From the NCBI GenBank assembly GCA_964017155.1, contig OZ024865.1:10937509-11001508 (forward strand): 64,000 bases of DNA, read 5' to 3'. Made by a program: the position numbers and the translations under genes. Source of the stretch: Oasisia sp. SBJ-2009. Lineage: Eukaryota > Annelida > Polychaeta > Sabellida > Siboglinidae. The notes below the pieces were generated by a model, which worked only from the letters and a program-made list of their open reading frames with translations, had not been told where the DNA came from and searched no databases. Each line of letters opens with the position of its first letter. Within the stretch, counting starts at the first letter, position 1. Shown here piece by piece: positions 1 through 64,000 of this stretch.

Positions 1-221
1 CAACGGACAAACGACACATCTCGGCAAACACATCTGTACAAGAGCCGTCCACACGAACACAAGTAGCCAATCAGTGACGTGGACACAAGATACAGGTAAC
101 ATACGCGTCCACTGGGTGCAGTCGTTCTTGTCCCGCTCCTTCCATTCATCAGCTGACCACAAATCACTCAACCGAGATAAGTAACCGATTAGTTCAGCCG
201 CGCGTGAACATGACGCATATC

Positions 222-945
222 ATTAATTAATCAGTCTGCTAGCAATAAACCGCCCTGACACTCGATCAGGTTCGTGAACAAATAAAACTCAGACTTGTAT
301 ATCTGCATTGTTTTAGCGTTATACAATAACCACATGTTCAAAGAATCACCATGCCTAGTAAACATGTGCAAGTATACAGACAATCGCCACCTAACAATGC
401 AAACTCCCTGATCTACAAGTCAGACTACCTACTAACTATCTGCAGACAACTTACTAAATAACATCTACACAAGACATTTATAATAATCGAAATAAACATA
501 GGTAACATTATACAACAATCGAACTACACACATAAGTAAAACAGTCAATAAGTGAGGGTGCGTGAGAGCTTAAAATAAACCGGGTAAAATAATACGAAAG
601 GTGTCGATGAATATTGATTAACTGAGTAGAGCGGCTGCTGAAGCAAGTGAGGCCGATTTGCTGCCAAACACCAGGGTAAATACGACAGTGGGCCTATTGC
701 GAAATACCAAACCAGGCCTTGTGAAACACACAACCAGATTGTAAAAACCAAAACATGAAACCACAGTGTAAACAGAGCCGTGCCTATAGACGTTGACTGA
801 TGACCCTGGCCTTGCAAGTCTGGGCCGTAATTAAGATTCTGAGTAGCCTGGTGAATAACAAAGTACATAGTAATGCAACAAAACCCACGTTTCCATCACC
901 AGTGATTAATACATAGTTAAACATATTTTAAGTCTAACATTATAG
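222..945 (-). repeat. 0.7-kb dispersed unit, copy in A
   Basis: This unit recurs at 17,795-18,519 and 18,520-19,258 (a direct tandem pair) and at 31,635-32,340. Its minus-strand start carries a conserved stretch around TCACTGGTGATGGAAACGTG. The open frame at 545-868 has no family features and drifts between copies, so I do not call a gene. It sits upstream of the segment at 946-1,080 here but downstream of it in copy B, so it behaves as an independent mobile or duplicated unit. An LTR or a non-autonomous element is possible; I could not fix its exact ends. Confidence 0.6.
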
Positions 946-1764
946 CAGTGTGACCTCCTAGTGGGTGTCGAGAAATAGTACGATTGGTGTGTTATTATTA
1001 TTCATTATCATCAGCTATAATTGAGCCTACTTTGAATGGTTTCACGTTCGCACGAACAGAGGCATAGAAATAAGATAAAACTATGTGACACTAATGTTAG
1101 ATTAGCAGGCCCAAGCAGGTTCGGGGATTAATTCGAACAATAATCTAGTCGTTTTATCAACAGAAGCCCTTTTGGATAATTCACAGCTTTTATTCCGCAG
1201 AAGATAGATGCGAACATAATGATTAATCACACAACAAAACATCATTATAAAAATCGTGTCATATTTGCAAACCATGTACTGGTTAATATAGTTTGGTGAA
1301 ATATTATAGATATTTGTATGTATATTGTATTAAACATAGCCTGCTGGTATGACTATACATATTCGTTACCCTGGGCGCCATGTCCCACTCTACTCTAGGC
1401 ATTCACTACGTTTCATAACCACCGTGAGCTCGGAGTCTCCGTTGAGCATGACCTCTGAGTCTGCGAACGGAGTTGGGCTTGAGCACCGAGTACGGTTTAT
1501 ATCCTAAATCAATTCATTCATTCAGTCCGTCCGAAGTCATGCAAATGTCATGCAAATTATAATATGTAGATATGTGATAATGTGTATATGTTCACACACT
1601 CACATACACACACAAACACACACATACACATTATTTTATTTTCATTTTATTTGATTTGATAATTTAACTAATTAACTAATTAATTAAATAATTAACTTAT
1701 GAATGAATGAATGAAAGAATGAATGAAAGAACGAACGAATGAATGAATGAATGTATGAATGAAT

Positions 1765-2326
1765 GAACGAACGAACGAACGAACGAACGAACGAACGAAC
1801 GAACGAACGAACGAACGAACGAACGAACGAACGAACGAACGAACGAACGAACGAACGAACGAACGAACGAACGAACGAACGAACGAACGAACGAACGAAC
1901 GAACGAACGAACGAACGAACGAACGAACGAACGAACGAACGAACGAACGAACGAACGAACGAACGAACGAACGAACGAACGAACGAACGAACGAACGAAC
2001 GAACGAACGAACGAACGAACGAACGAACGAACGAACGAACGAACGAACGAACGAACGAACGAACGAACGAACGAACGAACGAACGAACGAACGAACGAAC
2101 GAACGAACGAACGAACGAACGAACGAACGAACGAACGAACGAACGAACGAACGAACGAACGAACGAACGAACGAACGAACGAACGAACGAACGAACGAAC
2201 GAACGAACGAACGAACGAACGAACGAACGAACGAACGAATTCATTCATTCATTCATTCATTCATTCAATCATTCATTCATTCATTCATTCATTCATTCAT
2301 TCATTCATTCATTCATACATTCATTC
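1765..2326. repeat. (GAAC)118 array switching to (ATTC)n
   Basis: Positions 1,765-2,236 are 118 uninterrupted GAAC units, preceded by degenerate GAAT units from about 1,702. At a GAATTC junction near 2,235-2,242 the array changes to ATTC units, which is GAAT on the opposite strand. The same junction exists in copy B (17,024-17,158), where the GAAC-type arm is only a few units long. Open frames on both strands here (repeats of NERT or FVRS) are translation of the microsatellite, not genes. Confidence 0.95.
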
Positions 2327-2339
2327 AGATACTTACGAT

Positions 2340-2880
2340 TGTATAACGCTTCATCTCGGGCCCGCAACGTCGCCTTGCTCAACAATCAACAGCGCAGCTT
2401 CAACATATGTCCCGAGGCTATCAAAACGTTTGCTACCAAACGTTTGTCAGGCCAATCGTTGAGTATGCCTCGACGGTATGGGACTCGTCCACAGAAAAAA
2501 CATCAACACTGGAGAACATGCAGGGACAGGCTGTACGCTTCGTGAAGAGCAACTACCGTCGCCGACACAGCAGTGTGACTACCATGCTCGAAAGTTTGAA
2601 CTGGGTGTCCCTTGCGAGCAGTCGGGCGGAAGCCAGGCTCGTATTGTTGTATCGCATTACAAACAACGTAATGGACGTAACAACATCCGCACTCTCATCC
2701 GCTCCTACACGCACCAGATGCAACACACACCGCTACTTACAACCATTCACCCGCATCGAAGCCTACAAACACTCCTTCTTTCCGAGCACCATCAAATCAT
2801 GGAACAAATTCACACAACAATTAGTTAGCAAACAATCACTCAATTCATTTAGAAGGCTTTTGCAGTCATTGCCTACATAA
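2340..2880 (+). pseudogene. CR1-like LINE reverse transcriptase, C-terminal fragment
   Basis: The translation shows the C-terminal region of a CR1-clade ORF2: a motif around CPEAIKT, then FVRPIVEYASTVWD, then AVRFVKSNYRRR and a terminal SWNKF...SLNSFRRLLQSLP ending at a stop at 2,878-2,880. The frame shifts once near 2,425, because the first part reads in another frame from the rest. RT motifs with the catalytic YxDD are absent, so the copy is 5'-truncated and the microsatellite lies directly upstream of the truncation. The same fragment occurs at 16,611-17,011, 26,400-26,580 plus 30,289-30,504 plus 31,031-31,110, always next to a GAAT array. The LINE family assignment is from memory of CR1-type proteins. 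Confidence 0.8.
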
Positions 2881-3292
2881 ATACAGATTTATGGTTTATT
2901 ATCCCCCACCCCACGCAACACCACCCACTACTTGCGACCAACCGAGCTCGACAATAGTCTAGCCACTTATACACATTGCTACTACAGAGTGCTGAGCTAC
3001 AATACGAAGAAGAAGAATCGTACTGTTTCGCGACAGGCACAGTTAGCGTACGCTACCATGGGGGCAGTGGTTGTTGCTCTGCTCCTTTTAGACATCAGCT
3101 GACCAACTGAGTTAGACAAGTCACAGCCGGACGTTGGTATGACCCGTATATAATTCCATTGGTGCGTTGCGTCCGTGTTACTGATTGGCTACTTATGTTC
3201 GTATGGATGGCTATTGTCATAGACGTTGGTGTGTATGTTTTATTTTTCTATGGTTGGTTGTTCCTGGTTTTTTTCTTTCTCACTGACCGCTG
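2881..3292 (+). repeat. LINE 3' non-coding tail, copy A
   Basis: The segment starting TTATGGTTTATTATCCCCC recurs at 8,494-8,998 with near identity and inverted at 16,310-16,580 and 23,410-23,550. Weak open frames inside it are not conserved as protein. Confidence 0.8.

Positions 3293-3823
<531 letters not shown>

Positions 3824-3900
<77 letters not shown>
3824..3900. repeat. (TA)n array
   Basis: Almost pure TA dinucleotides. The array is followed by a TTCTGTTTC...CGCG sequence that also follows the TA arrays near 6,703 and 6,868, so it belongs to the satellite-like repeat described at 6,771-7,530. Confidence 0.95.
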
Positions 3901-3901
<1 letters not shown>

Positions 3902-3924
3902 TCTGTTTCATCGCGTTATATATA

Positions 3925-4254
3925 TGTAACCCTGGTGGATACTGATAGTCGCCAGAGGGCACTGTAGTATAAGGCCACGCCCAGCTGGTTGAGCTGGACA
4001 ACTGCTGAGGCGCAGTTTGCCCTGGGCCAGCGAATGGTCAACAACTACATCTAGCGACCGGTCAACACTTGTACCCAGTAACCCAGTATATAACCAGCGG
4101 CCTGATAAGCGGGCTTGCCAGAAATAGGCGCCGGCTCCGCCAAATGGTGCGAGAGCGAGTTATTAGAGTTACAGGACCGTGCCGCCCTCTGGGAGCGTAT
4201 TCTTTCTCAATAAACGCATTGAATACCAAAAGACCGTCGTTCGACTAGCTTACA
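3925..4254 (+). mobile_element. 5' LTR of a Ty3/gypsy-type element
   Basis: The segment begins TGTAACCC and ends CTTACA, the usual TG...CA limits. It has a TATA-like CAGTATATAACC near 4,084 and an AATAAA-type signal (CAATAAACG) near 4,207, in the order expected for promoter and polyadenylation. A primer binding site starts two bases after the end. No second LTR is present in the window, so the limits rest on termini and the primer site. Length about 330 bp. Confidence 0.8.
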
Positions 4255-4256
4255 AC

Positions 4257-4276
4257 TGGTGTCAGAAGTGGGATTC
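4257..4276 (+). promoter_or_regulatory. Primer binding site, tRNA-Leu type
   Basis: The sequence TGGTGTCAGAAGTGGGATTC lies just after the LTR. Its complement has the form of an animal tRNA-Leu 3' end including the terminal CCA and part of the T arm (from memory of tRNA-Leu sequences). This fixes element orientation as plus. Confidence 0.8.
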
Positions 4277-4336
4277 GGCGACGGAAGCTCCCAGGGGAGC
4301 CGATGAAGCATGGCGACAGCACGATAAGACCGGGTG

Positions 4337-6699
4337 ATGGAGGAAGACAAACTGGCTCGTCTGGAAGAGATGGTGGAAACCCTGAAGCGCAACCAGCAGT
4401 CCATCAACGTCACGGTAGCTGCTCCTCCAACCCGAACTCTCCGGGCATTTTCGGGGCGTGCCTGTGAACTACACGACTGGATGGAAGACGCCCGCAATCG
4501 GTTGCGTTCCGTCCCAGCGGTCGAGAAGTTACCTTTCCTGATCGGAAGTCTAGAAGGACCTGCCCGTGCAGAAGTCAGGTATGCGCCCGAGGAAGAAAAG
4601 GACTCGGTACATAAGGTGTTCACATTACTTTTGTCTACCTTTGGGGAAAACCGTAGTAATGCACAACTAAAGAGAGAGTTGTACGAGAGAAGGCAGAGAA
4701 ACAGGGAAAGTGTTAGGGAATTCTCTCGGGCCCTGTTAGAAATCTGTGAAGGTATATGTGATAAATTGCAGAGTAAGAACGAAATGGTAATTGAAGTGTT
4801 CTGCGAGAAGCTGGTGGATATCCACGTAAAGAGAGATATGAAAACATTGGTAAGAGGTCAATCGACCATTTCCTTTAGTGCCTTGAGATCTGAAGCTATT
4901 CGTCTCGAGGAAGACGGAATGGGTAGTTCTCATGAGAATGCATGTGTCCGGGGAATTCAGGAGCCTCGCCATACCCCAGGCGAACCTAGTCCACTGGACC
5001 GAATCGCAGCACAATTAGAACTACTTGCAACAACTCAGTCGGAAATTGTTTCTTTGTTACGATTACAACAACAGGCGCCAGTGGGGGTGGTGAACCCTGA
5101 CAAACCGGAGTCATGCAGCGGAGGCGCGGTGTGTTGTGAGTGCTGTAGCCGAAGGGGTCACACCTTCGCGAGGTGCTGGAAGCGCTCTAGTGACAGGTCG
5201 CGTAATGGGGAACGATCAACAAATCGCGAATACAGAGGTCATTCGAAAGGTAGCACAGCGACTAATGCAATGCATTGTAGCCAGGTAGGACATCCTAGGT
5301 ATCGTCCCGGGCGACTTAATGCATCGGGTGATGGTCTGAGCGGGAAATCACACCCGACTGCAACGACGGAGGTCACAGTCATCGGAGAAGAAGAGACAGC
5401 GGATATCCAGCAAGTAACGGTTTTGCCGTGCGACTTACGCCAGAAGTTACTCAAAGGAACGGTCAGAGCCACCACTGCTCAAAGACGCGACATACTGGAA
5501 AATGTAGAGTCACCGGTCCTACCTAGTTTTAGGACGGGCGAGATCCAGGAAGCACAACGGACTGATCCGGTGTTGGGCCGAATCTGGCATTACATCGATC
5601 GAGGTCGAGACGCGACACGTGGAGAGAGACGGAAAGAACAACCAGCAGTAGCGAAACTGCTATTACAATGGAACCGCCTACATATCTGTTCTGGCCGCTT
5701 GTGCAGAACAATGACAGATCCCACGAGTGGAGACACAGTAAACCAGTTGTTGCTTCCAAGTTCCATGAGGAAGGAAGTATTAGAGGAATTACATGATCGG
5801 ATGGGACATCAAGGCATAGATAGGGTCGAGAAATTAGTGCGGGCAAGGTTCTTTTGGCCGAATTTACGCTCAGACATCCACAATTGGATTGCCAGGTGTG
5901 GACGTTGTAATCTAGCAAAGATGCCACATTTTAAAGTACGGACTCCTATGCATAGCATTGTCGCCAAGGAACCGTTAGAAGTATTAGCAATTGACTTCAC
6001 GATACTGGAACCCGCTAGTAACGGAATCGAGAATGTACTGGTCATGACCGATGTGTACAGTAAATTCACAATAACAGTGCCGACTAGAAACCAAACAGCT
6101 CAGACAGTGGCCAAAGCACTAGTACGTGAATGGTTTCTGCGCTACGGAGTGCCCTTCCGGATACACTCGGACCAAGGAAGATGTTTTGATGCTAAAATCG
6201 TCACGGAGTTATACAAGATCTACGCTGTCAACAAATCACGCACAACACCATATCATCCCATGGGAAACGGGCAGTGCGAAAGATATAATCGGACAATGCA
6301 CGGATTGTTACGCACTCTGACACCAGCTCAAAAGTCCAAGTGGCCAGACCACCTACCGGAACTTACCTATGCGTACAATGTAACACCTCATGCTGCCTCG
6401 GGATTTAGTCCTTTCTACTTGATGTTCGGTCGTGTTCCACGCTTGCCAATCGATATCAGATTGCACAACGACGAGACACTCCAGTCTCAAACGGTTCGTG
6501 GAACCAACATGAACTGGGTTGATTACCATCAATCTAAGTTGAAAAGCGCTTATGCTAAAGAGACGGAACAACTGGAGTTAGACAGAGGAAATCGAAAGGC
6601 GACTTATGACAAGCGTACGAGGGAAGATACACTGCAAATTGGAGACCATGTACACTTACGCAGTAGGGTGAATGGACGTAACAAAATTGGGGATGCCTG

Positions 6700-6771
<72 letters not shown>

Positions 6772-6787
6772 TGTTTCCACGCGATAA
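4337..6787 (+). pseudogene. Ty3/gypsy gag-integrase fusion ORF (internally deleted)
   Basis: One open frame of about 816 codons starts at the ATG at 4,337, about 60 bp after the primer site. Residues 1-250 are gag-like (capsid-type helices). A CCHC zinc knuckle lies near residues 265-280 (core CECCSRRGHTFARC). The frame then passes directly to an integrase: an HHCC zinc domain near 485-525 (LHDRMGHQG ... CGRC) and a DDE core with D in AIDF near 552, D in HSDQGR near 612 and E in GQCERY near 648. Protease, reverse transcriptase and RNase H, normally several hundred residues between gag and integrase, are missing with the frame kept. The C-terminus runs into a TA array at about 6,703, so the last 28 codons are microsatellite and the 3' end with its LTR is lost. 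It cannot be autonomous. Confidence 0.85.
6703..6770. repeat. (TA)n array
   Basis: A TA array replaces the 3' end of the gypsy element. Another follows at about 6,868-6,948, separated by a short TG-rich segment that repeats the same flanking sequence. Confidence 0.95.
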
Positions 6788-6865
6788 CTTTGTCAAGTGT
6801 AAATATGTGTGTGTGTATGTGGGTATTTGTGAATGTGTGCATGTGTGCATGTGTGTTTGTTTGTT

Positions 6866-6950
<85 letters not shown>

Positions 6951-7530
6951 GTTTCCACGCGATAACTTTGTCAAGTGTTTACATTTTACAAAAGTCGTTG
7001 TTACAACTTTGTATCATTTCCCAACTTTGCAGCGTTTCACCGCGATGACTTTGTCAATTTAACGTATTTGTAGTGTTTACATGCCGTAAATTTGTCAAGT
7101 TTGTTTTTATTTTACTAAGTCGGTATGCTAACCTCGTTCCATTTCGTAACGTGTCACCGTTTCATTGCGTTAGACAAGTGGTGTTTTTACAAATTTAACT
7201 AAGTTCTTGTAACTTGTAGTAAAATGGAATATTTTTCTGTTTTCACGCGATAACCTTGTCAAGTCTTTACATTTTACCAAGTCGGGTTTCAACATTGTAT
7301 CATTTCCCCAGATTTCAGCGTATGACACACGTATTTATGGGGGTATTAGCTGAAGACATATCCGTCAGATGGCTCCACTTGTTCTTTCATCTAGTTTGTA
7401 GTTCGTCACCTATCCGCGAGTGGGCGCTACATGACCCCCTAACCCCATTTGACACAAATAAAACATTTGCCGCACGAATTTGAACTTTACTAGTTCGTGA
7501 CCTGTCAACAAGTCGGCACCACCAGTTAAC
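6771..7530 (+). repeat. Satellite-like repeat R, plus copy
   Basis: Internal, imperfect copies of a motif around CACGCGATAACTTTGTCAAGTG followed by ACATTTTAC and TTGTATCATTTCCC recur every 100-200 bases. The segment reappears inverted at about 13,560-14,150, including the stretch GTCATGTAGCGCCCACTCGCGG. Both copies adjoin TA arrays. No coding potential was recognised. A non-autonomous element with internal repeats is one explanation. Confidence 0.7.
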
Positions 7531-7547
7531 GTTATGGTTTATTATCC

Positions 7548-8493
7548 CAGAACTGCCAAGTTGAACTGAGTGTGATGAGTGAGATCTCCCTCCTACAGTA
7601 TGTCAAAAGAGGGAGAAACAGCTACAGGGGTCCGGAGGCATGCCCCCCGTAAAATGTTGTAATTGAGAATGCCAAGTACGCGATTTCCTGCCTTTTTCAC
7701 TAATATTATAGCACCAATAACTCTTCGAAAGTGAACTATATTCTAAATAACAATATTTTATATTTTAAACTTTCATGTGTGGATATATAATTAATATTAT
7801 AATATATTTTTATTGGGGTTTACAGAGACTTTCAAGATTCTTTCACTATTATAAAAATGGACATGGTTGTGGTATTGTAACATTTTATTTTAGCTATAAA
7901 CAGCAGCCACAAAATAAATAGTTCAAGCAGAACTGCATTTCTGTCCATTTCTATATGCGCTCTTCTAGCGTCTTCATTTCCATCATGTGTTCTTCAGCTC
8001 TTGCTTGCAAGGTCAGCATTCGCCTTGCTGACTGCCTTCCTGACAACTCCAGCAAACTCAGATGCCCATTCACTCTTGTACTTGGAATCATATTTCCTCT
8101 TTTTCAAACACTTTTCAGACTTTTCACTCATTGTACCTCCAGCACTTTCCTCGTCTGAAAAATGCCGCTAAACTTATTCCTACCCAATACGTAACAAACG
8201 TTTCCATTGGCCATTGGATATAGTCACTTCCTGTTAGCTGACCAATCAGAAAAGTTCTATTATGTGAGTCTTGTATAGTCTCCGCTCGGCTGCTCTCGGC
8301 ACTTTCCGTGTACCGCAGATGACTCACAGCTGGCAAAACAGTGGGCCGGCAAAAATAAAATCGAAAAATACGCGTAAAAAAACTTATTCTTTTGCGGGAT
8401 ATTGCAAATCAAAAGCGGGAGATCGGGAGATTGAGTTTATTTTGCTATATTTCCGGGAGATCTCCCGATAAATCGGGTGACTTGACAGCTCTG
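7548..8493. mobile_element. hAT-like DNA transposon, non-autonomous
   Basis: The ends are CAGAACTGCCAAGTTGA and, read inward from the right, CAGAGCTGTCAAGTCACC, which form a terminal inverted repeat of the CAGRGCTG type seen in hAT elements. TTATCC at 7,542-7,547 is repeated at 8,494-8,499. The target is identifiable: the LINE tail reads TTATTATCCCCCACCCC uninterrupted in the copy at 2,892, so the insertion site is proven by comparison. The duplication is clear for 6 bp; hAT normally gives 8. The element is 946 bp. Confidence 0.85.
7955..8158 (-). pseudogene. Possible hAT ORF remnant
   Basis: On the minus strand, reading from about 8,155, a stretch contains MSEKSEKCLKKRKYDSKYK followed by SEWASEFAGVV, a basic tract then a W/F pattern like the start of hAT-associated zinc-finger regions. 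It stops after about 50 codons at an in-frame stop near 7,995. No catalytic part is present. The resemblance is weak; the location inside the hAT-like element is the main support. Confidence 0.35.
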
Positions 8494-8998
8494 TTATCCC
8501 CCACCCCCACGCAACACCACCCACTACTTGCGGCCAACCGAGCTCGACAATACTCTAGCCACTTATACACGTTGCTACTACAGAGTGCTGAGCTACAATA
8601 CGAAGAAGAAGAATCGTACTGTTTCGCGACAGGCACAGTTAGCGTAAGCGACCATGGGGGCAGTGGTTGTTGCTCTGCTCCTTTTAGACATCAGCTGACC
8701 AACTGAGTTAGACAAGTCACAGCCGGACGTTGGTATGACCCGTATATAATTCCATTGGTGCGTTGCGTCCGTGTTACTGATTGGCTACTTATGTTCTTAT
8801 GGATGGCTATTTTCATAGACGTTGGTGTGTATGTTTTATTTTTCTTTGGTTGGTTGTTCCTGGTTTGTTTTTCTCACTGACCGCTGTACACTAAAAGCAA
8901 CATCTGAGTTTCGAAATAAAAACACTTCCACATTATCTTCTGAATTTCACACAGTGAACGACTTGAATGACACTATATCTAATATCATGTGTATTGCA
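8494..8998 (+). repeat. LINE 3' tail, second plus-strand copy
   Basis: Near-identical to 2,895-3,410, interrupted upstream by the hAT-like element (its first bases are at 7,531-7,547). It ends abruptly at about 8,998, within the sequence that forms the palindrome arm in the copy at 3,293. Confidence 0.8.
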
Positions 8999-9857
8999 TG
9001 AGTCATCACATAAGTGGTGGAACGATCCGTTGAGTTTGCGTGACAATGTAACTCTGGTGCCGATGTTGTTTTGGCTAAGCTGTCTACACGATAGGTTTAA
9101 ATGCTTCAAACTCCATTGTTAGACATTGTGTGTATGGTCTTCAATATGCATAAACGTTTCGCACTAGTCTTCCACTTAGCATATTATCTTCCAGGCAACG
9201 TTTGTCGTTGTGGACAGCCATTGAAACGTGATCGCAAAGACGATGACAGAACAAGGAAACAGTTCGTGGAATATGTCGAATGGCGACAACATAGCGTCTA
9301 CTTGTATCGTTTCGTAATAGAAACTGTCGTAACGTTTAGGAGGACTAATTGATAACTCAATGCTACGCTAGTGCCGTGAAAGCATGTTGTTGTATTGAAC
9401 AATATTGTTGTATTATTTCAACAATAACTAAAATGTCAGAGTCAGACCAACGTAAATGTAACACAGCTTAGTGCCGATACGTCCGCAGTTTTCAGTAGTC
9501 TGGGTAGACACTTGTTATGGAGAACTGAAAAGCGGCGGTTATATTATGTTGTATACTGTCTACTGTTATCTTTATATTATATAAATTACAAAGCTTCCGC
9601 TTTCGTGGCTCCTGTCTGATCTATGCAGTTTTCTGGTTTAGTTTATTGAACTAATTAATCAATAGACAATATTTCGCAAAATAACGAACAACTGGTGCCT
9701 TCGTATACATATATACATTGTACATGTGAATAAATCAAATATATGTGCCATCTACATTTCGAAAAGTTAATTTCTAGGACACACTGAAACTTCACACTTA
9801 GCGCACTGTTACCTTATAGACACGTTTCTTAGTATATTTATGTTTATAATTTGTCAT
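8999..9857. other. Unassigned single-copy-looking stretch
   Basis: No repeat match was found within the window. An 83-codon open frame (9,101-9,352, plus) contains a C-x-C motif and a basic tract (LKRDRKDDDRTRK), preceded by a TTCCAG that could be a splice acceptor at about 9,194. This is too little to call a gene. Confidence 0.3.
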
Positions 9858-9871
9858 ATATATATATATAC

Positions 9872-9962
<91 letters not shown>
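9858..9962. repeat. (TA)n array
   Basis: Over 100 bases of TA with one short interruption on the left. Flanks are AT-rich and otherwise featureless to about 10,430. Confidence 0.95.
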
Positions 9963-9969
<7 letters not shown>

Positions 9970-10432
9970 TATATATTTAATATATATATAATTCCAAATT
10001 GTTTTGAAATTTCCTAGAACGAGGGCATTTCCATTTGCAAACTGCAAGTGTGTCCAAACTACAACATTATGCATTAGTGTTGGTCAGACTCTGTCTGTCT
10101 GTAGCATTTCAAATTATTAATGTGTAGAAACGCAATACAATTATATGCTTTTACGGAGGCAGTGCAACATGTATCAATTAGCCCGCTTAAAAGAAGGGAT
10201 TTTGGTATGCGAGATATATTGAATCAAGCTATTAAGTTCATTCCACAGGTATAACCAACAAACACAGCGTTAGTGAAACAAGAAACCTCAATGACTATTA
10301 TGCTATGCAATGTTTTATGCTTGAATATTTACTTGATTTATATTTTATATTATAATATATATCTAATTTGACGTTTTCTGTTTTCAATATTTAAGGAATT
10401 TTGAGGAACACAAGAACGAGGTTTTAGGCTCG

Positions 10433-12290
10433 GTTTTAATAATAATAATAATAGTAACTTCTTTTGCGCCAATATCCTCGAAAATCAAGCTCAGTGGCGC
10501 GACAAAACCAGGGGATTAATCAATCTCATAATCGAAAGCAATGCGTGAGTCGTCAACGGATGGATGGAAAAGCTAGGAGGCTAAGGAGGATAGGCAGCAT
10601 TAAAGAGATAGGTTTTTAGATGTCGGCGGAATGAAACTATATTACCTTGTGATTTCCTGGCAGGAAGCGAATTCCACACCGTTGGTGCGGCAACCGAGAA
10701 AGCTCGGGTCCCGGCTTTCGTTTTCACCCGAGGGATGTGAAGAGGGTTACTACTGGTTGAGCGTAGCTGTCTGGAATTTCTTGTTGGAGTTAGCATTGAA
10801 TTTAGATATGCTGGTTGTGTAGATGAGAGTGCTTGATAGGCTATTGTACACATTTTGAAAATGATGCGATAGTGCACAGGTAGCCAATGCAGTGATTTTA
10901 GAAGCGGCACTGAGCGAGAAAAACGTGGAGAACGCGTGACTACCCTTGCTAAACAATTTTGGACACGCTGAAGTTTGGCTATGTCCTTGTTTGCGGTATT
11001 GTAAAGGAGGGAATTGCAGTAGTCGAGTCTGCTGCTTACTAGAGCTGTGGCGATGGTTTTAGCAACGGAAAGTGATAAAAACCGGCGGATACGGCGAAGA
11101 TCACGGATATGGTAAAAACAGCAACGGCATGTTTTCGAGATATGTTTTTTGAAATTGAAGTTTTCATCAAACGTTACTCCGAGATTTAAAACTGAGGTGG
11201 CTGGTGTGATACTCTGACTCAGAATATGTGTCGGGAAAAAGCCATTGAGTTTTGCCCGCTGCGTTGAGGTACCAATGATGAGAAATTCAGTCTTATCTGC
11301 ATTTAGTTTTAATTTACTATTTTTCATCCAGAGGGAGACATCTTGGAGACAATCCCTGAGCTGGTATAGGGAGCGACAAGTATCTGGTGTGGTCAGAGAA
11401 ACATAGATGATTTGTGTGTCATCTGCATAAAGGTGATGATCCAGGTTATGACTCTGGATAGCTGAGCTTAATGGTGTTGTGTACAGAGTGAAAAGCAACG
11501 GACCCAAAACAGAACCCTGGGGGACACCACAAGAGGTGGGCAGCATGTATGAGAAGCAGTTACCTATTTTAATGGCTTGCCGTCTGTCAGTAAGGTATGA
11601 AGTAAACCAGCTCAAGGCTATGCCAGATATCCCGTACCACGTTGATAAGCGTGTAATGAGAATGTCGTGGTCAATGGTGTCGAAAGCGGCGGATAGGTCA
11701 AGCAGGGTCAGTGCAGTAACTTTGCCATTATCAATGTTAAGGTTTATGTCATTGTGTACTTTTAAAAGAGCAGTTTCTGTTGAGTGAAATTGTTTGTACG
11801 CAGACTGTGATGCATTGGTTAAACCATTTATGTTGATGTGAGAAGTAAGTCGATTTGCAACAACCTTTTCGAGTATTTTGGAAATGAAGCTAAGGTTAGA
11901 AATAGGCCTGTAGCTGTTTAGATCTTCTTTTGACAGAGTTGTCTTCTTAAGAATTGGATTTACATGTGCACGTTTAAAGTCTTCAGGGAATAAGCCGGAG
12001 CAGAGTGATGCATTTATTATATCTGTTATTGGTTTAATTAAAACGTCAAGGCATGCTTTCAGTAGTATGGTCGGAAGTGGGTCAAGATCACAAGATTTAT
12101 TTGGGGATGACATGATTATTTTTTTTCACTTCAGTAGTTGTGGCTGGTTCAAACGATGTAAGTTTAGAATTTAGTTGTGGAGAGTCGGCATTTATAGTGT
12201 CTGAGGTGTGATCTGTGAAGGCTGAATGTATCAGGCTGATTTTGTCTTTAAAATGACTTGAGAAAGAGTTACATGATGTTCAATTACAGT
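10433..12290 (-). mobile_element. L2/CR1-group LINE, 5'-truncated
   Basis: The element lies on the minus strand. Its 3' end has an (AAT)n-type tail at about 10,437-10,452, the coding region ends at 10,581, and recognisable coding sequence continues up to about 12,265. Beyond 12,290 similarity ends in AT-rich sequence, so the 5' part (endonuclease) is missing. A short piece of the same RT (CTTCTTTTGACAGAGTTG...) is present at 20,231-20,283. Confidence 0.85.
10581..12113 (-). pseudogene. LINE reverse transcriptase (L2/CR1 group)
   Basis: 510 codons from the ATG at 12,113. Visible motifs are SYRPISNLSFISKILEKVV (RT motif 0/1 region), LTLLDLSAAFDTIDHD (catalytic D, motif A), GVPQGSVLGPLLFTLY (motif B) and HLYADDTQI (YADD, motif C), then the C-terminal LHWLPVHYRI and TVWNSLP signatures of this LINE group. 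The frame upstream is also coding-like (a region ending TTTEVKK) but is out of frame by one because of an 8-T run (8 A on the coding strand) at 12,119-12,126. The intact RT part suggests a fairly young copy, but without an endonuclease and with the frameshift it is not autonomous. Confidence 0.85.
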
Positions 12291-12939
12291 TTTAATAATA
12301 ATATTATTATTGTTGTTGTCGTTGTTGCGGTTGCTAGTGTTACTGTTGTTGTATAATTAGTATTACTAACTCAAATATTCGCATCAGTTTTCTCATGCAC
12401 GACGCCCACCGCATGTTTCATAGGATGATATAAAAAAATCCTTTGTCTTAAAATTTCGTTCATTCACTAAATGTAAATAATATTTCATTTTTATTAAATC
12501 CATTATTATTTAAAGTGTTGTTTTGTGACAATGTATATCCCTGAGTGAGTGCCTCCTTGTTGCGTTCATCTTTCGATTTCTTAAATATATTCGAATATTC
12601 AATTCACCTTAATCTTAAAGATTAGAAACATAATTATGCATCATTTATTTTATTAAAACATCCAATCTTGTAGTCACTTTTACCCAACATTAGAAGTTAA
12701 TGAGGGGTGACCTTCGGTTAAACTAATATCATTTGCCAAAAGAAACCTTCCATTAATTGTACTTTATTGGTTAACGTGTCAAATTCAGGGCAGGGCAAAC
12801 AGATCAGCTGCGTAGACGTCTCAGCAATACATTTTATTAGGTGTACTCACTTCGCCTTCTGGGTAATTTCCTTGGTATTGAAATGTCAAATATAACTTGA
12901 ACGTTTCAGTGTTATGCAAGTGTTTTTCTAGATGAACAC
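12291..12939. other. AT-rich stretch, nothing recognised
   Basis: Contains a short trinucleotide-rich patch (TTATTATTGTTGTTG) at about 12,299-12,350 and otherwise no open frame, repeat match or motif that I can support. Confidence 0.5.
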
Positions 12940-13050
12940 ACGATAACAAGCCTGTTACTATGATAACGTGCCCTTTACTATGATAACAAACGTCTTTTTA
13001 TGACAACATGCCTCTTACTATGACAACATGCTACTTACTATAACAACAAG
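12940..13050. repeat. Short minisatellite, unit about 26 bp
   Basis: About four to five degenerate units of the form ACTATGATAACAAGCCTGTT follow one another, running into the LINE remnant. Confidence 0.7.
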
Positions 13051-13260
13051 CCTCGTGTACGCCTGCCAAGTGTGGCACAAGTCTGACAATAAGACAAACA
13101 AACATGCTCGAAAGCATTCAGAAAAGGGCCATGCGCATTATATGTTCTGCGCGTACGGTGTTCCTCGCTGTAAGACCAATCGCTTCAAGAACTCATTTGT
13201 ACCGTATGGTGGTCTGTATTGATCTATTTTACTATTTTAACGAGTTGTATTTTTTTTGTA
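13035..13260 (+). pseudogene. Rex1/CR1-group LINE C-terminal remnant
   Basis: Two frames together show YACQVWH, then MLESIQKRAMRIICSAR, then a frameshifted CKTNRFKNSFVPYG. The order matches the C-terminus of Rex1-like elements such as the one ending near 24,251. Frameshifts and deletions make it a relic. Confidence 0.6.
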
Positions 13261-13559
13261 ATGTTGTATGTTCCATTTACAATAATATATTTTGCTAAAT
13301 ATTTGTTTATGCTTTAACTGTTTATATTCTTATTAGAGAACTTTTACAGTTTTAATATCAGACATTTGTATCGGTTTAATTTTACTAGACATTCTAATTA
13401 GTAACACCTTCATGTTTTGTTATGCTTTCATAATAGTTTTACTAATATACATTAATGAATTTGTTATGAACTATATGAATGTTCTTATTGTACTATTCAG
13501 CCGCTTTGGCTGCCAGAGAAGTGACTAAACGTATTACTTATTATTCAAACGGCGCCCCT

Positions 13560-14144
13560 GACGGATAGGTTGTTAACTGGTGGTGTCGATTTGTAGTACT
13601 GTTCAAATTCGTGCGTCTTATTTTTTATTTGTGTCAAATGGGGTAGGGGTCATGTAGCGCCCACTCGCGGATAGGTGACGAACTACAAACTTGATGAAAG
13701 AACAAGTGGAGCCATCGGACGGATATGTCTTCAGCTAATACCCCCATCAATACGTGTGTCATCGCGGTCATACGCTGAAAACTGGGGAAATGATACAATG
13801 TTGAAACCCGACTTGGTAAAATGTAAAGACTTGTCAAGGTTATCGCGTGAAAACAGAAACATATTCCATTTTACTACAAGAACTTAACTAAATTGGTAAA
13901 TACACCACCTGGCTAACGCAATGAAACGGTGAAACGTTACGAAATGGCACGAGGTTAGCATACAGACTTAGTAAAATAAAAACAAACTTGAAAAATTTAC
14001 GGCATGTAAACACTACAAATACGTTAAATTGACAAAGTCATCGCGGTGAAACGCTGAAAAGTTGGGAAATGATACAAAGTTGTAACAACGACTTGGTAAA
14101 ATGTAAACACTTGACAAAGTTATCGCGTGGAAACAGAATATATG

Positions 14145-14150
<6 letters not shown>
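13560..14150 (-). repeat. Satellite-like repeat R, inverted copy
   Basis: Reverse complement of much of 6,960-7,540, including the motifs CGCGATAACTTTGTCAAG and CATTTTACCAAGTC and the segment with the GCGCCCACTCGCGG core. A TA array (14,153-14,221) lies on its outer side, mirroring the plus copy. Confidence 0.7.

Positions 14151-14152
<2 letters not shown>

Positions 14153-14221
<69 letters not shown>
14153..14221. repeat. (TA)n array
   Basis: Uninterrupted TA between repeat R and the 3' end of the next LINE. Confidence 0.95.
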
Positions 14222-16258
<2,037 letters not shown>

Positions 16259-16589
16259 ATATTTGTGCATGTGTGCATATGTGCATGTGTGCATATGTGC
16301 ATATTACATACGGGTCATTCCAACGTCCGGCTGTGACTTGTCTTACTCAGTTGGTCAGCGCAGCTGATGTCTAAAAGGAGCGGAGCAACAACCACTGCCC
16401 CATGGTCGCGTACGCTAACTGTGCCTGTCGCGAAACAGTACGATTCTTCTTCTTCTTCGTATTGTAGCTCAGCATTCTGTAGTAGCCACGTGTATAAGTG
16501 GCTAGAGTATTGTCGAGCTTGGTCGGTCGCAAGTAGTGGGTGGTGTTGCGCGGGGTTGGGGGATAATAAACCATAAATGTGAACTTATG

Positions 16590-17011
16590 TAGGCAATGAC
16601 TGCAAAAGCCTTATAAATGAATTGAGTGATTGCTTGCTAGTGCGGATGTTGAGAGTGCGGATGTTGTTACGTCCATTACGTTGTTTGTAATGCGATACAA
16701 CAATACGAGCCTGGCTTCCGCCCGCCTGCTCGCAATGGACACCCAGTTCAAACTGTCAAGCGTGGTAGTCACACTGCTGCGTCGACGGCGGTAGTTGCTC
16801 TTCACGAAGCGTACAGCCTGTCCCTGCATGTTCTCCACAGTGTTGATGTTTTTTCTGTGGACGGATCCCATACCGTCGAGGCATACTCCACGATTGGCCT
16901 GACACACGTTTTGTAGCATAGCGTTTTGATAGCCTCGGGACATCTGTTGAAGCTGCGCTGTTGATTGTTGAGCAAGGCGACGTTGCGGGCCCGAGATGAA
17001 GCGTTATACAA
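16590..17011 (-). pseudogene. CR1-like LINE RT C-terminal fragment, copy B
   Basis: Same protein as at 2,340-2,880: CPEAIKTLCYKT, VRPIVEYASTVWDPSTEK, AVRFVKSNYRRR, LNWVSIAS, LVLLYRITNNVMDVTTSAL. It has frameshifts and an internal deletion of the region between TTSAL and the terminal residues near 16,620-16,650. Confidence 0.75.
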
Positions 17012-17023
17012 TCGTAAGTATCT

Positions 17024-17158
17024 GAATGAATGAATGAATGAATGAATGAATGAATGAATGAATGAATGAATGAATGAATGAATGAATGAATGAATGAATG
17101 AATGAATGAATGAATGAATGAATGAATGAATGAATGAATGAATTCGTTCTTTCGTTCA
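17024..17158. repeat. (GAAT)n array
   Basis: About 30 GAAT units followed by GAATTC and a few GTTC/ATTC units, the unexpanded form of the array at 1,765-2,326. Confidence 0.95.
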
Positions 17159-17794
17159 TTCACTCATAAGTTAATTATTTAATTAATTAGTTAATTATTT
17201 AAATTATCAAATCAAATCAAATGAAAATAACATAATGTGTATGTGTGTGTTTGTGTGTGTATGTGAGTGTGTGTGTACGTATACACATTATCACATATAT
17301 ACATATTATAATTTGCATGAGATTTGCATGACATCGGACGGACTGAATGAATGAATTGATTTAGGTTATACACCGTACTCGGTTCTCAAGCCCAACTCCG
17401 TTCGCAGATTCAGAGCTCATGCTCACCGGAGACTCCGAGCTCACGGTGGTTATAAAACGTATTGAATACCTAGAGTAGAGTGGGACATGGCGCCCAGGGT
17501 AACGCATATAGTTCATACCAGCAGGCTATGTTTAATGCAATATGCATACAAATATCTATATGTCACCAAACTATATTAACCATTACATGGTTTGCAAATA
17601 TGACACGATATTTATAATTACGTTTTGTTGTGTGATTAATCATATGTTCGCATTTATCTTCTGCGGAATAAAAGCTGTGAATTGTCCAAATGCGTTCCTG
17701 CTGATAAAACGACTAGATTATCGTTCATACGAATAAATCCCCGAATCTGCTTGGGTCTGCCCGTCTAACATTATTGTCACATAGTTTTATGTGA

Positions 17795-19258
17795 TAATTA
17801 AACTATTTTTAATTATGTATTAATCACTGGTGATGGAAACGTGGTTTCTTTTGCATTACTATGTACTTTGTATTCACCAGGCTACTCAGAATCTTAATTA
17901 CGGCCCATACTTGCAAAGCCAGGGTCATCAGTCAATGTCTATAGGCACCGCTCTGTTTACACTGTGGTTTCCTGTTTTGGTGTTTCACAATCTGGTTTGG
18001 TGTTTCACAAGGCCTGGTTTGGTGCTTCGCAATAGGCCCACTGTCCTATTTAAACTGGTGTTTGGCAGCAAATCGGCCTCACTTGCTTCAGCAGCCGCTC
18101 TACTCAGTTAATCAATATTCATCGACACCGTTCGTATTATTTTACCCGGTTAAATTTAAGCTCCCACGCACCCTCACTTATTGACTGTTTTACTTATGTG
18201 TGTAGTTCGATTGTTGTATAATGTTACCTATGTTTATTTCGATTGTTATAAATATATTGTGTGGATGTTAGTTAGTAAGTAGTCTGCAGATAGTTAGTAG
18301 GTAGTCTGACTTGTAGATCAGAGAGTTTGCATTGTCAGGTGGCGACTGTCTGTATACTTGCACATGTTTACTATGTATGGTGATTATTTGAACATGTGGT
18401 TATTGTATGGTACTAAAACAATGCAGATCTACAAGTTCACCCACAACCCTGTCTTACATTTATTTGTTCACCAACCTGACCGAGTGTCAGGGCGGTTTAT
18501 TGCTAACAGACTGATTAATGTGAGAATTAAAATATTTTTAATTATGTATTAATCACTGGTGATGGAAACGTGGTTTCTTTTGCATTATTATGTACTTTGT
18601 ATTCACCAGGCTACTCAGAATCTAAATTATGGCCCAGACTTGCAAAGCCAGGGTCATCAGTCAATGTATATAGGCACGGCTCTGTTTACACTGTGGTTTC
18701 CTGTTTTGGTGTTTCACAATCTGGTTTGGTGTTTCACAAGGCCTGGATTGGTGTTTCGCAATAGGCCCACGGTCCTTTTTAAACTGGTGTTTAGCGGCTT
18801 ATTCATAATTATCGGCCTCACTTGTTTCAGCAGCCGCTCTACTCAGTTAACAATATTCATCGACACAGTTCGTATTATTTTACCCGGTTAATTAAAAGCT
18901 CCCACAAACCCTCCCTTATTGACTGTTTTACTTATGTATGTAGTTCCATTATTGTATAATTGTACCTATGTTTATTTCGATTATTTTAAATGTATTGTGT
19001 AGATGTTAGTTAGTAAGTAGTCTGCAGATAGTTAGTAGGTAGTCTCACTTGTAGATAAAGGAGTTTGCATTGTCAGGTGGCGATTGTCTGTATACTTGCA
19101 CATGTTTACTATATATGGTTATTATTTGATCATGTGGTTATTGTATAACATTAACACAATGCAGATCTACAAGTTCACCCACAATCCTGTCTTACTCATA
19201 TTTGTTCACGAACCTGATCGAGTGCCAGTTTATTGCTAACAGACTGATTAATCGTATT
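17795..19258 (+). repeat. Tandem pair of 0.7-kb units
   Basis: Two direct copies (17,795-18,519 and 18,520-19,258), each starting with an AATTATGTATTAATCACTGG stretch and diverged by scattered substitutions and small indels. Open frames of about 100 codons beginning METWFLLHYYV recur in both, but the same frames are broken in the other copies, so they look incidental. Confidence 0.75.
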
Positions 19259-19879
19259 TGTTATGCCTCTGTTCGTGCGAACGTGACACCATTCAATGTA
19301 GGATCAATTATAGCTAATAGTAATGAGTAATAATAACACACCAATCGTACTATTTCACGACACCCACTTGGAGGTCACACTGCAATAGTGATATGCGTCA
19401 TGTTCACGCGCGGCTGAACTAAACGGTTACTTATTTCGGTTGACTGATGAATGGAAGGAGCGGGGCCAGAACGACTGCACCCAGTGGACGTGTACCTTCG
19501 CTGTATATTGTGTCCACGTCACTGATTGGCTACTGGTGTTCGTTTGGACGGCTCTTGTATAGACGTGTTTGCCGAGATGTGTCGTTTGTCCGTTGATTGT
19601 ATGCTCGTGATTTATTGTGCTCATCTTCGCGCGATAGGGGGCGCTGCAGCTGGTTACATTTGTACCAGCCTTCTCTACCCCTGACATATTCCTTGCAAAA
19701 TCTCCTCCTTTAACGTGAGCCAATGGAATCGCTAACGAGCAGTTCGGTCGGCTTCCACCATGTAATGCAATCTTGGGTGATTTCAGCCACAAGCTGCTCG
19801 TGTTACATACAACGTCGTCTTGACTTGTATGCGCAAGTATCGAACATCTGTCGCGCTGCGTACTCCAATCTATTTCGTA

Positions 19880-20225
19880 TTGCCAAAATGTGAACAATTC
19901 TGGCCCACTCCCTCGTCACACCACGGCTAGGCTACGGGAACGCTGTCCTGTATGGCTACTCCGACCGCCTTCCGCACCGCCTTGAGATGGTGCAGCGCTC
20001 GGCGGCCACAGTTGTGCTGTGGGTCAGGCGCGGTGACCAACGAAGCATGACGGCCGCATTGCAACAACTCAACTGGTTGCCTATGAAGTACCGCACTGAA
20101 TACAAACTACTCGTCTTTGTGTTTCGCGCTCTACACAATCGAACACGGGCGTACATCGCCTCGCTAATCACGCCGTTCTGAGGGCTTGTTTTCCACAGAG
20201 TGCATGAACACATTTAAAATACTTC
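19880..20225 (+). pseudogene. LINE RT C-terminal fragment (family of 14,222-15,978)
   Basis: Translation gives PRLGYGNAVLYG, HRLEMVQRSAATVVL, NWLPMKYRTEYK and FRALHNRTRAYIASLITPF before a stop at about 20,181. It is 5'-truncated and the last part of the ORF is deleted. Confidence 0.75.
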
Positions 20226-20230
20226 TTAAG

Positions 20231-20330
20231 ACTTTAGATCTTCTTTTGACAGAGTTGTGTTTTTAAGAATTGGGTTTATATGTGCGGAATTGGGTTTATA
20301 TGTGCAGAATTGGGTTTATATGTGATTAAT
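20231..20330. repeat. L2-like LINE scrap with 23-bp triplication
   Basis: A piece matching the RT of the 10,433-12,290 element (reverse complement) leads into three copies of GAATTGGGTTTATATGTGC-type units. Confidence 0.6.
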
Positions 20331-20625
20331 CGTAAAGACTTGCGGGTTTGTGTTCCTGAGAGAATGAACAGGCAGAGTAGATTAGGCCACGAGAGTGAGG
20401 TAACAGTCCAATTGTACGAAGTGACAATTACGTCTCACCCGAACAATAGCGAGGCAGTTAACCCTTCAGCACCACCTCTACGTCGGTCAACGAGACGTAA
20501 TGCCGGTCATCACAGTAACCCACATAGAGAAACGAGATCGGTATTAGATCTGTAATTTCACCTATAAGGTTTCAAAAAGTTCTATTCATTAGCCGCGGTC
20601 GGCTAAATTGTTTAAGTTGGGGGAC
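20330..20625 (+). pseudogene. Ty3/gypsy pol 3' end with polypurine tract
   Basis: The open frame to 20,555 ends in PPLRRSTRRNAGHH, a C-terminal pattern common in gypsy-type pol proteins. A purine-rich GTTGGGGGACAGG at about 20,615-20,629 could be the polypurine tract before an LTR. The upstream coding region is absent. The assignment is tentative because only the tail is present. Confidence 0.45.
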
Positions 20626-20945
20626 AGGTAACTCATGTTGATTGATACAAAGTGTATGTTGTGTGCATTTATCTTATGATTGTGTAAGTTGTGCAGATAG
20701 TCACCCTGTTTGTAACCTTGGATTTACATTGTTTACTCTGTAGTACCAATTACCTGCTTGCACTTATTATGAGGCAAGATCGGTAACAAAGATATACCCC
20801 TAATACACAATTTATTGAATGTGTTGCATGTTGCTAAGAAGGCCCACATATGGCCTTAAACTAATCGTGTTAAATGAGCAACGAAGCGTGATAATGTCGC
20901 AATGAGTTTAACTACAGGTGGGGTGATGAACCAGTGAAATACACT
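20626..20945 (+). repeat. 320-bp LTR-like repeat, unoccupied TTAA target
   Basis: The sequence from TAACTCATGTTGATTGATAC to AATACACTG is repeated in two pieces at 45,303-45,547 and 57,035-57,113, where an 11.5-kb element separates them at TTAA. Here the TTAA (20,870-20,873) is single and uninterrupted. Its position after a candidate polypurine tract suggests an LTR, but TG...CA ends are not clean. Confidence 0.7.
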
Positions 20946-22003
20946 GGGGATAAATGGTTTGAGTCAAATATGACTTACTAACAATACATTGACTTCATCA
21001 ATTTAGATCAACTATTTAAATCATTAGAACATTTTTATAATTGGTATCATATCGTTAAGAAACATGTTTGTCTGCACGTAGTCTAAGGTACCTATCCTGA
21101 ATATGTTACATCATCCATTATTATTAATTGGTATTTGACAGTCACAGTGTATTCATCGTCCTGTAAGCAGTAGTCTCTCCTAAGAATGAGTTTCTGACAA
21201 CGCCCTCTTCCGAGTAAAATGACAACTTCACCTGCACCATGTCAGATAAGTCTACAAAATCACTAGAACTCAAATTTACATATAAATGAATAGATGCAAA
21301 CAAATGTTATATGTTCTTATGTATTTGTCAGTATTGTCATTTCATTGTTTCAATTTGTACACATGTCTTATAGATAGATTTACACATAACATAGAGACAA
21401 ACATCGTATTGAATGAATACAAATATAATAATGTATAATAATCCGAGTGGCTCCTGTGATAGCGACTTTTGAGTCTTAGCAGGAGTCACTGACCCCAATT
21501 TCATATGTATTCTTAATTACTTATGGTGACATTTGTTCATGTGCGTATTATTGCTATTATTTAATGTAATTGTTTTGGGGTCAGAAATAAACATCTTGTT
21601 CTTGTTCTTGTTCTTGTTCCAACTTGATCACGTGGGCCGCCAGTTCAGTCTACACATATAAACCCTATATATCACGCAGCGGTCACGCACTGTTAACATT
21701 TAGGCCTAGGCCCCACAGGTGGGTTAACAAGCCGACCCATTTATTGTCCTGTAACTAGTTCACAAAGATACCCAGCAACACATGGGCATTGTCGTTTATA
21801 GGAGTACATTGTATTGTGCCATTTTCATATACCAACATACATATAGAAAGTTTGCTACAACGAAACAGTAATGTGAACATACTTTGGTTTCAAACATTTA
21901 ACTATCTTAAGTGCCCACTAACTGTGGTGACAGCTTTGTCACGCTTCGTTGCTCATTTAACACTATTAGTCTAAGGCTATATTTGGGCCTTCGAAGAAAC
22001 ATG
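20827..22003. repeat. 66-bp inverted repeats flanking about 1.05 kb
   Basis: The segment 20,827-20,890 (CATGTTGCTAAGAAGGCCC...) reappears inverted at 21,938-22,003. The right copy replaces the normal C-terminus of the sulfotransferase gene at 21,977-23,056. Whether this is a transposon with terminal repeats or a captured inverted fragment is not settled; no flanking duplication was found. Confidence 0.5.
21430..21622 (+). repeat. LINE-like 3' end with (TTGTTC)n tail
   Basis: A short hairpin-rich segment (GAGTGGCTCCTGTGATAGCG ... TAGCAGGAGTCACTGACCCC) is followed by AATAAACATCTTG and about four TTGTTC units, a form typical of non-LTR 3' ends. There is no coding part. Between 20,946 and 21,430 I see only AT-rich sequence. 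Confidence 0.45.
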
Positions 22004-23056
22004 AAACCAGTATACATCATTTTCTTTTTTTGCGCCTTTGCAAAACCCAGTTGCTTGGCTCAGCAATGCTTTGAATTTATTTAGTTCATCCCGGAAGTCG
22101 TCCGGCTCTTCAGCTATGCGCCGCCAAAGCGTCTTATTAAAGTGACTGTAAAGTACATATTCTGGATGGTTGTAACGCTTGAAATTGTTTACATAGGTCG
22201 AGTCGATCTGTTTGTCTTGATGGTTATAACTATGGAGATTACGTTTCATATAAAGGATTTCTTCTATCTTCCAACACACGAGTCGTCGAAACAGCACCAA
22301 CGACTCATCGTAATACTCCGCGATGATAACGGGGCTGAACCGACGCTGCAGAGCGTCGATCCAGTGCCGGATGTAGGTGGCGTTGTTCGTTTGGTCGGTC
22401 GTGTTCACATGGAAGCCAGTCGGTATTCCGAGTTCGAACGCCAGAGTATTGTGTGTGAAGCTAAATCTGCCCATACAGTAGTGCTTGTAATAGGGAGATG
22501 TATACATCGTCTCGTACATAGGGATTTCTCGTAGATACTCCATCAGGGGATCGGCAAAGTTAGCTAGATTCGGGAACCGGTTTCGTATTGAATAGTAGTT
22601 AAACGCGGATTTCATCCGACTGAATGGATCCCGGATGCTCGTGATGTAAACAGTGTCGTGTGGCATGACACGTGCTATGAAGTCTTCGTTGAAGACAAAA
22701 TGGTGCAAAATAACGTTAAGCGGAGTCGTGTTCGGGTTGAAACAGCGCGCCTCCAACGGGTAAGGGTAACAGAGGGTGTATCGACCGGGGCGAGGGTGAT
22801 GGATCGAGAGCTTATTGCGTCGAGCAAACCTGTAGAGGATAATTACAGTTGTTGAGGTAGCACATTTGTGGGTCTTCACGTACACAACGTTCACTCGCTG
22901 TCTCTTGCAGACCGGCGGACGATGCACCATAATGGGGACGGTGCCAACAGGGAGCAGTCCCTGGTATTGGCTGCAGAAGATGATCGCTCCAACGACAGCT
23001 CCAACGACAGCGACGCACAGAAGCCGAATCTGTAACAGAAGCATGCTTGTCTTCAT
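21977..23056 (-). pseudogene. Galactose-3-O-sulfotransferase-like gene, copy 1 (altered C-terminus)
   Basis: 359 codons from an ATG at 23,056. Members of this family move sulfate from PAPS to the 3-OH of galactose in the Golgi. Residues about 6-28 form a signal anchor, as expected for a type II Golgi enzyme. The 5'-phosphosulfate-binding loop is VYVKTHKCATST (about 58-69) and the 3'-phosphate-binding motif is TSIRDPFSRMKSAFNYY (about 139-155), both characteristic of Gal3ST enzymes. Compared with copies 2 and 3 the stem lacks about 13 residues, two codons (KK) are missing before CMGRFSF, and after DVYWF the frame passes into unrelated repeat sequence (HVSSKAQI, stop), replacing a roughly 35-residue tail. 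The core is open, so some activity cannot be excluded. There are no introns. Confidence 0.85.
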
Positions 23057-23240
23057 GCCTTATTTTTTAGTTGTATGCAGGTTAATTAATAGTCACACTA
23101 TAATGGTGTTTAGATGTATTTATTGCCGCGCCCCACGAATGAGTCTCCTCTGAGTCAGCGCAGAGAGTTAGGCATGAGAACCGAGTACGGTTTATAACCT
23201 AAATAAATTAATCCATTTAATTGATTTAGTGTATACGTAC

Positions 23241-23334
23241 ACACACAAACACACACACACGCACACGCACACGCACACGCACACGCACACGCACACGCAC
23301 ACGCACACGCACACGCACACGCACACGCACACGC

Positions 23335-23405
<71 letters not shown>
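23241..23405. repeat. (ACACGC)n and (AC)n array
   Basis: Hexanucleotide ACACGC units occupy about 23,261-23,340 and are followed by plain AC units to 23,405. Confidence 0.95.
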
Positions 23406-23407
<2 letters not shown>

Positions 23408-23628
23408 ATTACAGTACGATTCTTCTTCTTCTTCATCTTATTGTAGCTAAGCACTCTGTAGTAGCCACGTGCATACGTGGCTACAGTATTGTCGAGCTTG
23501 GTCGGTCGCAAGTAGTGGGTGGTGTTGCGCGGGGGTGGGGGATAATAAACCATAAATGTGTACTTATGTAGGCATTGAGTTCAAAAGCCTTTTCAATGAG
23601 TTGACTGATTGTTTGCTAACTTATTGTT

Positions 23629-26399
23629 AATAATAATAATAATAATAATAAAGCTTTATTGCCATATTCAACGTGTAAACATTACATGATAAATTGGAAT
23701 GTAGTCTGGCGTTGACTTACATAGTGCCTAAATATACAGTAAAATAGAATACGACAAACAAATATAAAATATAGATGTAAAATATACATTGTACATGATA
23801 TGTTCTTTAAAATAAAATAAAAATATTTTAATATAGTAAATAACTAAAGACAACATTAAAATAATAGATTATCTATTTAACAATAATTATGGTGTAAATG
23901 AGTTAATAAAAAAAAAAAAATAATAAAAAAATTCCCTTTAAAAATAGACATACACTATAAGAGGACTAAAATATCATTTAAAATTATATTTACAATTACA
24001 ATTGAATTACAATTGAATTACAATTGAATGCGTCCAATTTTGTTTAAACATATATATTTATACAATTATTAAGTTCAGCTAAAATTTCAGGAGAAGATAA
24101 GATTGTTGTTCAGCACCACCGATCCGCCACTGAGAATAGGTGGTACACCCACACCCCACACGCGTACAGCTCAGCCACACCAACCAGCACCAGAAAAATT
24201 ACAATTCCGCCAGAGAGGCGAAAACAGCCAAGTTTCCAGGGTCTTTACAGCTACGTTCTATATTTCATTCCTGATAAGGCTGCTACGGCACTCGGGTAAA
24301 AACTGTTTCTAAAGCGATTTGTTTTCGTACGGATGCATCTATGGCGTTTCCCTGACGGTAATAATTCGAACAGATGATGGGCGGGGTGAGTTTGGTCTGA
24401 GATAATTTTGCCTGCTCTTTTTTTGGATCTGTCTTTATATATGGCTGTTAGAGAGGTTAGTTCACTACCGACAATTTTGGAAGCTGTTTTCACCACTCTG
24501 TCAAGCCGAACCATACACATATTGAGAATGTAAGAATACTCTCAATAGCAGAACGATAGAACTGAACAAGAATTTCTCTCCTCAGCCCGAACTTCTTTAG
24601 TTGGCGCAGGAAGAACAGTCTTTGTTGGGCCTTTTTGACGACAGCATCTGTTTTGTTTTCCCAAGCTAAGTCATTTGATATTATCGTGCCTAGAAATTTA
24701 AAACAATCAACCCTTTCGATAGAGTCGCCGTTAACAATAATGGGAGCAAGTGGGTTTTTTCTCTTCCTAAAATATACGATCATCTGTCTAGTTTTGGACG
24801 CATTCAGTTGTAGGTTGTTAGTGTAACACCACGACACCAGGCTGCTAACTTCATGGCGGTATTCAGACTCATTTGAGTCCGACACCAGCCCTATTAATGT
24901 GGTGTCATCTGCAAATTTTAACAATGGTACAGAAGAGTGATGTGAAACACAGTCATTTGTTAACAGAGAATATAGCAGTGGGGAGAGGACACATCCCTGA
25001 GGAGTCCCCGTGTTCATGATAATAGTGCTGGAAACTATACTGGTCATCGTAACAACCTGTGATCGCTGTAGTAAAAAGTCCAGAAGCCAGTAACACATTG
25101 ATGGGTCAATTGACAGCAAATGAAGTTTGTCGTACAGCTGCTGAGGGATGACCGTATTGAAAGCAGAACTGTAGTCAACGAAGAGGATGCGCGCATAAGT
25201 GTTCGGATAATCCAAGTGCTGCATCACAAAATGCAGGGCCAATGCAACAGTATCATCGGTGCATCTGTTCTCCATGTACGCGAACTGCAGTGAATCCATG
25301 CTGGAGTTGGTGACCGACTTCAGATATCTCAGTACCAATCGCTCAAACACCTTCATCACCACTGACATCAGAGCCACGGGGCGGAAGTCATTCAGCGCTG
25401 TCGCTTTCGGCTTCTTCGGTACCGGAATTATGCTTGCTGCCTTAAAACAGACTGGAACAGTGTGTAGATTGAGAGAGGCGTTAAATAAGTCTGTAAATAC
25501 AGTTGCTAATTCATTAGCGCAGAATTTAAACGTTGTCCGGACCAGCTGCTTTCCTCCTGCTCTGTTGCCTGAGTAGCTTCCTCACCTGGTGCTGTTGAAC
25601 AGTGAAGGGTGGAAGGAGTGGCACAGCAGGGTCTGGGAGGCTGACCGATGTAGTCGTCAAATTCTGGCGGTCGAAGCGGGCGAAAAAGTTGTTAAAGTTG
25701 TCAGGTGTTGCTGATTCAAAGCCAGGGATTGAATGTTTTTGCTTGTAGCCAGTAATGCACTGGAGTCCTTGCCAGACAGAGCGGGTATCGTTCGAAAGGA
25801 ACTGGCCTTCGAGTTTGCGCCTGTAGTCAGTTTTCGCTCCCCGTATCGCCTTTTCAACACCGTACTTTGCTTGTTTGTACAGTGCACGGTCGCCACTCTT
25901 GAAGGCTTCTTCCTTCTGTTTCAATTTAATGTTCAGATATTTGGTGAACCACGGCTTATCGTTGCCGAACACTTTCACACTCTTTTCGGGAATACACAGA
26001 TCCTGGCAGAAGCTTATGTATGATGTCACAGTATCTGCGTATTCATGGATGTCGTTAGATGCGTTTCTAAAAGAGTCCCAGTCCGTGCATGCCATACATC
26101 CTTGGAGACGCAGGATGGACTCGTCGTCCCAGCGCTTGATGTTTCTAACGAAAGGTTTCACTTGTTTAAGTTTCTGTCGATAGGAGGGCAGGAGGTAAAT
26201 CATGGCGTGGTCGGAGAAACCAAGGGGCGCGCGTGGAACCGCGTGGTATGCCTCTCTGATGGTGTTATAACATAGGTCCAATGTTTTCCCCTCTCTCGTG
26301 GCACACGTTACCTGCTGCTTGTACTTTGGAAGATCTTTAGAGAGTGTAGTATGGTTGAAATCACCAAGAATCAGCATAAGTGAGTCCGGGTTTGAATTT
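23629..26399 (-). mobile_element. Rex1-like LINE 1, 5'-truncated, with target duplication
   Basis: The element is flanked by TTGTT at 23,624-23,628 and 26,400-26,404, and the host LINE reads across the site in other copies. The 3' end on the minus strand consists of (TTA)n after an ATAAAGC-type sequence at 23,632-23,660. It retains part of the endonuclease, the RT and the C-terminus. Length 2,771 bp. Confidence 0.85.
24251..26399 (-). pseudogene. Rex1-like ORF: partial endonuclease, RT and C-terminus
   Basis: From 26,399 down: LMLILGDFNHTTLSKDLPKY (endonuclease GDFN motif), GKTLDLCYNTI, SDHAMIYLLP (SDH motif of APE-type endonucleases), then linker and RRKAAGPDNV at the start of RT. A frameshift at about 25,530 follows. 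RT continues with NDFRPVALMSVVMKVFERLV, ILFVDYSSAFNTV (motif A), NTGTPQGCVLSPLLYSL (motif B) and LLKFADDTTLIG (FADD, motif C). A second frameshift near 24,500 leads to the C-terminus with RVVKTASKIVG, HPAHHLFELLPSGKR and KTNRFRNSFYPSAV. The combination is typical of Rex1/Babar elements. Two frameshifts and the missing 5' part make it inactive. Confidence 0.85.
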
Positions 26400-27240
26400 T
26401 TGTTGTGTGCATTTGTTCCATGATTGGATGGCGCTCGGAAAGAAGGAGTGTTTGTAGGGTTCGATGCGGGTGAATGGTTGTAAGTAGCGGTGTGTGTTGC
26501 TTCTGGGGCGTGTAGGAGCGGCTGTTAGTGCGGATGTTGTTACGTCCACCAGTTGTTTGTAATGCGATACAACATTATAGTAGGGTCTAGAATTGCACTT
26601 TCGTGACCATTCTCTGGCTACTAAGGTTTGACGATTGATTTGACTTCTATGGACCATTTAAAAAAGATTTAGCTTCCCGGTCCCTCTAAAAAAATGCTGG
26701 CATTTCCCGCCAGAGGGCCAAATCCAAAATGGCCGCTGGCACTATTTCGAAAAAATTACAATTGAACCAAAGCGCCAAAAATCATGAATGAAGACACGTT
26801 TTCGGGTAAGTCTTCCACGAGGATTCCGATTCTGGCATTAGTTTGACGCTGTGACATCTTGTTGACCCATAAATCCAAGATGGACGCCACCTGGTAGAAC
26901 GAAAACGTAACTTTTAAACCAGAACACCAAGAAGCATGTATGAAGACACCTTTTCGGGTACGTCGACCACGAGTATTCCGATTCTGACATCAGTTTGACG
27001 TAATGACATCATTATGACCCAGACATCCAAGATGGCCGCCATAGCTGGTAGAACGAAATCGTAACTTTTAAACCAGAACATCTAGAAGCATGTATGAAGA
27101 GACTTTTTCTGGTACAACGACCTCGAAAATTCAGATTCTGACATCAGTTTGAAGTTATGACATCATTTTGACCCAGAAATCCAAGATGGATGTCATCCGG
27201 TCAAAGATGGCCGCCATCCCGTAGAGCGAAAACTTAACTT

Positions 27241-27835
27241 TTAAACGAGAAGGTAAGATGTGGGTTTTTGGAGTTTGCATTTATACTTGTAAACTATGTT
27301 CAGTGAAAAATATTTAACGCGCTTCAGGGACGGTGGCACATTATATACGCCAAGTAGTTGACGCGGAGGCAGTGTTGGCGCAGGCTTTCTGTATCTGGAG
27401 GGAGGCAGATGAATGATTTGTTCTTCATTCTCTTCCACTTCGCGACATGGTCCTCAGCTGTGGTGCTACTCTTGTTGTCGCCGTAAATGACATGTCCTGT
27501 GAACTCGAATAGCTGCTCTACCACCTGCTCCTCAATGTCAAGGCTCTCTCCGCACCACGACAGCTGCCGTCGCGCCACATGGTTCTTCGCTACTTGGTCA
27601 AACACCATATTCTTACCCTTACCATAGAAGCCTGAGTTGGCATCACAGTGCAGCTGCACAATACAGCCTGCCATCTTGTCAGCTATCAGGCCTCGGCAGA
27701 AGATCGTTTCCTGCTTTCTCTTGATACAAATCATATCTGCCAACTGCTGCCAGAGGATTGCTGCCGTGACATAGGCATCAATGACAACAGGGCAACCTGA
27801 CTCGCGCAAAACTGCGTAAGCGGAAAAGGGGAAAG
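27241..27835 (-). pseudogene. PIN/FEN-like ORF, inverted 3' half (left arm)
   Basis: 161 codons on the minus strand with CPVVIDAYVTAAI, MICIKRKQETIFCRGL, IVQLHCDANSGFYGKGKN and WKRMKNKSFICLPPD. It is the counterpart of 29,140-29,640 on the other strand, carrying a small deletion relative to it (the right arm has LHCMTGRDVNSGFY). It exists only because the gene's 3' half is included in the inverted repeat arm. It is not a separate gene. Confidence 0.7.
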
Positions 27836-28157
27836 TGATGGGCTATGCTGGCAGCTCTCCCTGTTGATCAAGTCGCCTATCTTCGAACTGACTTCACTCG
27901 ATCCATCCAGGCAACCCCTACTCCAAAATGGCCTGGGACATGTAGAGTGATTGTACCATGAACAAGGTCAGTACAATGAAGCCTGACTGGCTCACCATCC
28001 TCCAGAATGAGAATTAGCTGCTGGTGCACTCCAGAAATGTAATGTGAACAATGTGGCCCGGATCAGAACGGCTCACAACGACCTGGTCAATCGAAAAGAT
28101 GCAAAGAGGAAGCACATAGAATGCGGCCCAAAACGGATGCGATAAGATGAATAGTGC

Positions 28158-29645
28158 GTGCAGGACCTGGTCACTTGCATGCAAGAATTCGACTACCTCC
28201 CGTTCGACCCGGCCTCACCAACCCTCCGCACCCTACAGTCAGCAATGTCTGCATCTGGTAAGCTCGTTGCGGACTTCACCTCAGCGGCTGCTGCGGGGGT
28301 AGAAACATTGACCGGTTTCTTGCGAGAACGGGTGTTCAGTAAGAATACCTCCCTCAATGCATTCGTTCCTCTGAGCAAACGGTTGACGTTTGCCAAGGAA
28401 TCAAGCGCGAAGAAGCCAGGGGAGGAACTCACGGCGACAGAGATGGCGCAGACTGCTCTTAAGGCAGTGATCAACCTGGTTGAGATCAGTCAATGTGTGG
28501 ACCTGCCCCAGTTGCTGGAACATCGCGTTGTCGAGGAGTGTATGACCTTGTTCAACTCCAACGACACATACAGGAAAACGCAAAAGAGCAAGCTCATCCA
28601 GAAGCTCTTTCTGCAATGTGTAGACCTACAGGAATCCTACGTCGCTGTTGTCGACATGGACATGATCTGGTGTATGGCAACTCCAACAGCAGAAGATCGG
28701 CAGACGGAAGATGGCACCCCATATAACTGGTCAGACTACGTGGACAAGGTGTCATCTATTATCCTTGCCCGCCATGGCGATGCTGACCGTATCATATGTG
28801 TGACCGACCCGTACGACGCAGCACACTCGAGTATAGACGACGAGCGATATCTGCGGGTGCAGTGTAAGGCACATGTCCCCAGCACCTATATAAACTTGGC
28901 AGACCCTTCCCCTGTGCCAGAGTGTTCAAAACGCTGTGGAGTCAGCAACAAGGGGCAGCTATAAAATTGGTATTCAACTACCTGACCGACCTAGCACAGA
29001 GTGTTGATGCTAAGACTATCTACTCAGTTGGCCACCACAGCACCAACGTGTCAATACAGCAACCAATGCAGAACCGCAGCCTTGACCAGTCTCAGGCTGA
29101 CACTGTCCCCTTTTCCGTTTTCGCAGTTCTGTGCAAGTCAGGCTGCACTGGTCCTGTTGTCATTGATGTCGTTGATACAGATGCCTATGTCGTGGCAGCA
29201 GTCCTCTGACATCAGCTGGCAGGTATGATCCGTATCAAGATAAAGCAGGAGACGATCTTCTGCCGAGGCCTGATAGCTGACGAGATGGCAGGCTGTATTG
29301 TGCAGCTGCATTGTATGACTGGCCGTGATGTCAACTCAGGCTTCTACAGTAAGGGTAAGAAGTTGGTGTTTGACCAAGTGGCGAAGAACCATGTGGCGCG
29401 ACGGCGGATGTCGTGGTGCGGAGAGAGCCTTGACCTTGAGGAGTAGGTGGTAGAGCAGTTCACACGACATGTCATCTACGGCGACAACACCATAGCTGAG
29501 GCCCGTACCGCGAAGTGGAAGAGAATGAATAACAAATCATTCATCCATCCAGATGCAGATAGCCAGCACCAACACTGCCTCCGCAACTACTTGGCGTATC
29601 GAATGTGCCACTATGGCTGGCACCTGGTGGGTGATCGCTGTCGCC
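28158..29645 (+). pseudogene. Transposon-borne PIN/FEN-like nuclease-type ORF
   Basis: A plus-strand reading over several frames. 28,158-28,964 (no ATG at its beginning) contains VAVVDMDMIWCMATPT, ARHGDADRIICVTDPYDAA and RYLRVQCKAHVP. A frameshift at about 28,930 leads to TLWSQQQGA...SVGHHSTNVS and CTGPVVIDVVDTDAYVVAAVL with a stop at 29,209. Another frame gives RIKIKQETIFCRGLIADEM, LHCMTGRDVNSGFYSKGKK and, after an in-frame stop at 29,444, HVIYGDN and WKRMNNKSF. The acidic residues in VVDMD, VTDPYDA and IDVVDTDA and the later LHCMTG.D..S.F..GKGK block resemble PIN/flap-nuclease-like proteins that occur in many copies in invertebrate genomes. Function is inferred from that resemblance only. 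At least two frameshifts and a stop make it dead. Confidence 0.55.
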
Positions 29646-30504
29646 CTGTAAATATCAATGTAATTTGGGTTTCGACGTTAACCTTTTTTTCACTGAACAT
29701 AGTTTACTAGTATTGTTTCTCTACTTATTTACATACTATATAAATGCAAACTCCAAAAACCCACATCTTCCCTTCTCGTTCAAAAGTTATGTTTTCGCTC
29801 TACGGGATGGCGGCCATCTTTGACCGGATGGCAACCATCTTGGATTTCTGGGTCAAAATGATGTCATAACTTCAAACTGATGTTAGAATCGGAATCATCG
29901 AGGTAGTTGTACCCGGAAAAGTCTCTTCATACATGCTTCTTGGTGTTATGGTTTAAAAGTTACGTTTTCGTTTACCAGCTATGGCAGTGATCTTGTATTT
30001 CTGGGTCATAATGATGTCATTGTGTCAAATTGATGTCAGATTCGGAATTCTCGTGGAAGACTTACCCGAAAAAATTTCTTCGTACGTGATTTTTGGCGCT
30101 TTGGTTCAATTGTAAATTTTTCAAAATGGTGCCAGCGGCCATTTTGGATTTGGCTCTCTGGCGGAAAATGCCAGCATTTTTGAGAGGGACCGGGGGGCTA
30201 AATATTTTTAAATGGTCCATTGAAGTCAAATCAATCGTCAAACCTTAGTAGCCAGAGAATGGTCACGAAAGTGCAATTCTAGACCCTACCAAGGGACATC
30301 CAGTTCAAGCTTTCGAGCATGGTGGTCACACTGCTGCGTCGACGACGGTAGTTGCTCTTCACGAAGTGTGCAGCCTGTCGCTGCACGTTCTCCACCGATT
30401 TGACGTTTTTTCTCTGTGGGCGGGTCCCATACCGTCGAGGCATACTCCACGATCGGCCTGACAAACGTTTGGTAGCATAGCGTTTTGATAGCCTCGGGAC
30501 ATCT

Positions 30505-31030
30505 TGTAAAAACTCACCTTTTGATATTTTATAATATTTGCAATGTACAGTGATAGTCTAGAGTTGTTATTGAGGAAAGGTAAATACAGTGCAGACAAAC
30601 AAGCCGTCGGGTTCAAAAGGTGGACGCCGTGTTTACCAGGACGACTGACAACACCCGCAAGTACAATGGAAGAGGCTTCGCTGTTAATTGCCAGTAATTA
30701 TGCGAGCCGGATACGCGCTGGACAATATTGTTTTGATCAGAATCCTAGCTTAAAAATTACTGATTTACTGTATAGTGACTAAATTCTATTTTCGACCGTG
30801 GAATTTATATAGATTTAGCAGGTGTTTCTAATGTACGTGGTCTACGTAAAGTAGCGTCCTTGGGCCAGTCTCGGACAGTAACTGGACATCTACACATGCG
30901 TTTGTATCTTTAATTTGAACCGAGGTTTACTTCGGCTCTGGCGAGCGCTTATGACATATACACACACACACATCACCCTGTGAGATTCACAACCCGTGCG
31001 CACGCGATCCCAAGGGGGTGAACTCTTACA
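30505..31030. mobile_element. Solo LTR with ATCT target duplication
   Basis: It begins TGTAAAAACTCACC and ends GGTGAACTCTTACA, giving short inverted termini. ATCT at 30,501-30,504 is repeated at 31,031-31,034. The host LINE reads GGGACATCTGTTGAAGC without interruption at 16,937-16,953 (inverse orientation copy B), so the insertion is proven by comparison. Internal sequence has no coding features. Length 526 bp, duplication 4 bp. Confidence 0.85.
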
Positions 31031-31112
31031 ATCTGTTGAAGCTGCGCTGTTGATAGTTGAACAAGGCGACGTTGCGGGCCCGAGATGAAGCGTTGTACAA
31101 TCGTAAGTATCT

Positions 31113-31219
31113 GAATGAATGAATGAATGAATGAATGAATGAATGAATGAATGAATGAATGAATGAATGAATGAATGAGTGAATGAATGAATGAATGAAT
31201 GAATGAATGAATGAATGAG
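31113..31219. repeat. (GAAT)n array
   Basis: About 26 units with one GAGT variant, at the same place relative to the LINE as in copies A and B. Confidence 0.95.
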
Positions 31220-31634
31220 TTAAATTATCAAATCAAATAAAATGAAAATAAAATTGTGCGTGTGTGTTTGTGTGTGTGTTTGTGTGTGTACGTATACACA
31301 TTATCACATATTTACATCTTATAATTTGCGTGATATTTGCGTCACATCGGTCTGATTGAATGAATGAATTGATTTAGGTTATAAACCGCACTCGGTTCTC
31401 ATGCCTAACTCCGTTCGCAGACTCAGAGCTCATGCTCACCGGAGAATCCGAGCTCACGGTGGTTATAAAATGTATTGAATGTCTAGAGTAGAGTGGGACA
31501 TGCTGCCCATGTTAACGCATACCATAGTCATACCAATAGGCTATGTTTAATGCAATATGCATACAATATATATATAATATGTCACCAAACTATATTAACC
31601 AGTACATGGTTTGCAAATATGACACGATTTTTAT

Positions 31635-32340
31635 GTGTGAATAAAATTATTGTTAATTATGTATTAATCACTGGTGATGGAAACGTGGTTTCTTCTGTAT
31701 TACTATGTACTTGTTATTCACCAGACTACTCAGAATCTTAATTACGGCCCAGACTTGCAAAGCCAAGGTCATCAGTCAATGTATATAGGCACGGCTCTGT
31801 TTACACAGTGGTTTCCTGTTTGGTGTTTCACAATCTGGTTATGTGTTTCACAAGACCTGGTTTGTTGTTTCGCAATAGGCCCACGGTCCTATTTAAACTG
31901 GTGTTTGGCGGCAACTCGGCCTCACTTGCTTCAGCAGCCGCTCTACTCAGTTAACCAATATTCAACGATACCGTTGGTATTACTTTACCCGGTTAATTTT
32001 AAGCTCCCACACACCATCCCTTATTGTCTGTTTTACTTATGTGTGTAGTTCGATTATTGTATAATTTTATCTATGTTTATTTCGATTATTATACATGTAT
32101 TGTGTATATGTTAGTTAGTAAGTAGTCTGCAGATAGTTAGTAGGTAGTCTGAATTGTAGATCAGTTTGCATTGTTAGGTGGCGATTGTCTGTATACTTGC
32201 ACATGTTTATTGTGTATGGTGATTATTTGAACATGGGGTTATTGTGTAACATTAAAACAATACAAATCTAAATGTTCACCCACAACCCTGTTTTACTCTA
32301 ATTTGTTCACGAACCTGATCGAATGTCAAGGCGGTTTATT
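31635..32340 (+). repeat. 0.7-kb dispersed unit in copy C
   Basis: Matches 17,795-18,519. It ends at GGCGGTTTATT, where a LINE fragment of another family begins. Confidence 0.7.
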
Positions 32341-33042
32341 CCGCCTCCTGCACCGCCTTGAGATGATGCAGCCTGGGCGGCCAGAGTTGTGCTGCGGGTC
32401 AGGCGCGGTGACCGGCGAAGCATGACGGCCGCATTGCAACAACTCAACTGGTTGCCTATGAAGTACCGCACTCAATACAAGCTACTCGTCGTTGTGTTTC
32501 GCGCTCTACACAATCGAACGCAGGCGTACATCGCCTCGTTAATCACGCCGTTCTGAGGGTTTGCTTCCCACAGAGTGCATGAACAAATTAAAAACATTTC
32601 GTAGGACTTATAATTTCAATATTGCATTTAATGTCTACTTTCTTTTCTACACTTTCACCCTTTTATTCTTTAATTAATTTATGCGCTCAACTAACATGTC
32701 ATTTTTATTATTCATTAAATAATAGTTTACAAGTTAACTTATATTTTATTGTTTACTATTAATTACAACTTTCACAAATATTGTATTGCTGTAGACATAT
32801 ATTATTAATTAACTACCATGTATATTATTATATATTTATTTATTCTGCCATCTGTGGTTAATTTTAACTTTTCTAATTTAGCTTCCGTACAACATTTATT
32901 TAGGCATACGTACTCGTATGTTTTAATAGTACTTTTATTATAGTATATTTATTTCTTATATTTGTTTAATGTTGTCAACACTACTGATTATAGTTTATAC
33001 TTTTGATTTGTAATGTATAACTGAAGTGTATTATTATTATTG
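32337..33042 (+). mobile_element. LINE 3' fragment (family of 14,222-15,978)
   Basis: RT C-terminal coding remnant (HRLEMMQ..., NWLPMKYRTQYK) is followed by the AT-rich 3' untranslated region and a TATTATTATTATTG tail. The coding part has a deletion near the beginning and a stop after LITPF. Confidence 0.7.
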
Positions 33043-33044
33043 TA

Positions 33045-33720
33045 TCATTAATGTTTAGGACGTTAATGCGTCATTATATTGGGATTCTCACCGGATGTTT
33101 GCGCTGCTCCCACGGCTGGCGCAGTAGCGACTGGCGAAGTCAATTGCTATCATTGTATAGTTTGATTCCGCACACTCCCCAGCTTTACGAAGACGATCTG
33201 TCAGGGGTAGTTTCGAGACCTGGCTTGTGATGATGGTTATACTCACTGCCCATCGTGTATTCAATTTAAAGACTGATGTCAGACACTCATCAACAGGAAC
33301 ACTTTTGTTAATCAACAGCTTTTATTCAGCATAACAGTTTTTACTACCAGTAGTTATTCAACCACGCACACTCGCATTCTCGCACACACCCACGTCCGCT
33401 CGCATGCGCTCACGCACTACCAGGACAAACAAAGGAGACACTGTAAATGTAAATGTTTATTGAGTTATATACCGCATTATTTATACAATAATCTTATATG
33501 ATAATGTACGATACAAGAACTTATACAATGGAAGTTAACATGTACATGAACGTAAATTATCCACTTTTGATTGTGCGCTTTACGATTAGTCCTGGCTCTG
33601 CCCATGCAATGTGCACTTAAGTCATTTTGAAATAATATAATCTTCACTGCACTTTCATGACTACAAAATCTGAATGAATATATCACTCTTTTCCTTTCTA
33701 CTCAATTCATACTACTCTCA
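33045..33720 (+). repeat. Duplicated 5' flank of sulfotransferase copy 2
   Basis: Reverse-complement match to 59,240-59,790, upstream of sulfotransferase copy 3, including GGGATTCTCACCGGATGTTTG and CTTTACGAAGACGATCTGTC. This extends the inverted duplication well beyond the gene. A 70-80-codon open frame found in both copies (33,088-33,315 minus; 59,523-59,756 plus) is translatable in each, but I do not recognise it. Confidence 0.75.
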
Positions 33721-34132
33721 CATATGGTACAATCAATGTAGACCGGATAAAGAGATTGCTGTCATATCCTTAAAGGCACTATTATGTAAACAAATTACAA
33801 TATTCTAATATATTAGTGACTAGCACAGTTGCAATATTTTATTGCAATTGAAACAAGCAAATGCCGACGAATATACCGCAAATCACGAATATGGTAACAA
33901 CATGTTCGAATAAGTTGCTAATTGTATTCTCTCAAATTAAATAAATCATCAGAAATTACTCCTAAATTCCGAGTTGAAACTTGAATGTATTTACTAATCA
34001 CGGCTCGTTTTGCTCCCCGCTGTGAGTAGAAGTAATCGTGTGCTGGTGCATTTGTGGGGCGCGGCAATTAATACATCTAAAAACAATTATAGTGTAACTA
34101 TTAACTAACCTCTACGCAACTAAAAATAAGGC

Positions 34133-34306
34133 ATGAAGACAAGCAAACTTCTGTTACAGACTTGGCTTCTGTGCGTCGCTGTCGTTGGAGCGTTCTACTT
34201 ATGCAGCCAATACCAGGGACTGTTCCAGTCATATGACGTCACCGACACATTGCCACTGGTGGACCGCGTTGGCACCGTTGTAGAGCTTACGTTTTTCCGG
34301 CGTTAA
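34133..34306 (+). pseudogene. Galactose-3-O-sulfotransferase-like gene, copy 2, 5' part
   Basis: The ATG at 34,133 opens MKTSKLLLQTWLLCVAVVGA, the signal anchor of the type II Golgi enzyme, then a stem ending LPLVDRVGT at 34,276. The frame then enters a transposon and stops at 34,304-34,306. The rest of the gene resumes at 40,025. Upstream 90 bp are conserved with copy 1 (GGGGCGCGGCAAT...). Confidence 0.85.
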
Positions 34307-34869
34307 ATCCTTTCCGATTGACGTTTCTGCGCATGCGCGAGTCAGATACGACCTTGGTTGCTATGCGGGATGTTTACTTTTCCCACCCCGCGGCACCCAC
34401 CGTTAAAACCGTTCCGATTGACGTTTCTGCGCATGCGCGTGTCAACTATTTTGTTAACCGGCGAAAGTTTGTAGTTTCTGAGATGTTTTACAGTTATCTG
34501 AGACATTATATGAGCAGTGGCGTGCACCACCCGGCAGTAGCCAAGCATGACAATGTCCAGTGAAGGGTACGCTCAGCAGCGCTGAAGCATACTTTAAAAG
34601 GTGTGTTCAAAAAGGCTAAAAGCCTAAATTCGAGTCGACCCAGTCAGTGGCAGTGCTGACTCAGCCTCTCAGGAGCAGAGTCCAGTTATCAGTAATAAGA
34701 TTATCGACAGCGTCAAACGTTCATCACAAATAATAATAATAATTATTATATTAAGTAACGTTGTCATTGGCATCGGAATATAAGTATAGGGTTGCATTAA
34801 TTAAGTCGTTTATATAGAGTAGAAATGATACAGTAACGATAGGAGTGAGCCCTGCATCAGTGCATGATC

Positions 34870-36447
34870 GTGTGTGTTTTCAATATCTTTAACTTTATTT
34901 CAGATTGTCATAGACATAGTACATACAGATGTCCACAGTCATAAACATTAAAAAAATACAAGTGACTAGAAAAATATAAAAGTATTGCACATGGTAAATA
35001 GAGAAGAAAAAACATTGCACAATGGTACATTCAAACAAAAACTATTATGTATATACAACATTTTGATCCAATGTCGTCTTATCCTGGATTGCCATTTTAT
35101 TTATATCACTGTTGATAATTGCAGTTACCAACTTATTATTACTTATCAAGTCTCCGCATGAATTTATATACAAGGTTTCTAATTACAGCTTTACTATCTG
35201 GTACATGGTATTCTACAAACATGGTGGAGGCACTGCAATATTTAGGCTGATTTAGCAATAAGCGAAACACATTATTGTAAGCCACATGAAGATTATGTAT
35301 ACTTGCTACTGTGTAATTCCACCACAGCTGAGCAGTATATATGGGAGAGCAGAAAGTTCTAAGCAAAGTCAGCTTCACTTCAGTGGAACACATGTAAAAT
35401 TTCCGCAATAGCATATTACCCCTAGCATATAGTTGTCGGCATTGCCGCATTGGCGTAAGATATCTTTGTCATCACGTAATGTATTAGAAATGAAGTGACC
35501 CAAATATTTCACATTATCCACTTCCTGGATTGTTTTACCATTAATCTTAAATGATGGAACTTCAATATTTTTCTTATATTTACTTTTAAAATATTAACAC
35601 AGCATTGTTCTTGGAGTTGTACTTGATATCATGATTTAACCCATAGAGTCCATATACCTGCATCAGTTCAGACAGTTTTGATACAGATGGGGACAGAATT
35701 ACCAAGTCATCAGCATACATAAGATGGTTGATAGTTGTACTACATATTACACACCTTGTGTTACATTTGTTTAAAGCTATGGTTAAATCATCCATATATA
35801 TATATTAAAAAGGTGTGGTGAGAGTATACCACCTTGCCTGACACCATTTGCAACATAAAAATGTTCCAACAATTTGCCTGACCATCTTATACACATAGTC
35901 TGATTCGAATACCAATATATAAGCAGTCTAACAATATATCCAGACACTCCCCTGTCAATTAACTTTTGAAATAAGATAGAATGTTTCACTCTGTCAAAGG
36001 ATTTAGAAGCATCTAAAAACATGTAAACATAGACCCATCTAGACTCCTATACCTGTCAATAACTTCCTTTAAGACATAAATACACAAGTCTGTCCCGTGT
36101 TTTTTCTTAAATCCAAACTGATTGGACATTGTTGACCGCGTAACTGACATTCTGTCTAACAATATGTTTTCAATTATTTTTGACACAATACTAGCTAATG
36201 CAATAGGTCTATAATTGTCTTTGCTGTTAATCTTGCTACATTTATCTTTGATAATAGGAACCAGCACAACAGATAACAAAGAACTAGGTAAAAATCCATG
36301 TACAAAAAACCCAGTTATACACATAGCAAGTAAAGGCACAATGCGCTTATCACAATATTTAAGGTGTTCAGCATATACACAAACCATACCATAAGTCTTA
36401 TTTATATCTAGGCATTTAATAGCATTTTCAACTTCGCTAATTTCCAC
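34870..36447 (-). pseudogene. Non-LTR retrotransposon RT, left palindrome arm
   Basis: Minus-strand fragments: 36,447-36,013 (IVPLLAMCITGFFVHGF, DNYRPIALASIVSKIIE, MSNQFGFKKKHGTDLCIY), 36,022-35,783 (MFLDASKSFDRVKHSI, motif A; GVRQGGILSPHLFNIYI, motif B), 35,795-35,586 (NHLMYADDLVILSPS, YADD motif C) and 35,450-35,139 (C-terminal QCRQLYARGNMLLRKFY). The 3' untranslated end is near 34,878. The GVRQGG and YADDLVILSPS variants distinguish it from the CR1 and Rex1 copies elsewhere; I could not assign a clade. Frameshifts break it at each fragment boundary. Confidence 0.75.
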
Positions 36448-36541
36448 AACTATGTCATTTGTATATTTGGAATCACATTTGATCTGTTGAATGTCTATAT
36501 CCCTAATACAATTAAAAAGCTGTTTAAAATGAGACCGCCAT

Positions 36542-38280
36542 TTACCTGTAAACCTTTACCTAATAGTGTTGAGGATGTTAGTGGTATTTTTGAAATAACT
36601 GAATTATGGCGGCCTCATTTTAAACAGCTTTTTAATTGTATTAGGGATATAGACATTCAACATATCAAATGTGATTCCAAATATACAAATGACATACCCC
36701 GGTAGTTGTGGAAATTAGCAAAGTTGAAAATGCCATTAAATGCCTAGATATAAATAAGACTGATGGTATGGATGGTGTATATGCTGAACACCTTAAACAT
36801 TGTGATAAGCGCATTGTGCCTTTACTTGCTATGTGTATAACTGGGTTTTTTGTACATGGATTTTTACCTAGTTCTTTGTTATCTGTTGTATCTGTTGTGC
36901 TGGTTCCTATTATCAAAGATAAATATAGCAAGATTAACAGCAAAGACAATTATAGACCTATTGCATTAGCTAGTATTGTGTCAAAAAAAATTGAAAACAT
37001 ATTGTTAGACAGAATGTCAGTTACGCGGTCTACAATGTCCAATCAGTTTGGATTTGAGAAAAAAACACAGGACAGACTTGTGTATTTATGTCTTAAGGGA
37101 AGTTATTGACAGGCATAGGAGTCTCTATGTTTACATGTTTTTAGATGTGTCTAAAGCCTTTGACAGAGTGAAACATTCTATCTTATTTCATAAGTTGATT
37201 GACAGGGGAGTGCCTGGATATATTGTTAGACTGCTTATATATTGGTATTCGAATCAGACTATGTGTATGAGATGGTCAGGCAAATTGTCGGAACATTTTG
37301 GTGTTACAAATGGTGTCAGGCAAGGTGGTATACTCTCACCACACCTTTTTAATATATATATATATATATATGGATGATTTAACCATAGCTTTAAACAAAT
37401 GTAACACAAGGTGTGTAATATGTAGTACAACTATCAACCATCTTATGTATGCTGATGACTTGGTAATTCTGTCCCCATCTGTATCAAGACTGTCTGAACT
37501 GATGCAGGTATGTGGACTCTATGGGTTAAATCATGATATCAAGTACAACTCCAAGAAAAGTGCTGTGTTAATATTTAAAAGTAACTAATAAAATTATATG
37601 AACAATGTTGATGTTCCATCATTTAAGATTAATGGTGAAACAATCCAGGAAGTGGATAATGGGAAATATTTGGGTCACTTTATTTCTAAGACATTACATG
37701 ATGACAAAGATATCTTACGCCAATGCCGACAACTATATGCTAGGGGTAATATACAATTGCGGAAATTTTACATGTGTTCCACTGAAGTGAAGCTGACTTT
37801 GCTTAGAACTTTCTGCTCTCCCATGTATACTGCTCAGCTGTGGTGGAATTACACAGAAGCAAGTATACATAATCTTCATGTGGCTTACAATAATGTGTTT
37901 CGCTTATTGCTGAATCAGCCTAAATATTGCAGTGCCTCCACCATGTTTGTAGAATACCATGTACCAGATAGTAAAGCTGTAATTAGAAACCTTGTATATA
38001 AATTCATGCGGAGACTTGATGCTCTTATACTAAGTTGGTAATTGCAATTATCAACAGTGATATAAAATGGCAATCCAGGATAAGATGACATTGGATCAAA
38101 ATGTTGTATATACATAATAGTTTTTGATTTAATGTACCAGTCTGGAATGTACCATTGTGCAATGTTTTTTTCTCTATTTACCATGTGCAATACTTTTATA
38201 TTTTTCTATAGTCACTTGTTTTTTTAGTGTTTATGTGGACATCTGTATGTACTATGACAATCTGAAATAAAGATATTGAA
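36542..38280 (+). pseudogene. Non-LTR retrotransposon RT, right palindrome arm
   Basis: Same protein as the left arm, plus about 20 more codons upstream (FTCKPLPNSVEDVSGIF). Fragments: 36,708-37,109, 37,048-37,377, 37,298-37,588 and 37,598-38,041. Frameshifts come from an A-run near 37,060 and from a TA microsatellite (37,350-37,372) grown inside the FNIYIDDL region just before the second conserved block. YADDLVILSPS is intact. Confidence 0.75.
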
Positions 38281-38606
38281 AACACACACGACCATGCACT
38301 GGTGCAGGGCTCACTCCTATCATTGCTGTATCATTTCTACTCTACATAAACGACTTCGTTAATGCAACCCAATAGTTATATTCCGATGCAAATGACGTTA
38401 CTTAATATAATAATTAGTATTATTTGTGATGAACGTTTGACGATGTCGAGTCAGCACTGTCACTGACTGAGTCGACTCGAATTTAGCCTGTTTGAACACA
38501 CTTTTTAAAGTATGCTTCAGCGCTGCTGAGTGTACCCTTCTCTGGACATTGTCATGCTTGGCTACAGCTGGATGGTGCACGCCACTGCTCATATAATGTC
38601 TCAGAT

Positions 38607-38880
38607 TATAAAATGTTCAAGATCACATCACATAATGACTAAAAATAAACCTATATGCAACCAATCATGCATGCGTATTTTTCAAAAAGTAAATAAACAG
38701 TTTCAATTTTAGCAGTAAATAAATAACATAAGACACTTTAAAACAAATTGGCAATACATTTTTGTGGAATCGTGAAATCTAACCACTTTAATGCATATTG
38801 CAGTTTTAAAAATATGCATGCATGATTGGTTGCATATATGTTTATTTTTAGTCATGTGATGTGATCTTGAACATTTTATA
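38607..38880. mobile_element. MITE, 274 bp
   Basis: Terminal inverted repeats of about 72 bp start TATAAAATGTTCAAGATCAC and are near-perfect (38,607-38,678 and about 38,812-38,880). The TA at the ends fits a mariner/Tc-type TA target. It abuts the right end of the giant palindrome. Confidence 0.75.
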
Positions 38881-39860
38881 CAGACGATCTATGTACAATT
38901 ATTTTGCTTTAAGAGGAATGTTTTAATTTTTGTATCCCAAGAATTCATTGATTTTTTATATACAGCATGTATTTCAATTTAGCCACAGCCACGCAAGATA
39001 GATTGGATTTTGGATTATTTTTATTTTTACAATAAATTGTTATTGAATGAGGATTAATTGTATGTCTACTGTGCTTCAACAATGAACTAGGCAACAGTGT
39101 TTGCTTAATCAATCCAGTTCAGAGGTAATGGCGGCCACATGAGTTATACCACAAAGAATTGTACTGGGTCCAGTTATGTTCATATTATACTTAAAGGCCA
39201 GTATTAAAACAATAAAATTATGTGCTATTTATAGAGGACATCAATATGTTTCACACACAACTGCTACAGGCTTATTCAAGAAGTAAATTCAGAATACAAT
39301 AAAATATCAGTATGGATTCATTTCAACAAAACATCACTGAACATAACTAACATTATCTTTTCACATTTACTCCTGAAGGTAAGACGATGATCATTATGTT
39401 ATTTTAATAAATGTAACAAATATATATTATGTTACTTCAGTAAAGTCTGTAATTATTTAAACGTAGACTAGAGGAAACTGGTCAGTATAATATAAAGATT
39501 GTTAATGTATAAGTCATTATTTTCCTCCTGTGTACGCGTTAAATGCATATTTAAGCCACTTATCACACAACAAATTACAAAACTTTGTTATGCCAAACTT
39601 GGTGCAACTATTTATTTATCCATCCAATTACTATTAATATTAAGGATAAATAAACAATACAGCTTTGTATACGAAGCAATAACTACTATATTTTTATTTA
39701 CTAAAGATGTAGCAGTAAATCCTAGCACAATCAATCGTAACCAGTGACAGCGCTTTGTTATCCGCTGTCACTGGTCCAATTAGTCCGTGCTATAACGCTC
39801 AAACTCCCAAATACACGTGAGCAACAACCAGCGTAGCTAGCTAGCGCTGTCGCGCGCGCC
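38881..39860. other. AT-rich interior of the 5.7-kb transposon
   Basis: No gene recognised. Around 39,160 a short stretch reads PQRIVLGPVMF, reminiscent of an RT motif-B block, but nothing else supports it. Near 39,745-39,775 GCGCTTTGTTATCCGCTGTC lies by a short inverted repeat with CAGTGACAGCG. Confidence 0.4.
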
Positions 39861-40024
39861 TCTAGATGCGCGCATGCGCAGAAACGTCAATCGGAACGTT
39901 TTTAACGACCGGAAAAATGTAAGCGCGACCATCGTAGGTAGCGCTTACGTTTATCCCCTAGATACGCGCATGCGCAGAAACGTCAATCGGAAAGGTTTTA
40001 ACGATCGGAAAAATGTAAGCGCGA

Positions 40025-41078
40025 CACCGTCCCCATTATGGTGCATCGTCCGCCGGTCTGCAAGAGACAGCGAGTGAACGTTGTGTACGTGAAGACCCAC
40101 AAGTGTGCTTCCGAAACAACTCGATTTATCCTCTACAGGTTTGCTCGACGCAATAAGCTCTCGATCCATCACCCTCGCCCCGGTCGATACACCCTCTGTT
40201 ACCCTTACCCGTTGGAGGCGCGCTGTTTCAGTCCGAATACGACACCGCTTAACGTAATTTTGCACCATTTCGTCTTCAACGATGACGTCATATCACGTGT
40301 CATGCCACACAACACTGTTTACGTCACAAGCATCCGGGAACCGTTCAGTCGATTGAAATCCGCGTTTAACTTCTATTCACTGCGAAAACGGTTACCGAAT
40401 CTAGCTAACTTTGCCGAACCCCTGATGGAGTATCTACGAGACATCCCTAAGTACGAGACGATGTATACATCTCCCTATTACAAGCACTACAAGAAGTGTA
40501 TGGGCAGCTTTAGCTTCACGCACAATACTCTGGCGTTCGAACTCGGATTGCCGACTGGCTTCCACGTGAACACGATCGACCAAACGAACAACGCCGCTTA
40601 CATCCGGCACTGGATCGACGCTCTGCAGCGTCGGTTCAGCCTCGTTATCATCGCGGAGTATTACGTTGAGTCGTTAGTGCTATTTCGACGACTCATGTGT
40701 TGGAAGATAGAAGATATCCTTTATATGAAACTTAATGTCAAGAGTTATAAACATAAAGACAAGCAGATCGACTCGACCTACATAAACAATTTCAAGCATT
40801 ACAACCAACCAGAATATGTACTTTACAATCACTTTAATAACACACTTTGGCGGCGTATAGCTGAAGAACCGGACGACTTCCAAGATGAACTGAATAGATT
40901 CAAAGAATTGCTGAGCGAAGCAACTGGGTTTTGCACGGACGCAAAAGAAAATGATGTATACTGGTTTCGCTCCTCCAAGTGGAACGGAGAATTATCGATT
41001 ACAGCTAAATGGTGTGCTATGAAATTATCATCCTGGAAAGCGAGAAGTGTTGCCAACAGTAGTGTGCCTGGTTGTTGA
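40025..41078 (+). pseudogene. Galactose-3-O-sulfotransferase-like gene, copy 2, catalytic part
   Basis: Open from the transposon boundary to the stop at 41,076-41,078. The first internal ATG is at 40,038. It carries the PAPS-binding loop VYVKTHKCASETTRF, the conserved stretch YTLCYPYPLEARCF, the 3'-phosphate-binding motif TSIREPFSRLKSAFNFY, and a cysteine-containing C-terminus ending SVANSSVPGC. Without the N-terminal anchor it could not be placed in the Golgi membrane. The reading frame entering from the 5' part would be continuous if the insertion were absent, so the gene was probably intact until the transposon arrived. Confidence 0.85.
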
Positions 41079-41268
41079 ATATTATGGTATAAGTGTAATT
41101 GAATTACGTAAGACGAGTTACTCGCCAAAGGGCGTAGCATACTTCGTGAATGTTCTACCTCTATTTTGTAAACACCGTTCGTATTGACTCGTCCGTCGCT
41201 TGAACTGTTGCCTAGCAACAACATCCGTCAAACCTTCAAAGTGGCTGCCGGACATTTTGAAAATTCCG

Positions 41269-41573
41269 TCGAATGAAATGAAATGAAATGAAATGAAATG
41301 AAATGAAATGAAATGAAATGAAATGAAATGAAATGAAATGAAATGAAATCAAATCAAATCAAATCAAATCAAATCAAATCAAATCAAATCAAATCAAATC
41401 AAATCAAATCAAATCAAATCAAATCAAATCAAATCAAATCAAATCAAATCAAATCAAATCAAATCAAATCAAATCAAATCAAATCAAATCAAATCAAATC
41501 AAATCAAATCAAATCAAATCAAATCAAATCAAATCAAATCAAATCAAATCAAATCAAATCAAATCAAATCAAA
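41269..41573. repeat. (ATGAA)n to (ATCAA)n pentanucleotide array
   Basis: About 15 ATGAA units followed by about 45 ATCAA units, with one clean switch at about 41,348. The inverted duplicate of this locus (near 57,560-57,580) has only three or four units. Confidence 0.95.
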
Positions 41574-42040
41574 TGTTATTGAGTAACAACAACCTTACAT
41601 TCTTCACTTTATAATATCCCACGGTGTATGTATACTGTTTTTATATACCGTTAGTGTATTATTACGATTGTTTGAGTAAATCGTTGTTATGTATACGTGT
41701 TTATTCCTAGTGTATATGTATGATTATAATTAATACTTAGATATGACCATTAATTTTGTTTTGTCAAATATTTCACAGGTGTAGACACTTATAAGTATTC
41801 AACTTCAGGTCGACTGCTTTTCAACAAAATCAATTACACATTTTTATGTAGGTACCATTCGGCTATTACTATAAAATCCGAAGCGTTATCTTAGCTATTG
41901 CACTAAGGAGGTATTTGTCTCGCGTCTCCGCCTCCCGTCGCCAGTAGCGACACCGTGTAGATTTACAGAGAACGTGCAACTCGTAAACAAGATGGTGACT
42001 ATTTTCAACTGATAAGGCGAGTCCATGGATTCGGCTGTCA
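41574..42040 (+). repeat. Duplicated 3' flank of sulfotransferase copy 2
   Basis: Reverse complement of 57,110-57,560, with shared blocks such as GGAGGTATTTGTCTCGCG and GGTACCATTCGGCTATTACT. From 42,040 to 43,049 no repeat or gene was recognised. Confidence 0.8.
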
Positions 42041-43049
42041 CAGATTATGTTCAATTGTTGCGTAGGGAGTGACAACTGATGGAAACTATCTAAAACAATG
42101 GTGAATAATTCGATTGTTGAAACCAATGGCCCGTTGGGCCAGTAAAATATGAAAACTGATGGCCCGAACTGTGCCGACACCCTCAAAACATGCGTCCGGC
42201 CATCGGGCCAGCGCTATTGTCGAGCCCTGGACCCGTAATACGAGAAGCGCTAACGAAACTTAACGTATTTCGTGATATTTATACATAATTGAATTCGTTA
42301 TCAAGACAAGGTGTCGTCACAGGAATCATATTGTAATTGACTGCCTTATCATTTGACTACACTATGTCTCCGAACTTACATACATTCAGCTCTCCAACAT
42401 AGTGTATTGTTATTTTGTGACGTGTCCAGTGATATTAATGAGTTGTTTCGTTTAACTGTCAAAATATCATTAAAGTACATGTTATATTAATTGATGACGA
42501 TCAACATTTCACAGTGACAGTAACCTACATATTTAAAACAACCTTTCCTACATCAGCGGGCATCACAACAAGAGGAAGCATTGTGTAATAGTAATTAGAC
42601 GTGCCAGGAATTACTATGTTCTACCAATTGTCGAGTATGTAGCATGCATTGGATATATGATGTGTAGTATTAAATGAACAGTTTTACGTGTGCTCAATAC
42701 ATGCAGGAATACCTTCCTTCTGCTAGACCGTTCTTTATCAATCAATTCCTAACAACTGCAATAACAGACGAGCCGAAATAATTATGGCGTTTCATTTCCA
42801 AACTTGGGCAAGATAACCAGGTTATTGGGACCTCAGCATTGCGGGAAACATAATTACCGATGACAAACAAAAAGCGGAAGCCTTAGGCAATCAAATCAAA
42901 AGTGTCTTCACACATGAAGGATATTCCGAGATGCCAAATCACGCAACCAAGGTATCTCCAATAGAGTATATAACATAGACAAATGGTTCGCTATAAGTGA
43001 AGGAAATCGCGACAACAATATGCCACATGTTTCTTCATATGCTTGTAGC

Positions 43050-44285
43050 AACAGTTGCTTTGCTTCTGATTACGAAGCACCTATAGTATGGTGGCACTTG
43101 TTCTGATGATGAAGCACCTATAGTATAGTGAAATTATTTATGAAGACGATGCACCTATAATATGGCGACATTGCTTCTGATGACGGAGCACCTATAGTGT
43201 GGTGATATTGCGTCTGACGACTTAGCAACTATGTTATGGTGATATTGCTTCTGATGAAGAAGCACATATATTATGGTTAAATTGTTTCTGATGACGGAGC
43301 ACCTATAGTATCGGGATATTGCATCTGATGACCGAGCATCTATAGTATCGTGGCATTGCGACTGATGACGGAGCACCTATAGTACTGGGACATTGCGTCT
43401 GATGACGGAGCACCTATAGTATCGTGGGATTGCAACTGATGACGCAGCATCTATATTATCGGGACAATTCTTCTGATGACGGAGCACCTTTAGTATGGTG
43501 ACATTGTTTCTTATGACGGAGCATGTATATTATGGTGACATTATACTATGGTGATATTGCTTCAGATGACGAAGCACTTATATTATGGTGACATTGCTTT
43601 TGATGCCGAAGCACCTATAGTATTGTGACAATGCTTCTGATGACAAAGCGTATATATTATGGTGACCTTGCCTCTACCGACGAAGCATCTATAATATGGT
43701 AACATTGCTTGTGATGACGGAGCACATTTTGTATGGTAGCATTACTTCTTATGACGAAGTACCTATAGGAGGATGACATAGCTTCTGACGACGAAGCACC
43801 TAGTGTATGGTGACATTGCTTCTGAAGACGAAGCACTTATAGTATGTTGACATTGTTTTTGATGACGAAGCACCTATTATATGGTGACAATGTTTCTGAT
43901 GACGGGGCGCCTATATTATGGTGACATTGCTTCTGACGAAGAAGCACTTATACTATGGAGACATTGTTTTTGCTGACGATGCACCTATACTATGGTGACA
44001 TTGCTTCTGATGACGGAGCAACTATAGTATGGTGACATTGCGTCTGACAACATAGTAATTATGGTATGGTGACATTGTTTCTCATGAAGAAGCACCTATA
44101 GTATGGTTACATTGTTTCTGATGACGGAGCACCTATAGTATCGTGACATTGCGTCTGATGACGAAGCACCTATTGTATCGTGACATTGCGTCTGACGAAG
44201 AAACACGTATAGTGTCGTGACATTGCGTCTGATTACGGAGCACATATGGTATGGTGGCATTGCTTCAGATGACGGAGCACCTATG
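43050..44285. repeat. 37-bp minisatellite, about 33 units
   Basis: Degenerate repeats of a unit close to GACATTGCTTCTGATGACGG followed by AGCACCTATAGTATGGT fill the stretch. Units differ by substitutions and a few indels. There is no long open frame through it, so it is not a coding repeat. Confidence 0.9.
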
Positions 44286-45302
44286 TACGAAATAGTGCTA
44301 TCTTTCAGTGTATCGGATGCTGTTTATGAATATGATAGGAATAATAAAACATGACATTAGGCAAAGTGATCGGTAAATGGTTTTGTGTAAATCATCGAGC
44401 GATATTTGTCCTCATTCGTATTGGTATTGTTTTCAAAAAAAAATGTAATTTAAAAACTACAGTCAAAATATACAATATTCAAGGATAGGCTGTCGATATA
44501 TACATTTTTGTGCAAGTAATAGGTAAAGTAAGTTACGGTTCGATATCATCTTCAAGTTGTCTGCTCTCAGCTATGCGAAATATATCAAGTTTTTTACACA
44601 GTCAAGTGTTTCAAAGTTATAAAAAATTATCTGTATTTGATATTATACATGAATTAAAATGATACATAACTTGTATATATAAAGACATTACAACATCCGT
44701 ACAGTTATAGGGATTTTTTGTCAGCTACTATACATTCAAGATATATTATGCCAACACATGATTAGTTACCATGAGTACACCCTACTTTCTATGCTACCTT
44801 TGTTTGTAAATATAATGTGGGTGTTTTCTGAGCAATGAGGCGATACATGTCTGTGTTTGTGTGAATCACTGATCTTGCACCCGTGTGGGTGGTTAATTTT
44901 GGAACATAATATGAATATTCGGGCATGCGAAATGGATAATTACATTGGATGCTGACATTCAACACAGTGAACTCGTGAACCTAATGTGAACCTAATGAAT
45001 TATTGTGTCGATATGTTGTCAGAGCTTTCATATAGACATGTATAATTTATGAATACATAAATTTACACGAAATGGTAACGTTATCAGGGCATTTAAGAGA
45101 GTTGACATTTCAAAAGAGTTGGCAATCCTCAAAACACATTTCTATTTGTCACACTAATTTGATTGACAATACAATCCTGGCATCATGACCGTACAATATT
45201 ACATATGGGTGCATGCAAAAGTACAACCCGCTTTCTTAGCAACTCCATAATACTTAATTTGTAGATGAAGTGTAATATATTGCATGTAATGTAAATTGTA
45301 GT
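44286..45302. other. AT-rich stretch, nothing recognised
   Basis: No open frame with protein features and no match elsewhere in the window. Confidence 0.5.
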
Positions 45303-45547
45303 TTAACTCATGTTAATTGATACAAAGTGTATGTTGTGGGCATTTATTTTATGATTGTGTAAGTTGTGCAGATAGTCACCTTGTTTGTAACCTTGGATTT
45401 ACATTGTTTACTCTGTAGTACCAATTACCTGCTTGCACTTATTATGAGGCAAGAACGGTGACAATGTTATACTCCTAATACACAATTTATTGAATGTGCT
45501 GCATGTTTCTAAGGAGGCCACATATGGCCTTAAACTAATCGTGTTAA

Positions 45548-45564
45548 AGATACTCAATCCACTC
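45548..45564 (+). repeat. Left terminal inverted repeat
   Basis: AGATACTCAATCCACTC directly after TTAA (45,544-45,547). Confidence 0.75.
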
Positions 45565-45921
45565 ATTCCCGTAAAAATCGTTTGCTCCTAGCGATTATTA
45601 GTCATTTCACAAAAAGCGGATGTATCAAATACTCATTAATGATTGTTTAGTTGGTTTATGCGTACATGTTACTTCATTTTTCTTAAATAAATAAAATAAA
45701 TAAGAACTATTTCGATTTTCGTTTCGACTGTATACACTAGAAACTCTATACGAAACCTAACTTTGGAAATGGAACTATGTTAGGAAACACGTCTGTTTCT
45801 TCTCGTTGGCGCGAGATCGACCCGCGTGATTGGTGCCTCGGAATCCTTCGACGCATGTGCTTGTGTTTGTTTTTCTTTCAATCTTTGGTGTGTACGTGTG
45901 GTCGCAGTTCTTTGTGCAATA

Positions 45922-48900
45922 ATGGGACGTCCACGGACGTATGCCACCAGTTCGGCGAAGAAACGAGCAAAGCAACTAAGAGAGAAACAGGTTCCGCGCG
46001 CGAGGATTTATTTAGGAAAATCGATGGATCTATGGAATAAAGCAAAAGAAACGGTTGAGCTCGGCCTCGGAGCCGGAGGCATATCAGATGCAGCCTTCGC
46101 AAAACTTCTACTCGACAGGTTAGTAATTTGTCAGCGTCAATCATTGTTATACTTTGTTGTATCAGTAAACGTATGAAATACTATAATGAAGTGGAATATG
46201 TTATGGTGAAAAACCGCGTAGATTTATTTTTGGCAATGCAGGCGATACCGATGCAGTGGCTGGGGTAATCGATGGCGGCATCGGCCTGGGCTGTGGCCAG
46301 TGTGGGATCTGTGCCTGCGCTCTTGTCTTGGTATCCCTTCGAAATGCATTATGTTAGCACTCAACCAGCAGTTTATTTTCTTTAAAATTATTACTGACAT
46401 TTCACACCATTATACAAATTTCATATTAATTTATGAATACTCAGAGTCAGATAAACAGTCACAATAAAGATGCATATGTAAGACATTTTGGAAAATGAAC
46501 ACATTGTAAAAACATTTTATTGAAAGCTGCAATCGGTAAAAAAGGTAATAAAGTAAAAAGTGCCCTGGGGGCTCGGTAACACAAGTTATTACTTATGTCC
46601 ATGCGTCTTTGTAATAATCTGAGTAGAAGACGCATCAACATGAAAATGAGCCATTCTTTTCGTAATACTTGCCAACAATATAAACTATATATATAAACAT
46701 ACTGAACATAGGTAATACATTAGGCCTTAGGATTACATAATGCAAAATCTCCATATATTTATTTAGTTACTATAACAAACAGTTTCTAAGATCTAAAAAA
46801 TGATATCAAATAGATGATATTAAAAACGGTATCCAGACATTTCGGTAAAGGACACTTTGGTAATGGACGTTTTGGTAACGGACATTTCGGTAATTGGACA
46901 TTTCGGTAATAGGACGTTTCGGTAATAGGACATTTTGGTAACAGACATTTTGGTAATAGGGCATCTTGGTAACATGCATTTTGGTAAAACCAATAAATAT
47001 TCTTTAAAGGCATTAATTAAAAGGCATTAATTTAAGATAAAAATGTATCGATAATGTAAAATTAAAATAAACAGTTGTATGTTCAGTCACATTTTAATTC
47101 AAACTCACATATATATATATATATATTATATATATATATATGTATGACATTATCTTACATGTGTCTGGATTTAAATGTGTCCTGCTAGTCACAGGTTGGC
47201 TGTAGTGGTTGACCACTCTAGCCACCACCAATGCTATTTGGAAGCCATGTTCCCTTCAGAGGCAAGCACCTTACACCATGCCTGACTGCAGGTGGGAAGC
47301 CAAGTTCCCTGTCTTCCCATCCTAATTTACAAATGGTTTAACTGACTGATATCTCAACTGGTTACCTCCTGATATGGCAGACTGGACTTAGTTGTTTTAC
47401 CGAAATGTCTTGTTACCAAAAAGTCCTGTTACCAAAAAGTCCTGTTACCAAAAAGTCCTGTTACCGAAATGTCCTGTTACCGAAATGTCAGTTACCAAAA
47501 TGTCCTTTACCAAAATGTCATGGATCCATTAAAAACATACAACATGGTGAGGACTTAACAAACATTTTGCAGTAAATATTTATCCCAAAGGTACTGTAGT
47601 TTTATCATGGGAGCTTGCAGGGTTGGCACGTTTATGTCATCTGGGCAGAAACCACGGAAGAAATATTTCTACCCATGAGCAGAAATACCTTTCTCCCCTA
47701 GCTGTGACAAGTACTTTTAGACCTCGGACTAGTAACAGTCCCTTTTACATAATAAAATCATTTAGGACTAATTATCGATAATGATGGACTACCAGCTAGC
47801 TAGAAATACTGTGCACCAGTCCCTACGGACAGTTGCCATCAGACTTGGACTCAAATTAATTTGTATTTTAAAGTGTAGAAATACTTTTTTTATAAAGTAT
47901 TTGTATTTGACCATTATGAATGAAAAGTATTTGTATTGAAATACTTTCTTAAAGTATTTCACAATTTAGATACTGACAACGTATTTAAAAAAAGTATGTT
48001 TCATGATCACATGTAATGCTTGCCAAACTGAAGGCCTTCACTGCAAATCATCTTTCAACAAACAAGTTATTTTGAATCTTCAAAATACCCATCAACTGTA
48101 ATGTAAGGTGACCTATTTAATTTTACAGACGTGGCTTATAGATTACAGTTAGAGAATGTCAGTGAGATTGCTGAGCCAAACGGCCTCTGCCATATTCGTA
48201 ACAGTAATGGAAATTTGCACATAAAGTTCTGTGAATAAGATTTCATTGACATATCATAAAATTGCTTGTATTTTATATTTGGTGTGCATTTGAAAATTAC
48301 TTGAAAATACAATCAAATACACATAAAAATGTCCAATAAAAGGTAAAGCATTGCCTGGCATAAACTGGCTCACTAAAAAGTCAGGAGTCAAGACAGAATG
48401 TTTGTCACACCTGGTCAACAGTGGGCAGGCACCACTGTGGAAATTGGCCTGCAGTGAAGGTGGTCAAACATTAGCATAAATATTTGAATGGGAAGCCATT
48501 GAATCTTATCTATAGTCATAAAGGCAGGTATTCACAGGGAAGGTGCTTTAAAGAAACCTGCTGTGTAAACATCCTGGGCAAAGACAAAGGAACCGAGGTT
48601 TCCTCTGGTGCATGGGAAGAGCTATCCACTAGTTGGTACAGTAGTGCAGATAAGGAGAGTCTAGTAAATCTGCCTGCCAATTACTCTACAGTAGGCAACA
48701 CACTTGAACCATAATGGAAAACCAGCCATGTATTTGAATCAAATTTCAAAAATGGCAGTGTAAATTAATAGTATTTCAATAAAACATTGCTGTGTATTTG
48801 AATTGGAAATTTGATTTGACCGAGTTGTATTTGCATTTTATTTGACCGAATTGTATTTGATCCCTAAATGTGTATTTGAACCCAACCCTTTTGTATTTGA

Positions 48901-51900
48901 TATGTGGACTGTCATAGGTGAAAACCACCACTTTCTATCATGAAAGCATGGTTGTTTGACGAATATTAAATGAGGCAAGCAAGTAATATTGAATAATTGT
49001 ATTTGTTTACAGATTATTGGATGTACGTGATTGATGTAACACATACTTCTACCAGTGTATAAACTATTAATTAAAGCAAAACTTGTTAAGTTCTTATTAT
49101 TTTCATAAAATCACAAAACACAAAGTGACAAACAAAAGTTAATCAAGTAAACTGCAAAGTACAATTTGATGTTCAAATTTTCTTACAATATTCTCATTCC
49201 AAATCCTCACTTATAGAAGCTGATCCATCATACAGACAACAGGGTGACTCAACAAAAGTGCAGCCAGCTTGCTGTTGCACCTAGCAATAGCAGTCCCAAC
49301 TAAAGAACAAAGGGGATACTGACACGTTAACATACATGTTCTAAATACTAACCCATCCTTTTGTCAAACAGTAGTTGATGACACTGCCAGGCTTTGTTCA
49401 CTGCTAGCTGTGTTCTCCTCTTTCACTAGAATGTTATGTAAATTTTACTTTTCAAACCTTATCTTTTTAATTTATTTTATTTAAGCTAGCATACAGTGGC
49501 AATTAGCCAGATGACATTGATTCAAATAGTTTTTTTCGGTCCAACGGACTTATGTCATCACTTTGTGTGCGCTGACCATTGTTAGCAGTCAAGCGTGTTA
49601 TTAAAAAATTTGCATACTGTATATTTTATATGCACATGAAATGTAAATTTGATTTACAAATTTGTACTTTTGGTTCTAAAATGTTGGTACATTTAAAATT
49701 TTCCTTTTTCATTCGAAAGCTTCTATGAACCTTTTCCTCTAATTTGGCATATATGTATGTCTGAGAGTATTAACAAACTAGTCATTTGTAAGGACATCTG
49801 AAGGCATTCTCAAAATGTTAAATGTGAGCAGATTGCCTGTTTCTGCAGGTCTTTTAGGAGATCTCAGGACACAGTACTCCTGTGGTGTTTGTGCAATTGG
49901 TGCTAAGTTGTGTAATTAATTACTTTGATAGGTGTTATATCAATAGCCCAGTAGAGGGCATAGGGGCTGACTTCTTAACAAATTACCTGTCCCTGACCTT
50001 GATGGGGGATTAGGGGCTGCATCAATAACCCAGCAGTTAAACTGGAAAATTTGATGCCTGTATGTTTTAAGCTTTATCTTCATGTAAGCTACCAATTTGA
50101 CATGCAAGTTGTGGTTATTTCACTGTTTGTTTATTATCTTTAAAATGATGTAACTTTTGTGTCTACTGGTATATATTGTCACCTGCAAGTGACAATTGAC
50201 ACAGAGACAAAATATACAAGTATACATTGGAAATTCATACTGCTGTTCTCACAAAAAGGTGTCTGTGTTTCTAGTCAGCTCATATGAATAACCAGAGAAA
50301 AGGCAAATTAGGTGATTACATTGAAGATACTACACAGTGACCTTGATTCACAAAACCACATGTCATTCATAATCTCACAATATAGTCCAAAGAACTTAAT
50401 GACCCATTGCTATATTACTTGACTTGTGTAACTTAATTTATTAACCTTTTTTATTTACATACATATTTCAGTAGTTTTTATATACATATTGTGAGCGCAC
50501 TGAGTAACTGTTACTTAGAGATCATGTAGTTTAAGAACTAATAATAATACTACTCCTATGAATTCATTGTTTTGTTTAACAGCTTCAACACAAAGCCACA
50601 CTTAACCTCGACACCACTGCAGCCCGCACATATGACACGATCTGTGGTTGCGCTATCAAGCATCAGTGGTCATAGCCCAGGTAGCACATTGTCACGTATT
50701 CAGTCTCTTCCTGAGGCTGGATGCAGCTCAGGACAGTTGCAACAAACGTAAGTATTTATTTATGTTTCCATGCATGCTTTTATTGCCAATGGTTTTGGCC
50801 CAATTAATTAAACTTCCACTTTAGTGAAACGCCATATCATGCATGGCATCAAAATGGGTTCCACACAAAAAAGATATGTTCAGTTGTGTTTGATTATTTT
50901 TATGTAAATATTATGTGTGTACTTGTGTGTGCTAAGACATCACAACTACTTCGTTTGGCCTGTTTCTACACACAATGTGTGAAATACATTAAATAATACA
51001 TAACACAACATTGGGTACACTGAAGTGGTGACACATTACCATAATTAAATTGTCGTTATCATGGCAGCTATTTCACAATTCTAAATTCTTGGAGTTAATC
51101 ACTACACTTTGTTGCAGTGACCCAGATGATGATGACCCATTGGGATTGGAGACTGTGGATCCTGGTGATACTACATACCACTTTGGAGATGACACATTAG
51201 AAGAGATACATAGGTACATATTTATATTGAACATATACTATTTAGTATGATTATAAATATACTTTTGCACTGCATATGGTGTTAATGTATGTTGATTATG
51301 ATGTTCACTTAAGTATTTTGAAATGATGTGAATGTAGCCAAATCAAACATTTATATTATGATGACAACTGACATATACCATTTATTCTAATTTGTATCAA
51401 CTGGTCTGGCTGAGTGGAGAGGCTGAAGATATATACATTTATATATAGATACATAAATGTGTGTGCGTGCGTGTGTGTGCCAGTAATGAACAGTTCTGTT
51501 GCTGCATTCAAACAATTCGGCTGTGTGTCTAAGCATTGTGTATACATAATGAGGGAAGAAACCAATGAAGGCATTATGTTTAAAAAAGACAACGGAGTGA
51601 CTTTGAATTACCTAAATAAATGTCATTCATAATTACAAACTCACAATATGTATGCCAAAGCCCAAAAGTAATTCAACATTATTGTAGATTAAGTAATACA
51701 TTGTGGTAAAATTGAAGTATTGATGGCAACAGTCACTTGTTTGCTTTTTAAATATAGGTGTCACATCGACATTGACTCTCTAGAGAGTGTCACCCCATGT
51801 GATATTGTCCACGACATAGAAGAGACAGTGGCTGACACTACCACCCCAGAAGAAGAGGAAACAGCTACGGCAACAACACCAGAAGAGACAACAGGGAAAC

Positions 51901-52467
51901 CTTGCTTCATTGTTTATGAAGACTGTCTGCTGGAACTGGCAAACATGAAGGTATCTAGACACTTCTGTTCTACAATCATGAAGCATAAGGGTGTCATAAC
52001 TGGAATTAATAATGCTGACTTACCAAGCCATTGAAAATGTACATGCATCACTGATGGTTTAGTTTCTAAATGATGGGATTGTTTCTAAATTGTTGGTGTA
52101 TTACATAAATCACTATGTGCCTATGTTTGAAATGTGGTGGCATTAAATTGTTTAACTTTTTCATACCGTGAGAAATAATAGGGACATCAAAGACGGCCTG
52201 GAAAACATGTTCCTTAATAAACCTTTGGGATGCGTCTAAATGTTTTTGATATATGTGGAAGTATACTTTGACATTCTTAAAGAACCTTATATGTTTTGTA
52301 GGTGAACGAATGCCTGTGTATCGATTACTGTTACTTTCTTTTGACGGTTATGCATATGTCTACTGGTATAGGTTGACAACATTTGCCAAGTTAAAGGGTG
52401 TGGAAGATCATTCAACATGAAAGTCAACCACATTGGAAGTGCTGCCGTACTTGTGTGGGTGAGTACC

Positions 52468-52562
<95 letters not shown>

Positions 52563-54274
52563 GCAGTTACTTTATGGATCATAAAGTACTGTCTGAAAAA
52601 GTGGAAGTTGTACTAAATGTACGCTTCCTGAACAACGTTCACCATTATGTGAACTTCAGGTGTGTATTTAAACAGCTTCAGTTATGCAGTGTATACAACT
52701 GTTACACTGTTTATAAAACACATTATGTATGAGCCAGTTATAAAGAATAACTCATACATTATCAGCCCAGTTAGTGTAGGTTGTCAGCATAATGTAGTTG
52801 TATGTAAAATGCAGATAATGTAATTATTGATGGCGATTGAAAACCTACAGAAAGGAAGTGCAAGTCTTCATGAAATATCATGCCCTTAGAAATGACATAT
52901 GCATTAAACTTTCAGGCACACTGGAGAGCTGGAAGCTTTTCATCACCACATCTTGATGTATGCTGCGAAACTCTTCACATTCAGGTAAATTAATCATGTA
53001 TTACATATTTTTTGTATGACTGGCTAAACGTTTGCTGAAAATCATACATAAACAGCAACATATATTATTATTGAATTTATTGGCTTTCGTGACCATTTTG
53101 TATTAACTATTATGTTCATGCTTACAAACGTGATATAAACAGTAATTCAAGGCATATTAAGTAAGAATATATTAACACATGTTCTAATGACTAGACAATA
53201 AATACAAGTCATAAACTCACATGTACATTGTAAATGTGTCATTTGAATTTTTTTACCTTACATGTAATATAACATAATGAACATAAAAAAATAATTATAT
53301 TATGATCCTTTGTTAAAAAACAAAGAAATGATTACATTAAAGTGTAGTTATTGCTTACAACAATTTGTATATAATGAAAAATTATTGACTAAGCAAACAG
53401 TATTGATTGCGACATTGTAAAATATACTGTGAGAAGGTAAAAAAATAAATTAATATACTATAAAATAACATAAATTGGTGATAATGTAAAAAAATTAAAA
53501 TGCAAATAATTAAATACACATTGTAAACATACAAAAACATTATAATCAGTATATAAAGAAATTGTTGCGACAAAGTTCACTGACATCTCTCGTATCTTAC
53601 AGCTACCCGGTGTACGTCGCCAGAACGCAGCTGGCTGCAATAGATTTTCAAAAGCACAAGGACCGACCGTACCGCTTGAATGCTGCAGGAGAAATGATGT
53701 GAGTATTTCCAGTTACATTTATATTAATTAAGTGTGTAGTGAAATTAATATATAAATTTAGAAAAAAATACTGGTACACACAAATTATCACAGCAATACT
53801 ATTTGTGTAAAAGTATAAATAGTACAAAGTTGATCAATACGGTTCATAATCAACCATGGAACTGCTACAAAACACACAAAGTGAACATTCTGAAGTGTCA
53901 TGAATGTTGGTAACCAATGTTTGTACATAACGTTAACCCACTACTATTGAAGTATCGTTACAGAAATCATACCACAGTTATTAAAATAGCTTTGTCTTAA
54001 TTACAGGTACAAACGGATGTACAGTAAGAAATCAGGAAACTGGTACGCTGTACCAATCAAGACGCCAAAAACATACAATTACATCATAGAGATGCAGATG
54101 GATGCAGTACGAAGGAGGATGGCTGACACAGAACTTGTCACGAGGCGTCGCAAACTGATGGCGGAGGACCCACGCAGGATAAGCAGAACGATGGCACCAA
54201 CCGCTCCACCACCGACTAGCGAACTAGTGAGGCGTCACAGCTCCCGGATGACCAGGGGTGGTGAGTCACGCTAG
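45922..54274 (+). CDS. Kolobok-like transposase-derived gene, nine putative exons, core missing
   Basis: Exons inferred from open frame, GT-AG junctions and phase: 45,922-46,118; 50,583-50,747; 51,118-51,213; 51,758-51,950; 52,372-52,458; 52,567-52,659; 52,916-52,984; 53,603-53,698; 54,008-54,274. Phases agree at every junction except exon 5 to 6. The start ATG at 45,922 gives MGRPRTYATSSAKKRAKQ, a basic N-terminus. Exon 3 is acidic (DPDDDDPLG). Exons 4-5 carry LLELANMK and C-x4-C with HIGSAAVLVW, like the zinc-binding region of Kolobok-type transposases. Exon 6 gives YFMDHKVLSEKVEVV, like the strand after the first catalytic Asp. Exons 7-9 give HTGELEAFHHHILMYAAK (Glu in the position of the third catalytic residue), YVARTQLAAIDF and NWYAVPIKTPKTYNYI. 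Both catalytic aspartates are absent. About 420 residues in all. Family is recalled, not searched. Confidence 0.7.
46836..47520. mobile_element. Non-autonomous element with inverted tandem-repeat arms
   Basis: The left arm (46,836-46,986) has about nine units like GGTAATAGGACATTTC. The right arm (47,394-47,520) has about eight inverted units (CTGTTACCGAAATGTC). The middle 400 bp has a short TA palindrome at 47,110-47,145. It lies inside intron 1 of the transposase-like gene. Confidence 0.65.
47830..48890. mobile_element. Possible non-autonomous element in intron 1
   Basis: Both borders have related sequences read inward (AGACTTGGACTCAAATTAATTTG and GGGTTGGGTTCAAATACAC), rich in TTTGTATTTGA-type motifs, similar to hAT-type MITEs. 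No target duplication was found. The open frame at 48,484-48,714 is unremarkable. Confidence 0.35.
52372..52458 (+). CDS. Exon 5: half zinc finger, followed by a TA array
   Basis: 29 codons between TATAG and TGG/GTGAGT. The motif ICQVKGCGRSF...VLVW would be followed in relatives by a C..GH...W block completing a zinc finger. Instead a TA array (52,472-52,560) follows directly, and the next open exon needs a different phase. At least one exon seems to have been lost here. Confidence 0.6.
52472..52560. repeat. (TA)n array at the lost-exon junction
   Basis: Pure TA between exons 5 and 6 of the transposase-like gene. Confidence 0.95.
54008..54274 (+). CDS. Exon 9: transposase-like C-terminus
   Basis: 89 codons after TTACAG, joining phase-2 to ATGAT of exon 8. 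It contains YKRMYSKKSGNWYAVPIK and an arginine-rich, proline-containing tail (RRHSSRMTRGGESR) ending with TAG at 54,272-54,274. Its last 9 bp overlap the coding end of the minus-strand gene. Confidence 0.75.
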   Translation, partial: YKRMYSKKSGNWYAVPIKTPKTYNYIIEMQMDAVRRRMADTELVTRRRKLMAEDPRRISRTMAPTAPPPTSELVRRHSSRMTRGGESR

Positions 54275-55842
54275 CCGGCTCACCTGAAATCCTGTGTACA
54301 GGCCGTTCGCGCTGGGGAATCTGTCACGGATTCGGCAGACGACACAGCTTGGAATAACTCGCCGGACATTTGCGCCAAGCCGGCCATGCCGCCACAGCAC
54401 AAAATGACGGTACGCAGCATGACGAAGGGCTGCAGTGTCATGTCCGGGATCCTGCGCAAAGATCTCTGCCCAGTACGCCATATTTATTTGAAGCACAAGG
54501 GGCTCCAGGCATACCAGTTCAATCTCCTGCAAAGATAAAAATGTTATGAGTAATTGGCCATTATAATGTTGTACGGTAAATGTGGAGTATTCATTGTGGT
54601 AATTAGCCTTGATTAGCCAGACTCAGTACTTTTTAGCCCCTCAACTCCACCTGGTAGATTTATGCTCTGCAGATCTTACCCCAGTATAGGATAGAGACGC
54701 TGATTCCTGCTTGCACATTTTATGCGAGCAGTGAATAGTACACAGGGGATTGTGTCACAGGTACATAAGGGGGTATACAGTAGTATTGTACAGTGTGGTG
54801 GAAATTACCTATTTTTATCATATGAGGTCTCTGTCATTAAATTACATTTCATTTGTAATTATTTTAGCTACACTCAACAATATACATAAGTAGCAAACTG
54901 AATAGAACATTTATTTTTCTAACAACATATCTCAGTTTTTTGACATTTCAATGTGCTGCCTGAATGTAAAGGTTGAATAATCATGATAAATGTAAAGCCA
55001 ACATGTTTAAGGTGGTGTTATGCTAGTAGTTATATGTAATAGAATGTCGTTTTTAGGAAGTATTGGAAGAATGTTCCACCTGTGATTAATGAAAGATAAG
55101 ACACATTTCAGGGTTCATTACTAAATTATTTATGGATATTTGTTCCTTTAGAAACAAAAGCATTCTAATTACACAAGTGTAATGTGCTTAACTAGTGTTT
55201 CTTTGTTACAATTCAGTGTTAAGTACTCATGGGTCTTTGCGAAATGCAGTGCTGTAACCCACAGCATAGCCTTTCGATGTCTGTCGCAGACACACCACTG
55301 GGGGTGGTTACTGGTGGCTGGTGTTGGTGGTGGGGGGTTGGGGTCCCCAGCTTGCATTGCATCCAGGGCATCAAATACGATGCCTGGATGGTCTGTTATG
55401 ATTGAATGCACCAAACGGCGCATCGCTGTAATGTCCAATTGCTGAACCATTTCCTGTGTAAATGAATGCAAAAATATGTATGTACTACATGGAAGAATCA
55501 CCATTGTACTAATGATTTACACACACGCAATGGAAAAACTATAAAAAAAATTGCTTCAATGAATATTTATGGATGTGATGTTTATGTGAAATTGTTTTAA
55601 TAAAATTAAAAGTATAAATGTCCTATATAAGTACCTATGCTTATTAATATATATATATATATATGTGCTTATTAAAATTGTAAAATCTATTACGGTTAAT
55701 TGTTGTATGTGATATTTAATATTACCTCAGTTGAACGAATACGTGCGTCCTGTAATTGTTGTATTCGTTCAGCATCTATTGTGCTGAATCTCCCTCTAAC
55801 TCCTCTCCCTCCTCTCGTCCTAACTCGGTTGCGGGGTGGCAT
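54266..55842 (-). CDS. P2X7-type C-terminal ('ballast') domain protein
   Basis: Coding exons on the minus strand: 55,842-55,726 (ATG after TAAACAG; MPPRNRVRTRGGRGVRGRF, AT-hook-like basic start, then ERIQQLQDARIRSTE), a middle exon starting at 55,453 after TTTACACAG, and a last exon 54,526-54,266 after CTTTGCAG. The middle exon has LVHSIITDHPGIVFDALDAM, a proline run and PQWCVCDRHRKAM. Its donor is uncertain: TGG/GTTACA near 55,246 or CTA/GTTAAG near 55,190 both keep phase 0. The last exon has IELVCLEPLVL, LRHAAYRHFVLWRHGRLG, RRVIPSCVVCRIRDRFP and LYTGF, the hallmarks of the P2X7 receptor cytoplasmic C-terminal zinc- and GDP-binding domain. There are no membrane segments, so it is not a channel. 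The Cys-Cys pair expected between WC.C and the last block is not seen and may lie in an unrecognised exon. Function in the element is unknown. Confidence 0.75.
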
Positions 55843-56727
55843 CTGTTTACATAAAAAGGCATGGATGAACTTAATAACATGTTCACTAAACAATAATTTA
55901 GTACTGCATATTCCACAAATACTTTCTCAGTTGTTATGACAACTCACACATTTGGATTATTACACATGAACATCTAAACTTTGTCATTTGAAAGTGTTCA
56001 CTGGAAGCCAATTTAAACATTACATATAGGCATGCTGGTAGTTGTATAACACTACTTGAAATGTTTGCATAATTAAAATACAAAGCTACATAATTGCATT
56101 AATACAAAATATCGTAACTAAAATGTTCAACATTTTAACACGCGCACACTTGATATGTGATTACATATTCACTACTACCGACGCAGTGGTAATTACACAG
56201 GCCGCCAGTACAAGTGATGACCCAATGTTAATGAACAGGGCGATCTTTCATTTTCTTATCTAACAACATACAGCCGCCAAACGTCTCCTCACATATGTTG
56301 TATACAACAACACACATAGGGTTACAAAATTAAACCATATTATTGAGAAAAAAAGAAAAAAAATCGCGCAAAACTCCGTGGCAACTCGACATCATCGCCG
56401 CCGACGGCAGGACGAAGTGAAGTGTAGCTCGTACTGTGATCACCGTAATATCGGTACTGTTACGACGGGCGACGATTGCCAGCAGTGTACGGGTAATATC
56501 TGGGGCTAAGGTGTATCAAACATGTGTTTGGCGGCTGTAACACTAAGATTTAGGGGCCGTTTTCATGCTTAGCTTAGCCCTACGTCAGAAAGTAAATGAT
56601 CGCCATGACTGGCACATAACTCGCAATTATTATTAATATTGACTAATTCATGATGAATTAATATTCCATTATCCATCGTACATCTTTATATTATCAATCG
56701 TGACTATAATACGTAGTTATTACGTAC

Positions 56728-56920
56728 CTTCCACTCGACCTATCTCCGAAGCACGTGCTCGCTCTTCCCGGTTGTTGATGTTTGCGTAAGCTTGCCTGGA
56801 TGTTTTGGTCTCGTATAAACCACGTGACAAAAAAAGCATAGGACGACGGCAGATGCTGGTTGTTTCGACAGTTATACCCGGTGTAACGGCGATTCTTTTT
56901 TCATGATAAAAAAATGACAA
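56728..56920 (-). promoter_or_regulatory. Putative 5' non-coding exon and promoter region of the P2X7-domain gene
   Basis: A strong donor (GTGGAAG/GTACGT) at 56,728 on the minus strand could splice to the acceptor just before the ATG at 55,842. The 66-codon open frame here (SFFYHEKRIAVTPG...) would be out of frame with the next exon, so I read it as 5' untranslated. The start of transcription is not determined. Confidence 0.45.
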
Positions 56921-57017
56921 ATACGCATTCTAAAAAATGTCTGACTATGCATACTAGTTAAACTATTAACACTTTACACATTTGGTGACAAAAGAACCAG
57001 TTTGGCGATTAGCAAAC

Positions 57018-57034
57018 GAGTGGAGGAAGTACCT
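57018..57034 (-). repeat. Right terminal inverted repeat
   Basis: Read on the minus strand AGGTACTTCCTCCACTC, directly before TTAA (57,035-57,038). Confidence 0.75.
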
Positions 57035-57113
57035 TTAAATGAGCAACGAAGCGTGACAATGTCGCAGTCAGTTTAGCTACAGGTGGGGTGATGAACCAGT
57101 GAAATACACTGAA
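57035..57113 (+). repeat. Right part of the split LTR-like repeat
   Basis: TTAAATGAGCAACGAAGCG to AATACACTG, matching 20,870-20,945. The left part is at 45,303-45,547. Confidence 0.8.
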
Positions 57114-57774
57114 TCCATGGACTCGATTTATCAGTCGAAACTAGTCACCATCTTGTTTACGAGTTCCACGTTCTCTATAACTCTACACGGTGTCGCTACT
57201 GGCGACGGGAGGCGGAGACGCGAGACAAATACCTCCTTAGTGCATTAGCTACGATAACGCTTCGGGTTTTATAGTAATAGCCGAATGGTACCTACATAAA
57301 AATGTGTCATTGAATTTGTTGAAAAAGAGTCGACATGAAGTTGTATACTTATAAGTGTGAAATATTTGACAAAACTAAATTAAAGGCCATATTTAAGTAT
57401 TAATTATAATAATACATTTACACTAGGAATAAACACGTACACATAACAACGATTCACTCAAACAATCGTAATAATATACTAACGGTATATAATAACAGTA
57501 TGCATAAACTGTGGGATATTATAAAGTGTAGAATGTAATGTTGTTGTTGCGCAATAACATTTGATTTGATTTGATGTGATTAGACGGAAAGTTCAAAATG
57601 TCCGGCAGCCACTTTGAAGGTTTGACGGACGTTGTTGCTAGTCAACAGTTCAAGCGACGGACGAGTCAATGCGAATGTTGTCTGCAAAATAGAGGGAGAA
57701 CATTCACGAAGTATGCTACGCGCTTGGGCGAGTAGTTCGTCTTATGTCATTCAATTATACTTATACCATAATAT
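57110..57774 (-). repeat. Duplicated 3' flank of sulfotransferase copy 3
   Basis: Inverted match to 41,079-42,040, interrupted only by the size difference of the pentanucleotide array. Together with the gene and its upstream flank it defines an inverted duplication of about 2.7 kb. Confidence 0.8.
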
Positions 57775-58980
57775 TCAACAACCAGGAACACTACTGTCGG
57801 CAACACTTCTCGCTTTCCTGTGTGAAAATTTGTTTCCACACCACGCAGGTGTAATCGAAAAATTTCCGTTCCACTTGGAGGAGCGAAACCAGTGTACATC
57901 ATTTTCTTTTGCGTCCGTGCAAAACCCAGTTGCTTCGCTCAGCAATTCTTTGAATATATTCAGTTCATCCCGGAAGTCGTCCGGTTCTTCAGCGATGCGC
58001 CGCCAAAGCGTCTTATTAAAGTGATTGTAAAGTACATATTCTGGTTGGTTGTAACGCTTGAAATTGTTTACGTAGGTCGAGTCGATCTGCTTGTCTTTAT
58101 GTTTATAACTCCTGACATTACGATTCATATAAAGGATATCTTCTATCTTCCAACGCATGAGTCGTCGAAGCAGCACCAGCGACTCATCGTAATACTCCGC
58201 GATGATAACAAGGCTGAACCGACGTTGCAGAGCGTCGATCCAGTGCCGGATGTAGGTGGCGTTGTTCGTTTGGTCGGTCGTGTTCACGTGGAAGCCAGTC
58301 GGCAATCCGAGTTCGAAAGCCAGAGTATTGTGCGTGAAGCTAAATCTGCCCATACACTTCTTGTAGTGCTTGTAATAGGGAGATGTATACATCGTCTCGT
58401 ACTTAGGGATGTCTCGTAGATACTCTATCAGGGGATCGGCAAAGTTAGTTAGATTCGGTAACCGGTTTCGTATTGAATAGAAGTTAAACGCGGATTTCAT
58501 CCGACTGAATGGATCCCGGATGCTTGTGATGTAAACAGTGTCGTGAGGCATGACACGTGATATGACGTCATCGTTGAAGACAAAATGGTGCAAAATAACG
58601 TTCATCGGAGTCCTGGTCGGATTGAAACAGCGCGCCTCCAACGGGTAAGGGTAACAGAGGGTGTATCGACCACGGCGAGGGTGAGAGGTCGATAGCTTAT
58701 TGCGTTCAGCAAACCTGTCGAGGAAAAATCGAGTTGTTGAGGTAGCACACTTGTGGGTCTTCACGTACACAACGTTCACTCGCTGTCTCTTGCAGACCGG
58801 CGGTTGATGCACCACGACGGGGATGGTGCCAACGCGGTCCACCAGTGGCAATGTGTCGGTGACGTCATATGACTGGAGAAGTCCCTGGTATTGGCTGCAG
58901 AAAAAGATCACTCCAACGACAGCCCCAAAGACAGCGACGCACTGAAGCCAAGTCTGCAACAGAAGTATGCTTGTGTTGAT
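57775..58980 (-). pseudogene. Galactose-3-O-sulfotransferase-like gene, copy 3 (start codon lost)
   Basis: The longest and otherwise least damaged copy. At the position of the ATG in copies 1 and 2 (here 58,980-58,978) the codon is ATC, and the next codon is AAC instead of AAG. The frame is open from there to the stop; a 394-codon reading can only begin at a TTG (58,959). Present are the signal anchor, the complete stem with QSYDVTDTLPLVDRVGT, the loop VYVKTHKCATSTTRF, the motif TSIRDPFSRMKSAFNFY and the C-terminus ending SVADSSVPGC. The first in-frame ATG downstream lies after the PAPS loop. Translation from a non-ATG codon cannot be excluded. Intronless. It faces copy 2 tail to tail. Confidence 0.85.
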
Positions 58981-59181
58981 GCCTTATTTTTATTTGTATA
59001 CAGGTTATTTAATGGTTACACTATAATTGTGTTTAAATGTATTTATTATTATTAATTAATTAATTAATCATGTTATTATAAGTTTAGTCAAATAATCATA
59101 GGGAACGTGTTTTAAAGTTTTAAGTTATATACATTTATTTTATACATGCATATCTGTATTTTGAGTAAATTATAATTATAA

Positions 59182-59186
<5 letters not shown>

Positions 59187-59250
<64 letters not shown>
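59187..59250. repeat. (TA)n array
   Basis: TA units between the sulfotransferase upstream region and the duplicated 5' flank. Copy 2 has no array at the corresponding place. Confidence 0.95.
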
Positions 59251-59253
<3 letters not shown>

Positions 59254-59790
59254 TGCATACGGGTCTATGGGCATAGCCAGGACTAATGGTAAAGCCCTCA
59301 TTCAAAGGTCGATAATTTATGTTTATGTACATATTAACTTCCATTGTATATTTTCTTGAACCGTACAGTATCATAGCATAGTATAGTATAAATATGGCGG
59401 TATACAAATCAATACACATTTACATTTACACTGTCTCCTTTGTTTGTCCTGGTAGTGCGTGAGCGCGTGCGAGCGTGTGTGGTTGAATGAGTACTCGTAG
59501 TAAGAACCTTTCTGCTGAATAAATGCTGTGGATTAACAAAAGTGTTCCTGTTGATGAGTGTCTTTCATCAGTCTCTACATTAATTACACGATGGGCAGTG
59601 AGTATAACCATCACCACAAGCCAGGTCTCGAAACTACCCCTGACAGATCGTCTTCGTAAAGCTGGGGAGTGTGCGGAATCTAACTATACAATGATAGCAA
59701 CTGATTTCGCTAGTCGCTACTGCGCCAGCCGTGGGAGCAGCGCAAACATCCGGTGAGAATCCCAATATAATGACTCATTAACGTCCTAAA
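59240..59790 (-). repeat. Duplicated 5' flank of sulfotransferase copy 3
   Basis: Inverted counterpart of 33,045-33,720. At its outer end (CATTAATC at about 59,790) the sequence passes into the 3' end of a Rex1-like LINE. Confidence 0.75.
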
Positions 59791-61756
59791 CATTAATCAA
59801 CCAATCACTTTATTGTCCTTAAAAAAGATATGCATTGTACAACTCATGATCAACAATATATGGGATGGTCACAACAAAATGCAAGTGAATTCCAGATGTA
59901 TCCACTATAAGAACAGTTCAACCGGTTGACAGCAATATGAATAATTTAGCATTCAACATTCGAATGGCCACAGGCGCAAAACTCCTGCTATAGCGAGATG
60001 TTTTACATTTTATACAACGGTATCTCCTTCGAGACGGAAGTACATGGAAGAACGTAGAGAGCGGGTGATCAGACTCAGTAGCGACAGCACGAGCTTTCTT
60101 CAAAATTGCATGGTCGATTATTTCGGAGAACATTGGTGTAGGTAAGCCAATGATCTTGGCGGAAACGTGTGAGATTTTCAGAAGCCTGTTACGGGTTTTC
60201 ACCGAAAGAGCAGGGTAGTAACAAATGCTGCAGTAGGTTATGAGAGGCTCAATTATGCTACGGTAAAGACGTAGAAGAAGAAGTGGATCAACGTAGAACG
60301 CTCAAAGAACGTGCAGTCGCTGCTGAGACTTTTTCTGCACGGCTTTAACATACTTTGTAAATGACAGTTTTTCATATAAGATAACACCGAGGTACTTAAA
60401 AGAATCAACCTGTTCCACAGGTTCACCGTTGATGACAATAGGACTATTGACAGTTCTATTTCGACGGAAGTCAATGCACATTTCTTTGGTTTTGGAAACA
60501 TTCAGATGTAGAAAATTGTTACTGCACCAACTCGAGAAACTTACCACTGAAGAAACATATGACTGGTTTGAGGCAAAATCACTCAAAAGAGTGAGCATGG
60601 CTGTATCATCAGAAAACCTCACATATTGGGTAGATGGATCCACACTCCGACAATCATTTGTATACAAAGTGTACACACATATGCTCAGGACACAACCCTG
60701 AGGCGCACCTGTGTTGCTAACAATCACTGGTGACTATATGTCACCCACTCGAGCACACTGCGGGCGATTACTTAGAAAATTGAAAACCCAGTGAACAAAT
60801 GCGGCTGGAACTTCTAGTTTCTGTAGTTTATCAATCATGACATGCCTTTGTATTGTATTAAATGCTGAACTGAAATCTATAAATAGGATTCGAGCATAGT
60901 TACCAGCTGTATCCATGTGTTCGAATAGTTTGTGTAGAAGGCAAGCTATTGCATCGACAGTGCCTCTTCTTGAACGGTAAGCGAACTGATATGGGTTCAG
61001 TTGAGATTGAACATGTGGGAGAATGTGAGACAAAATCAGTCTTTCAAAACATTTCATGACGATGGACGTTAAGGTCACAGGTCTGAAGTGGTTTAACTCT
61101 GACGGTGATGACATTTTAGGGACGGGTACCACTATAGACGTTTTCCAGATGGTAGGAATCACACCTGTATCCACAGACGGTTTAAACAGTGGCTGAAATA
61201 CCGGACCTAACTCAATTGCACACTCTTTAAGTAAGCGGCCTGGAATGCCATCTGGACCAGGAGCTTCATTAGCCTTAGCCTTTTTGAACTGATTTGTGAC
61301 ATCCACGGTAGAAATGTCAAAATCACCTGGTACGGGTAAAGGGCCAGCAGCTAGGAGCGACTCACACTCAATAGAAAAATCACGGGTGTCAAATCTGTTA
61401 TAAAACAAATTTAAGTCTGAAGCAAATTTCAATGGATCAGTAGTTGAAGGGACAGATAATCTGTCAACACGACCTGACATATTTTTCAAGTGCGCAAATG
61501 CCTGTTTAGTGTTGATGCAGCTAAACTTATTTTCAACCTATTCACGATACCTTTGTTTTGCTTGCGAGATTTCTGTTTGTAGCTGTCTGTGTGCATTTTT
61601 CATTGTATGTATGTCCTTAGTGCGGTATGCGAGTTGTTTTTCCTTAAACGTGTTTTCTATATCAGACATGATCCAAGGCTTTGAATTAGGATAAACAGTC
61701 ACAGTTTTCATTGGAATGATAGAGTCCATGCAAAAGGTAATGTAGTCCGTAATGAT

Positions 61757-63032
61757 TTTAACAAGATTTAACAAGATTGCCACCTAGAGAATCAACTCTA
61801 GATGGCAGGTGGACAAGGAAGCCGTTTGGCTTATCGAGAGTCCAACCTATCTATCTAAGTATACCCTGCCCGTCTTAGGTATATGTCAATTTTATTTTTA
61901 AACATATTAACACTTCTAGCACCTACACAATCAGCTGATCATTTGTTCCATTCGTTTACTATTCTTTGGGAAAATGAAAATTTTCTAATATCTAGTCTAC
62001 ACTGCTTCTTTGCTAATGCAACTCCATGTCCTCTAGTCCTTCTCTCTTCCTTGACCGTGAAAAAAATATTTCTGTCAATATTTTCATACCCATTCAATAT
62101 TTTAAAAACCTCAATCTGATCTCCTCTCAATCTTCTGGTTTCTAGTGTTGTTAGACCACATTCTTTTAGACGCATTTCATAACTAATATTCCTGAGTTTT
62201 GGTATCATTTTTGTTGCTCTCCTTTGTACTCTTTCTAGCATATCAATATCCTTCTTGCGATATGGCCTCCATGCTTGTATACAATATTCTAAATGAGGCC
62301 TAACTATTGTTTTATAAAGCGGTATTATTAGTTCTTTTTCTTTGTATACTATATTTCGCCTAATTAATCCAAGAATTTGGTTTGCCTTCGCTGCTGCAAT
62401 TCCACACTGCTCTGATACCTTCATGTCAGCACTAATGGTTAAACCTAAGTCCTTTTCCTTTACAGTAGTATTTAGTACAGTACCACCCATTGTATATTGT
62501 GCATTATCATTCCCATGTCCTGTGTGGAGGCACTTACACTTTCCAAAGTTAAACAGCATTTGCCATTTCTCAGACCATTCTATCAACTTATTTAGATCAT
62601 CTTGTAAATGCTGTCTATCTGCATCACTTTTTATTTTCCTAAACACTTTTGTGTCGTCCGCAAACTTCAACACCTTGCTTGTTATGTCATCATCCAAATC
62701 ATTGATATATATTAAGAATAAAATAGGTCCCAATACTGATCCTTGCGGTACTCCACTCAAAACAGATTTCCAATTTGAAACCTCCCCATCAACTACTACT
62801 CTTTGTCTTCTATCAATAAGCCATTTTTCTATCCAGTTAATCATACTATTTCCTATGCCATGGGCCTTTAGTTTAAGTAGTAATCTTTGGTGTGGCACTT
62901 TGTCAAAGGCTTTTTTAAAATCTAAGTAGATTATATCTACTGGTGATCCCTCATCTACCCACTTTGTGACATCTTCCAAAAAACAAAACATATTTGTTAA
63001 GCATGACCTCGCTTTTAAAAACCCATGTTGAG
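61757..63032 (-). mobile_element. CR1-like LINE nested in Rex1-like LINE 2
   Basis: ATGAT (ATCAT on the element strand) at 61,752-61,756 is repeated at 63,033-63,037. Element 3' end has two AATCTTGTTA-type units. The site lies in the codon run ASII-TDYITF of the Rex1 ORF, readable on both sides. Length 1,276 bp, 5'-truncated. Confidence 0.85.
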
Positions 63033-63051
63033 ATGATAGAAGCATGTTCAT
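61939..63051 (-). CDS. CR1-like reverse transcriptase, open and nearly complete
   Basis: 370 codons, of which the first few (to about 63,033) come from the host LINE. SQHGFLKARSCLTNM, DIIYLDFKKAFDKVPH (motif A), GVPQGSVLGPILFLIYIND (motif B) and VLKFADDTKVF (FADD, motif C) are intact, followed by MLFNFGKCKCLH, LGLTISADMK, RPHLEYCIQAWRP and LERVQRRATKMIP. No frameshift in the RT, so this is the youngest-looking LINE in the window. The endonuclease and ORF1 are missing, and the N-terminal fingers are truncated. Confidence 0.8.
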   Translation of the reverse strand: MNMLLSSQHGFLKARSCLTNMFCFLEDVTKWVDEGSPVDIIYLDFKKAFDKVPHQRLLLKLKAHGIGNSMINWIEKWLIDRRQRVVVDGEVSNWKSVLSGVPQGSVLGPILFLIYINDLDDDITSKVLKFADDTKVFRKIKSDADRQHLQDDLNKLIEWSEKWQMLFNFGKCKCLHTGHGNDNAQYTMGGTVLNTTVKEKDLGLTISADMKVSEQCGIAAAKANQILGLIRRNIVYKEKELIIPLYKTIVRPHLEYCIQAWRPYRKKDIDMLERVQRRATKMIPKLRNISYEMRLKECGLTTLETRRLRGDQIEVFKILNGYENIDRNIFFTVKEERRTRGHGVALAKKQCRLDIRKFSFSQRIVNEWNK

Positions 63052-63418
63052 TTAGGTTCACTGAATCGGGTGCAAACACCCCCCAATATGTGCAAGCCAG
63101 AGATCCCTGGAGCTGCATGGTGGCATCCTGAGTCCATTGTCGAACCTCGACCTTGGTCGGCTTGAATCTCTTCAACAGTTGTCGATACGCTGGGATGAGG
63201 TTGATGACATCATGATCGGCACGACCGAGGGGAGGGTGAGCACGAGCGGAGTAAGCACTGGGAATATTCCCATAGCATAAATCTATTGTATTGTTGTTCC
63301 TTGTTGGCACATGGACATACTGGTGAAACGACGGCAACGCAGTGTCCAACGTGCAGCAGTTAAAGTCGCCCATAACAAATACAGGAGCGTCCGGGTGGCG
63401 TAACAGCATTGACTGATA

Positions 63419-63670
63419 AAATAATAATAATAATGCACTTTAGTTGCACACTAAACATCCAAAGTACAAACTATATTCAGTAGTGTTGACAACATTAAAC
63501 CTTTATAAGAAATAAACATAATAAAATTACAAGAAAAACGTATGAGCACGTATATATAAATCAATGTTGTACGGGAAATAAACTAGCACATTTAAAAATT
63601 AAATAGAGATGGCAAAATAAACAAATATATAATAATATGCATAGCATAGTTGTTAATTGGTAATAAATGA
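63419..63670 (-). repeat. LINE 3' UTR fragment (family of 14,222-15,978)
   Basis: AATAATAATAATGCACTTTAGTTGC... matches 14,222-14,640, with a 3' AAT-type tail at 63,420-63,435. Confidence 0.7.
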
Positions 63671-64000
63671 CTACAGCGTCCATTGGGTGGAGTCGTTCTT
63701 GACCCGCTCCTTCCATTCATCAGCTGACCCCAAATCGATCAACCGAGATAAGTAACCGAATAGATCAGTCGCGCGTGAACATGACGCATATCATTATTGC
63801 TGTGTGACCTCCAAGTGGGTGTCGTGAAATAGTACGATTGATGTGCTATTATTATTCATTATTATTAGCTATACTTGATCCTACTTTGAATGGTGTCACG
63901 TTCGCACGAACAGAAGCATAGAAATAAGGTAAAACTACGTGACAATAGTGTTAGACAAGCAGGGTCAGGGATTAATTCGCATGAACGATAATCTAGTCGT
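63671..64000 (+). repeat. Composite repeat, 5' fragment (copy D)
   Basis: Matches 110-225 and then 946-1,150 of copy A without the intervening 0.7-kb unit, as in copy B. It runs off the end of the window. Confidence 0.7.

Follow-up and report, generated by a model that had tools for sequence, protein, structure and literature searches.

According to the available excerpts of Kojima & Bao (2022, PMC9587614), Kolobok transposons have TTAA target-site duplications and termini of the form 5'-RR ... YY-3', and elements of the Kol0 lineage, found in diverse animals, encode a DDE transposase together with KolX as their standard second protein. The same excerpts give KolX the fold of the cytoplasmic 'ballast' of P2X7, derive P2X7 from a fusion of a P2X4-like gene with KolX, and mention Kolobok lineages without KolX as well as a few piggyBac families that encode a KolX-like C-terminus. 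The ancient ballast domain and stand-alone proteins (nanor-type) were described by Rump et al. (2020, PMC7016195), and the string 'transpos' is absent from its main text. Within the literature searched, the word KolX occurred only in PMC9587614, and a search by general terms found no publication on the Kol0 family described below.

We analysed a window of 64,000 nucleotides, which is the whole stretch of DNA under study, together with its 764-Mb genome. The element found in it is very probably an internally deleted, non-autonomous copy of a young Kol0-type Kolobok family whose full-length form carries two genes. TTAA duplications flank all nine elements read end to end, an empty site has a single TTAA, the termini are AG...CT, and the second protein is a KolX with the P2X7 ballast. 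The catalytic residues of the superfamily occur in a long copy, and the core part is deleted in the window copy. No long terminal direct repeats of the KolobokP kind (~450 or 660 bp) were detected between the element ends by blastn self-comparison, and the gene on the complementary strand, where KolobokP has a His-Me finger nuclease, is KolX with P2RX7_C as its only Pfam match. Compared by published description, as far as the excerpts go, Kol0 elements such as Kolobok-1_XT are alike in TTAA, RR...YY, DDE transposase with DxxH, and KolX. The window family differs in being a new family in another genome, with few full-length copies and an abundant subfamily that has one 3,144-bp deletion in common and whose KolX splice donor is damaged.

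A first-pass annotation of the window had reported the pairing of a transposase-like gene with a P2X7-type gene and knew of no description of it. One exists, as the excerpts of Kojima & Bao (2022, PMC9587614) already contain Kol0 transposase with KolX; its central idea is therefore not new, and the mobile source it suggested for the receptor's domain is a published conclusion of that work. It had also suggested that stand-alone P2X7-type proteins may be partly cargo of such transposons. The gene is indeed part of a transposon, but 'cargo' is doubtful because in PMC9587614, as far as the excerpts go, KolX is the second protein that Kol0 elements regularly encode.

Transposon boundaries and empty site

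The transposon measures 11,487 bp, with TTAA immediately outside each end (Table 1). The left end AGATACTCAATCCACTCATT and the reverse complement of the right end AGGTACTTCCTCCACTCGTT are identical at 15/20 positions. This match is weak by itself, because 65 of the 53,355 TTAA pairs compared within the repeat-rich window, the pair 45548/57034 included, score 15/20 or more. The ends were settled by an empty site in the same window, where 45304-45547 and 57035-57111 align across one TTAA with 20629-20946 at ~95% identity, and by the recurrence of the same TTAA-flanked ends elsewhere. The elements with TTAA on both flanks comprise the window copy, seven short copies and one long copy, and TTAA also lies outside six additional right ends in the genome. 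The insertion is exact, and 45548-57034 is confirmed as a DNA transposon between TTAA duplications; the TTAA at both ends and the imperfect terminal inverted repeats reported in the first-pass annotation were thus upheld.

Table 1 Features of the transposon and its empty site in the window
Feature	Position	Strand	Basis or remark
Paralogous empty site, two flanks meeting at a single TTAA	20629..20946	+	Alignment within the window
Left TTAA target-site duplication	45544..45547	.	End comparison and empty site
Left terminal inverted repeat, first letters AG	45548..45567	+	Left 553 bp recurs in the genome, at least 36 matches at 98-100%
Transposase exon 1 (N-terminus)	45922..46118	+	Gene model
Transposase exon 2	50583..50747	+	Gene model
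Transposase exon 3	51118..51213	+	Gene model
Transposase exon 4	51758..51950	+	Gene model
Transposase exon 5 (corrected end)	52372..52458	+	Gene model
Junction of the 3,144-bp internal deletion	52600..52601	.	Core exons with the first two catalytic residues gone
Retained transposase exon with the last catalytic residue, E in HTGELEAFHH	52916..52984	+	Gene model
Transposase exon (C-terminal part)	53603..53698	+	Gene model
Last transposase exon with stop	54007..54274	+	Gene model
KolX exon 3 with stop (C-terminal P2X7 ballast)	54266..54526	-	P2RX7_C E 3.5e-17 on the enclosing ORF
KolX exon 2 (zinc-cysteine part)	55231..55453	-	20-bp deletion between WCVC and CCG; donor AT, not GT
KolX exon 1 (start codon, RG-rich)	55726..55842	-	Gene model
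Right terminal inverted repeat, element's last letters CT	57015..57034	-	Right end recurs in the genome
Right TTAA target-site duplication	57035..57038	.	End comparison and empty site

Inside the long first intron of the transposase gene, 46827-46987 and 47397-47525 form inverted repeats of short units with arms of ~120 bp that are 85% alike, perhaps a nested element. The window also contains three galactose-3-O-sulfotransferase paralogues (Pfam PF06990) at 21977-23059 (-), 40002-41078 (+) and 57775-58983 (-). The transposon lies within a flank belonging to one of the copies of the duplicated sulfotransferase unit, adjoining the repeat TTAAATGAGCAACGAAGCGTGA, which occurs three times in the window.

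Transposase gene in the window copy and in long copies

As the first-pass annotation had described, a spliced gene begins near each end of the element, and the two run towards each other. Their stop codons lie at 54272-54274 (+) and 54266-54268 (-), so the coding ends of the transposase and KolX overlap by 9 bp. Its description of the element as complete is right for the ends only, as the transposase is without its catalytic core, KolX is frameshifted and a splice donor is gone. On the plus strand, the window copy has eight open exons for the N-terminal and C-terminal parts of a transposase-like protein. This remnant, submitted with three X at the deletion junction, matched no family in Pfam; the homologue-search query carried a run of X there. 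A reading frame joining the two parts across the deletion was considered and rejected, since the corrected end of exon 5 puts canonical splicing out of frame.

Relative to the window copy, the long copy on C10 (14,607 bp) carries 3.1 kb more DNA, placed at window position 52600/52601 and encoding the core exons with the motifs GDGRNDSPGH, VTDAH and DIWH; the deletion spares the exon that encodes the last catalytic residue. Its spliced transposase has 13 exons, is open through 695 codons and contains D343, D410, D431xxH434 and E558. Its identity to the homologues P0011 and P0013 is 38% and 37%, respectively; D343, D410, D431 and E558 are invariant in both, and H434 is replaced by L in P0013. 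The residues D, D, D, H and E occupy the five checked positions in 62 of 84 aligned homologues, the other 22 being fragments or having changes or gaps. In the region of the Kolobok zinc finger (C/DxxH to the last E), C508 and H510 are invariant in the three sequences compared, and no full finger was delineated. The sole Pfam match of the long-copy transposase was Mutator-like transposase at E 0.018, below the cut-off, and P0011 matches the same family at E 2.1e-12. The core exons are open in all four long copies of 14.6 kb, one of which (L040) has H replaced by L in the DxxH motif. A protein from the Ridgeia piscesae annotation (P0010) showed 98% identity across 16% of the transposase query, which makes a siboglinid tubeworm the likely host of the family.

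KolX gene and its damage in the short copies

The window KolX protein, with its exons joined and X placed across the frameshift, matched Pfam P2RX7_C at E 2.2e-25 and PDB P2X7 chains at E 8.1e-13; the corresponding values for the open KolX of the long copy were 7.5e-28 and 7.7e-13. KolX of the long copy consists of 206 aa encoded by three exons, with P2RX7_C covering nearly the whole protein. P2RX7_C over KolX and the alignment of KolX to P2X7 466-592 resemble the P2X7 ballast domain and nanor-type proteins in the available part of PMC7016195. KolX differs from the P2X7 receptor in lying inside a transposon and in having no match to the P2X ion-channel domain, P2RX7_C being the only Pfam match at E up to 0.001. 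These matches firmly support the predicted P2X7-type identity of the minus-strand gene, in agreement with the first-pass annotation. The predicted structure of the KolX homologue P0007, obtained together with seven others, had a mean pLDDT of 43.7, too poor for use.

In the window copy, a 20-bp deletion lies between the WCVC and CCG motifs. Of the other 24 copies that were read, 23 keep this segment, and in L047 it went with a larger deletion. The KolX exons are open in 21/25 copies, including three of the four long ones, and are broken in the window copy, L047, L054 (one stop) and the long copy L056 (-7 bp). The donor of intron 2 is GT in 4/4 long copies and AT in 19 of the 20 readable short copies, with GT kept in one short copy (L044); L047 is left out of the readable set because its larger deletion takes the site away. 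Open exons could be taken as a sign that the gene has been kept, but for the short copies the AT donor overturns this reading.

Copies in the genome and origin of the short form

The left 553 bp had at least 40 matches in the genome, and the right 553 bp at least 41; both counts are lower bounds, as the best 40 candidates were scored per end. Among the matches listed, a correctly oriented right end was found for 33 of the 36 close left ends (98-100% identity). The 33 resulting elements measure 11.35-12.16 kb (26 elements), 14.57-14.67 kb (four) and 5.8, 13.1 and 15.8 kb; the 13.1-kb element has a split right end, the last piece of which is 16.3 kb away from the left end. Core DNA ~100% identical across the whole query occurs at only four places in the genome, which are the four long copies, plus a 52-bp fragment. 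The full-length element is ~14.6 kb, with the transposase (13 exons) and KolX (three exons) on opposite strands and their 3' ends overlapping. Both genes are open in at least one long copy, that on C10, which was read end to end.

The same 3,144-bp deletion is common to 8/8 short copies aligned, and these copies differ pairwise by a mean of 0.17-0.26% outside gapped parts, indicating that the deletion arose once and that the short form spread recently. The transposase exons of the eight copies contain no indels. Segregating sites number 7/1,161 in exons and 57/6,504 in introns, and we draw no claim of constraint from them. The locus represents a new Kol0 family with few full-length and many internally deleted copies, the latter probably moved in trans. 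Ac/Ds-type sets likewise comprise a few full-length autonomous copies and many deletion derivatives with the same ends. They differ in transposase superfamily, and movement in trans is a deduction for the window family.

Extent of the transposase-KolX pairing

Among the matches listed, KolX was present inside 33/33 elements with both ends, and its C-terminal exon lay within 17 kb downstream of 34/40 left ends, corresponding to 34/36 close and 0/4 divergent ones. A P2RX7_C profile search of the genome yielded 95 exon matches. Of the 17 DNA matches to the core, nine have a KolX match within 12 kb, namely the four long copies of the window family, four loci that belong to a second family (75% DNA identity) and one fragment; the remaining eight, which have none, comprise five at 81%, two at 87% and one fragment. 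At the 75% locus that was read (L061), transposase exons are present, the last of them with one in-frame stop, the KolX exons are open, and the two genes converge, with ~35 bp between the ends of their matches. The 81% locus that was read (L060) is decayed, with a stop, altered motif residues and no KolX match, and all three divergent copies read have transposase pieces and no KolX match. In public data, 4/9 KolX homologues extend into sequence antisense to the last exon of the transposase, in one case by just 13 residues.

The transposase-KolX pairing is real, and it is not universal among relatives, some of which are without KolX. The search of the genome with both ends, advised in the first-pass annotation, bears out its claim that the P2X7-type gene belongs to the transposon. 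In the profile searches it also advised, KolX matched P2RX7_C and the long-copy transposase gave the sub-threshold Mutator match. It had further held that related transposase loci lacking the P2X7-type gene would make the pairing a chance nested insertion; this test did not refute the pairing, although such relatives exist (the 81% and 87% loci and the four divergent left ends).

Alternative explanations

A chance insertion of the transposon, adjoining or enclosing an unrelated host gene that encodes a P2X7-type domain, would agree with the 24/58 KolX C-terminal-exon matches in the genome that lie outside the window family, and with the divergent copies, in which KolX had no match in 3/3 read and in 4/4 by profile search. 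The evidence of the copies is against it: KolX recurs in every two-ended element and downstream of 34/36 close left ends (among the matches listed), lies near 4/4 core matches of the second family, and in 4/9 public homologues continues into the antisense of the transposase exon. Chance nesting was therefore rejected for the window family, and we give it practically no credence. An element of piggyBac, the other TTAA superfamily, with a KolX-like gene would account for the TTAA duplication. Homologue P0004 joins DDE_Tnp_1_7 to a P2RX7_C piece, which agrees with the few piggyBac families with a KolX-like C-terminus in the excerpts of PMC9587614. Nevertheless, neither the window exons and ORFs given to Pfam nor the long-copy transposase matched DDE_Tnp_1_7, the termini AG...CT obey the Kolobok rule, and the closest homologues are of the other type, P0011 matching Mutator-like transposase. 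On these grounds piggyBac membership was rejected as highly improbable. The short form might also have been put to new use, with the truncated transposase (N-terminal part) and KolX serving as a repressor or host protein. The absence of indels in the transposase exons of eight short copies fits this idea, but it is expected at such youth, and sites segregate in exons as well as introns. Moreover, canonical splicing across the deletion breaks the reading frame, and nearly all readable short copies are without the KolX donor, which makes new use improbable.

KolX could be passenger DNA that has no part in transposition and is kept by riding a successful transposon, a reading that we consider possible but rather doubtful. 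The abundant short subfamily spread although 19/20 readable copies are without the intron-2 donor, so KolX is not needed in cis, and Kolobok lineages without KolX are mentioned in the excerpts of PMC9587614. However, the same argument covers the transposase, which was likewise lost in cis. In addition, all four full-length copies keep the donor, three of them have open KolX exons, and the excerpts report KolX for the Kol0 lineage of diverse animals.

Proposed mechanism and role of KolX

The favoured reading remains a two-gene Kol0-type family with internally deleted derivatives. The boundaries, TTAA duplication, empty site, copy numbers, shared deletion, gene structures and sequence relationships were observed directly. 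From these products, we infer a cut-and-paste reaction in which the transposase of the full-length copies would recognise the ends, cut the element out and paste it at TTAA. Short copies, having no catalytic transposase of their own, would be moved in trans. As the short subfamily is damaged in both genes, its spread presumably relied on proteins from elsewhere, most simply from the long copies, some of which may be inactive (the KolX frame is broken in L056, and L040 has the H to L change).

The least certain step is that KolX would serve the element as an accessory protein and not be cargo that it captured. This is favoured over pure cargo because 4/4 long copies keep the donor and because the arrangement occurs in the second family and in other species; this preference is tentative, as the short copies spread although their own KolX gene is not intact. 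KolX might even take an active part in Kolobok transposition, either as a subunit or as a regulator. In that case the zinc-binding tail of the P2X7 receptor would have begun as a transposition cofactor, and this young family would be a natural two-component system for testing the role of KolX, based on four full-length copies that keep the KolX donor and many derivatives damaged in both genes. The origin of the P2X7 tail from a transposon gene has already been proposed. Added here are a recently spread family with exact ends, at least one long copy whose two genes are open, and deletion derivatives to match, with which the role of KolX is testable, and the two-gene unit in two families of one genome.

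Related genes and homologues

Among the 24 KolX C-terminal-exon matches outside the window family are those of the second family, of a tandem cluster (L058) and of a group adjoining a THAP-type gene in the one case read (L059). At L058 (C12:34933500-34938500), three tandem units of ~1.4 kb each contain KolX-like exons and are possibly stand-alone duplicated genes. L059 (C5:9142500-9147500) contains a KolX-like gene and an ORF with a THAP domain (Pfam THAP E 3.3e-16) in convergent orientation, the two lying at 1891-2486 (+) and 4344-4928 (-); this is perhaps another Kolobok-type family with a THAP transposase. Several other genome matches cover only positions ~145-192 of the P2RX7_C profile.

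Among the transposase homologues, the deposited gene model of P0012 (Ridgeia piscesae NP493_968g00004) combines transposase pieces with a glutamate-receptor domain and a reverse transcriptase, which is most probably an artefact of annotation. Thirteen percomorph-fish proteins have the transposase with 2-13 C2H2 zinc fingers behind it (P0040, P0051, P0063, P0064, P0067, P0071, P0073, P0078, P0080, P0082, P0084, P0086 and P0089). They may form a fusion gene family, a gene-model artefact being possible as well. A catalytic residue is changed in five of them, the first D to G in P0051 and the second D to G in P0063, P0078, P0086 and P0089, and five of the 13 come from Micropterus salmoides with neighbouring LOC numbers.
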